From Atribacterota bacterium (lineage in GTDB: Bacteria > Atribacterota > Phoenicimicrobiia > Phoenicimicrobiales > Stramentimicrobiaceae), in contig JAQVMU010000007.1 in assembly GCA_028703475.1 (NCBI GenBank), positions 1-40,834 on the forward strand: 40,834 nucleotides of DNA. The letters are read 5' to 3'. Below are positions 1 through 40,834 of the stretch, in pieces. Position 1 is the stretch's first letter; each line of letters begins with the position of its first letter. Made by a program: the position numbers and the translations under genes. The notes beneath the pieces are model-generated. The model made no database searches, was not told the origin of the DNA, and was given only the letters and a program-made list of their open reading frames with translations.

Positions 1-27
1 AAGGTACTTAAAATTTTTTTAATTATT

Positions 28-828
28 TTACAGATTCAATACCTCTTTTGTTGAAAAAAGTCCCTTCTTTTTATTTAAAATAAAATTAATCGCCTTAACT
101 GCTCCTTCGGCGAATGCATCCCTGCTGTATGCTTTATGAGTCAGTTCCAGTCTTTCACCCAGGGAATTGAAAATGATTGTATGCTCTCCACTTATATTTC
201 CAGCTCTTATGGCATGAATACCGATTTCCCCTTTATTTCTAGCGCCAATATTTCCACAACGTCCATAAATTGCTGATTTATCCAGCTTTACACCTCTTTC
301 ATTAGCAATTATTTCAGCAATTTTCATGGCAGTACCACTTGGTGCATCCTTTTTATAGCGATGATGTGTTTCAATAATTTCAATATCATATTCGGCATCC
401 AATACAGCTGCTACTTTTTTTGCTAAATCAAATAATAAATTAACTCCTAATGCCATATTTGGTGAAAACACTATGGGAATATTTTCTGAGGATTCCCTGA
501 TATTTTTTACCTGGTTCTCAGATAATCCGGTTGTACCAATCACACAAGCTTTCTTATGTTTTGAACATATTATCAGATTATTCATTGTTGCCTCAGGATT
601 TGTAAAATCTACAACTACATCACATTTTTCAATAATTTTGTCAAGGTTATCTTCAATAATTATTTCAGTTTTACCAATTCCATTTACAATCCCCCAATCC
701 TGACCGATGGCAGGGTGTTTACTTGACTCTATAACCCCAACTAACTCTAGTGTATCATCCTGATAGATGAGTTTAGCTATAAGTGATGCCATTTTACCGC
801 ATCCTCCACAAACAATAACATTATTCAT
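28..828 (-). CDS. dapB: 4-hydroxy-tetrahydrodipicolinate reductase
   Basis: This enzyme makes tetrahydrodipicolinate with NAD(P)H in the diaminopimelate/lysine pathway, in the cytoplasm. The 266-residue protein has the usual family length. It starts with a Rossmann nucleotide-binding loop (CGGCGKM, residues 7-13). It has GTTG at 98-101, SPNMALGVN at 122-130, and the catalytic signature ETHHRYKKDAPSGTA at 153-167 with the proton-donor histidine pair and the lysine. It is the last gene of the lysA-dapF-dapL-lysC-dapA-dapB operon. Its Shine-Dalgarno (GGAGG) lies inside the last codons of dapA, two bases before this gene, so translational coupling is likely. Only 27 bases follow it in the window and no terminator is seen there, so the operon may continue. 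Confidence 0.96.
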   Translation of the reverse strand: MNNVIVCGGCGKMASLIAKLIYQDDTLELVGVIESSKHPAIGQDWGIVNGIGKTEIIIEDNLDKIIEKCDVVVDFTNPEATMNNLIICSKHKKACVIGTTGLSENQVKNIRESSENIPIVFSPNMALGVNLLFDLAKKVAAVLDAEYDIEIIETHHRYKKDAPSGTAMKIAEIIANERGVKLDKSAIYGRCGNIGARNKGEIGIHAIRAGNISGEHTIIFNSLGERLELTHKAYSRDAFAEGAVKAINFILNKKKGLFSTKEVLNL

Positions 829-830
829 CT

Positions 831-1715
831 TTAATCCTCCAATAAATTGAATGATCTTAAATCTTGCTTTAGTTGTTCAAAATTACTGTTTTCCATATCA
901 ACCATGGGTAAACGTAAATTTCCTGCCGGCAAACCCATTAACCGGGCAGCTGTTTTAACAGGAATTGGGTTAGTCTCATAGAACATGGCTCGGCTCAAAG
1001 GATATATTGTTTTAAAGAACATTTCCCGTGCTTCCTCATAACTGCCTTCCTCAAATTTTCTGACCATTAAAGATACTTCTTTGGGAATAATATTTGCTAC
1101 AACCGATATTACTCCTTTACCCCCTATGGATAATACCGGGAGCAATATTTTATCATCTCCGGATAATAAAGTGAGTTTGTCACCACACAAATATATAATT
1201 TCGGCCATTTGTTCAAGATTACCGCTTGCTTCTTTTACTGCTGTAATATTTTTCAATTCAGCTAAACTGGCCAGGGTAGAAGGCAATAAATTGACACCGG
1301 ATCGTGATGGTACATTATACACAATTGCCGGAATATCAACCTTTTCAACAATGGTTTTAAAATGCATATAGAGACCTTTTTGTGTAGGTTTATTGTAATA
1401 AGGCATAACCAATAAGGCACCGTCGGCTCCCATTTCCCTGGCTGCTGAGGTAAGTTCAATAGCCTCTTCAGTGGAATTAGATCCGGTACCCGCAATTACC
1501 GGAACCCTTTGATTAACTGCATTAATGGTTAATTCTATGACTTTTTTATGTTCTTCATGGCTGAGAGTCGGAGATTCTCCGGTAGTTCCGCAGGGAACAA
1601 TAGCATCAGTCCCGTTTTTTATATGGAACTCAACCAAATCCTTAATTCCCTGTTCATCAATTCTATTATTTTTATCAAATGGTGTTATTAAAGCAACAAT
1701 TGATCCTCTAAACAT
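831..1715 (-). CDS. dapA: 4-hydroxy-tetrahydrodipicolinate synthase
   Basis: This TIM-barrel aldolase condenses pyruvate with aspartate semialdehyde, the first committed step to diaminopimelate and lysine. It is 294 residues, the family norm. The motif GTTGE is at 43-47, the catalytic tyrosine is Y133 in IVYNVPSRSG, and the Schiff-base lysine is K161 in AVKEASG. An AAGGAGGATA ribosome site precedes the ATG. It sits between lysC and dapB in the lysine operon. The related N-acetylneuraminate lyases and keto-deoxy-sugar aldolases share the fold. The GTTGE loop and the gene context decide for DapA. Confidence 0.97.
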   Translation of the reverse strand: MFRGSIVALITPFDKNNRIDEQGIKDLVEFHIKNGTDAIVPCGTTGESPTLSHEEHKKVIELTINAVNQRVPVIAGTGSNSTEEAIELTSAAREMGADGALLVMPYYNKPTQKGLYMHFKTIVEKVDIPAIVYNVPSRSGVNLLPSTLASLAELKNITAVKEASGNLEQMAEIIYLCGDKLTLLSGDDKILLPVLSIGGKGVISVVANIIPKEVSLMVRKFEEGSYEEAREMFFKTIYPLSRAMFYETNPIPVKTAARLMGLPAGNLRLPMVDMENSNFEQLKQDLRSFNLLED

Positions 1716-1768
1716 TTTAAATATCCTCCTTTTTTATTTGCCTGTTTTGGCATATATTATTTTCTTAA

Positions 1769-3016
1769 TTATTTTTGAGTATTAATTCCAATTTCACCAA
1801 GAGTCTGACGAATCAGCTGGTAAACTTTATCCTTATTATTCCAGGAAACAAATATTAATATATCAGTCTTTATTGTAACCATTTCCAAAATATTTATATT
1901 ATTTTCCGCCAATGGACGTGTTATTTTTTCAATAATACCAGGGGTATCTATAAAATCTCTGCTACTCACTACAATGAGGGCAATATCTTCTTTTGATGTA
2001 ACAGATTTTAACTTTTCACTCTTTAATACAGAAAGATGTATCAAATCATATGCTTTTTTACTATACTTTTCAGATACATAAATACCGATATATTGAATTC
2101 CTATTGCAATACTCTGTATACTAATATTATTTTTCGATAATGGTGTAATTATATCCCTCAATATTCCTGGAGTTTCTAAAATACTATCTCCAACTATGGT
2201 CAACAAACAAAGCTTGTCCTGAAAAATATCAACCTTGCTGGAAAAACTGCCTTCAATTTCCGTTCCAGGAGAGTCTAAATCTCCATTTTGAAAATGAATT
2301 ATCTTTGATCTCATATTTTTATTTTTATATTTTAAAGCCCTGGGGTGTAATACTTTTGCACCGCTTTCAGCCAAAATACCCATCTCTTCTACACTTATTT
2401 TTGGCAACATTTCTACTTTTTTGACTAATCTGGGATCTGCCGAAGCAACACCTGATGCATCGGTAACTATAATAACCTCATCTGCTTTAATAAAATCACC
2501 TAAGGCAAAAGCTGTAATATCACTTCCGCCCCTGCCTAAACATGTAATAATATTATCTTTCTCACTCCTCCCAAGGAAACCGCAAACCACCGGAACAATT
2601 CCTTTTTGTAACAATGGTTCAAGATAAGTCTGACATTGTTCTTTGCTTTGCTTTGATAAAATATCTGCTTCCAGTAAATTCTTGTTATTAGTAATAATAG
2701 GAAAATCATCTCCGGAAGGATCAAAAGGGCGTGATTGTATTTCTTGAGCCCTTAATGAAGCAGCTACCAACTGGGCACTCATCCTCTCTCCAAATGATAC
2801 AAATTGAGCATAATCGTTCATGTCATAACCGGATTTGGTTACTCCTTCCAATAATGATATTAAATTATCAGTAGTGTCTCCCATAGCTGAAACTACTACT
2901 AAAACTTCATGACCTTCCTTTACTTTTTTAGCAATTGAATTGGTTGCCTTTTCAATCCGATCTATATCCCTTATACTTGTTCCACCAAACTTAACTACAA
3001 TTCTAATGATAATCAC
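1769..3016 (-). CDS. lysC: aspartate kinase with two C-terminal ACT domains
   Basis: Aspartokinase phosphorylates aspartate, the entry step to lysine, threonine and methionine. The 415-residue protein has KFGGTS at 9-14, SFGERMSA at 74-81 and GRGGSD at 161-166. Two ACT regions follow, from about 273 (VGDSILETPGIL) and about 354 (SSRDFIDTPGII), which in the family bind lysine and/or threonine as feedback inhibitors. The start is uncertain. The GTG used here overlaps a GAGGTGAT sequence that itself looks like the ribosome site. The usual N-terminus (M)RIVVKFGG would then begin at an ATT codon at 3005-3007, five bases downstream. Control of the operon by the upstream lysine riboswitch suggests a lysine-sensitive isozyme. 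Confidence 0.95.
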   Translation of the reverse strand: MIIIRIVVKFGGTSIRDIDRIEKATNSIAKKVKEGHEVLVVVSAMGDTTDNLISLLEGVTKSGYDMNDYAQFVSFGERMSAQLVAASLRAQEIQSRPFDPSGDDFPIITNNKNLLEADILSKQSKEQCQTYLEPLLQKGIVPVVCGFLGRSEKDNIITCLGRGGSDITAFALGDFIKADEVIIVTDASGVASADPRLVKKVEMLPKISVEEMGILAESGAKVLHPRALKYKNKNMRSKIIHFQNGDLDSPGTEIEGSFSSKVDIFQDKLCLLTIVGDSILETPGILRDIITPLSKNNISIQSIAIGIQYIGIYVSEKYSKKAYDLIHLSVLKSEKLKSVTSKEDIALIVVSSRDFIDTPGIIEKITRPLAENNINILEMVTIKTDILIFVSWNNKDKVYQLIRQTLGEIGINTQK

Positions 3017-3094
3017 CTCATTTACTATTTAATAATTTTACAAAATATCATACTGTAATATCAGAAAATAATGCCTTTTTATATCTTTAAATGT

Positions 3095-4267
3095 TTATGC
3101 TGTATAAATGATATTGGCCTTTTCCAATCTACCTATTGCCTCTTTCATCCTGGGCACATCTACGGTTAACGCAATTCTAAAGTATCCTTCTCCGTACTGA
3201 CCATATCCTACGCCAGGTGTTACGATTATCCCTGTTTTCTCCAAAACCTTATTGGCAAAATCAATAGAACTCATTCCAGCCGGTGTTGGAGCCCAGACAT
3301 AAAATGTTCCTTTTGGAGCCTCCAGAGACCATCCAAGTTTGTTCAAACCTTCTACAATCACATTTCTTCTTTCAGTATACATGTCTATCATCTGTGGAAT
3401 ATGATCTTGTGGACCTGTTAAGGCAGTTACTCCCGCTTCCTGAATAGCCTTAAAAATACCTGAATCCACATTTGTCTTAATTATTGAAAGGGCAGATATT
3501 GCTTCTTGTCCACCTACTGCAAAGCCGATCCTCCACCCGGTCATATTATAAGTTTTTGATAAAGAATGAAATTCCAGAGAAATATCCTTCGCTCCCTCTA
3601 TTTCCAGGATACTTGGTGATTTGTAACCATCATATGCCAGTTCTGAATATGCAAAATCATGACATATCAGCAGATTATATTTTTTAGCGAAATCAACAAC
3701 CTCTTTAAAGTAATCCAGACTTGCAACTGCACCGGTTGGATTGTTGGGATAGTTTAGAAATATCAGTTTTGCTTTTTTCGCTATACCTTCATCTATCTTA
3801 TCTAAATCCGGCAGAAAACCATTCTCTGCCAATAATGGCATATAATATGGCTTGCCATTGGCAAATAATGTTCCTGTCTTGTAAACAGGATATGCCGGAT
3901 CCGGTATCAAACTTATATCTCCGGGATCAATAAAAGCTAAAAACACATGGGCTATTCCTTCTTTTGACCCGATAAGAGAAATTATTTCCTTATATGGGTC
4001 AAGCTTTACCCCAAATCTTTTCAGATACCACTCTGCAGCTGCTGACCTGAATTCTTTAGTTCCTTCATAAGGCGGATAATCATGAGTTTTGGGATCCCGG
4101 GCACTTTTTTCCAGCTGGTCAATAATATATGAAGGTGTGGGTTTATCAGGATCTCCGATCCCTAAATTAATTATATCCACACCCCTGGCGATTGCTGCTT
4201 CCTTTTTCTTGTCAATTTCTGCAAATAAATATGGTGGCACATTTTTAATTCTTTCTGCAATCTTCAT
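3095..4267 (-). CDS. dapL: LL-diaminopimelate aminotransferase
   Basis: DapL is a PLP enzyme that converts tetrahydrodipicolinate directly to LL-diaminopimelate with glutamate as donor, bypassing the succinylase and acetylase routes. The 390-residue fold-type I aminotransferase has [11 protein letters not shown] at 35-45, NNPTG at 175-179, and the PLP lysine K238 in [14 protein letters not shown]. Its place between dapF and lysC, with no dapD/dapC/dapE homologue in the operon, supports the DapL assignment over a general aspartate aminotransferase. A GGAGAAG site precedes the ATG. DapL is typical of plants, Chlamydiae and many anaerobic bacteria and archaea. Confidence 0.92.
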
Positions 4268-4324
4268 AATATACTTCTCCTTTTTTCAATAATTCCATTT
4301 TGTTTTAAACAAATAAATTCTAAT

Positions 4325-5182
4325 TTAATCAATACTGACAGAGCCTTCGAAAACGCTTTCAGCAGGACCTGTCATATAAACATGTCCATCATCTGCCCAG
4401 TTGATTTTTAAATCCCCGCCATTCAGGTGAACAATGGCTTTACTATTGACCTTTTTGTTCAAAACTCCTGCTACAACAGCAGCACAGGCACCAGTACCAC
4501 ACGCCATTGTTTCACCTACTCCACGTTCCCAAACTCTAAAATTAATTTCATGGTCATTTAGAATTTCAATAAATTCTACATTGGTTTTCTCGGGAAAGAA
4601 GGGATTTATTTCTATTAAAGGCCCAATCTCTCTTACTGGAAACCTTTCAACATCTTCAATAAAAATAACGCAATGAGGATTACCCATTGAAACACAAGTT
4701 ATCATAAATTTATTATTTTCAACTAATAACTCTTGATTAATTACCTTTTTATCAGGATTTCCTGTTACCGGTATCTCTTTACCAGTCAATCGGGGTTCAC
4801 CCATATCCACTTTTACACCTTCAATAAAACCGGTTTTCTCATTAAAAATGATTTCAGGGATTATTTCTCCCGCCAGCGTTTCTACTGAGAATATTTTCTT
4901 TTCAATTAATTTATTTTCATAAGCGTATTTGGCAAAACACCTGATTCCATTACCACACATCTGGGGTTCACTTCCATCAAAATTAAATATTCTCATCCTT
5001 AAATCATATTTTTTTGAAGGAAGTATTAAAATCAGGCCATCTGCTCCAATGCCAAAATGTCTTTGGCAGAGTCTTTTTGCAAGATTATTATAATTAATTC
5101 CATCAGGTTCTTTTTCTGAATAGAAATCCATTATTATAAAATCATTTCCAATACCGTGCATTTTAACAAACTCTTTTTTCAT
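4325..5182 (-). CDS. dapF: diaminopimelate epimerase
   Basis: DapF interconverts LL- and meso-diaminopimelate by a two-cysteine, cofactor-free mechanism. The protein is 285 residues from the start chosen here. The N-terminus MKKEFVKMHGIGNDF is the family's usual one. The first catalytic cysteine is C76 in MCGNGIRC and the second is about C228 in MACGTGACAAV. The reading frame is open 12 codons further upstream (to 5218), but the ATG at 5182 is preceded by AGGGAGAT at good spacing, so I set the start there. The gene lies between lysA and dapL in the lysine operon. Confidence 0.95.
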   Translation of the reverse strand: MKKEFVKMHGIGNDFIIMDFYSEKEPDGINYNNLAKRLCQRHFGIGADGLILILPSKKYDLRMRIFNFDGSEPQMCGNGIRCFAKYAYENKLIEKKIFSVETLAGEIIPEIIFNEKTGFIEGVKVDMGEPRLTGKEIPVTGNPDKKVINQELLVENNKFMITCVSMGNPHCVIFIEDVERFPVREIGPLIEINPFFPEKTNVEFIEILNDHEINFRVWERGVGETMACGTGACAAVVAGVLNKKVNSKAIVHLNGGDLKINWADDGHVYMTGPAESVFEGSVSID

Positions 5183-5238
5183 AAATATCTCCCTTGACTG
5201 TATTCTGTTTCTATTCATATGTAATTAGCATAAACAAA

Positions 5239-6570
5239 TCACATTAACCAATCTGGTATTACATGATTATTAATAACATCCTGATAGGTTTCTCTGTTTA
5301 CCATTAATCCGTGTTTCCCCTCATTAACCAGAACAACGGGCGGTCTGGGAATACCGTTATAATTATTAGCCATAGAATAATGATAAGCACCTGTAGTAAA
5401 GAGAATAATCAAATCCCCGCTTTCAGCCCTGGGTAATTCAATATTTTTTATAAGAATATCACCTGATTCACAAAATTTTCCGGCAATTGTGACAAGTTCA
5501 GTTTTGTTTGATTCAAGCCTATCAACTATCAATGCTTCATATTTTGCATCATAAAGACTTGGCCTGGGATTGTCAGCCATACCTCCATCCACTATAAGGT
5601 ATTTTTTTAAACCGGTTATTTCTTTTATTGCCCCTATCCGGTAAAGAGTAATACCTGCTTCAGCAACTATCGACCTGCCTGGTTCAATCAATATTTTTGG
5701 CAATGAAACTTTATACTCATCACATACATCTTTTACCTTATTAATAATACTATTAACAAAAATATTAATAGGAACGGGATTATCATCTCTTGTATACCTG
5801 ACTCCGAGTCCTCCTCCTAAATTCAGGTTATTTGTTTTTATTTCATACTTGTCTTCAATCTTCTTAATAACATGAATCATTTCAACTATTGCCTGAAGAT
5901 GATATTTAACATCTAAAAGCTGGGACCCAATATGGCAATGTAACCCTCTGTATACCAGATTATCTCTTTCCATTACCGCTGGAAATATATTTTCTAACTC
6001 TGAAATTGGAAAACCAAATTTTGAGTCTACCTGTCCTGTTCTTATTTTTTCATGAGTATGTGTATCAACACCTGGAATAACTCTTATCATAATATGTACT
6101 TTTTTATTTAACTCTTTAGCTATATTATTGACTAAACCTAATTCATAGAGATTATCAATCATTATTGTTCCGATATTGTTTTCTAATGCAAACCTTATTT
6201 CTTTTTCAGACTTGTTATTCCCATGAAAATATATTCTTTCTGCAGGAAAGTTTGCTGCTAAGGCTGTATAAATTTCACCTCCTGAAGATGCGTCAATACC
6301 CATTCCTTCTTCATCTAAAATATTACACAGTGCTTTAACTAAAAATGCTTTACCAGCATATAGTATTTCAAAATCAACATTATTATTTTTAAATGATAAA
6401 ATATACTCCTGGCAATTCTTTCTAATAATGTTTTCTGAATAAATATAACATGGTGTATCATATTTTTGCGCAATTTCATTTATTCTAACTTTTTCAAACA
6501 TTAATTCCCTATTCTGATCCAGATCAAATCCTCTTTGCTCTAACTCATTTTTCACAAAAGTATCGGTCAT
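5239..6570 (-). CDS. lysA: diaminopimelate decarboxylase
   Basis: LysA is a PLP enzyme of the alanine-racemase fold that decarboxylates meso-diaminopimelate to lysine, the last step of the pathway. The 443-residue protein has the PLP lysine K74 in ILYAGKAFL, the substrate-binding EPGRSIVAEAG segment, and CESGDIL with the active-site cysteine from the partner subunit. AAGGAGGAA precedes the ATG. It is the first gene of the operon. Its ATG lies about 30 bases after the riboswitch terminator, so free lysine should directly limit transcription of the gene that makes lysine. Confidence 0.96.
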   Translation of the reverse strand: MTDTFVKNELEQRGFDLDQNRELMFEKVRINEIAQKYDTPCYIYSENIIRKNCQEYILSFKNNNVDFEILYAGKAFLVKALCNILDEEGMGIDASSGGEIYTALAANFPAERIYFHGNNKSEKEIRFALENNIGTIMIDNLYELGLVNNIAKELNKKVHIMIRVIPGVDTHTHEKIRTGQVDSKFGFPISELENIFPAVMERDNLVYRGLHCHIGSQLLDVKYHLQAIVEMIHVIKKIEDKYEIKTNNLNLGGGLGVRYTRDDNPVPINIFVNSIINKVKDVCDEYKVSLPKILIEPGRSIVAEAGITLYRIGAIKEITGLKKYLIVDGGMADNPRPSLYDAKYEALIVDRLESNKTELVTIAGKFCESGDILIKNIELPRAESGDLIILFTTGAYHYSMANNYNGIPRPPVVLVNEGKHGLMVNRETYQDVINNHVIPDWLM

Positions 6571-6599
6571 TAAATTCCTCCTTAAAAATAATCAAAAAA

Positions 6600-6639
6600 T
6601 AAAAAAAGCAATCAATAAGCGCCAGGCTCATCGATTGCT
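6600..6639 (-). terminator. intrinsic terminator of the lysine riboswitch
   Basis: On the minus strand this is a 14-bp hairpin (arms 6626-6639 and 6607-6620, loop CTGGC, two G-U pairs), followed by seven T, one A and six more T. Its 5' arm contains TCGATGAG (6627-6634). That is exactly complementary to CTCATCGA at 6685-6692, which overlaps the 3' strand of the aptamer's P1 helix. This gives the two exclusive folds of a transcription-attenuating riboswitch. Confidence 0.95.
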
Positions 6640-6688
6640 CTAAAATAATAACAAGCTTTCTTTTTACCCCCCTTTTATCTCTCCTCGA

Positions 6689-6870
6689 TGAGATAGCGCA
6701 CCATCAGAAACCGGGAGTAGTTTCTGATGACAGTACTATGATTGTTCACCATAGCCCCAGCCTGAAACTTAGAGCATCAGTATTCAGACTTCGGCGAAGA
6801 CCCCTTTCCTGATAAATCATTGCTGCTCAGCTTATTATCAGTACTGTTGATTCTTCGCGCCTCTACCCCA
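6689..6870 (-). promoter_or_regulatory. lysine riboswitch (L-box) aptamer
   Basis: Read on the minus strand, this has the conserved L-box blocks in order: GGGGTAGAGGCGCGAA, an AGTA loop, AAAGGGGTCTTCGCCGAAG, CAGGCTGGGGCTATGG and GCGCTATCTCA. P1 is formed by TGGGGTAG (6863-6870) with CTATCTCA (6689-6696). By analogy with Bacillus lysC leaders, lysine binding should lock P1 and free the downstream terminator arm, switching the lysA-dapB operon off. The terminator geometry and the antiterminator complementarity are visible in the sequence. The ligand is inferred from the class. Confidence 0.96.
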
Positions 6871-6915
6871 CTTCAGATAAAAAGTGAGGCAATTCAGTAT
6901 TTGATTGTTATAAAC

Positions 6916-6943
6916 ATTTTAACAATATTTTTTGAAATGTCAA
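6916..6943 (-). promoter_or_regulatory. promoter of the lysine operon
   Basis: On the minus strand a TTGACA box (6938-6943) and a TAAAAT box (6916-6921) are 16 bases apart. Transcription would start just upstream of the riboswitch aptamer. The rest of this intergenic stretch, about 6950-7071, is AT-rich and I see no gene in it. Confidence 0.75.
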
Positions 6944-7071
6944 ATATTCCTGGGTTAGATATCTTTTTTTGTAATAAATATTAAAATTATCTTTTATAAG
7001 CATCTTTAAAGCAGAATGATAATATTAATCATATTATCTTGCTTCTTGTTAATTTAATGAGTGTTACTAAT

Positions 7072-8964
7072 TTATGAAATTAACCATTCTAACCCCAATT
7101 CAGCCAGTTTCCCTGTAGAAGGGATACCATTCTGGCTATCCCAACCCATCATCTGATAGCGCAGCTTTATTGCTTCTTTAAATTTTTCTTTATCAATGGC
7201 TCCTGTTCCATCAAGTATTCCTCCTTTAAAATTCCGAAAAAATACCTCAGGTAAGCTATCTTCTTTCGCAGTTAATCCTTCTCTTATATTAAAAGTCCTG
7301 GCCATATTGATTGATCTTTCGCTTAATTTCATTAATTCATACCAGGTAACCTTCCATCCTGTAATAGCTCTGATTAATTCTAATAGTTCCTCAAGAGTAC
7401 CTACACTTCTTGGCACATAACCAAAATCGCATACACCTAAAATATCAAATAAAGACCATAATAGATCTAATTTTTTAAATAAACCTACTTTCTTAGGGCC
7501 AATATCAGTAACTTCAACGGCTTCAAGAATACCCAAACCAGCCGTTTCTTGTAAACCCCAACTTTCTTCATCAGTAAAAAAGGTGTCATGGGCTGCCTTC
7601 ATATGATCAGCACCATAGTCAGATAAGGCATATTGAAGTCCAACACCTGTTTTAACTCGCGGATCATGCATGGGCACTTCCTGTCCTTTTACCTGATGTA
7701 CAAATTTTTTTGATTGCTTGCCAATATTTTCAGAAGTTCTTAGACTTCCCCGGGAAAGAAGTTTTCCTATCCCTTCCTGATAAACAATTTTCTCAATCAA
7801 CTCTAAAACTGCTTTTTTATTTCCGAATTTAAGATTAATTCCACCTGTGTCACTTTTTGTTAATAATCCTTCTTCATAACATTGCATGGCAAAGGCTATA
7901 GTCATTCCCATGGAAATTGTATCCACAGCATATTGATTACATAGCTGATTTGCTTTTGCAATGTAATCTAAGTCACTTACTCCACAAAGAGGACCCAAAG
8001 AAACCAGACTTTCATACTCAGGGCCACCCAGTTCAGGGTTAATTTTTAAAGAAACATCATTAGAACGGGCTAGTCTTTTACAGGCAATAGGACATGCATA
8101 ACAAGTACCATTTTTTTCAAATATTTTTTTATGGTATTCTTCTGCAGATATCTTTTCGGATTCCTCAAAATGATTGTCAGACCAATTCCTGGTTGGCAGC
8201 CAACCTGCTTTCCTAGCCCCATCTATTACAGCGACTGTGCCTTGTTCTCTAAGGTCTCTGCTTAAGGGATTTTTCATTACTCTTGCAGTAATCTTTTTGG
8301 TTATTTCCCTTACTTTTTCGGGAAAATGCTCTTGAATATTGCTGCTTCCTCTCACTACAATTGCTTTTAATTTTTTTGATCCCATAACTGCTCCCAGTCC
8401 ATTTCTACCATTAAAATGATGCAGTTCATTAACAATATTAGCAAAATATACCAAATTTTCTCCTGCAGGACCAATCTGGGCTATTCTTATTTTACTATCA
8501 TCACATTCTTCCCTTAATAAATTTTGGGTTTCCAAGGTACCTTTCCCCCATAAATGTTGAGCATTCCTTATTTCTACCTGGCCATCTTTGATAAATAAAT
8601 ATACTGGTTTTTCTGCTATTCCCTTTATTACAACAGCATCAAACCCTGCTTTTTTAAGTTCCGGTCCCCAATAACCACCGGCTTCCGCCTCACCCTGGGC
8701 ATTTGTTAATGGGGACTTTGCACATACTGTATAACGGTTAATCATTGGCGCCTTTGAACCTACTACTACACTGGTGGCAAAAATCAATATATTCTCAGGA
8801 GAAAATACTTCCGTTTTTGGTTTCATTTCTTTTAACATATAATATAGGCCAATACTTCTCCCACCCCAGTATTTTCTATAAAACTTTTCACCAGGATTTT
8901 CTATCCAATATTTTTGTTCGCTTAGATTAACATGCAAAATATTGCCACAGTAACCATAAGGCAT
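7072..8964 (-). CDS. aldehyde ferredoxin oxidoreductase family protein (tungsten/molybdopterin)
   Basis: This family oxidises aldehydes to carboxylic acids with ferredoxin as acceptor, using a tungstopterin and a [4Fe-4S] cluster in the cytoplasm. The 630-residue length fits. The N-terminus (GNILHVNLSEQ) and the pterin-binding GPAGEN region at 165-170 are typical. Cluster cysteines are C288, C291 and C295 in CYACPIAC, with a fourth, C512, in GVCDFGYVP. The gene begins 29 bases after the transketolase stop, has an AAAGGAT ribosome site, and is probably cotranscribed with it. The exact substrate cannot be read from sequence. Glyceraldehyde-3-phosphate oxidoreductases belong to the same family, so a sugar-phosphate substrate is possible. 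Confidence 0.92.
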   Translation of the reverse strand: MPYGYCGNILHVNLSEQKYWIENPGEKFYRKYWGGRSIGLYYMLKEMKPKTEVFSPENILIFATSVVVGSKAPMINRYTVCAKSPLTNAQGEAEAGGYWGPELKKAGFDAVVIKGIAEKPVYLFIKDGQVEIRNAQHLWGKGTLETQNLLREECDDSKIRIAQIGPAGENLVYFANIVNELHHFNGRNGLGAVMGSKKLKAIVVRGSSNIQEHFPEKVREITKKITARVMKNPLSRDLREQGTVAVIDGARKAGWLPTRNWSDNHFEESEKISAEEYHKKIFEKNGTCYACPIACKRLARSNDVSLKINPELGGPEYESLVSLGPLCGVSDLDYIAKANQLCNQYAVDTISMGMTIAFAMQCYEEGLLTKSDTGGINLKFGNKKAVLELIEKIVYQEGIGKLLSRGSLRTSENIGKQSKKFVHQVKGQEVPMHDPRVKTGVGLQYALSDYGADHMKAAHDTFFTDEESWGLQETAGLGILEAVEVTDIGPKKVGLFKKLDLLWSLFDILGVCDFGYVPRSVGTLEELLELIRAITGWKVTWYELMKLSERSINMARTFNIREGLTAKEDSLPEVFFRNFKGGILDGTGAIDKEKFKEAIKLRYQMMGWDSQNGIPSTGKLAELGLEWLIS

Positions 8965-8993
8965 AAAAAATATCCTTTCTAATTATCCAAAAT

Positions 8994-10976
8994 TTATATT
9001 TTATTTTTTATTGTTTTTAGAATCTGTTGTGCTATTTTCTCTGCATCAAAGCCTAATTCCCTGGCAACCTGTTCCCCGGCACCGCTCTCTCCAAAACGAC
9101 GAATAAAGATCCCCAATGACAAATTCGAAATAACTTCATACCACCCCTGTCCTGTAGTAGCTTCAATAACTACTTTCAATTTATCAGAATTCCCTAAAAT
9201 ATCAGCTTGGTATTCACGACCACTAATGGCAAAGGCTTCTCTGTCAGGTACAGAAATAACACGGCAGAAAATATTCTCCTGTTTTAAAATATTCTTAACC
9301 TGCAACGCAGTCTGAACCTCACTTCCGCTTGCTGCAATTGAAATTTCATATTTGTCCTTATTTTCCTTGATTACATAGGCTCCTTTTTTAAATTCATCCA
9401 TATTAACCGGTACTCCAAGTTTTGGCAAATTCTGCCGGGAAAGAATTAAAGCAGTAGGACCATCTTTTCTTTCTAATATAACTTGCCATGCGGCTTTTAC
9501 CTCTTCACTATCTGCAGGCCTGATGACTTTAAGGTTGGGAATAATTCTAAGAGATTCTACATGCTCAATTGGCTGGTGAGTAGGGCCATCTTCACCAACA
9601 TAAACTGAATCGTGAGTAAATATGTATATTACCGGCAAACCCATCATTGCAGCTAACCTGATAGATGGTCTCATGTAATCAGAAAAAACCAAAAAAGTAG
9701 AGCAATAAGGTCGAATACCTTTGTGTAAAGACAGACCATTACAAATAGCCCCCATAGCATGTTCTCTAACTCCAAAACGAATATTTCTGGCATTAAAATT
9801 ACCTTTTTGCAACTCAGGGAGGCCATCCAGATAGGTTTTAGTAGAAGGTGAAAGGTCAGCAGAACCTCCAATCATATAAGGTATTTCTTCCGCTATCTTA
9901 TTTAGTATTTTTCCTGAAGCACTCCTGGTGGCAATTTTTTCTTCAAAAATAATCTCCGGAAATTTTATATTTTCCGGAACATCAAGATTGATTCCCTTAT
10001 CCCATTCCTTTCGTTTTTCGGGGAACTGTTGGGACCAGCTTTCAAAAATACCATTCCACTTTTTTCTTTCTTCTGTACATTTCTGTAAGTTTTTATCGAA
10101 ATATTCTTTTACTTCTCCGCTTACATAAAATGTCTTATCAACTGGTAAGCCAATCTTTCTTTTCAGTCCCTCAATTTCTTCTTTTCCCAATGGTTCCCCA
10201 TGGGCAATATGGCTATCCTGTTTTGTGGGAGCTCCAAAACCTATATGCGTTTTTGCAATAATCAGTACAGGTTTTTCCTCATTTTCTTTGGCTTTCATTA
10301 AAGCCATTCTAAGTTCATCAATATTATGTCCATCAATATCTTCAATAACCTGCCAGTTATAAGCACGATATCGTTCAGCAACTGATTCGGTAAAAGTCAC
10401 ATCGGTTCCACATGCTAATGAAATACAATTTTTATCATAGATTACAATTAATTTTCCAAGTCCAAGGTGTCCAGCCAAAGAAGCAGCTTCAGAGGTAATA
10501 CCCTCCATCATACATCCATCGCCAGCCAGAACATATGTATAGTGATCAACAATTTTAAATTCTTCTGTATTGAACCTGCTGGACAATATCTTTTCAGCAA
10601 TTGCCATTCCAACTCCGTTAGCCAATCCCTGCCCAAGTGGCCCGGAAGTAGTTTCAACCCCGGGTGTAATTCCATATTCCGGATGGCCTGGAGTTTTAGA
10701 ATTAAGCTGTCTGAATTTTTTTATATCCTCTAAGGTTACCTCGTAACCGGATAAATATAATAATGAGTACAATAAAGCCGATCCATGGCCAGCTGACAGA
10801 ATAAAACGGTCTCTGTCAGTCCAATTCGGTTCTTTTGGATCATATTTAAGAACTTCACCAAATAAAACTGCACCAATTTCAGCACATCCTAATGGCAACC
10901 CAGGATGTCCAGAGTTGGCTTTCTCGATCATATCCACTGACAAACCTCGTACAATATTTGCAACATCTTTTAGCAT
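8994..10976 (-). CDS. tkt: transketolase
   Basis: Transketolase moves two-carbon units between sugar phosphates in the non-oxidative pentose phosphate pathway, with thiamine diphosphate as cofactor. The protein is full length at 660 residues, not the split N/C form found in many anaerobes. NSGHPGLPLG at 21-30, SAGHGSALLY at 61-70, the thiamine-diphosphate motif GDGCMMEG at 152-159, and the C-terminal-half FGVREHAMGA with the catalytic glutamate are all present. The ribosome site GGGAGG stands eight bases before the ATG. It is followed by the AOR-type gene in the same orientation and preceded by the glycyl radical enzyme gene 93 bases away. Confidence 0.96.
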   Translation of the reverse strand: MLKDVANIVRGLSVDMIEKANSGHPGLPLGCAEIGAVLFGEVLKYDPKEPNWTDRDRFILSAGHGSALLYSLLYLSGYEVTLEDIKKFRQLNSKTPGHPEYGITPGVETTSGPLGQGLANGVGMAIAEKILSSRFNTEEFKIVDHYTYVLAGDGCMMEGITSEAASLAGHLGLGKLIVIYDKNCISLACGTDVTFTESVAERYRAYNWQVIEDIDGHNIDELRMALMKAKENEEKPVLIIAKTHIGFGAPTKQDSHIAHGEPLGKEEIEGLKRKIGLPVDKTFYVSGEVKEYFDKNLQKCTEERKKWNGIFESWSQQFPEKRKEWDKGINLDVPENIKFPEIIFEEKIATRSASGKILNKIAEEIPYMIGGSADLSPSTKTYLDGLPELQKGNFNARNIRFGVREHAMGAICNGLSLHKGIRPYCSTFLVFSDYMRPSIRLAAMMGLPVIYIFTHDSVYVGEDGPTHQPIEHVESLRIIPNLKVIRPADSEEVKAAWQVILERKDGPTALILSRQNLPKLGVPVNMDEFKKGAYVIKENKDKYEISIAASGSEVQTALQVKNILKQENIFCRVISVPDREAFAISGREYQADILGNSDKLKVVIEATTGQGWYEVISNLSLGIFIRRFGESGAGEQVARELGFDAEKIAQQILKTIKNKI

Positions 10977-11069
10977 TATTAATGCCTCCCACGTTTTATA
11001 TTTATTCTATTCAATTTTTAATCTTTTATAATTCTGTCTATCCTATTAAGTATATAATTATTAACTATA

Positions 11070-13433
11070 TTATTCAACAAGTCCCTGCTCGGTACGACTT
11101 ATTATTTCATCCTGGAGATCTTTGTTAAGGTTGTTAAAGAAATCACTATACCCGGCTACTCTCACAATAAGATTTTGGTAATTCTCCGGGTTAAGCTGAG
11201 CAGCCTTTAAGATTTCAGTATCTATCACATTAAACTGTATGTGGTGACCGCCAAGCTTAAAATAAACCTTGATAAGTTGTGCCAGGCTATTCAGTCCTTT
11301 TTCTCCTTCAATTATTGAAGGAGAAAACTTTTGATTCAAAAGAGTCCCACCGGTTCTAACATGATCCATTCTGGCAGCCGATATAATAACAGCAGTCGGG
11401 CCTTTCTTATCTGCACCTTGGGCAGGGGAAATCCCTTCTGATAATGGTTTATTTGCTTTCCTTCCATCAGGAGTTGCCCCAACAACAGAACCAAAGTAGA
11501 TATGGCAGGTAGTTGGCAACATATTAATATGATAATAGCCTCCTTTGGTATTTTTACGCCCATCTACTTCCCTAAAAAAGGTATCAAATACATCTTGCAT
11601 AATACTATCAGCATATTCATCATCATTGCCGTATTTGGGAGAATGATTCTTTAATATATTCCAAATTTCTTTTTCTCCTCTAAAGTTTTGTTTTAAAATT
11701 TCCACTAAAGTTCTCATTGTAACACTACTATTATCATAAACATGATGCTTAATTGCAGATAGGCAATCAGTTATAGTCCCAATCCCTACTCCCTGTATAT
11801 AACTGGTATTATAACGTGCTCCACCGTTATTATAATCCCTGCCTCTTTTAATACAATCATCTATAATTATAGAAAGAAAAGGAGATGGCATAATAGAGGC
11901 ATATAATTGTTCAATTATATGGTTTCCTTTCACTTTTATATCTACAAAATAATGAAGCTGTTCCTTGAATGCTGAAAACAATTGCTTGAAATTAACAAAG
12001 TTTTCAGGGCTTCCCGTATTGATTCCTATTATTTTACCTGTTTGAGGGTCTTTACCATTGTTCAGAGTAATTTCCAGTATCTTGACCAGGTTAAGATAAC
12101 CAGTTAAAATATATGCTTCTTTTCCAAAAGCCCCGGTTTCTACACAACCACTGGTTCCACCTTCCCTTGCATCAGCAATATCCTTACCTTGTCTGAGCAT
12201 TTCAGATATCACTACATCTGCATTAAAGACCGAGGGCTGTCCCCAGCCTTTTCTGATTATTTCACAAGCACGTTTTAAAAAGTAGTCTGGATTTTTTTGA
12301 CTAAACTGGATATTAGTACTTGGCTGCAATAATCTCATCTCATCAATGACATCCAGGATAATGTAGGTAACTTCATTCACAGCATCTTCTCCGGTTGGGG
12401 TTAATCCACCATTATTGATATTAGCAAAATCAGTATATGTACCACTTTCTGCCAGGGTAACACCGACTTTTGGGGGAGCCGGCTGATTATTAAATTTAAT
12501 CCAGAGACACTCTAATAACTCTTTTGCTTTTTCTCTATTCAGGTCACCTGCTTTTAAGTCATTATGGTAAAAAGGATACAAATGCTGGTCTAAATGACCT
12601 GGGCTAAAAGAATCCCAGGTATTTAGTTCGCTGATAACTCCAATATGTACAAACCAGTACATCTGTAGTGCCTCATGGAAATTTCTGGGTGCATGCGCCG
12701 GAACCTGCCTGCATATATCTGCAATTTTTAACAGTTCCTTTTTTCGAATCTCAGCATGTTCAGTTTTGGCTTTTTCCTCCGCTTTCCTGGCATAACGCTC
12801 ACCTAATGTTATTATGGCATCACAACAGATAGCCATAGCTTTAAGCTGATTCAATTTTTGAAAAACATGCTCATCATTTTGATAATCAAGATTATTTATC
12901 TGTTCTATAATTTCCTGTTTAAAACCCAGAAATCCCTTCTTGTATATCTTACCATCTGCCACAGTATGTCCTGGTGCCCTTTGCTCCATAAATTCAGTAA
13001 AAATTCCTGCCTCATAACAATCTTTCCATTCTTTATCCATCATTTCAAAAAGTTGATATCGGATAGATCTTTTTCTCCAAAATGGAATTATTAATTCTTC
13101 CTGTATCTTTTTAACATCATCATTTACCGCAAATGAAATCCTTTCTCTGTTGGCAATCATATCTAAATCCTCAATTGTATGACAGCATAATTCAGGATAT
13201 GTTGGCGTTCCGCAGGCAGAACTCCCCCTTTCACCTACAATTAATTCTCCTTCTTCAATGTTAATGGTCTTCTTTTCTAATATATATTTAAAGGATAAAG
13301 CCCTTAAGATAGGAATAGTTACCGTTCCAGAATATTTCTGGTAAGCCTCAGTCAAAAGTCTTGCTCTCTGAATATCAATATATGGTTGGGTAGTCAAGCT
13401 TATGTTTCTTAATTTTTCAATTCTGGGGTTCAC
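11070..13433 (-). CDS. hypD: glycyl radical enzyme, probable trans-4-hydroxy-L-proline dehydratase
   Basis: This oxygen-sensitive 787-residue pyruvate-formate-lyase-type enzyme has its thiyl cysteine C430 and base E432 in GGTSGCVETG. The glycyl radical site is G761 in VRVAGYSDFF. Residues known (from memory) to line the HypD active site all recur at a constant offset of four: F148, H156, D274, S330, D335 and Y446. HypD dehydrates trans-4-hydroxyproline to 1-pyrroline-5-carboxylate, which is then reduced to proline or fed to ornithine and glutamate. The start is GTG, with GGAGG lying in the end of the upstream activase gene. No pyrroline-5-carboxylate reductase gene is in the window. Choline, glycerol or propanediol dehydratases are the alternatives but fit less well. 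Confidence 0.85.
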   Translation of the reverse strand: MNPRIEKLRNISLTTQPYIDIQRARLLTEAYQKYSGTVTIPILRALSFKYILEKKTINIEEGELIVGERGSSACGTPTYPELCCHTIEDLDMIANRERISFAVNDDVKKIQEELIIPFWRKRSIRYQLFEMMDKEWKDCYEAGIFTEFMEQRAPGHTVADGKIYKKGFLGFKQEIIEQINNLDYQNDEHVFQKLNQLKAMAICCDAIITLGERYARKAEEKAKTEHAEIRKKELLKIADICRQVPAHAPRNFHEALQMYWFVHIGVISELNTWDSFSPGHLDQHLYPFYHNDLKAGDLNREKAKELLECLWIKFNNQPAPPKVGVTLAESGTYTDFANINNGGLTPTGEDAVNEVTYIILDVIDEMRLLQPSTNIQFSQKNPDYFLKRACEIIRKGWGQPSVFNADVVISEMLRQGKDIADAREGGTSGCVETGAFGKEAYILTGYLNLVKILEITLNNGKDPQTGKIIGINTGSPENFVNFKQLFSAFKEQLHYFVDIKVKGNHIIEQLYASIMPSPFLSIIIDDCIKRGRDYNNGGARYNTSYIQGVGIGTITDCLSAIKHHVYDNSSVTMRTLVEILKQNFRGEKEIWNILKNHSPKYGNDDEYADSIMQDVFDTFFREVDGRKNTKGGYYHINMLPTTCHIYFGSVVGATPDGRKANKPLSEGISPAQGADKKGPTAVIISAARMDHVRTGGTLLNQKFSPSIIEGEKGLNSLAQLIKVYFKLGGHHIQFNVIDTEILKAAQLNPENYQNLIVRVAGYSDFFNNLNKDLQDEIISRTEQGLVE

Positions 13434-13436
13434 TTT

Positions 13437-14351
13437 TTATCCTCCAATAATAGCATAGATATTATTCTGAAAAAATATCTGTTGTAATTTTGTAATATGT
13501 TCATTTTTATTTGTGGATATGTTTTTAAGCCTGTTCTTTATCTGCAGTCTGGCAAATTTTTCAATGCCCATCCTGTGAAAAGGCAATAAACTGACTTTTT
13601 CTAACCTTAAGGAATTCATTAATTCTGCTATTGCTCTAATATCTTTGCAGGAATCATTAATTTTTGGTATTACAGGTACTCGAATCTCAATATGGCTTGT
13701 TTTCTTTGATAACCTTCTCAGATTATCTATTATGAGACTGTTTTGCACCCCGGTATATTTTTTATGAGTTTTTTCATCTATTACCTTAATATCATATAAC
13801 CATAAATCAACCATATCTGCAATTCTTTCAAAATAAACCCATGGAACATGTCCACATGTATCTATTACAGTACTAATTTCCATTTTTTTGCATTCAGAAA
13901 GTAATTGTTCTAAAAAATGAATCTGTACCATTGGCTCTCCACCGGAAAAAGTAACTCCCCCTCCGGATTCCTGGTAAAATATTAAATCCTTTCTGATTTC
14001 GGCAATTACCTGCCCCACATTGAATTTACTACCGGATATTTCTCTGGCGATAGCCGGACAAATATTAACACAATACCCGCAAGCCAGGCATTTATTTTTA
14101 TCAGTATAGGGATATTTGTCTTTTATTGTAATAGCATTCTGGGGACACTGGGAGATACATTGATAACATTGAATACAGTTATTGAAATTAAACAATATTT
14201 CAGGTTGATCCAACCAGCTTTCAGGATTATGACACCACCAGCATCTTAATGGACAACCTTTTAAAAAAACGGTCGTACGAATACCAGGCCCATCATGAAT
14301 GGCAAATCTTTTAATATCAAACACTAATCCACTATTCATATTAAAACTCAT
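13437..14351 (-). CDS. glycyl radical enzyme activating enzyme (radical SAM), HypE-like
   Basis: The activase uses S-adenosylmethionine and a [4Fe-4S] cluster to put the glycyl radical on its partner enzyme, here the gene three bases downstream. The 304-residue protein has the radical-SAM triad C33, C37 and C40 in CPLRCWWC. A ferredoxin-like insert with two more cluster motifs follows (C59/C62/C65/C69 and C88/C91/C94/C98), then the SAM-binding TFSGGEP. This two-cluster insert is typical of activases of dehydratase-type glycyl radical enzymes, unlike the PFL activase. The start is not firmly fixed: a second ATG is at 14337-14339, and neither has a strong ribosome site. Confidence 0.92.
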   Translation of the reverse strand: MSFNMNSGLVFDIKRFAIHDGPGIRTTVFLKGCPLRCWWCHNPESWLDQPEILFNFNNCIQCYQCISQCPQNAITIKDKYPYTDKNKCLACGYCVNICPAIAREISGSKFNVGQVIAEIRKDLIFYQESGGGVTFSGGEPMVQIHFLEQLLSECKKMEISTVIDTCGHVPWVYFERIADMVDLWLYDIKVIDEKTHKKYTGVQNSLIIDNLRRLSKKTSHIEIRVPVIPKINDSCKDIRAIAELMNSLRLEKVSLLPFHRMGIEKFARLQIKNRLKNISTNKNEHITKLQQIFFQNNIYAIIGG

Positions 14352-14378
14352 CTTACCAATTATACTATAAAATATTGC

Positions 14379-14930
14379 TTAATAATCCTGTTTAGTTATT
14401 TCAACCTGACTTATATCGTCTATTTCGCCCAATCGAACCTTCACGATTTCCCTGTGAGAAGTTGGAACATTTTTACCGACATAATCTGCTCGGATAGGAA
14501 ATTCACGGTGGCCTCTATCGATTAACACGGCAAGCTGGATGGAGTTAGGTCTACCCAAATCAACAATTGCATCCATTGCTGCCCTTATAGTTCTTCCGGT
14601 ATAAAGTACATCATCAACTAAAAGTATTTTTTTCTCCCCTATTTGAAAAGGAATCTCGGTTTTCACAACTATTGCATCTGGTTTTTTGTCCTTTAAATCA
14701 TCCCGGTAAAGTGTAATATCGAGAACCCCCACCTGTATTCTCACCTTTTCTATATTGTATATATGGAGAGCTATTCTTTTAGCTAAATATTCCCCTCTTG
14801 TTTTAATTCCAATTATGCCTAAATCCTCTACGCCTTTGTTTTTCTCAATAATTTCATGAGAAATTCTGAGCAATGTCCTATCAATATCCATCTTATTCAT
14901 TATAATAGATGATTGTTGAGAATATTCCAT
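14379..14930 (-). CDS. pyrR: PyrR: pyrimidine attenuation regulator / uracil phosphoribosyltransferase
   Basis: PyrR binds UMP and pyr mRNA leaders to promote termination in Gram-positive bacteria, and many members are also uracil phosphoribosyltransferases. The protein is 183 residues from the ATG chosen here. It has the phosphoribosyl-pyrophosphate motif [14 protein letters not shown] at about 103-116 and the family's [12 protein letters not shown] near the N-terminus. An in-frame TTG five codons upstream (14945) overlaps the ribosome site AAGGAGCT, so the ATG at 14930 is preferred. No pyr biosynthesis gene is in the window. The next gene, 27 bases downstream, is the glycyl radical activase. 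That is an unusual partner, and I see no PyrR-binding RNA motif in its own leader. Confidence 0.9.
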
Positions 14931-15025
14931 TTTTAGCTCCTTCAAATTACTATTAAATCCTTTTACAAGACTATTATTGTATTATTGAATATTCGTTAAA
15001 TTCATGAAAACAATATATGTATTTT

Positions 15026-15055
15026 ATTATATAAAAATAAGTGATTGATTAACAA
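15026..15055 (-). promoter_or_regulatory. possible promoter upstream of pyrR
   Basis: On the minus strand there is a TTGTTA box (15050-15055), an 18-base spacer and a perfect TATAAT (15026-15031). It lies about 95 bases before the pyrR start and would drive pyrR, the activase and the glycyl radical enzyme. The -35 box is weak. Confidence 0.45.
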
Positions 15056-15059
15056 CCTT

Positions 15060-15545
15060 AATTCCAGGTTTTTTAGAATTAATAAAGAAAATTTATTATT
15101 AATTATTTATTTACTATGGAATATTATTATACAGATTGTAGATATCAGGCTTTTAATTATTCTATTCCTGTCTTTTAAAAATGATATGGCAATGTGGCTG
15201 TTATTATTATTAACAGGATAAGCAAAATAGTGCTAAATTCATTTCTGTAACTCCTTCCTGATGATCTATTAGTTATAAACAATGCAATAATATTTAAATT
15301 TTTTTAAAATAGTGGAAACCTGTTACTCTTTTTATGATCTAAAGTAAAAAAATCCTGGTAGTTATTCTTACCGGTCCGGTTATTGATAAAATCCAGATGT
15401 TGCTTTAATACTCATTTTGCCACTTATCCCACTGGATAAGAAAAATTACTCTGCCGCCATTTAAATGCTAATATTCTGTTACTTCCCATGTAAAGTATAG
15501 CAAAAGTTGAGGGATTTTTTTTCGGGGAGATTTTAATATTTTTTG
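15060..15545. other. non-coding, probably decayed intergenic DNA
   Basis: I see no intact gene here. It holds a 7-bp inverted repeat with a 4-base loop (15423-15440, CTTATCC...GGATAAG). On the minus strand it also holds an AAGGAG site followed at the right spacing by a 10-codon frame (15210-15242, MNLALFCLSC). Both lie downstream of the broken TetR gene in its own direction. They may be relics of a target gene, but nothing recognisable remains. Confidence 0.4.
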
Positions 15546-15809
15546 TCACTTGGTAATAATATCTTTTAGGATATTTTCACTTATATTTCTATGCTGGCTT
15601 ATTTTTCCTTTTATTTTGCGATATTCATTAAAATACCCGCTTGAAATAATTTCTCCTGTATTCTTGAAATTCCGATAAATAGCAGCCTATGACATACCTG
15701 TTCTATCAGCAATATTTCTTATGGTTAAATTAAAATAATCTTTTTGGTGTATTATTTCTAAGGCAACAGATAGTATTTTGTTCCAGCGTTTTGATGGATT
15801 AAGACATTT
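15546..15809 (-). pseudogene. TetR-family regulator, broken remnant
   Basis: Translating the minus strand gives a clear TetR N-terminal helix-turn-helix: KRWNKILSVALEI, then FNLTIRNIADRTGMS, a TAG stop at 15687-15689, then AAIYRNFKNTGEI in the same frame. The stop falls between the helix-turn-helix serine and the recognition helix. There is no usable start: the frame closes at a TAG (15810-15812) just upstream, and a nearby ATG is in another frame. The C-terminal ligand domain ends early at 15546-15548. It is therefore a decayed gene. TetR genes usually sit beside a target such as a pump; none survives here. Confidence 0.8.
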
Positions 15810-15918
15810 CTATATTTTATCCTGTTGTTCAAATATAATAATATTAATTAACATTAACTTATATTTCAAAAACAATTGCAAGCTATTTATTTATTCTTGT
15901 CAAGTCTTCCAAATATAC

Positions 15919-17226
15919 TTAATTAACTACAGAAAAAGCTTCTTCCAAAACATCCATAGATTCTTCTATTTGTTCATCAGTAATAACCAGGGAAGTTAAT
16001 ATTCTGATAATATTCTTATTAATACCGGCAGTGGGAAGTAATACACCATGCTTTAAGCAGTACTGTACTATTTTTACTGTTTCTTCTGTGGCGGGATTTT
16101 TATTTTGGCGGTCTTTTACCAGCTCTAAAGCAGTCATAGCTCCTAATCCCCTGACATCCCCGGCCAAAGGATATTTATTCTGTATAGTATTAAATCGTCT
16201 TTTAATCACTTCCCCGATTTCCAAAGCGCGTTTCAGCAAATCTTCCTGTAAAATAACCCGGATGACTTCCTTTGCAACCTGACAGCAAACCGGATTTCCT
16301 ACATAAGTCCCTCCAATACTGCCTCCGGGCAATTCATCGGTTACTCTCTTACTTGCAATTACTGCAGAAAGAGGTAGTCCTGATGCAAGAGATTTTGCTA
16401 AACAGACAATATCCGGTTCAATTTTCCAGTTTTCAATGGCGAAAAATTTTCCCGTTCTTCCCATCCCACACTGTATTTCATCAGTTATCATGAGTATCCC
16501 GTACTTATTACACAATTCTCGAATATGCTCTAAAAAGCCTTTTACCGGAATATTAAATCCTCCTTCTCCCTGAATAGGCTCAATAACAATTGCTGCAATT
16601 GTTTCCGGATTGACCAGCCCTTTCATGATATTCTCAAATTCTGATATTTCAATAGAATGACGGTAGGAATTTGGATAGGGAAGGCGATATACCTCAGGGG
16701 CAAAAGGTCCGAATTTATACTTATAAGGAAAGGCTTTGTGAGTCATCGTCAGGGTAAGCAATGTTCTTCCATGAAAACAGTTTTCAAAGACAATAATTCC
16801 CGATCTTCCGGTAAACCCCCTGGCAACCTTTACTGCATTTTCAATTGCTTCGGCACCACTATTAAACAGGGCAACACTCTTTGGTTCACCACCAGGGGCA
16901 AGCTGGCTTAGTCTTTGGCATAACATGACAAAAGATTCATATGGCACAGCGGTAAAATCTGTATGAATAAAATGATTGACCTGTTCTTTTATGGCAGAGA
17001 TGATGGCGGGATGAGAATGACCTAATGCTAAACAACCCCATCCCCCGGTCAAGTCAATAAAAGTATTACCATCTACATCGGTAACCAGTGCTCCTTCTCC
17101 GAAATCTATGTATCCCGGAGACAGGGATTCTCCCATTGGCTTAAAAACATATCTTTCTCTTATTACAGCAAGCTCTCTTGATTTCGGTCCAGGTATGTCA
17201 GTCTTTATAGAGATGAATTTTTTCAT
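15919..17226 (-). CDS. class III PLP aminotransferase (GABA/ornithine aminotransferase group)
   Basis: The 435-residue fold-type I enzyme moves a terminal amino group of an omega-amino acid to 2-oxoglutarate. NSGAEA is at 122-127, the cofactor-binding DEIQCGMGRTG at 249-259, and the PLP lysine K278 in CLAKSLASGLPL. AAAGGAGATG precedes the ATG. It follows the ornithine carbamoyltransferase gene with a 72-base gap and is probably in its operon. That makes ornithine (giving glutamate semialdehyde/pyrroline-5-carboxylate) or 4-aminobutyrate the leading substrates. Acetylornithine aminotransferases are usually nearer 390-400 residues, so argD is less likely. The substrate cannot be settled from sequence alone. 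Confidence 0.85.
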   Translation of the reverse strand: MKKFISIKTDIPGPKSRELAVIRERYVFKPMGESLSPGYIDFGEGALVTDVDGNTFIDLTGGWGCLALGHSHPAIISAIKEQVNHFIHTDFTAVPYESFVMLCQRLSQLAPGGEPKSVALFNSGAEAIENAVKVARGFTGRSGIIVFENCFHGRTLLTLTMTHKAFPYKYKFGPFAPEVYRLPYPNSYRHSIEISEFENIMKGLVNPETIAAIVIEPIQGEGGFNIPVKGFLEHIRELCNKYGILMITDEIQCGMGRTGKFFAIENWKIEPDIVCLAKSLASGLPLSAVIASKRVTDELPGGSIGGTYVGNPVCCQVAKEVIRVILQEDLLKRALEIGEVIKRRFNTIQNKYPLAGDVRGLGAMTALELVKDRQNKNPATEETVKIVQYCLKHGVLLPTAGINKNIIRILTSLVITDEQIEESMDVLEEAFSVVN

Positions 17227-17298
17227 TTTTGCATCTCCTTTAATTATATTTATTTTTGTAACCTTATCCCGAATTCAGATTAGAACTTGTATTGTATT

Positions 17299-18297
17299 TT
17301 AACTACCTAATGTTGCAACCATTACGGCTTTGATAGTATGCAACCTGTTTTCAGCTTCATCAAAAACAACAGAATGTTTACTGCGAAATACTTCGTCAGT
17401 TACCTCCATCGATTCTAATCCATATTTTTCAAAAACTTCTTTACCAATAGCAGTATTGGTATCATGGAAAGAAGGCAGACAATGCATAAATATAACATCC
17501 GGATTATGAGTATTATTTATCATGTCCATATTAACCTGGTAATCTCTCAACAATTTTATTCTATCAGCCATCTGGCTTTCTTCTCCCATGGATACCCAAA
17601 CATCAGTATATATAGCATCAGCTCCTTCAACCCCTGTTGTGATATTATCAGTAACCTTAATTCTGGCTCCTGATTGTTCTGCTCTTTTATCTGCATCTTT
17701 GACTAATCCCTTGTCCGGATAAAGGGTCTCAGGTGCAACGACTCTAAACTCCATTCCCATAATTGAAGAAGCCATAAGCAGGGAATTCGCCATATTATTT
17801 CTTCCATCCCCGACATAAACCAGAACAGTATTCTCTAAAGGTTTTTTCACATTTTCCATTACAGTCATCAGATCAGCTAAAACTTGAGTAGGATGATAAA
17901 GGTCCGTCAAACCATTCCATATTACCCCACCTGAATATTTTGCCAGAGTCTCCACTGATTCCTGCCTAAAACCACGAAACTCAATTCCGTCATAATAACG
18001 TCCAAGCACCCTGGCAGTATCTTCCATTGATTCTTTTTTACCCATTTGCGACCCTGTTGGCCCAAGGTAAGTAATATTAGCCCCCTGGTCAAAAGCAGCT
18101 ACCTCAAATGCACATCTGGTTCTGGTAGAATCTTTTTCAAATATCAAGGCAATATTCTTTCCTTTTAATCTTTGTCTTTCTGTCCCGGCATATTTTGCTT
18201 TCTTTAACTCTATTGCCAAATCCAACAAAAACAGGATTTCTTTTTTTGAAAAATCTTTCAATGTAATTAAGTTGCGGTTTCTTAAATTAACTGGCAT
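17299..18297 (-). CDS. argF: ornithine carbamoyltransferase
   Basis: The enzyme makes citrulline from ornithine and carbamoyl phosphate, or runs in reverse in the arginine deiminase pathway. The 332-residue protein has the carbamoyl-phosphate loop STRTR at 57-61, HPTQ in the [10 protein letters not shown] segment, and the ornithine-binding HCLPSFHD near the C-terminus. The N-terminus ([16 protein letters not shown]) and the length are close to catabolic ArcB-type enzymes, but no arcA or arcC is in view, so direction cannot be assigned. GAGGATAATT precedes the ATG. A good promoter lies about 90 bases upstream. Confidence 0.95.
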
Positions 18298-18384
18298 AAT
18301 TATCCTCTTTCTTTTATCGGCCTCTTATTAGTCAGGGAAATGAATTAAAACTATATTAGTTACTATTTACCTCTATTTACTTAA

Positions 18385-18413
18385 AGAATAAAACAAATAA
18401 TAAACAAAGTCAA
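18385..18413 (-). promoter_or_regulatory. promoter of argF and the aminotransferase gene
   Basis: On the minus strand TTGACT (18408-18413) and TATTCT (18385-18390) are separated by 17 bases, about 90 bases before the argF start. No operator or RNA leader is apparent. Confidence 0.65.
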
Positions 18414-18467
18414 TCTGGCTAATACCTTTTTTATGTGGTAAAAAAATGATCATATCTGAAATAATAT

Positions 18468-19727
18468 TTAAAACTGATGAACAAAAATGCCACTTCTTAT
18501 TTTCGGCTCAAACCATGTTGATTTTGGGGGCATAATTTTTCCTTCATCGGAAACCTGCAGTACTTCTTTAATAGAAGTTGGAAAAATAGTAAAGGCAATA
18601 TCTGCTCCCTGGTCTATCTTTTGTGATAATTGCTTCAAAGAATCTGTACCACCAATAAATTCAATATTTTTATTTTTTTGAGGATCATCAATACCTAAAA
18701 GTGGTCCTAAAACATAATCCTGTAGTATAGAAACATCCAAATCATCAATTATAGTTCGATCTATCTTATTTTCTTTATTTAATTTGAAAAATAACTTATA
18801 CCATTGGCCTTTCAAATTCATACCAAACTCATGTTTTTTGCCAGGCAAAAATGGTTTATTCATAGAAATGTTCTTCACTTGAAAAATTTCTTTTAATTTA
18901 TCCAAAAATAAATTGGCAGAAAATCCTGTTAATTTTTTTATCAACCGATGGTACCCTAAAATCTGAATTTGATCATGTGGTAATAGCACAGCTGGAAAAT
19001 AAGAGTATTCTCCTTTTTTTAAAGCTGGTATTTCTTCTTTTTCTTTTCTTAGCCTTTTTGCGACCTCTGCTGCCGCAGCAGCACGGTGATGTCCATCGGC
19101 AATATACACAAATGGTATTTCTTTAAAAGCATTCTTTAATGATTTAATTGTATCTTCTTTATCAATTTTCCAGCATTTGTTTTTTACCTCATCTTCTTCG
19201 GAGATAAAATCATAAATTTTATTTTCAACTGTCATTGAATTTTGCAGAATTTCACCTACCCGAAAATTACTCTTATAAACTGTGAAGACACATCCAGTAT
19301 GGGCTCGTACATTATAGATATGTTCAACTCTTCCCTGCCAGGCTCTTAACCTGATTTTTTCATGTTGTTTTATTATTCCTTTTTCATAATCATCTACCGT
19401 AAGACATGCTACAATTCCGGTTCTACAATAAAAACCATTAATTTGCTGATAAATATAAAAACAAGGTTTTGAATCTGTTTTCATTACTCCCTGTTCTATC
19501 ATATTTGTTAAATTCCTGGCAGCTATCTCTGTAGCATTTCTTTGAGATAATACTTCTTCCCCGGATACAAGTGCTTCCGGTTTTATTACTCTTAAAAAAG
19601 AACAAGGATTTCTCTTAATTATTTCAACAGCTTTTTCACGACTCACAACATCATAAGGAGGAGAATTAACAAGGGATACCTTTTCCCCTACAGGCCTTAA
19701 TGCTTTAAAAGGACTTATTTCAACCAT
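18468..19727 (-). CDS. DUF1015 family protein in the serine operon
   Basis: A 419-residue conserved protein of unknown biochemical role. Visible family features are the N-terminal SPFKALRPVGEK and NSPPYDVVS, PCSFLRVIKPEA at 41-52, the IIKQHEKIRLRAWQGR block around 118-133, and a central YIADGHHRAAAA with DGHHR at 211-215. No signal peptide or membrane segment is seen. Its ATG overlaps the serA stop by one base (TAATG), so it is translated with serA under serine T-box control. The DGHHR motif resembles one in ParB/Srx-fold free-serine kinases. With no phosphoserine phosphatase gene in the operon, a role in phosphoserine/serine interconversion is a reasonable but unproven guess. Confidence 0.9.
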   Translation of the reverse strand: MVEISPFKALRPVGEKVSLVNSPPYDVVSREKAVEIIKRNPCSFLRVIKPEALVSGEEVLSQRNATEIAARNLTNMIEQGVMKTDSKPCFYIYQQINGFYCRTGIVACLTVDDYEKGIIKQHEKIRLRAWQGRVEHIYNVRAHTGCVFTVYKSNFRVGEILQNSMTVENKIYDFISEEDEVKNKCWKIDKEDTIKSLKNAFKEIPFVYIADGHHRAAAAAEVAKRLRKEKEEIPALKKGEYSYFPAVLLPHDQIQILGYHRLIKKLTGFSANLFLDKLKEIFQVKNISMNKPFLPGKKHEFGMNLKGQWYKLFFKLNKENKIDRTIIDDLDVSILQDYVLGPLLGIDDPQKNKNIEFIGGTDSLKQLSQKIDQGADIAFTIFPTSIKEVLQVSDEGKIMPPKSTWFEPKIRSGIFVHQF

Positions 19728-20665
19728 TAAACTTCCTTCCTGGAAAACTCTTTATCATTCTTATACTCTTCAATTATACTCAAAATTTGTTGTCCTATCC
19801 GATACTGTGCTTCTTTAGTAGATCCACCAACATGAGGGGTTACAGAAATTTTTTCGTGCTGTATCAATTCAAAATTATCGCACGGTTCATGAATATAAAC
19901 ATCAACACCTGCTCCTGCAATTCCTCCGTTATCCAGGGCTTTCAACAGTGCCTTTTCGTTTACCAGATTACCCCGGGCAGTATTAATTAAAAAAGCGCTT
20001 TTTTTCATCTTTTTCAGTTCCGGTTCATCAATTAGATAATTTCCATTATCACTGGCAGGAACATGCAATGAAATAAAATCTGATTTTTCCAAAACTTCCG
20101 ATAGGGTTGCAAACTTCCAATCCGGATTACTGTTAATAGGTCCCATAATATCAGTATATGTTATCCTCATACCCAGCACGCTGGCTTTTTGGGCTAAAAG
20201 CTGTCCTATTCTTCCCATTCCTACTATCCCTAAAATTTTTCCACTTAGTTCGATACCTTCACAGAGTTTTTTTGCCCATTTTCTCTCCCGCATGGTTAAG
20301 TTTGCAGGCACCATTCTTCTGGCCAGTGTAAACATATGGGCAAGTACCAGTTCGGCTACTGCTGAGCTACTCGCTTCAGGAGTATTTAAAGCTGTTATCC
20401 CTCTCTTTTTGGCATAAGCTACATCTATATTATCCATACCGACGCCTGCTCTTATAATAAGTTTGAGCACTCCGGTATCAGCTGCAGCATCAATAACCTC
20501 CCTGGTTACTTTTGTTGCTGAGCGTATGATTAGAATCTCGTTTTCCCTCACTTCCTTTAATAATGTATCCGGTTTATCAGGATTATCCCTGACAATAAAA
20601 TTTCTTTCCTTTAACTCCTCAATTAAACCCGGGTCAACTTTATCTTTTATGAGGATTGTAATCAT
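19727..20665 (-). CDS. serA: D-3-phosphoglycerate dehydrogenase, short form
   Basis: SerA oxidises 3-phosphoglycerate to 3-phosphohydroxypyruvate with NAD, the first step of serine synthesis. The 312-residue protein has the NAD-binding GMGRIG at 149-154, RAGVGMDNID at 72-81, TARGNLVNE, and the catalytic histidine in TPHVGGST. It ends there with no ASB or ACT regulatory domain, so allosteric inhibition by serine through an ACT domain is not expected. Control would then fall on the T-box. AAGGAGGTATAAAAG precedes the ATG. It lies between the class V aminotransferase (3-base gap) and DUF1015 (1-base overlap). Other 2-hydroxyacid dehydrogenases share the fold; the context supports SerA. Confidence 0.9.
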   Translation of the reverse strand: MITILIKDKVDPGLIEELKERNFIVRDNPDKPDTLLKEVRENEILIIRSATKVTREVIDAAADTGVLKLIIRAGVGMDNIDVAYAKKRGITALNTPEASSSAVAELVLAHMFTLARRMVPANLTMRERKWAKKLCEGIELSGKILGIVGMGRIGQLLAQKASVLGMRITYTDIMGPINSNPDWKFATLSEVLEKSDFISLHVPASDNGNYLIDEPELKKMKKSAFLINTARGNLVNEKALLKALDNGGIAGAGVDVYIHEPCDNFELIQHEKISVTPHVGGSTKEAQYRIGQQILSIIEEYKNDKEFSRKEV

Positions 20666-20668
20666 CTT

Positions 20669-21745
20669 TTATACCTCCTTTTTCAGGATTTCATCAATAA
20701 CAGCCAATAGTTCTTCTATTTCTTCAATAGTGATGTCACCCATGTGAGCAATCCTGAATGTTTTCTCTTTTAACTTTCCATAGCCATTTGAGATGGCAAA
20801 ACCCTTCATTCCTAAGATTTGATTAAGTTGCTGTACACTGATTCCCCGAGTATTTTCTATACATGTAACTGTATTGGAAGCATACTCTTCCTCAGGGAAC
20901 AGTTTAAAATTATCATTAGCCCATTTTCTTACTATATTTGCCATCGCCATGTGCCTTTTAAACCGGTTTTCCATCCCTTCCTCAAAGATTAAATCTAACT
21001 GGTAATCCAAAGCAAACATATGAGAAAGAGAGGGAGTAGAAGGATACTGGTAATCCTTTTTTTTCATATATTCATATAGTTTTAATAAATCAAAATACAT
21101 ACCCCGGTATTTAACTTCTCTTGCCGCACTTATGGCTTTTTCGGAAATAGAGCATAAAGAAAGCCCTGGAGGTAATCCTAAACATTTTTGGCTTGAAGAA
21201 ATACAAATATCAATACCCAGCTCATCTACCGGAATTGAAACTCCCCCTAAAGAGCTGACTGTATCAACACAGAATACTATCCCAGGATACTTTCGCATAA
21301 CATCTGCTATTTCATTGATTGGATTCATTACCCCGGTAGATGTTTCATTATGAGTAATAGTAACAAGGTCGTATTCCCCACTTTTAATTACCTCATCTAC
21401 CATAGCCCCTCTGGTCGGCTGGCCATATTCAACTTTAAAACAGTCTGCTTTAACTTGATTGGCTAAAGCCATTTCATACCATCTTTCACCAAAAGAACCA
21501 CATGAAAAGACTGCCGCTTTCTTTCTGGTACAGGAACGGATAGCACCTTCCATCAATCCACTTCCTGATGATGTAGAAAGAAGTATTTCGCTGTCCGTAA
21601 ACATCAGCTTTTGTAATTTCCGGCTAATTGACCGTTGTAAATCAGATGCTTCTTTGCCCCGATGGCCAATAAGAGGAGTAGACATCTTCTTTAATACAAT
21701 GTCTTTTACTTCTGTAGGTCCTGGAATAAATAACTTTATCTGCAT
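20669..21745 (-). CDS. class V aminotransferase, probable phosphoserine/serine-glyoxylate type
   Basis: A PLP enzyme of the alanine-glyoxylate/serine-pyruvate aminotransferase group. In this operon it most likely converts phosphohydroxypyruvate to phosphoserine, as archaeal-type SerC proteins of the same group do. It is 358 residues from the ATG chosen here. Motifs are LFIPGPTEV at the N-terminus, STSSGSGLME, THNETSTG, CVDTVSSLGG, and the PLP lysine K187 in SSSQKCLGLPPG. An upstream in-frame ATG (21757) has no spaced ribosome site, while GGATGG lies eight bases before 21745. It is the first gene behind the serine T-box. Serine-glyoxylate or alanine-glyoxylate transamination are the alternatives. 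Confidence 0.85.
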   Translation of the reverse strand: MQIKLFIPGPTEVKDIVLKKMSTPLIGHRGKEASDLQRSISRKLQKLMFTDSEILLSTSSGSGLMEGAIRSCTRKKAAVFSCGSFGERWYEMALANQVKADCFKVEYGQPTRGAMVDEVIKSGEYDLVTITHNETSTGVMNPINEIADVMRKYPGIVFCVDTVSSLGGVSIPVDELGIDICISSSQKCLGLPPGLSLCSISEKAISAAREVKYRGMYFDLLKLYEYMKKKDYQYPSTPSLSHMFALDYQLDLIFEEGMENRFKRHMAMANIVRKWANDNFKLFPEEEYASNTVTCIENTRGISVQQLNQILGMKGFAISNGYGKLKEKTFRIAHMGDITIEEIEELLAVIDEILKKEV

Positions 21746-21780
21746 ATATTTTACCATCCTTGTTTTTTCTTCTACTAATA

Positions 21781-21814
21781 AAAAACCCCAGTAGTTTATT
21801 ATAAACTACTGGGG
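21781..21814 (-). terminator. intrinsic terminator of the serine T-box
   Basis: On the minus strand the arms CCCCAGTAGTTTAT and its complement (21786-21814) form a near-perfect hairpin followed by six T. Its 5' arm is the part that the T-box antiterminator pairs with, so uncharged tRNA should block its formation. Confidence 0.93.
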
Positions 21815-22077
21815 ACGATGTTCTCTTCGCGGTGCCACCCCAATTTAGCTTAATTTGTCAAAACAACAAATAAAAATAAGCAATAAATCTGAGCCCTTCT
21901 TTTATATAACGCTTTCAGCGGTTTGAGGTAATCAGGTTTCCTTTATCTCAAACTATATTCAGATGGATTTCAGTCAATTCCCTGCTGATTTTTCACCTGT
22001 TTTCAGCTCTCTGAAAAAAAATTATGACTTACTGTTCTGAATTTCTGTCTTTTTATTTATTATTGAATTAATAATTG
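21781..22077 (-). promoter_or_regulatory. T-box leader, specifier reads Ser (TCC)
   Basis: The minus strand carries the invariant T-box GGGTGGCACCGCG (21828-21840) and an AGAGAG-type Stem I start (AGAGAGC at 22006-22012). In the specifier loop it carries GAAATCCATC, where TCC at 21965-21967 occupies the codon position. TCC is a serine codon, matching the serine-synthesis genes that follow. The leader senses the ratio of charged to uncharged tRNA-Ser and should let transcription through when serine is short. The T-box class is certain. The codon reading depends on my manual placement of the specifier loop. Confidence 0.9.
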
Positions 22078-22083
22078 CCTAAT

Positions 22084-22112
22084 AAAATAGCACTTTAGAG
22101 ATATATTGTCAA
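22084..22112 (-). promoter_or_regulatory. promoter of the serine operon
   Basis: On the minus strand TTGACA (22107-22112) and TATTTT (22084-22089) are exactly 17 bases apart and just upstream of the T-box leader. The bases between this promoter and the purH stop (22113-22192) hold only a weak AAAAGT/ACTTTT hairpin. Confidence 0.8.
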
Positions 22113-22192
22113 CTAAAAATATAAACATTGTGAATTAAAAATTAAAAGTGCACACTTTTTTAAATGATTCCAACTTTAAACTATTAATATAA

Positions 22193-23752
22193 TTAATGTT
22201 TAAAACAACGATGTCCTGTGAAAACCATAATCATGCCCAGATTATTTACAGCTTTAATAACCTCATCATCCCTCTTGGAACCCCCGGGTTGAATTATTGC
22301 CCTGATGCCTGCCTTTCCTGCTTCTTCAATTCCGTCTGAAAAAGGGAAAAAAGCGTCAGAAGCTAAATAACTCCCACTAGCCAGTTTCCCTGCCTTTTGT
22401 ACGGCAATTTTGACTGAATCTACTCTGCTCATCTGCCCTGCTCCCACACCAACTAATTGTTTATTAATTGACAGAACTATTGCATTTGATTTTACATGTT
22501 TTACAATTTTCCATCCTAATAGTAGTTCTTTTAACTCTTCCGGAACAGGTTTTTTTTCTGAAACAATTGTTAAATCATTTTCTGTAATGTTTTTTAAATC
22601 CCTATCCTGTAATAAAAAACCACCGGATACCTTCTTTATATCCTTCACATATCTGTCCTGAATACGTAGATCTCCAACCTGTAATAGCCGTCGATTCTTT
22701 TTGACTTTCAATATTTTCAGTGATTCCTGGCTATAAAAAGGAGCTACAATGGCTTCCACAAATGGTGTTTTATCTATCAATATGGCTAATTTTTCTTCCA
22801 CTCTGCGATTAATACCTATAATACTTCCATAAGCAGATAGTGGGTCACCCTCATATGCTTTCTGATAGGCTTCTTCAATAGTATCCGCTGTAGCCAGTCC
22901 GCAGGGATTGGTATGTTTGATAAAAGTAACGGTGGGCTCATCAAAATCCTTTACAATTGCCATAGCTGCTTCCAAATCAACCAGATTATTGAAAGAAAGT
23001 TCCTTTCCGCTCAATAATTGGGCATTACCCAAATTTGCCTCTTCTACTATACTTTCACTATAAAAAGCGGCTTTTTGATGAGGGTTTTCTCCATACCTTA
23101 AATCTTCAGATTTTTTCCCGCCTAAAACCAGGTATTCAGGAAATGTACTTTCATTTGGCAGTATCTTCCTGGGCAAATATTTTGCAATCAAACTATCATA
23201 ATAAGCGGTATGTTGAAATACTTTTACCGCCAGTTTTTCACGGGTGGATAAAGAAGTATTTCCATCAAAGCTTTCAAGTTCTTCCAAAATAACCTTATAG
23301 TCATCCGGGTCTACTGCAACTGTGACATCCTGATAATTTTTTGCTGATGCCCTTAACAATGAAGGTCCCCCGATATCAATATTTTCTATGGCATCTTCCA
23401 GAGAAACATCTTCTTTAAGTATAGTTTTTTCAAAGGGGTATAGATTGACAATAACTATCTGAATAGGGCTTATCTTCTGCTCCTGTAATTGTCTCTGATG
23501 TTCCGGATTATTGCTTTGGGCTAATAAACCGCCAAAAATAACCGGGTGTAAAGTTTTTACCCTGCCATCTAAAATTTCTGGAAATCCGGTCAAATCTGAG
23601 ATTAATGTCACATTTATTCCTGATTCCTTTAATTTTTTTGCTGTTCCACCAGTAGAAATTATTTCATAACCTGCTTTGTTTAATCCTTTAGCTAATTTAA
23701 CAATTCCTGTCTTATCAGAAACACTAATAATTGCTCTTTTTTGTTTTTCCAC
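22193..23752 (-). CDS. purH: bifunctional AICAR transformylase / IMP cyclohydrolase
   Basis: PurH carries out the last two steps of IMP synthesis: formyl transfer to AICAR from 10-formyl-tetrahydrofolate, then ring closure. The 519-residue protein has the N-terminal cyclohydrolase (MGS-like) domain with ISTGGTAKKL and GRVKTLHPVIFGG. The C-terminal transformylase domain has LRYGENPHQKA, TFIKHTNPCG with the catalytic lysine-histidine pair, and SDAFFPFSDGIE. The start codon is GTG, preceded by AAGGGGAA. It follows purD by 54 bases in the same direction. No purine riboswitch is seen before purD or purH. Confidence 0.97.
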   Translation of the reverse strand: MEKQKRAIISVSDKTGIVKLAKGLNKAGYEIISTGGTAKKLKESGINVTLISDLTGFPEILDGRVKTLHPVIFGGLLAQSNNPEHQRQLQEQKISPIQIVIVNLYPFEKTILKEDVSLEDAIENIDIGGPSLLRASAKNYQDVTVAVDPDDYKVILEELESFDGNTSLSTREKLAVKVFQHTAYYDSLIAKYLPRKILPNESTFPEYLVLGGKKSEDLRYGENPHQKAAFYSESIVEEANLGNAQLLSGKELSFNNLVDLEAAMAIVKDFDEPTVTFIKHTNPCGLATADTIEEAYQKAYEGDPLSAYGSIIGINRRVEEKLAILIDKTPFVEAIVAPFYSQESLKILKVKKNRRLLQVGDLRIQDRYVKDIKKVSGGFLLQDRDLKNITENDLTIVSEKKPVPEELKELLLGWKIVKHVKSNAIVLSINKQLVGVGAGQMSRVDSVKIAVQKAGKLASGSYLASDAFFPFSDGIEEAGKAGIRAIIQPGGSKRDDEVIKAVNNLGMIMVFTGHRCFKH

Positions 23753-23806
23753 TTTTAATTCCCCTTTTTTTATTAATTACTATATGTTTTAAAAAATCTC
23801 CAGAAA

Positions 23807-25072
23807 CTATAATCCCTTTTTCCCAATATCCTTTCGATAATACTTATTCTCAAATTCTATCTGTTCCAGGCCATCATAAGCGCTCTTGATAGCCTCGGAT
23901 AAATTATCTGCCCATGAAGTAACACCTAAAACTCTTCCACCGGCAGTAATAATTTTTTGATCATCTTTTTTAGTCCCTGCATGAAACACTATAATATCAT
24001 CCCTATCTGCTAATTTCTCTAAACCATGAATAGTTTTACCTTTTTCATATTCTCCGGGATATCCTGCAGAAGCCAAAACAACACAAGCCGAGGCTTGATC
24101 AATCCATTCAATATGAACCTTATCTAAATTCCCATTGATTACCGCCTGAATTATCTGAATTAAATCAGTTTTCAAAGAAGGAAGGATTACCTGTGTTTCC
24201 GGATCACCAAAACGGGCATTAAATTCCAACACTTTTGGACCATCAGAAGTAAGAATCAGACCTGCATACAAGACTCCTTTAAAAATTCTTCCTTCCTGAG
24301 CCATACCACTAATAGCGGGTTTAAATACATGTTCGAGAACCCATTTGCGGGTATCCTCTTCAAAAAATGCAACCGGTGAATAGGCTCCCATTCCACCGGT
24401 ATTTGGCCCTTTGTCTCCTTCATTCAGCTTTTTATGATCCTGGGATGTAATCATGGGGACAATATTTATACCATCACTAAAAACCAGCATTGATACCTCT
24501 TCCCCGGCTAAATATTCTTCAATTATGATTTTATTGCCTGCCTGTCCATACTTTCTTTCCTTCATAATATGCGTTATTGCCTCTTCTGCCTGATTGAAGT
24601 TCTCAACAATAAAAACTCCCTTACCTGCGGCTAAACCATCTGCTTTTATTGCTAAAGGAAATGATTGTTTTTTTGAGTGAAAAATCGCTTTTTTATCATC
24701 ATCAAAAACCTTGTACTTAGCAGTAGGAATAGAGTATTTATTCATAAGATACTTGGCAAAGACTTTACTGGATTCTATTTCAGCCGCTTCTCTGGTTGGA
24801 CCAAAAATTGGATAACCATGTTCCTGAAACAGGTTAACAATCCCCAAAGACAAGGGTATTTCTGGTCCAACTATAGTCAAATCTATTTTTTTGTCATGAA
24901 CGATTTTCAATAACCCTATAAAATCTTCTACCTCCACATTTATACATTCTGCAAGAGAATCTATGCCTGCATTACCCGGAGCACAATAAATCTTATCTAC
25001 TTGCGGACTTTTAGCTAATTTCCAGATAATTGCATGCTCCCGTCCACCATTGCCAATAACTAATACTTTCAA
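23807..25072 (-). CDS. purD: phosphoribosylamine-glycine ligase (GAR synthetase)
   Basis: PurD joins glycine to phosphoribosylamine using ATP, the second step of purine synthesis. The 421-residue ATP-grasp protein opens with VLVIGNGGREHAI. It has IVGPEIPLSLG, KADGLAAGKGV, GPNTGGMGAYSPV, and the metal-binding LEFNARFGDPETQ. The start codon is TTG, with GAGGTATTGC as ribosome site; no in-frame ATG fits better, because the family's N-terminus begins exactly here. It is probably cotranscribed with purH. Its upstream neighbour, the epimerase gene, ends 76 bases away. Confidence 0.97.
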   Translation of the reverse strand: MKVLVIGNGGREHAIIWKLAKSPQVDKIYCAPGNAGIDSLAECINVEVEDFIGLLKIVHDKKIDLTIVGPEIPLSLGIVNLFQEHGYPIFGPTREAAEIESSKVFAKYLMNKYSIPTAKYKVFDDDKKAIFHSKKQSFPLAIKADGLAAGKGVFIVENFNQAEEAITHIMKERKYGQAGNKIIIEEYLAGEEVSMLVFSDGINIVPMITSQDHKKLNEGDKGPNTGGMGAYSPVAFFEEDTRKWVLEHVFKPAISGMAQEGRIFKGVLYAGLILTSDGPKVLEFNARFGDPETQVILPSLKTDLIQIIQAVINGNLDKVHIEWIDQASACVVLASAGYPGEYEKGKTIHGLEKLADRDDIIVFHAGTKKDDQKIITAGGRVLGVTSWADNLSEAIKSAYDGLEQIEFENKYYRKDIGKKGL

Positions 25073-25148
25073 AGCAATACCTCACATATTATTTTTTTAT
25101 TAATTGAATTTGATTTAAGCCATACTCTCATATTTTACCTATAAACAT

Positions 25149-26138
25149 TTAATCATGCAAATTATTACTAAACCACTCTACAGTCTTTTTCAGACCCTCC
25201 TCTATATTGTATTCAGCTTTCCAATCAAGATATTCTCTTGCCTTTTGACAATTGAGAATATTTTTCCTTAAGTCCCCGGACCTGGGAGGTCCATATTCAG
25301 GTTCCGCGGTAAATCCTATTATTTTTTTTAGATGGTAAAATAACTTGTTTACTGATATCCCCTGGCCTGTTCCAATATTAAAAGAATTAAAACCAGGTAT
25401 AATAATTTGTTTTTTTAACTCTGCCCCTGTTGTTTTCTGGAATTTCTTTATAGATGATAAACAGGCATTGGCAACATCTTCTACATAGACATAATCTCTT
25501 ATATACTCACCATCTCCATTTATAACAGGTACTCTATTGTTTAACATTTTTTGAATAAAAATAGCAATTACACCGGCTTCACCGTAAGGATCCTGTCTCG
25601 GCCCGTAAACATTTCCATAACGGAGAGCAATATAATTTAATCCATAATAACTCTGGTAAAATTTTAAATAATACTCTGAAGTCATTTTTGCAATACCATA
25701 GGGTGAACTGGGAGAAAATTGAACATTTTCATATATTGGTAATTTTTCCGGTTCACCATATACTGTCCCTCCACTTGAAGCAAATACAATTCCCTTTAAC
25801 TTATTTTTTTCGGCACTTTCCAGGATATTAAGTAATCCAATAATATTATTCTGCGCGTCCTCTTTAGGGTTTCTAACAGAATAAGAAACGCTAATCTGTG
25901 CAGCAAGATGACAGGCATAATCCGGTTTTTCAAGATCAATTATTCTGCTTATTTCGTTCCCTGTGATATCAACAAAATAATTTTTTGCCTTTTTATTTAC
26001 ATTTTTTTCCTTACCACTGGATAAATTATCAATAACAATCACTTTATAATTATTTTCCAGCAATAAGTCTACTAAATGTGAACCAATGAAACCGGCACCG
26101 CCTGTGACAAGAATTGTTTCTTTTTTGGAACTATTCAT
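25149..26138 (-). CDS. NAD-dependent sugar-nucleotide epimerase, GalE type
   Basis: An extended short-chain dehydrogenase/reductase of 329 residues, probably a UDP-glucose 4-epimerase or a close relative. The NAD-binding GGAGFIGSH is at 13-21, the cofactor segment VIDNLSSGKEKN at 35-46, and HLAAQISV in the middle. The catalytic serine region is FASSGGTVYGE, and the Y-x-x-x-K pair is in SPYGIAKMTSEYY. RYGNVYGPRQDP is also typical. AAAGGATTATC precedes the ATG. It lies between a Nudix-like gene and purD, which says little about substrate. The glucan phosphorylase two genes upstream hints at glucose/galactose metabolism. Confidence 0.88.
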   Translation of the reverse strand: MNSSKKETILVTGGAGFIGSHLVDLLLENNYKVIVIDNLSSGKEKNVNKKAKNYFVDITGNEISRIIDLEKPDYACHLAAQISVSYSVRNPKEDAQNNIIGLLNILESAEKNKLKGIVFASSGGTVYGEPEKLPIYENVQFSPSSPYGIAKMTSEYYLKFYQSYYGLNYIALRYGNVYGPRQDPYGEAGVIAIFIQKMLNNRVPVINGDGEYIRDYVYVEDVANACLSSIKKFQKTTGAELKKQIIIPGFNSFNIGTGQGISVNKLFYHLKKIIGFTAEPEYGPPRSGDLRKNILNCQKAREYLDWKAEYNIEEGLKKTVEWFSNNLHD

Positions 26139-26265
26139 GATAATCCTTTCTTATTTAACAAAACCCCATATTTTTTATTGACTTTCATATTTATGGATAA
26201 AAGAATATTATAAGAATTTATTTTAAAGAAAATTTTAACACGCACATCCACACCATAGTATTATA

Positions 26266-26901
26266 CTAAAAAACTTCATAACTTAAATAACGCAGCAAAC
26301 TGTTAAGTGACCCGGTCGGATAAAGAAATAGGTTATCGGGAATTTTAATTCGTTCTTCAAAGATAGCACCTGCTTTTTTTAATTCCTGGGCAGTTTTTTC
26401 ATTTTTAAACATTTGGACCAAAATTTGCTCTTTTGCAAATAATAATGCACTGTGTTGAATTGAACGGGGCTTGTTTTTGGTATATCCTAAATAGCTGAAA
26501 AAAAGAGAATTTGGATTTGTTGTATGTCTTTGTTTTGAGATAACCGTAATTATATGAGGACGCATTTCATCTTTAGCGGAATCGATATTCGGTAATCTTT
26601 TTAGACGATGATGGTAATCTATATAAGTATGGGAACTGTCTATAATTTCAATATTAACATCCAGTTCCTGTTTACAGCTTTTTACTAAAAACTGATTTAT
26701 ATCAACTCCTTCTTCTAATTTTCCACCAAAGGCAGCAAAAGAAGCCTTTCTCTTATTATCCTGGTTTATCCATTCTTTTGTATCTTTCAAGCCAAAAACA
26801 AATTGATTTTCAAATTTTAAAAAAACTGAAACATAAATATCAAAATGACCTTCTACTTGTGATATTTTTTCAACAAAATCATTGATCCAGGTTCTATTCA
26901 A
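26266..26901 (-). CDS. Nudix-like protein with degenerate catalytic box
   Basis: A 211-residue soluble protein that I do not recognise at family level. Its middle segment (AAFGGKLEEGVD, then KQELDVNIE) looks like a Nudix box. However, the stretch between the GGxxEEG part and the glutamate helix is about four residues longer than the standard box, and the REUxEExG helix is reduced to QEL. Metal-dependent pyrophosphatase activity is therefore doubtful. The start is TTG, with AGGAGATATTCGA upstream. It lies 36 bases after the glucan phosphorylase gene and 127 bases before the epimerase gene. A binding or sensing role is as likely as hydrolysis. Confidence 0.6.
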   Translation of the reverse strand: MNRTWINDFVEKISQVEGHFDIYVSVFLKFENQFVFGLKDTKEWINQDNKRKASFAAFGGKLEEGVDINQFLVKSCKQELDVNIEIIDSSHTYIDYHHRLKRLPNIDSAKDEMRPHIITVISKQRHTTNPNSLFFSYLGYTKNKPRSIQHSALLFAKEQILVQMFKNEKTAQELKKAGAIFEERIKIPDNLFLYPTGSLNSLLRYLSYEVF

Positions 26902-26937
26902 TCGAATATCTCCTTTCTCTTTTTTTATTATAATAAA

Positions 26938-28653
26938 CTATGAGAGATAGGCATTTGAAACATATTGCAATACCATCCGATGTGTATTAAAAAAAGATGC
27001 ATTAATAGCAATGCAATGTCTCATGATATTATTCCACCTTTCTCTCTCATGATAATATGCCGGTATAATTTTCGTCTCTAACTTCTGGTACAGGGAATCG
27101 GCTTCCTCCTGATCAATACTCTCATAATCAGCCGCTGAACCGATAGACCATCCGGTTATTCCTTCAATATATCCTTCTACCCACCATCCATCCAGGATAC
27201 TGAAACTAGGTACCCCATTATGTGCTGCTTTCATTCCTGAAGTACCTGATGCTTCTTTTGGTTTTCTGGGTGTATTTAGCCATAAATCTACTCCACCGGT
27301 TAAAAGCTTTCCTAAGTCCATGTCATAGTTTTCTAAATAAATAATTTTTATATGTTTACTTGTTTTGTTGGACTCAGATATAATATTTTGTATCAATTCC
27401 TTACCTGAATAATCCTTCGGATGTGCCTTACCGGCAAAAACAAGCTGTATTTCTCCCTTTTCTCTTGCAATGTTGAATAATCTATCAGGGTTATGAAAAA
27501 TTAAATTAGCCCGTTTATAAGCAGTGGCACGTCTCGCAAAACCAATTGTAAAAATATCTTCTTTAAAATCAGAATGATGTGTTTTATTAATATAATCAAT
27601 CAGATCTTTTTTTGCCTTCTGATGAGCATCCCATACCTCATTATTTGGAATATTAAGTGCATACCTTAAACTAAATGGGTCTAACTTCCAACCAGGCATA
27701 TACTGGTCAAAAAGGTCAGAAAAATATTTATTTGTCCAGGTGGCAGAGTGAATACCATTGGTAATAGAATCAATGTGATATCCCGGGAACATTTCCCTTG
27801 AAACCATTCCATGTCTTTTTGCTACACCGTTAATGTAATGGCTAAGATTTAATGCCAGCTGAGTCATATTTAACCTTTCTGATCCACCAAGATCTCTTAG
27901 CATATTAAACGGAATTGGTTCTCCAAGAACCTGCTTCACCAAATCATAGGAAAATTTATCCATTCCTGCGGGAACCGGTGTATGTGTAGTAAAAACACAT
28001 TTGTTCTTTACAATATCAAGATTACTTTGATTTGATACAATATCTACATGGTTATTGAGTAGCTCTAATACCAATAAGCTGGCATGGCCTTCGTTCATAT
28101 GGTACCTGGCAATATCAGTATATCCTAATTTCTTTAGCATTCTGACTCCACCGATACCTAATATGATTTCCTGTGCTAAACGATATTTATCATCCCCGCC
28201 ATATAGATAGTAAGAAAGACTCCGGTCATAATCAGTATTTTCAGGAATATCTGTATCCAAAAAATAAACCGGAACAGAGTCCCCATCCAAACCTCTTACC
28301 ATATACATCCAGGATTGTATATTAACAACCCTGTGTTCAATCTCCACCTGGGCTTGAACCGGTAGCTTAATCAGATAATCTTCCGGATTCCATTCTTCCG
28401 GTAATTCCTGCTGGTATCCGTTCTCATCAATTCTTTGCTTGAGATAACCTTTCTTATAAAGTAAGGTTATACCAATCATTGGAACCCCCAGATCAGCTGC
28501 TGAACGGATTGTATCACCTGCCAGTACACCCAATCCACCACTATATGTCGGTATTTTCTGGTCAACACATATCTCCATAGAAAAATAGGCGATTTTGTTT
28601 TCTTTTTTAATACATTTATCCTGTTCGAGGATAAAACTTTTTTTTGCTTCCAT
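26938..28653 (-). CDS. glgP: alpha-glucan phosphorylase, short form (GT35-like)
   Basis: The enzyme phosphorolyses alpha-1,4-glucans to glucose 1-phosphate, with pyridoxal phosphate as cofactor. At 571 residues it belongs to the short form seen in many anaerobes and thermophiles, not the roughly 800-residue animal/E. coli form. Signatures are IAYFSMEICVD near the start, TYSGGLGVLAGD, YHMNEGHASLL, FTTHTPVPAG, GFARRATAYKR, and the cofactor region EASGTSGMKAAHNG. GGGAGACATA precedes the ATG. It is the first gene of a minus-strand group running through the Nudix-like and epimerase genes. It is divergent from the histidine kinase gene 206 bases away. Confidence 0.93.
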   Translation of the reverse strand: MEAKKSFILEQDKCIKKENKIAYFSMEICVDQKIPTYSGGLGVLAGDTIRSAADLGVPMIGITLLYKKGYLKQRIDENGYQQELPEEWNPEDYLIKLPVQAQVEIEHRVVNIQSWMYMVRGLDGDSVPVYFLDTDIPENTDYDRSLSYYLYGGDDKYRLAQEIILGIGGVRMLKKLGYTDIARYHMNEGHASLLVLELLNNHVDIVSNQSNLDIVKNKCVFTTHTPVPAGMDKFSYDLVKQVLGEPIPFNMLRDLGGSERLNMTQLALNLSHYINGVAKRHGMVSREMFPGYHIDSITNGIHSATWTNKYFSDLFDQYMPGWKLDPFSLRYALNIPNNEVWDAHQKAKKDLIDYINKTHHSDFKEDIFTIGFARRATAYKRANLIFHNPDRLFNIAREKGEIQLVFAGKAHPKDYSGKELIQNIISESNKTSKHIKIIYLENYDMDLGKLLTGGVDLWLNTPRKPKEASGTSGMKAAHNGVPSFSILDGWWVEGYIEGITGWSIGSAADYESIDQEEADSLYQKLETKIIPAYYHERERWNNIMRHCIAINASFFNTHRMVLQYVSNAYLS

Positions 28654-28859
28654 TATGTCTCCCTATTTAAATAGGATAATTTTCGTTAAATTTTTTTCCT
28701 ATTAAATTTTTTTTAAACTCAGGCAGTTTTATTTGATTGTATCATATTTGGTCAATTGATTTGAAGCAATTTTCTGTATATTACTCTATATCAAAATTTT
28801 TATAATTTTTTTATAATCTTTTTATGGCTTGTTAAAAATATTGATATATAATACTAAGT

Positions 28860-30332
28860 ATGACAATCCAAAAACGATTATGGATTTCAAATTTAATACT
28901 GATTATCATCACAATAATATTAATAATTGGGGTTAGCCTGATTATTACTGAACATTTTCAGAATTTTATCGGTTTACCATCCCCTGATAACCATATGAGT
29001 CCACTGAATCGTGCCTATTATAGAGCCGAGAATACCCTGATTAATGTTATTGAAACAGAGCCTGAACGTTTTCTGGAACAGAATTATTTGCAACAAATCG
29101 ATGATTTTATCAACTCTTTGAATATTGGCTTGATTGTACAAAAAGAAAATGAATTCGTTTATTTTTCTACTTTCATAAACTCGCTTGGACTTAAGAAAGA
29201 AGATATGTCTCTCAATAATTACCGAATAGAGCCAAAATCTGATAATTTGACTCAGATTTCAGATAATTTATTTATGAAAGCAATCCCATTTTATTTCAAT
29301 GATCAATCTCAGGGAAAAATATTTTTAGTCTACGATTCCAGTTCTGCGTCTCAGGAATTAAATCAATTTAAAAAGTCAGTTATCTATACATTGATTTTAT
29401 TTTTAATCATTATTATAAGTATAAATAGTCTAATCACCTACTTTCTATCTAAACAGATTGTCAACCCTTTAATTCGGTTAAAAAATGCTGCTCAGCAAAT
29501 CAGAAAAGGTAATTATAATTTTCATCTTAAGTCTCCCTCTAAAGATGAGATCGGTGATCTTTTTCAAAGTTTCGAAGAGGCCAGGAAACAACTTAAAAAG
29601 TCAGAAGAAACAAAAAATAAATATGAAAAAAACAGGAATGAATTGATTACCAATATTTCTCATGACTTAAAAACTCCAATTACTACAATTAAAGGTTATG
29701 TAGAAGGTATCATTGATGGTATTCCAAAATCTAAAGAAAAACAGGATAAATATTTACAGACTATCCATCAGAATGCAATTCACATGGAGTCTTTAATAGA
29801 AGATTTATTTTTACTCTCAAAATTTGATTTGGATCAATCTCTCTATCAATTTGAAAACATTAATATAAAGGATTATCTGGCTGATTCTTATGAAGAATTG
29901 CGTTTTGAGCTTGAAGAAAAAGGAATTAGTCTTGAATTTGAAGCGAATTATAATGAATTGAATCCTGTCAAGGCTGACCGACAACAATTAAAAAGAGTAA
30001 TTCTTAATATCATTAATAATGCAATAAATTTCAAAAAAGAAACCGACTCAGTAATCAAATTGATATTAACTGAAACAGATGAGGAAGCTAAAATAGAGAT
30101 TTATGACAATGGGAAAGGTGTTTCCAAAGAAACGTTAGAAAAAATATTTGACCGTTTTTATAAGGCAGATAAGTCACGTTCGAACAGGGCGTCAGGTACC
30201 GGGCTTGGTTTACATATTGCCCGAAAAATTATAGCTGATCATGGTGGTCGGATTTGGGCACAAAGTAAAAACGGATCTGGTACGAGTATCTTTTTTACCC
30301 TAAAAAAGATAAAACAGAATTTAGAAAACTGA
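28860..30332 (+). CDS. sensor histidine kinase, two membrane segments with HAMP domain
   Basis: A membrane-bound kinase of 490 residues that should phosphorylate the regulator encoded 22 bases downstream. Membrane segments are at about 9-29 and 174-195, enclosing an outside sensor region of roughly 145 residues. A HAMP linker follows (IVNPLIRLKNAAQQI, 200-214). The phosphoacceptor is H268 in NISHDLKTPITTIKGY. The ATPase domain has NIINNAINF, DNGKGVS and GTGLGLHIARKI. No Shine-Dalgarno precedes the ATG, and a TATAAT lies only seven bases upstream, so the message may be leaderless. The signal sensed is unknown. The MarR and MATE genes nearby suggest envelope or drug stress. Confidence 0.94.
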   Translation: MTIQKRLWISNLILIIITIILIIGVSLIITEHFQNFIGLPSPDNHMSPLNRAYYRAENTLINVIETEPERFLEQNYLQQIDDFINSLNIGLIVQKENEFVYFSTFINSLGLKKEDMSLNNYRIEPKSDNLTQISDNLFMKAIPFYFNDQSQGKIFLVYDSSSASQELNQFKKSVIYTLILFLIIIISINSLITYFLSKQIVNPLIRLKNAAQQIRKGNYNFHLKSPSKDEIGDLFQSFEEARKQLKKSEETKNKYEKNRNELITNISHDLKTPITTIKGYVEGIIDGIPKSKEKQDKYLQTIHQNAIHMESLIEDLFLLSKFDLDQSLYQFENINIKDYLADSYEELRFELEEKGISLEFEANYNELNPVKADRQQLKRVILNIINNAINFKKETDSVIKLILTETDEEAKIEIYDNGKGVSKETLEKIFDRFYKADKSRSNRASGTGLGLHIARKIIADHGGRIWAQSKNGSGTSIFFTLKKIKQNLEN

Positions 30333-30354
30333 ACCCGAAATAAAGGAAATAACA

Positions 30355-31044
30355 ATGAAAAAAATTCTAATTATTGAAGATCAACAAAGCATTGCCGAAC
30401 TTGAAAAAGACTACCTGGAAATCAATCAATTTCAGGTAGAGATCAGCAATAATGGTTTAACAGGACTTCAAAAAGTTTTCAGCAAAAATTATGACCTTGT
30501 ACTACTCGATTTAATGTTACCCGATATTGATGGTTTTGAGGTATGTAAAAAAATCAGGGGGAAAACAAATATTCCCATATTGATAATTTCTGCCAGGGGA
30601 GAAGATATTGACAAGATACGTGGTCTGGGTTTAGGAGCTGATGACTATATAAGCAAGCCTTTTAGCCCTAATGAGCTTGTAGCCAGGGTTAAAGCCCATC
30701 TGGATCGTTTCGACAGACTTACCGGCAGAAATAAAAATATACGGAATGAGATTCACATAAAAAACCTTTCAATAAACCAGGCTTCACGCAGAGTATTTCT
30801 GGACAATCAGGAAATTATTCTAACTACCAAAGAATTTGAAATATTAAATTTTTTAGCATCCCACCCTAATATTGTTTTTAGCAAAGAACAGTTGTATGAC
30901 CATGTATGGGGTGATAATTCTTACGGAGATATTGCAACCATTGCAGTATATATAAAAAAAATCAGGGATAAAATAGAAAAGGATCCACAAAACCCACGTT
31001 TCATAGATACATTGTGGGGCTCCGGTTACCGTTTCAATGCTTGA
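30355..31044 (+). CDS. OmpR/PhoB-type response regulator
   Basis: A 229-residue DNA-binding regulator and partner of the kinase just upstream. The receiver domain has the acidic pair E8-D9, the phosphoacceptor D52 in LVLLDLMLPDIDG, and K101 in ISKPFSPNE. The C-terminal winged helix has LTTKEFEILNFLASHP, SKEQLYDHVWG and DTLWGSGYRF. AAGGAAATAACA precedes the ATG. Kinase first and regulator second is the reverse of the commonest order but not rare. Target genes cannot be named. No conserved repeat is seen before the kinase gene. Confidence 0.96.
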   Translation: MKKILIIEDQQSIAELEKDYLEINQFQVEISNNGLTGLQKVFSKNYDLVLLDLMLPDIDGFEVCKKIRGKTNIPILIISARGEDIDKIRGLGLGADDYISKPFSPNELVARVKAHLDRFDRLTGRNKNIRNEIHIKNLSINQASRRVFLDNQEIILTTKEFEILNFLASHPNIVFSKEQLYDHVWGDNSYGDIATIAVYIKKIRDKIEKDPQNPRFIDTLWGSGYRFNA

Positions 31045-31124
31045 ACTCCCTATTGATTTATACTTCTTTTATTTTTTTTGTAATTTAATGCTTTCTTAAA
31101 AATAGAATAATAAAGATTATTTTA

Positions 31125-31155
31125 TTGACATATTGTTAATTTTTGTTATTATAAT
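31125..31155 (+). promoter_or_regulatory. promoter of the MarR-MATE pair
   Basis: A TTGACA box (31125-31130) is followed by overlapping -10 candidates, TATTAT at 16-base spacing (31147-31152) or TATAAT at 19-base spacing (31150-31155), about 35 bases before the MarR start. Confidence 0.6.
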
Positions 31156-31159
31156 ATAT

Positions 31160-31171
31160 TTAGCTATCTAA
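31160..31171 (+). promoter_or_regulatory. possible MarR operator
   Basis: A short perfect dyad, TTAG-CTAT-CTAA, lies just downstream of the -10 box and 17 bases before the MarR ATG. MarR repressors commonly bind such dyads in their own promoter. The assignment rests only on position and symmetry. Confidence 0.35.
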
Positions 31172-31187
31172 TTATTTAGGAATTTTT

Positions 31188-31625
31188 ATGGAAATAAATC
31201 ATACAGGTAAAAATCTGCCAAGGCTTATCATGCAAATTGGTCATCACCTTAAAATGCGCATGGATGAGAATCTTAGCAAAAACAATCTTACCATTTCACA
31301 ATTTAGAGTATTGGCTTATTTATGGGAACATGAAAATCATAAAATTAATCAAAAACAGATACATGAATTCCTGGAAATCAAGCCTTCTTCCATGACTAAA
31401 TTGATTACACTATTAGAAACAAAGAATTTAATCAAAAAAGAACCAGATACAGAAGATGCCAGAAATACAACTATTGTACTTACTAAAAAAGGTATGAAAA
31501 TTAAACAAATCTGCATCAAAAATATTAAAGAAACAGAAAAATATTTACTGAATGATTTTTCTCAAAAAGAAATTGAAACACTGGTGCTTTTATTATTGAA
31601 AATTAAAGAAAAAATTAAGTATTAG
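31188..31625 (+). CDS. MarR-family transcriptional regulator
   Basis: A 145-residue winged helix-turn-helix protein, usual length for MarR repressors. The DNA-binding core runs from LTISQFRVLAYLWEHE through INQKQIHEFLEIKPSSMTKLITLLETKNLI to the wing IKKEPDTEDARNT. The C-terminal helix for dimer formation follows. AGGAATTTTT precedes the ATG. The next gene, 61 bases downstream, is a MATE exporter, a classic MarR target. Loss of repression on ligand binding would raise export. The ligand is unknown. Confidence 0.93.
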   Translation: MEINHTGKNLPRLIMQIGHHLKMRMDENLSKNNLTISQFRVLAYLWEHENHKINQKQIHEFLEIKPSSMTKLITLLETKNLIKKEPDTEDARNTTIVLTKKGMKIKQICIKNIKETEKYLLNDFSQKEIETLVLLLLKIKEKIKY

Positions 31626-31686
31626 CTTATATTGTTTTTTACTACTTTTATATTAGTGAAAGCATTACTTATAGAGGAGCAAGTTA

Positions 31687-33093
31687 ATGGACGAAAAAAG
31701 ATTAATAATTCTAAGAGATGAAAAACCCTTCCAGGCAATTTTGAGCCTGGCTATTCCTACAATGATGGGGATGATAGTACAAATTTTTTATAATCTGACA
31801 GACACCTTTTTTGTTGGCAAACTAAACGACCCCTATCAGGTAGCTGCCGTTTCTGTAGCTTTTCCAATATTTATGATGTTAATGTCAATCAGTGGAATGT
31901 TTGGTTTTGGAGCTTCCTCATATGTCTCCAGGTTATTAGGTGAAAAAGACTATGAAATGGCAAAAAATACCAGCGCTACAGCCTTCTATACATGCATTTT
32001 TGCAGGAATTGCAGTTACTATTTTAGGTTTATTTTTTATATCACCTATTCTACGACTAATTGGAGTAACCCAGGAAACGTTTAGCCATGCAAATCAATAT
32101 CTTACCATTATCTTTATGGGAAGTATTATTATTATGAGCAATTTTTCTTTAGGATTATTGCTGCGTTCAGAAGGAGCTGCCAAAATAGCAATGTTTGGAA
32201 TGTTTATCGGTACAGGTATAAACATAGTACTCGACCCAATCTTTATACTATTGCTTGGTTATGGAGTAAAAGGAGCGGCAATTGCTACTCTAATAGGTCA
32301 ATTAAGTGGATTAATATTTTATCTTAACTTTTACCTTAAACAAAAAAGCTTAATATCGATAAATTGGAAATACTTTTCTCCTAAAAAGGAAATATATCTG
32401 GAAATCTTCAGAGTTGGTGTTCCTGCATCAATAAATCATATGATGATGAGTATAGCTCAGACTTTAGGGAATTATGTTGCTGCCGGTTATAATGACATGG
32501 TAGTAGCAGCATTCGGAATAAATCATCGACTTTTCTCTATGGCGATTATGCTTCTAATTGGACTATCTGAGGGAACACAACCCCTAATTGGATATAGTTA
32601 TGGAGCAAAAAAAATTAAAAGGCTCAATCAAATCATTAAAACAGGGGAATTAATGGCAACAGCTATTTCTGTTTTCTTCTTAGTCTTTTTCTATTTATTT
32701 GCCGGTGAAATGATTCGAATTTTTATTAATAACGAGCAAGTAATCGACTATGGCATTAAGATTATGAGGGCGTTGATTATTGCATTGCCTTTTGCCGGAA
32801 TTCAATTCATTATCAGGGTTAGTTTCCAGGCTCTGGGCAAGGGGAAACCTGCTTTGATTTTAGCCCTTGCCAGACAGGGATTATTCTACATACCTTTATT
32901 ATTTACATTAAATAGTTTTTTCGGGTTTTCAGGTTTTATTTTTGCCCAGCCAATTGCTAATATTTTAACTTTTTTGTTGGCAATTATTCTCTTTAGACAG
33001 ATTAAGCTTCAAATCAATGATGAATACCAGGAGGCATTTAGTGAAAATACTTCTTCTCAATTAGAAGTCGAGGAATCTTACTCAAAAATATAA
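31687..33093 (+). CDS. MATE-family multidrug efflux transporter
   Basis: A 468-residue polytopic membrane protein with about twelve predicted membrane segments in two homologous halves, which exports drugs or metabolites by Na+ or H+ antiport. Family marks are the N-terminal ILSLAIPTMMGMIVQIFYNLTDTFFV-like region (about 20-45), GFGASSYVSRLLG, the second-half start VGVPASINHMMMS, and GLSEGTQPLIGYSYGAKK. It resembles the NorM/MepA-type branch. GAGGAGCAAGTTA is its ribosome site. It lies downstream of the MarR gene and converges on gdhA. Substrate is not predictable. Confidence 0.93.
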   Translation: MDEKRLIILRDEKPFQAILSLAIPTMMGMIVQIFYNLTDTFFVGKLNDPYQVAAVSVAFPIFMMLMSISGMFGFGASSYVSRLLGEKDYEMAKNTSATAFYTCIFAGIAVTILGLFFISPILRLIGVTQETFSHANQYLTIIFMGSIIIMSNFSLGLLLRSEGAAKIAMFGMFIGTGINIVLDPIFILLLGYGVKGAAIATLIGQLSGLIFYLNFYLKQKSLISINWKYFSPKKEIYLEIFRVGVPASINHMMMSIAQTLGNYVAAGYNDMVVAAFGINHRLFSMAIMLLIGLSEGTQPLIGYSYGAKKIKRLNQIIKTGELMATAISVFFLVFFYLFAGEMIRIFINNEQVIDYGIKIMRALIIALPFAGIQFIIRVSFQALGKGKPALILALARQGLFYIPLLFTLNSFFGFSGFIFAQPIANILTFLLAIILFRQIKLQINDEYQEAFSENTSSQLEVEESYSKI

Positions 33094-33167
33094 TTAACTT
33101 TTATGTTTCTATTTTCTATATTTTATAATAAATATCTTTCTAATAATTCAATATTTTTGAAATATGA

Positions 33168-33206
33168 GAAGCCCTTGGCCTGCTATTAAGACAGGACAAG
33201 GGCTTC
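33168..33206. terminator. hairpin between MATE and gdhA, probable bidirectional terminator
   Basis: GAAGCCCTTG and CAAGGGCTTC (10-bp arms), extended inward by CCTG/CAGG across a single-base bulge or mismatch, lie between two convergent genes. There is no long T-run on either side, only AT-rich DNA, so termination in either direction is likely but not certain. Confidence 0.55.
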
Positions 33207-33232
33207 GAAATTAATATTCATAAAGATACTAT

Positions 33233-34489
33233 TTAAGGCCAGATACCTCTGAACTTCATTGCCTGGGCAACTTTGCTTACAGCACATATATAAGCAGCAG
33301 TGCGGTTATCAATACTCTCTTTTTGGGCAATACTTAAAACTTCATTAAAAGCTTTTTCCATCTTATTTCTTAATCTTCGGGTTACCTTTTCTTTTCCCCA
33401 AAAATAACCATTTAAATTCTGCACCCATTCAAAATAGGAAACTACCACACCACCTGCATTTGCTAAAATATCAGGAATAACAAATATTTCTTTTTCTTTT
33501 AACACTAAATCTGCCTCTGGTGTCGTAGGTCCGTTTGCTGCTTCAGCAATTATTTTTGCTTTTATATCCCGGGCATTATTATTATTGATTACTTCTTCAA
33601 GCGCTGCCGGAACAAGTATGTCACAGTCTATTGTTAATAGATCCTCATTAGATATTTTTTCTGTTCCATTCCTGCTAAAATCACTTACTGTTCCTGTTTC
33701 CTGCTTATGTTGCTGTAATTCAACAGGATCAAGTCCTTTAATATTATAAATTCCTCCCTTTGAATCACTAACAGCAATAACTTTCAATCCATTCGCATGA
33801 AGAAATTTTCCAATATAGGAGCCTGCATTACCAAATCCCTGAATAGCTACTGTTGCAGTTTCAGGATTAATACCTAAATATTCTAATGACATCATAATAG
33901 TCTGAACTACGCCTGATGCAGTTGCCTCTACTCTACCCTCTGATCCCCATAAATCAATTGGCTTACCGGTAATACTTGCAAAGGCTGCTTCTCCATTTAA
34001 CATATTATATGTATCTGCATACCACCCCATTACTGTCGGATTAGTGTAAACATCCGGTGCAGGTATATCTTTATGAGGACCAATGATAGATGATATTTCA
34101 TAAATATACCTTCTGGATAACCTTTCCAGTTCCCCTTCTGACATCTCTTTGGGATTACAGATAATACCACCTTTTCCACCACCATAAGGCAATCCAACTA
34201 CCGCACATTTCCAGGTCATCCAGGCTGCCAATGCCTTTACTTCGTCAAAGCAGACATCAGGATGATAACGTACTCCTCCTTTTGCCGGCCCCCTGGCTGT
34301 ATTATATTGTGCGCGAAAGCCGGTAAAAACATCAACCTTGCCATTGTCCATCTTAACAGGTATAGATACAGTTAATACCTTCTCTGTTTTACGTAACTGG
34401 TTTTTTATATTTTCATCTAAATCCATCTTTTCAAAAGCTTTTTCCAGTTGTAAATTAGCTACATCCAGTGCACTACTCTTTTTTCCCAT
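33233..34489 (-). CDS. gdhA: glutamate dehydrogenase
   Basis: The enzyme interconverts glutamate and 2-oxoglutarate plus ammonia with NAD(P). It is 418 residues from the ATG chosen here, the usual size for the hexameric short form. Motifs are KGGVRYHPDV, PYGGGKGGIICNP with the catalytic lysine, PAPDVYTNP, the dinucleotide loop QGFGNAGS, and AEAANGPTTPEAD. The frame is open 32 codons further upstream, but that extension is basic, low in complexity and overlaps the leader. The ATG at 34489 has AGGAGATATTA before it. Transcription comes from a TTGACA/TATACT promoter through a ykkC-class riboswitch and its terminator. Confidence 0.96.
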   Translation of the reverse strand: MGKKSSALDVANLQLEKAFEKMDLDENIKNQLRKTEKVLTVSIPVKMDNGKVDVFTGFRAQYNTARGPAKGGVRYHPDVCFDEVKALAAWMTWKCAVVGLPYGGGKGGIICNPKEMSEGELERLSRRYIYEISSIIGPHKDIPAPDVYTNPTVMGWYADTYNMLNGEAAFASITGKPIDLWGSEGRVEATASGVVQTIMMSLEYLGINPETATVAIQGFGNAGSYIGKFLHANGLKVIAVSDSKGGIYNIKGLDPVELQQHKQETGTVSDFSRNGTEKISNEDLLTIDCDILVPAALEEVINNNNARDIKAKIIAEAANGPTTPEADLVLKEKEIFVIPDILANAGGVVVSYFEWVQNLNGYFWGKEKVTRRLRNKMEKAFNEVLSIAQKESIDNRTAAYICAVSKVAQAMKFRGIWP

Positions 34490-34568
34490 TAATATCTCCT
34501 TTCTTTTATTAATTCTTGGTCTTTTTGTATTTCTTCTCCTTTTGCTTCTCATTCTTATAAAACAGCTA

Positions 34569-34633
34569 TTAAAAAATATATACAAAAAGCCTGAGAAATA
34601 AATCCTTTTACAGAACCTATCTCTCAGGCTTTT
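34569..34633 (-). terminator. intrinsic terminator of the ykkC-class leader
   Basis: On the minus strand AAAAGCCTGAGAGA pairs with TTTCTCAGGCTTTTT about 17 bases later, and T-rich sequence follows. The 5' arm is the conserved 3' end of the ykkC aptamer itself. Ligand binding would therefore compete with terminator formation and should turn gdhA on. Confidence 0.88.
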
Positions 34634-34720
34634 ATCCTAAAAGTGTAGCAATTAATTATTTTGCTTGTACCGCTCGGTCCAGGCTCAAAATATCGCTTAA
34701 TATTGACGGAACCCTAGGTA
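34615..34720 (-). promoter_or_regulatory. ykkC-family riboswitch upstream of gdhA
   Basis: The minus strand has the hallmark ykkC blocks: ACCTAGGGTTCCG, then CCTGGACCGAGCGGTACA, then TACACTTTTAGGATAAAAGCC and TGAGAGATAGGT. ACCTA and TAGGT close helix P1. Known ykkC subclasses bind guanidine (type I) or ppGpp, PRPP and other phosphorylated ligands (type II). Guanidine switches normally precede carboxylases and exporters, whereas ppGpp switches precede amino-acid synthesis genes. The gdhA context favours ppGpp, but I cannot fix the subclass by eye. Confidence 0.85.
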
Positions 34721-34768
34721 CACTTCTGCTTTAACATGTTAATGCTTTATCAAATTATTTAGTTATAG

Positions 34769-34797
34769 AGTATATAGAATAACTGGAATTCTGTCAA
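34769..34797 (-). promoter_or_regulatory. promoter of gdhA
   Basis: On the minus strand TTGACA (34792-34797) and TATACT (34769-34774) have a 17-base spacer, with transcription starting about 40 bases before the ykkC aptamer. Confidence 0.82.
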
Positions 34798-34813
34798 TAT
34801 TTATTCTATTTTT

Positions 34814-35263
34814 TTATTCTATTACAAATTTTTTTTCAGCTGATAAGACATCATTGATAAAAATTGTTGCCTTCCATTCACCCGGAAGATTTGCAGCATT
34901 ATGATCTGAAATTGTAATCCAATACCATGTTCGATAATTTCTATAGTTACCGGATTCCATCTCTATTTTACCAATATGGTAAATTTTACCTTCCGGATCT
35001 GTCCATTCCCATGATATAACAAAGGGAACATCTGAATTATAGTTAAAACTTACCCAGCAAACAACCTTTTCATCCCATAAATAGAAGGTGTCTGTTTCCA
35101 ATAGTGGTTCATTTTCCTCGACATCCTTGCTAAAAACAATTTTATTTACATATGGAAATTCCTGATCTACTTCTGCTGCTTGAAGCAACAAGGGCATACA
35201 CAATCCAATTGTGAAAATCAAGAATATAAACAACTTAAATGTCTTTTTATCTTTCATTTTCAA
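34814..35263 (-). CDS. small secreted protein of unknown function
   Basis: A 149-residue protein that I do not recognise. A signal peptide is clear: KMKDKK, then a hydrophobic core (FKLFIFLIFTIGLCMPLLL), with cleavage likely after LLQAA. There is no lipobox. The mature part of about 120 residues is rich in aromatic and acidic residues (YLWDEKVVCWVSF, ISWEWTDPEGKIYHIG, RTWYWITI, LPGEWKATIFIND) and looks like a single beta-sandwich domain. The start is probably TTG at 35263, seven bases after GGAGG; an ATG at 35257 is two codons further in. It has its own promoter and stands alone between the gdhA leader and the ilv leader. Confidence 0.75.
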   Translation of the reverse strand: MKMKDKKTFKLFIFLIFTIGLCMPLLLQAAEVDQEFPYVNKIVFSKDVEENEPLLETDTFYLWDEKVVCWVSFNYNSDVPFVISWEWTDPEGKIYHIGKIEMESGNYRNYRTWYWITISDHNAANLPGEWKATIFINDVLSAEKKFVIE

Positions 35264-35292
35264 ATATTACCTCCATTTTATAATTTATTTTT

Positions 35293-35321
35293 ATTGTATA
35301 ACGAATTAATTTTTAATTCAA
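35293..35321 (-). promoter_or_regulatory. promoter of the secreted-protein gene
   Basis: On the minus strand TTGAAT (35316-35321), a 17-base spacer and TACAAT (35293-35298) stand about 30 bases upstream of the coding start. Confidence 0.55.
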
Positions 35322-35438
35322 ACTACCATTATTATTCTTATTGTTGTGTTTTCCCCTTTAACTTCTAAGATATTTAACTCGTCGAACCTCTTGTCCTTTC
35401 GTCTTTTCCTATCAGAACAGTATTAATAAAAAATATTT

Positions 35439-35467
35439 TTGACAATCTAACTTTTATTTAGTAAAAT
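35439..35467 (+). promoter_or_regulatory. promoter of the ilvBNC operon
   Basis: TTGACA (35439-35444), a 17-base spacer and TAAAAT (35462-35467) lead directly into the T-box leader. The region between this and the secreted-protein promoter (about 35322-35438) shows nothing else. Confidence 0.8.
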
Positions 35468-35474
35468 TTGTGGA

Positions 35475-35750
35475 AATTTAATATTTTAAAATAAAGAGAA
35501 ATAATTAAGTAAAGGTTAAACTAAAGAGAGTCGGGTATGGTGTAATCCGATAGTTTAATTATACTGAAAATCACTTCTTTTTAATCTATTTATACTGTAT
35601 GTAGTATTAGAAGTACAGTCGCTTATATTTGCGTTATAATAATGAAGGATAAAGAAAACAAGTTTTCTTTATTGAATTAGGGTGGTAACACGGAAACCTT
35701 CGTCCCTATTTTTATAATTATTAAAATAGAGATGAAGGTTTTTTGTTTTT
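35475..35750 (+). promoter_or_regulatory. T-box leader, specifier reads Ile (ATC)
   Basis: AGAGAG (35525-35530) opens Stem I. The specifier loop GAAAATCACTTC places ATC, an isoleucine codon, at 35570-35572. The invariant AGGGTGGTAACACGG (35679-35693) is the T-box bulge that pairs with the tRNA acceptor end. Uncharged tRNA-Ile should stabilise the antiterminator and allow transcription of ilvB, ilvN and ilvC, which fits their role in isoleucine and valine synthesis. The codon reading is by manual placement but agrees with the downstream genes. Confidence 0.93.
35696..35750 (+). terminator. intrinsic terminator of the isoleucine T-box
   Basis: AACCTTCGTC and GATGAAGGTT form the base of a long hairpin, extended by TATTTT/AAAATA, and a run TTTTGTTTTT follows. 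Its 5' arm is shared with the T-box antiterminator. Confidence 0.92.
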
Positions 35751-35831
35751 GAGAGACAGTATAAATATGTTAGTAACCCATAATTTTTGAGTTAATTAAG
35801 TAATTTAAAAGATATAAAGGAGGGATTAGTA

Positions 35832-37508
35832 GTGAGACTCAGTGGAACAGAAATAGTGGTCGAATGTCTAAAAAAAGAAAAAGTAGAGGTTGTTTTTGGA
35901 ATTCCCGGTGGTGCTATTATGCCCCTTTATGACACCATATACAAAAAACAATACTTTCGGCATATACTGACCAAACACGAGCAAGGCGCTGCTCATGCAG
36001 CAGATGGTTATGCCAGGGCAACTGGTAAAGTTGGCGTATGCTTTGCCACTTCAGGACCAGGTGCTACTAATTTAGTTACCGGTCTTGCTAATGCTTATTT
36101 AGATTCTATTCCAGTTGTTGCCTTCACTGGACAGGTTATTTCTCCCTTAATTGGCACAGACGCATTCCAGGAAGTTGATATTACCGGGATTACCTTGCCG
36201 ATTACAAAAAATAATTACCTGGTTATGGATGTAAAAAACCTTGCATCAACGATTAAAGAGGCATTTTATCTGGCAAGGACAGGTAGACCCGGCCCGGTTT
36301 TAATAGATTTGCCAAAGGATGTTCAAAACGCTAAAACAGAATTTAATTATCCGGAAAAAAGCAGGTATTCAGGTTATCATCCTACATTAAAAGGGAATTT
36401 AAACCAAATCAAAAAAGCAGCAAAAGCAATACAGGAATCCAAAAAGCCTGTTATTTATGCCGGAGGTGGAATTATAGCTTCCAATGCAGCAAAAGAACTA
36501 AAAAATTTTGTTGATAAAACAAATATTCCTGTAACTACTACCTTAACAGGATTGGGGTCTTTTCCTGAAAACAATCCCCTGTCCCTGGGAATGCTGGGAA
36601 TGCATGGCCTGGCAAGTGCTAATATTGCAATTAATGAGTCTGATTTGATTGTCGCTCTCGGAACAAGATTTGATGATAGAGTCACAGGAAATATTAAACG
36701 CTTTTGCCCTAAGGCAAAATACATTCATGTGGATATCGACCCGGCAGAAATAAGTAAAAATATAAAAATAAATATTCCAATTGTAGGTGATGTCAAATAT
36801 GTTCTTTCTAAAATGAATGAATTGATAGAACCTAAAAAAGAAATAGAATGGCTTACAGAAATTGCCGAAATAAAGCAAAAAAATCAACTAGAATATAAAA
36901 GAGATAACATCCTCAGGCCACAGTATATTATTGAAAAATTAAATGAAATAACCGGAGGTGAGGCAATTATAGTCACAGATGTAGGCCAACACCAGATGTG
37001 GGCAGCCCAATACTACCAATACCTCCACCCAAGAAGTTTTATTACCTCCGGAGGATTAGGCACTATGGGATTTGGCTTGCCTGCTGCAATAGGTGCCCAA
37101 ATTGGCTGTCCCAAAAAAAAGGTAATTTGCATATCCGGCGACGGGGGGTTTCAGATGAATTCCCAGGAATTGGTTACTGCTGTAAATAATAACTTACCTA
37201 TTGTTACAATCATTATGAATAATGGTTATCTGGGAATGGTTCGTCAGTGGCAGGAACTGTTCTTTCAAAAAAGGTATTCTTCTACAAACCTGGAGGGAAG
37301 TCCCGATTTTTCTAAACTCGTTGAGGTTTATGGTGGAAAAGGTATCAGAGTCACATCCAAAGATGCCTTTGATTCAGCTCTTAAAATTGCATTATCAAGT
37401 AAACAGTTTATGTTATTAGATTGCTTGATACCACCTGAAGAAAATGTATTTCCAATGGTATCACCGGGAGAAGCAATCAATAAAATGTTAGGAGTTAATC
37501 AGTCATGA
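35832..37508 (+). CDS. ilvB: acetolactate synthase, large (catalytic) subunit
   Basis: This thiamine-diphosphate enzyme joins two pyruvates, or pyruvate and 2-oxobutyrate, in valine, leucine and isoleucine synthesis. The 558-residue protein has FGIPGGAIMPLYD near the start, the catalytic glutamate E50 in KHEQGAAHAADGYAR, and the central FAD-binding part RFDDRVTGN. The C-terminal cofactor motif GDGGFQMNSQE is followed by MNNGYLGMVRQWQE. The start is GTG with AAGGAGGGATTAGTA before it. Its last bases overlap ilvN by ATGA, giving coupled translation. Catabolic acetolactate synthases lack a small subunit, so the neighbouring ilvN marks this as the biosynthetic enzyme. Confidence 0.97.
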   Translation: MRLSGTEIVVECLKKEKVEVVFGIPGGAIMPLYDTIYKKQYFRHILTKHEQGAAHAADGYARATGKVGVCFATSGPGATNLVTGLANAYLDSIPVVAFTGQVISPLIGTDAFQEVDITGITLPITKNNYLVMDVKNLASTIKEAFYLARTGRPGPVLIDLPKDVQNAKTEFNYPEKSRYSGYHPTLKGNLNQIKKAAKAIQESKKPVIYAGGGIIASNAAKELKNFVDKTNIPVTTTLTGLGSFPENNPLSLGMLGMHGLASANIAINESDLIVALGTRFDDRVTGNIKRFCPKAKYIHVDIDPAEISKNIKINIPIVGDVKYVLSKMNELIEPKKEIEWLTEIAEIKQKNQLEYKRDNILRPQYIIEKLNEITGGEAIIVTDVGQHQMWAAQYYQYLHPRSFITSGGLGTMGFGLPAAIGAQIGCPKKKVICISGDGGFQMNSQELVTAVNNNLPIVTIIMNNGYLGMVRQWQELFFQKRYSSTNLEGSPDFSKLVEVYGGKGIRVTSKDAFDSALKIALSSKQFMLLDCLIPPEENVFPMVSPGEAINKMLGVNQS

Positions 37509-37999
37509 AACATACTATTGCTATTTTAGTTAAAGATACGCCTGGTGTCTTGGCACGAGTGTCAAGTCTTTTCAACAGAAGAATGTTTAATATAGAAAGT
37601 ATCGCTGCCGGTCATTCTGAAAAAAAGGGGATTACCAGAATCACTATTGTTACACAAGGAGATGAAAATATTCTTGAGCAGATAACCAAACAACTTAATA
37701 AACTAATTGATGTAATAAGAGTCAGGGACTTGCCAAAAGAAACGTCAGTTGAAAGAGAATTGGCCTTAATCAAAGTTAGCACAAAATCTATAAACCAAAG
37801 AACCGAAATCATGCAATTAATAGAAGCATTCCGTGGGCATATTGTAGATATTGACAAACAAGCCCTTACTATAGAAATTACCGGCACCGAAGAAAAAATC
37901 AATGCTAAACTCAAATTACTTGAGTCTTTTGGTATTTTGGAAATATCCCGAACCGGTAAAATTGCCCTATCAAGAGGAGATACCAAAATACTAAAATGA
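37505..37999 (+). CDS. ilvN: acetolactate synthase, small (regulatory) subunit
   Basis: The 164-residue regulatory partner of IlvB confers valine feedback. An N-terminal ACT domain (ILVKDTPGVLARVSSLFNRR, then FNIESIAAG) is followed by the C-terminal ALS-type domain (ELALIKVS, AFRGHIVDIDK, LLESFGILEISRTGKIALSRG). The length and order are standard for IlvN/IlvH. The ATG overlaps the ilvB stop by four bases, and the ilvC start follows 57 bases after the stop. Confidence 0.96.
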   Translation: MKHTIAILVKDTPGVLARVSSLFNRRMFNIESIAAGHSEKKGITRITIVTQGDENILEQITKQLNKLIDVIRVRDLPKETSVERELALIKVSTKSINQRTEIMQLIEAFRGHIVDIDKQALTIEITGTEEKINAKLKLLESFGILEISRTGKIALSRGDTKILK

Positions 38000-38056
38000 T
38001 TCTTTGTAAATATTTTTTGATTTGTAAAATAATATAAATAAATGGAGGAATTTATA

Positions 38057-39055
38057 ATGGCAACAATTTACTATGATAAGGACGCTCAAAAGAAATTTTT
38101 AGAAAACAGAACAGTAGCTGTTATTGGATACGGAAGTCAGGGAAGAGGACAATCTTTAAACCTGAAAGACAGTGGTGTTGATGTTATTGTTGGGATAAGA
38201 AAAGGCGGTTCATCCTGGGAAAAGGCACAAAAAGATGGGCTAAAAGTTGCAACAATTGAGGAAGCAGTAAAACAAGCTGATATTGTCCAGATGTTATTAC
38301 CCGATGAAGTGCAGCCACAAGTTTTTTGTGCATGTAATATATTTGAAAACCTAAAAGAAGGAAATGTTTTGATGTTTTCTCATGGTTTTAATATTCATTT
38401 TAAACAAATTATCCCCCCAAAAAATGTAGATGTAATTATGGTAGCCCCAAAAAGCCCGGGTTCAATTTTAAGAAAAACATATACTCAAGGAAAAGGTGTA
38501 CCTAATTTAATTGCAATTTTCCAGGATTACTCAGGCAACGCCAAAGATATAGCCCTTGCCTATTCTCAGGCAATTGGCGGAACAAGGGCAGGTGTAATCG
38601 AAACAACTTTCCAGGAAGAAACCGAAACAGACCTCTTTGGAGAACAGGCTGTCCTATGTGGTGGTGTTACTGCTATGATTCAAGCAGGATTTGACACATT
38701 GGTTGAAGCAGGATATCAACCGGAAGTAGCTTATTTTGAATGTCTTAATGAACTAAAATTGATTGTTGACCTGATTTATGCAGGTGGAATTACCCGTATG
38801 CGTGATGATGTAAGCAATACTGCCGAATATGGTGATTTAAAATCAGGCAAGAGAATTATTACTGAAGAAACAAGAAAAGAAATGAAAAAAATATTAAGTG
38901 AAATACAGGATGGTACTTTTGCCAAGGAATGGTTATTAGAAAATCAGGTTGGCAGACCATTCTTTAATGCTATGCGTGATAAAGAATCAAATCTGCTGAT
39001 TGAAAAAGTGGGAAAAGAAATCAGATCAATGATTCCATGGATTGATGAGGATTAG
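38057..39055 (+). CDS. ilvC: ketol-acid reductoisomerase, class I
   Basis: IlvC isomerises and reduces acetolactate or acetohydroxybutyrate with NADPH and Mg2+. It is 332 residues from the ATG chosen here, the class I (short) length. The N-terminal Rossmann loop is [19 protein letters not shown] (22-40), with the cofactor-selecting segment GIRKGGSSW. The helical domain has [16 protein letters not shown] and [10 protein letters not shown] with the metal ligands. An in-frame ATG at 38042 is part of the GGAGGAA ribosome site, so the start is 38057. The third gene of the isoleucine-controlled operon, it is followed by a terminator. Dihydroxyacid dehydratase is not in the window. Confidence 0.97.
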
Positions 39056-39066
39056 CATTTAATAGG

Positions 39067-39115
39067 AAAACTGCCTCTATTTTAAGATTACAGATATTGG
39101 TATAGAGGCAGTTTC
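39067..39115. terminator. intrinsic terminator after ilvC, usable from both sides
   Basis: AAACTGCCTCTAT and ATAGAGGCAGTTT form a 13-bp stem around a loop of about 20 bases. T-rich DNA follows on the plus strand, and a T-rich run also follows in the minus direction. It separates the convergent ilvC and FMN-binding genes. Confidence 0.82.
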
Positions 39116-39131
39116 TTATTTCCATTTATTA

Positions 39132-39536
39132 CTATTTAATTAATGCATCCTCAATTGATTTCAAAATTGCTTTAGTATGAACCGTTGCCCCTGATACGAC
39201 ATCAATTTGCAATGACTGCTCCTCTTCTACCTTTTTAAAAACTTCTTCCCCTATGGCCTTCAAACCGGACATATCTGATGCTTGAATCATTTTAATATCA
39301 ACAATTTTATGATCTTTTACAGTAACTTCCAGCTTATTCTTCCAGCGACCGCCGTTAAACTCTCCCTGATAAGTTCCATCTTCAATACTCAGTAAATCCA
39401 CCTCATTAATTACCATTTTGCGGTATTTACTTAAACCCTGATTAAAATAAATAAAAATTGCAATCATTATAATTAGTATTACAGCACCAACATATAGCAG
39501 TATCCTTAACATTTTATTTTTTACCCTCCTAAACAT
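39132..39536 (-). CDS. membrane-anchored FMN-binding domain protein
   Basis: A 134-residue protein with a short basic N-terminus, one membrane segment (about 10-31) and an outside FMN_bind domain. It resembles the C-terminal part of RnfG/NqrC. The flavin attachment motif is SGAT at 115-118, with T118 the probable acceptor of FMN through a phosphoester bond. GTYQGEFNGGRW and the MSGLKAIGEE region are also typical. GGAGATTTTAAA precedes the ATG. The upstream gene is ApbE, the enzyme that makes this linkage, and the gap is 25 bases. The pair suggests a small outside redox carrier. No Rnf or other partner is in view. Confidence 0.9.
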   Translation of the reverse strand: MFRRVKNKMLRILLYVGAVILIIMIAIFIYFNQGLSKYRKMVINEVDLLSIEDGTYQGEFNGGRWKNKLEVTVKDHKIVDIKMIQASDMSGLKAIGEEVFKKVEEEQSLQIDVVSGATVHTKAILKSIEDALIK

Positions 39537-39561
39537 TTTAAAATCTCCATTTTCTATATAA

Positions 39562-40590
39562 TTATATTTTAAAAATCGAAAAACCTTTTTCGATTAAATG
39601 AAATTTTTTAACTAAACTACTTGAAAGATATATTCTATTATCAGTAACAATTATTACTTCAACTTCACTCAGGCTCTTAATTATTCCAATCCCCTTTTCC
39701 AAACCAATAGTGAATATTGTTGTGGATAAAACATCTGATAGCATGGAATCCGGGTGTATAACAGTAACACTTCTTAATCCTCCCCTTGCAGGATATCCGG
39801 TATAAGGACTTAATATATGGTGATAAACTATATTGTTTTTTTGAAAATATCGTTCATAATCACCGGAGGTTACTGCTGAAGTGTCTGATAAAAAAACTAC
39901 TCCTAAAGATTTGCCTCTCTCGCGATTGGGGTTTTGTATTCCAACTACCCAGGGTTGTCTTTCAAGGTTAGTACCTAACAAGCTTACATTTCCTCCTAAA
40001 TTGATTAGTCCTGAGGTAAATCCCATCTTTCTAAATAACTCAATTACCTGATTGGCAGCATAACCCTTGGCTATGCCTCCCAAATCTATTTTTTGCCCTT
40101 CTCTCTTTAATTTTACTTTTTTATTTTTTTTATTAATCAATATATCTTTATAATTAACCAGCTTGAGTGCTTCTTCAACAAGATAGTGAGGAGGAATATT
40201 TTTCACCTTTGTATAATGATTCCAAACAGCAGTAAGAACCCCAGTGGTAATATCAAAAAAACCTTTTGTGAAACGGGCATATCTCTTTGATTCCGAAACT
40301 ACAAAATATAATTCTGTATTTACCGACACCCATGATTTACCAGCCTTACAATTGACTTTACTTATCTGACTTGAAGGATTATGGAAATTCATGATTTCTT
40401 CTATGTTGTCGATGAGCTGAATAACTTTTTTGGTTATCTTTCTGCCTTCTGAATCTGAAGTATTTACTTTTATATCAATAGTTGTTCCCATAGCCTGATA
40501 CGAATGTGTGTATGTATATTCAGAATTATCTGCTGCTTTTTGCCAAAAATTCATAGAATTATTGGCATTAATAAGTTTATTATTTAACAT
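39562..40590 (-). CDS. apbE: FAD:protein FMN transferase, ApbE family
   Basis: ApbE splits FAD and attaches FMN to a threonine of target proteins, here surely the FMN-binding protein encoded next. The 342-residue protein has YQAMGTTIDIKV near the start. It has DLGGIAKGYAANQ (substrate/FAD loop), INLGGNVSLLG, SGDYERYF, and the Mg-binding ARGGLRSVTV/SDVLSTTIFT region near the C-terminus. The N-terminus (MLNNKLINANNSMNFW) shows no signal peptide or lipobox, although many ApbE proteins are exported lipoproteins. The ATG has no good ribosome site, and a second ATG is at 40554, so the start is uncertain. It is the first gene of the pair. Confidence 0.93.
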   Translation of the reverse strand: MLNNKLINANNSMNFWQKAADNSEYTYTHSYQAMGTTIDIKVNTSDSEGRKITKKVIQLIDNIEEIMNFHNPSSQISKVNCKAGKSWVSVNTELYFVVSESKRYARFTKGFFDITTGVLTAVWNHYTKVKNIPPHYLVEEALKLVNYKDILINKKNKKVKLKREGQKIDLGGIAKGYAANQVIELFRKMGFTSGLINLGGNVSLLGTNLERQPWVVGIQNPNRERGKSLGVVFLSDTSAVTSGDYERYFQKNNIVYHHILSPYTGYPARGGLRSVTVIHPDSMLSDVLSTTIFTIGLEKGIGIIKSLSEVEVIIVTDNRIYLSSSLVKKFHLIEKGFSIFKI

Positions 40591-40637
40591 ATTTTTATCT
40601 TTTACCTTTATAATAAACTATGGAAAATATTTTTGAA

Positions 40638-40658
40638 ATAAGTATAACATATACTTAT
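40638..40658. promoter_or_regulatory. 21-base palindrome, probable operator before apbE
   Basis: Arms ATAAGTATA and TATACTTAT are perfect complements around ACA. On the minus strand the palindrome contains a TATACT that could serve as the -10 box of apbE, about 50 bases from its start. A repressor bound here would block that promoter. No regulator is assigned. Confidence 0.5.
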
Positions 40659-40755
40659 ATATCATAGATAAAAAATATTTTCGGCTACTTGTTTATTCAA
40701 TAAATAAGATTTAAATGATTTATTTAGATTGTTCTCTTTAATTCCAGGGAATATT

Positions 40756-40783
40756 TTGACTTAATGTAAATATAACTTATAAT
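40756..40783 (+). promoter_or_regulatory. plus-strand promoter leading out of the window
   Basis: TTGACT (40756-40761) and TATAAT (40778-40783) have a 16-base spacer. No start codon follows with confidence before the window ends at 40834, but the closing AAAGAAAGG could be a ribosome site. A divergent gene probably begins just beyond. Confidence 0.6.
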
Positions 40784-40834
40784 AAAATAAGGTTGTAACT
40801 ACATTTAATTATTATTTCAGCCCAAAGAAAGGTC

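Follow-up and report, generated by a model that had tools for sequence, protein, structure and literature searches.

The DUF1015 protein encoded in a serine operon of this Atribacterota bacterium is probably an enzyme of the SerK fold that makes serine from O-phosphoserine, either hydrolysing it or passing its phosphate to an acceptor, and so supplies the missing final step of serine synthesis. Both the activity and its direction are inferred, on the basis of a SerK-like predicted shape and motifs, adjacency to serine genes and a tendency to replace the HAD-type phosphoserine phosphatase SerB.

Little has been said about this family (COG4198 / PF06245), whose function is unknown. A metagenome survey of 2007 located glycine riboswitches in front of COG4198 genes of Firmicutes and proposed no function for the family (PMC2211319). 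A 2025 survey of the ParB-CTPase fold lists 'DU1015' (apparently DUF1015) among the architectures with this fold and, in the part of the article that was available, draws no link between DUF1015 and serine synthesis (PMC12704722).

A serine-type T-box operon ending in DUF1015

The operon lies on the minus strand of the window (the whole stretch of 40,834 nucleotides that was analysed) and runs from a T-box leader through a class V aminotransferase and SerA to DUF1015. The aminotransferase (20669..21757, 362 aa, AGXT/PhnW-like, PF00266) is presumed to be the phosphoserine aminotransferase of the operon; no specific NCBIfam equivalog scores over its cut-off, and the gene adjoins SerA conservedly within the Atribacterota order. 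The SerA-type D-3-phosphoglycerate dehydrogenase (19727..20665, 312 aa, PF00389 and PF02826) is of the short form: no ACT domain was found in it, and its best NCBIfam match, PGDH model TIGR01327, stays under the cut-off for the long form. The DUF1015 protein (18468..19727, 419 aa) matches PF06245 at E 7e-90, with 301.7 bits against a curated cut-off of 25.8 and over positions 1-325 of 325, and is matched by no NCBIfam model.

The leader (21808..22048, minus strand) scores 91.2 bits with RF00230 (E 1e-20 in a short scan, 9e-19 over the whole window), a near miss against the Rfam gathering score of 93. We nonetheless call it a T-box, since none of the hallmark parts is missing: an AGUA region near 22033, the specifier codon UCC (Ser) at 21967-21965 on the minus strand, the antiterminator core GGGUGGCACCGCG, seen as UGGGGUGGCACCGCG at 21842-21828 (minus strand), and a UGGC bulge compatible with tRNAs that have G73, among them tRNA-Ser. 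An intrinsic terminator (CCCCAGTAGTTT...AAACTACTGGGG followed by U6; 21780..21814, minus strand) was recognised in the sequence and forms a hairpin in the computed fold of the leader (z -3.4). The response of the leader to uncharged tRNA-Ser is inferred from these parts.

Only 3 bases separate the aminotransferase from SerA, and SerA and DUF1015 share a 1-base stop/start overlap (TAATG). A sequence-only reading of this DNA had placed all three genes under a serine-specifier T-box, and on the T-box, its specifier and the junctions it proved right. Given this leader and such tight junctions, the DUF1015 protein should be made under serine starvation, which argues for the biosynthetic direction. 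The same trio is found again in the two nearest Atribacterota families and in several Clostridia, there with T-boxes (upstream of the same operon at loci L036, L046 and L098, and upstream of a serA-DUF1015 pair at L106), so the arrangement is not due to chance.

Predicted fold and SerK-like motifs

The structure model of the DUF1015 protein has a pLDDT of 89.7. Searched against the PDB with Foldseek it gave nine matches at E <= 1e-3, all of them free-serine kinases: the ADP-dependent SerK of Thermococcus kodakarensis (PDB 5X0B-5X0K, PMC5120207) and Pyrococcus PF0380 (1VK1), with a best E of 1.7e-8, and SbnI of the staphyloferrin B cluster (PDB 5UJE, 5UJD, 6NR6; E 1e-6). The link to the ParB/SerK fold that the sequence-only reading had drawn is thereby confirmed. 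A role in chromosome partitioning, as the resemblance to ParB might suggest, was rejected: structures of ParB itself do not appear among the nine significant matches, and the genes of the operon are metabolic. The matches are of moderate quality, with TM values of 0.3-0.6 and an rmsd of 6-9 A across two domains; the structural alignments with SerK show 12-16% identity. Among the searches of the PDB only the fold search tied DUF1015 to SerK; phmmer and profile searches by sequence, with the protein or its alignments, returned nothing real. The T. kodakarensis enzyme matches both Pfam ParB_N and SerK_C, whereas the DUF1015 protein matches neither even at E <= 10, and for this reason we do not file it as a member of the SerK family. 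A BFVD fold search gave no significant match, and tblastn of SerK against plasmids found nothing.

The likeness extends to motifs, since HE, DGHHR and PK[ST]T occur in SerK in the same order as in DUF1015. H122-E123 (19359..19364, minus strand), invariant in 58/58 diverse DUF1015 proteins, is the presumed counterpart of SerK H29-E30, where it is E30 that carries the mutation in the SerK structures; the pair precedes a helix in the model, and its equivalence is an inference that draws on the order of the motifs and on secondary structure rather than on superposition. A210-D-G-H-H-R215 (19083..19100, minus strand), equally invariant, aligns with SerK V68-DGHHR73 in hhalign, with P 0.013 for this segment by itself; its DGHHR at residues 211-215 had already been pointed out from the sequence. 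M399-P-P-K-S-T404 (18516..18533, minus strand) is the counterpart of the SerK S219-PKTT223 stretch (hhalign E 3e-5), with M, P400, K and S invariant and T present in 57 of the 58 proteins. DUF1015 scored 41.5 with SerK in hhalign, where 150 unrelated ORFs reached no more than 21.8 and 100 shuffles no more than 25.9. The two proteins differ in size (419 aa against 242 aa for SerK): DUF1015 is extended at the N-terminus and carries inserted segments between the HE and DGHHR motifs.

The known SerK and SbnI run the opposite way, from serine to phosphoserine, and SbnI serves siderophore synthesis. It might therefore be argued from the common fold and motifs that DUF1015 is itself a free-serine kinase, making O-phosphoserine for a cysteine pathway that depends on it, or feeding serine back to 3-phosphoglycerate. 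In Desulfurococcales, too, serK lies beside serA and an aminotransferase, a neighbourhood like that of DUF1015 which has been read as serine assimilation (Makino 2016, PMC5120207). We regard this as unlikely: a T-box switched on by serine shortage would then drive the consumption of serine, and genomes without SerB would be left with no enzyme for the last step of synthesis.

Tendency to replace SerB and linkage to serine genes

The genome is rated 100% complete, and the best hit of the SerB model (TIGR00338) in it reaches 31.8 bits against a cut-off of 144. The same model finds no SerB over cut-off in any of 26 Atribacterota genomes, nor in any of 50 genomes from many phyla that carry DUF1015. 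The lack of a phosphatase noted for the operon thus extends, as far as SerB is concerned, to the genome, which does hold generic HAD phosphatases and proteins of unknown substrate; the HAD proteins L002-L005 were rejected as canonical SerB, as they match generic HAD models. These absences rest on one model, and the histidine-phosphatase type lay outside the search.

Among 248 Bacteroidota genomes, SerB is present in 9 of the 118 with serA-type DUF1015, so that nine genomes carry both, against 65 of the 130 without it (OR 0.08, Fisher p 6e-14; p 4e-4 for SerC-positive genomes only; the tests ignore shared ancestry). In Acidobacteriota the comparison (2/69 with against 2/50 without) tells nothing, SerB being rare throughout that phylum. 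Serine-linked DUF1015 thus tends to replace SerB, which has the same proposed pathway step and an unrelated fold and family. SerB2-SerB4 (PMC9026213) are likewise non-homologous replacements of SerB, but unlike DUF1015 they are histidine-phosphatase and HAD proteins.

Since such other phosphoserine phosphatases are known or proposed (PMC9026213), and several HAD proteins are at hand in this genome, a HAD or histidine phosphatase encoded elsewhere could do the step, with DUF1015 binding serine or phosphoserine and acting as a regulator or partner of SerA/SerC; the short SerA, devoid of a regulatory domain, would suit this. Yet invariance of the counterparts of the SerK catalytic motifs in 58/58 proteins is unusual for a mere sensor, in Clostridia DUF1015 also occurs together with a SerA some 390 aa long, and the tendency to replace SerB would remain unexplained, which makes this explanation improbable to us.

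At 41 of 80 sampled DUF1015 loci, serA, serC or the aminotransferase gene is found on the DUF1015 strand at a distance of up to 2.5 kb. DUF1015 adjoins such genes in many phyla; the gene orders include SerC-SerA-DUF1015 and AT-SerA-DUF1015, and Gemmatimonadota, Acidobacteriota and Planctomycetes show another, DUF1015-SerA-SerC. SerC occurs in 115 of the 118 Bacteroidota genomes with serA-type DUF1015, and in 90 of these 115 the two are no more than 3 kb apart. Lachnospiraceae and Clostridium carry DUF1015 in the serine operon. The one relative that has no DUF1015 is also without a close SerA: its best hit shows 36% identity, compared with 61-63% for its relatives. The survey thus bears out the expected co-occurrence with serA. 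That DUF1015 is 'locked into' a serine operon, as the sequence-only reading put it, holds for this locus but is too strong for the family: no serine gene lies within 2.5 kb at 39 of the 80 loci, and in other Atribacterota classes DUF1015 belongs to a RACo-DUF1015-HPS-PHI operon while its predicted fold is unchanged, so that the fold cannot by itself establish the substrate. On these two observations DUF1015 might be a small-molecule phosphotransferase with another main substrate, placed in serine operons for a side requirement, but this seems very unlikely, as serA and serC are the recurring partners and Acidobacteriota and Atribacterota genomes hold one DUF1015 type or the other and not both, as expected if both do one job.

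Proposed reaction and implications

The interpretation that DUF1015 acts on phosphoserine or serine would have been refuted by a SerB or HAD phosphoserine phosphatase elsewhere in the genome that fully accounts for the step, by a lack of co-occurrence with serA, or by an unrelated fold together with no activity on serine compounds. None of these came true, and the interpretation is supported, with activity, direction and phosphate acceptor remaining inferences. In the proposed pathway, uncharged tRNA-Ser would build up and the T-box would let transcription go on, so that the three proteins are made. SerA would then oxidise 3-phosphoglycerate to 3-phosphohydroxypyruvate, the aminotransferase would turn this into O-phosphoserine, and the DUF1015 protein, standing in for SerB, would take the phosphate off in a SerK-type active site to give serine. 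By analogy with SerK, E123 may be the acid/base residue, D211-G-H-H-R215 may bind metal and phosphate, and P400-x-K-S-T404 may hold the substrate. The acceptor could be water, or else a compound such as Pi (giving PPi), AMP or ADP, in which case the enzyme would run the free-serine-kinase reaction backwards; transfer of phosphate from phosphoserine to AMP or ADP is uphill. A bolder and rather doubtful possibility is that with DUF1015 a second class of phosphoserine-to-serine enzymes begins: rather than simply hydrolysing phosphoserine, these phosphotransferases of the SerK fold would hand the phosphate to such an acceptor (Pi making PPi, AMP or ADP). Bacteria of many phyla would then reach serine with no phosphatase involved, and some of the bond energy may be conserved.

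Published reconstructions leave the step from phosphoserine to serine open in hundreds of Firmicutes. None of four phosphatases considered is found in 450 gut genomes with SerA and SerC (PMC9026213), the step has no assigned gene in all Roseburia studied (PMC7478625) or in Caldithrix (PMC5317091), and GapMind meets the same gap in serine prototrophs such as C. perfringens (PMC7311316). Many of these gaps lie in Lachnospiraceae and Clostridium, though the genomes concerned were not each checked for DUF1015. With a single named family and a predicted active site, the serine gap becomes directly testable. If the assignment is true, predictions of serine auxotrophy would be corrected for many gut and environmental bacteria, a large DUF family would gain a function, and a metabolic role would be added to the ParB/SerK fold.

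The serine operon and the phosphatase step

On the minus strand (22048-18468), a T-box leader is followed by genes for a class V aminotransferase (21757-20669), a SerA-type dehydrogenase of 312 residues (20665-19727) and a DUF1015 protein of 419 residues (19727-18468). A gap of 3 bases separates the first two genes, the SerA and DUF1015 genes overlap by one base (TAATG), and the next gene downstream, ornithine carbamoyltransferase, starts 170 bases past DUF1015. The leader scores 91.2 bits against RF00230 (E 1e-20), slightly below the Rfam value of 93; its hallmarks, read from the sequence, are an antiterminator core, a terminator hairpin with U6, a serine specifier UCC (21967-21965) and a UGGC bulge that fits G73 tRNAs, e.g. 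tRNA-Ser. This confirms the sequence-only reading, which had placed all three genes, with 3-base and 1-base junctions, under a serine T-box. A SerB elsewhere, which would have counted against that reading, was not found: the source genome (1.79 Mb, completeness rated 100%) has no match above cut-off to the SerB model TIGR00338 (top score 31.8 bits against 144), nor has any of the 26 genomes of the small phylum Atribacterota. The source genome does contain four HAD proteins of generic type, so that a phosphatase of non-canonical kind remains possible (the scan did not extend to histidine-type and YsaA-type enzymes).

Elsewhere in the window, a second T-box (35488-35710, plus strand; 81.8 bits, below the Rfam cut-off) precedes ilvB, an ilvN-like gene and ilvC, and a lysine riboswitch (6686-6873, minus strand) lies upstream of a lysine/diaminopimelate operon with lysA, dapF, genes for an aminotransferase and an aspartate kinase, dapA and dapB. 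The ykkC-type RNA upstream of a glutamate dehydrogenase gene (34619-34728, minus strand) reaches 58.7 bits with the Guanidine-I model against 63; its context suggests that it may be a ykkC subtype other than the guanidine one. A glycyl-radical enzyme and its activating enzyme are encoded at 11070-14351 (minus strand).

Predicted fold and motifs of DUF1015

An AlphaFold2 model of the DUF1015 protein was built from 11 sequences (pLDDT 89.7, pTM 0.88). Searched against 350,542 PDB chains, it gave only nine matches at E <= 1e-3, each with probability 1.00: six to the free serine kinase SerK, the Pyrococcus homologue included (lowest E 1.7e-8), three to the free serine kinase SbnI and none to a ParB or sulfiredoxin. 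Their TM-scores are only modest, at 0.31-0.36 by query and 0.49-0.59 by target. On the SerK sequence, verified against the PDB record, we located E30, DGHHR (69-73) and PKTT (220-223). Using hhalign, IADGHHR of DUF1015 pairs with IVDGHHR of SerK (P 0.013) and the C-terminal PPKSTW with SPKTTR (E 3e-5), both in the correct order; the score is 41.5, whereas none of 150 unrelated reading frames exceeded 21.8 and none of 100 shuffles exceeded 25.9. Residues H122, E123, A210-R215, M399, P400, K402 and S403 are invariant in 58 DUF1015 proteins, and T404 has one exception. H122-E123 directly precedes a helix and in our reading, made without superposed coordinates, H29-E30 of SerK does too. The relation to free-serine kinases, earlier proposed from DGHHR alone, is thus upheld. 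Because the Pfam models ParB_N and SerK_C do not match the window protein, we do not file it as SerK; it resembles one and probably acts like one.

Gene neighbourhoods and SerB distribution

In the two nearest families of Atribacterota the order aminotransferase-SerA-DUF1015 is preserved (DUF1015 identity about 43-52%), and the sole genome without DUF1015 (the relative G023) is also without a close SerA (best 36% identity). Scanning GTDB genomes yielded 80 DUF1015 loci, ranked by similarity to the window protein and not a random family sample, of which 41 have, on the same strand and no more than 2.5 kb away, SerA, SerC or the aminotransferase. The order is SerC-SerA-DUF1015 in Lachnospiraceae and Peptoniphilus, aminotransferase-SerA-DUF1015 in Clostridium and DUF1015-SerA-SerC in Gemmatimonadota, Planctomycetes and Acidobacteriota. 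T-boxes lie upstream of the same operon in three clostridial loci (L036, L046, L098) and upstream of a serA-DUF1015 pair in locus L106. Co-occurrence with serA, as anticipated, extends over several phyla; as gene orders differ around the same partners, we argue for a functional link and against a single inherited cluster.

No SerB was above cut-off in 50 genomes that carry DUF1015 and represent many phyla; of 14 control genomes, 7 had one. Among 248 Bacteroidota genomes (completeness >=95%), serA-type DUF1015 (E <= 1e-100) occurs in 118, SerB in 74 and both in only 9: SerB is found in 9/118 genomes with this type against 65/130 without (Fisher p 6e-14, shared ancestry ignored), and in 2/100 where DUF1015 exceeds 400 bits. 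SerC (NF003764) is present in 142 of the 248 genomes, 115 of which carry DUF1015; 106 of these 115 have no SerB, and in 90 of the 115 the DUF1015 and SerC genes are at most 3 kb apart. The exclusion persists among SerC-positive genomes (p 4e-4, shared ancestry again ignored). Acidobacteriota are uninformative (SerB in 2/69 with serA-type DUF1015 against 2/50 without, counted from tables). Seven of the nine Bacteroidota with both proteins fall in the lowest-scoring DUF1015 group (<400 bits), where SerC adjacency is rare (4/18); this is possibly a subgroup with an altered role.

Other classes of Atribacterota (loci L016-L032, e.g. L025:33-4010) encode a DUF1015 of about 25% identity in the operon RACo-type ASKHA activator, DUF1015, hexulose-6-phosphate synthase, 6-phospho-3-hexuloisomerase. 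It shows the same SerK-only fold matches, and its place there is unexplained. In Acidobacteriota, none of 101 carriers has both serA-type DUF1015 (about 470-670 bits) and the distant type (75-201 bits). Here and in Atribacterota a genome appears to have only one of the two types, which would fit a single shared job.

A candidate for the phosphoserine-to-serine step

COG4198 (DUF1015) was found under glycine riboswitches in 2007 (PMC2211319), and a 2025 ParB-fold survey lists 'DU1015' (PMC12704722). Two papers in the open-access literature name DUF1015; judged by title and abstract, neither is about serine. The gap itself is documented for Roseburia (PMC7478625), C. perfringens and others (PMC7311316), Desulfovibrio (PMC5764234), Caldithrix (PMC5317091) and 450 gut genomes that encode SerA and SerC yet lack any known phosphatase (PMC9026213). 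No assignment of the step to DUF1015 was found in the open-access literature (subscription journals were outside the search).

Proteins downstream of a serine T-box are made when serine is short. Such shortage would let the aminotransferase, SerA and DUF1015 be made; the former two would supply O-phosphoserine, and a SerK-type active site in DUF1015 might then move its phosphate to water or an acceptor. Hydrolysis is the easiest route thermodynamically; returning the phosphate to AMP or ADP costs energy, and transfer to Pi (giving PPi) is nearer balance if PPi is removed. We regard the phosphotransfer form as unlikely.

The main rival is that DUF1015 works as a kinase, the direction that Makino et al. 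(PMC5120207) inferred for archaeal serK genes beside serA. In this operon, however, both the missing SerB and the T-box speak against it: given induction at low serine, the enzyme should yield serine. We favour, with some confidence though by no means certainty, the inference that DUF1015 is the enzyme converting O-phosphoserine to serine.
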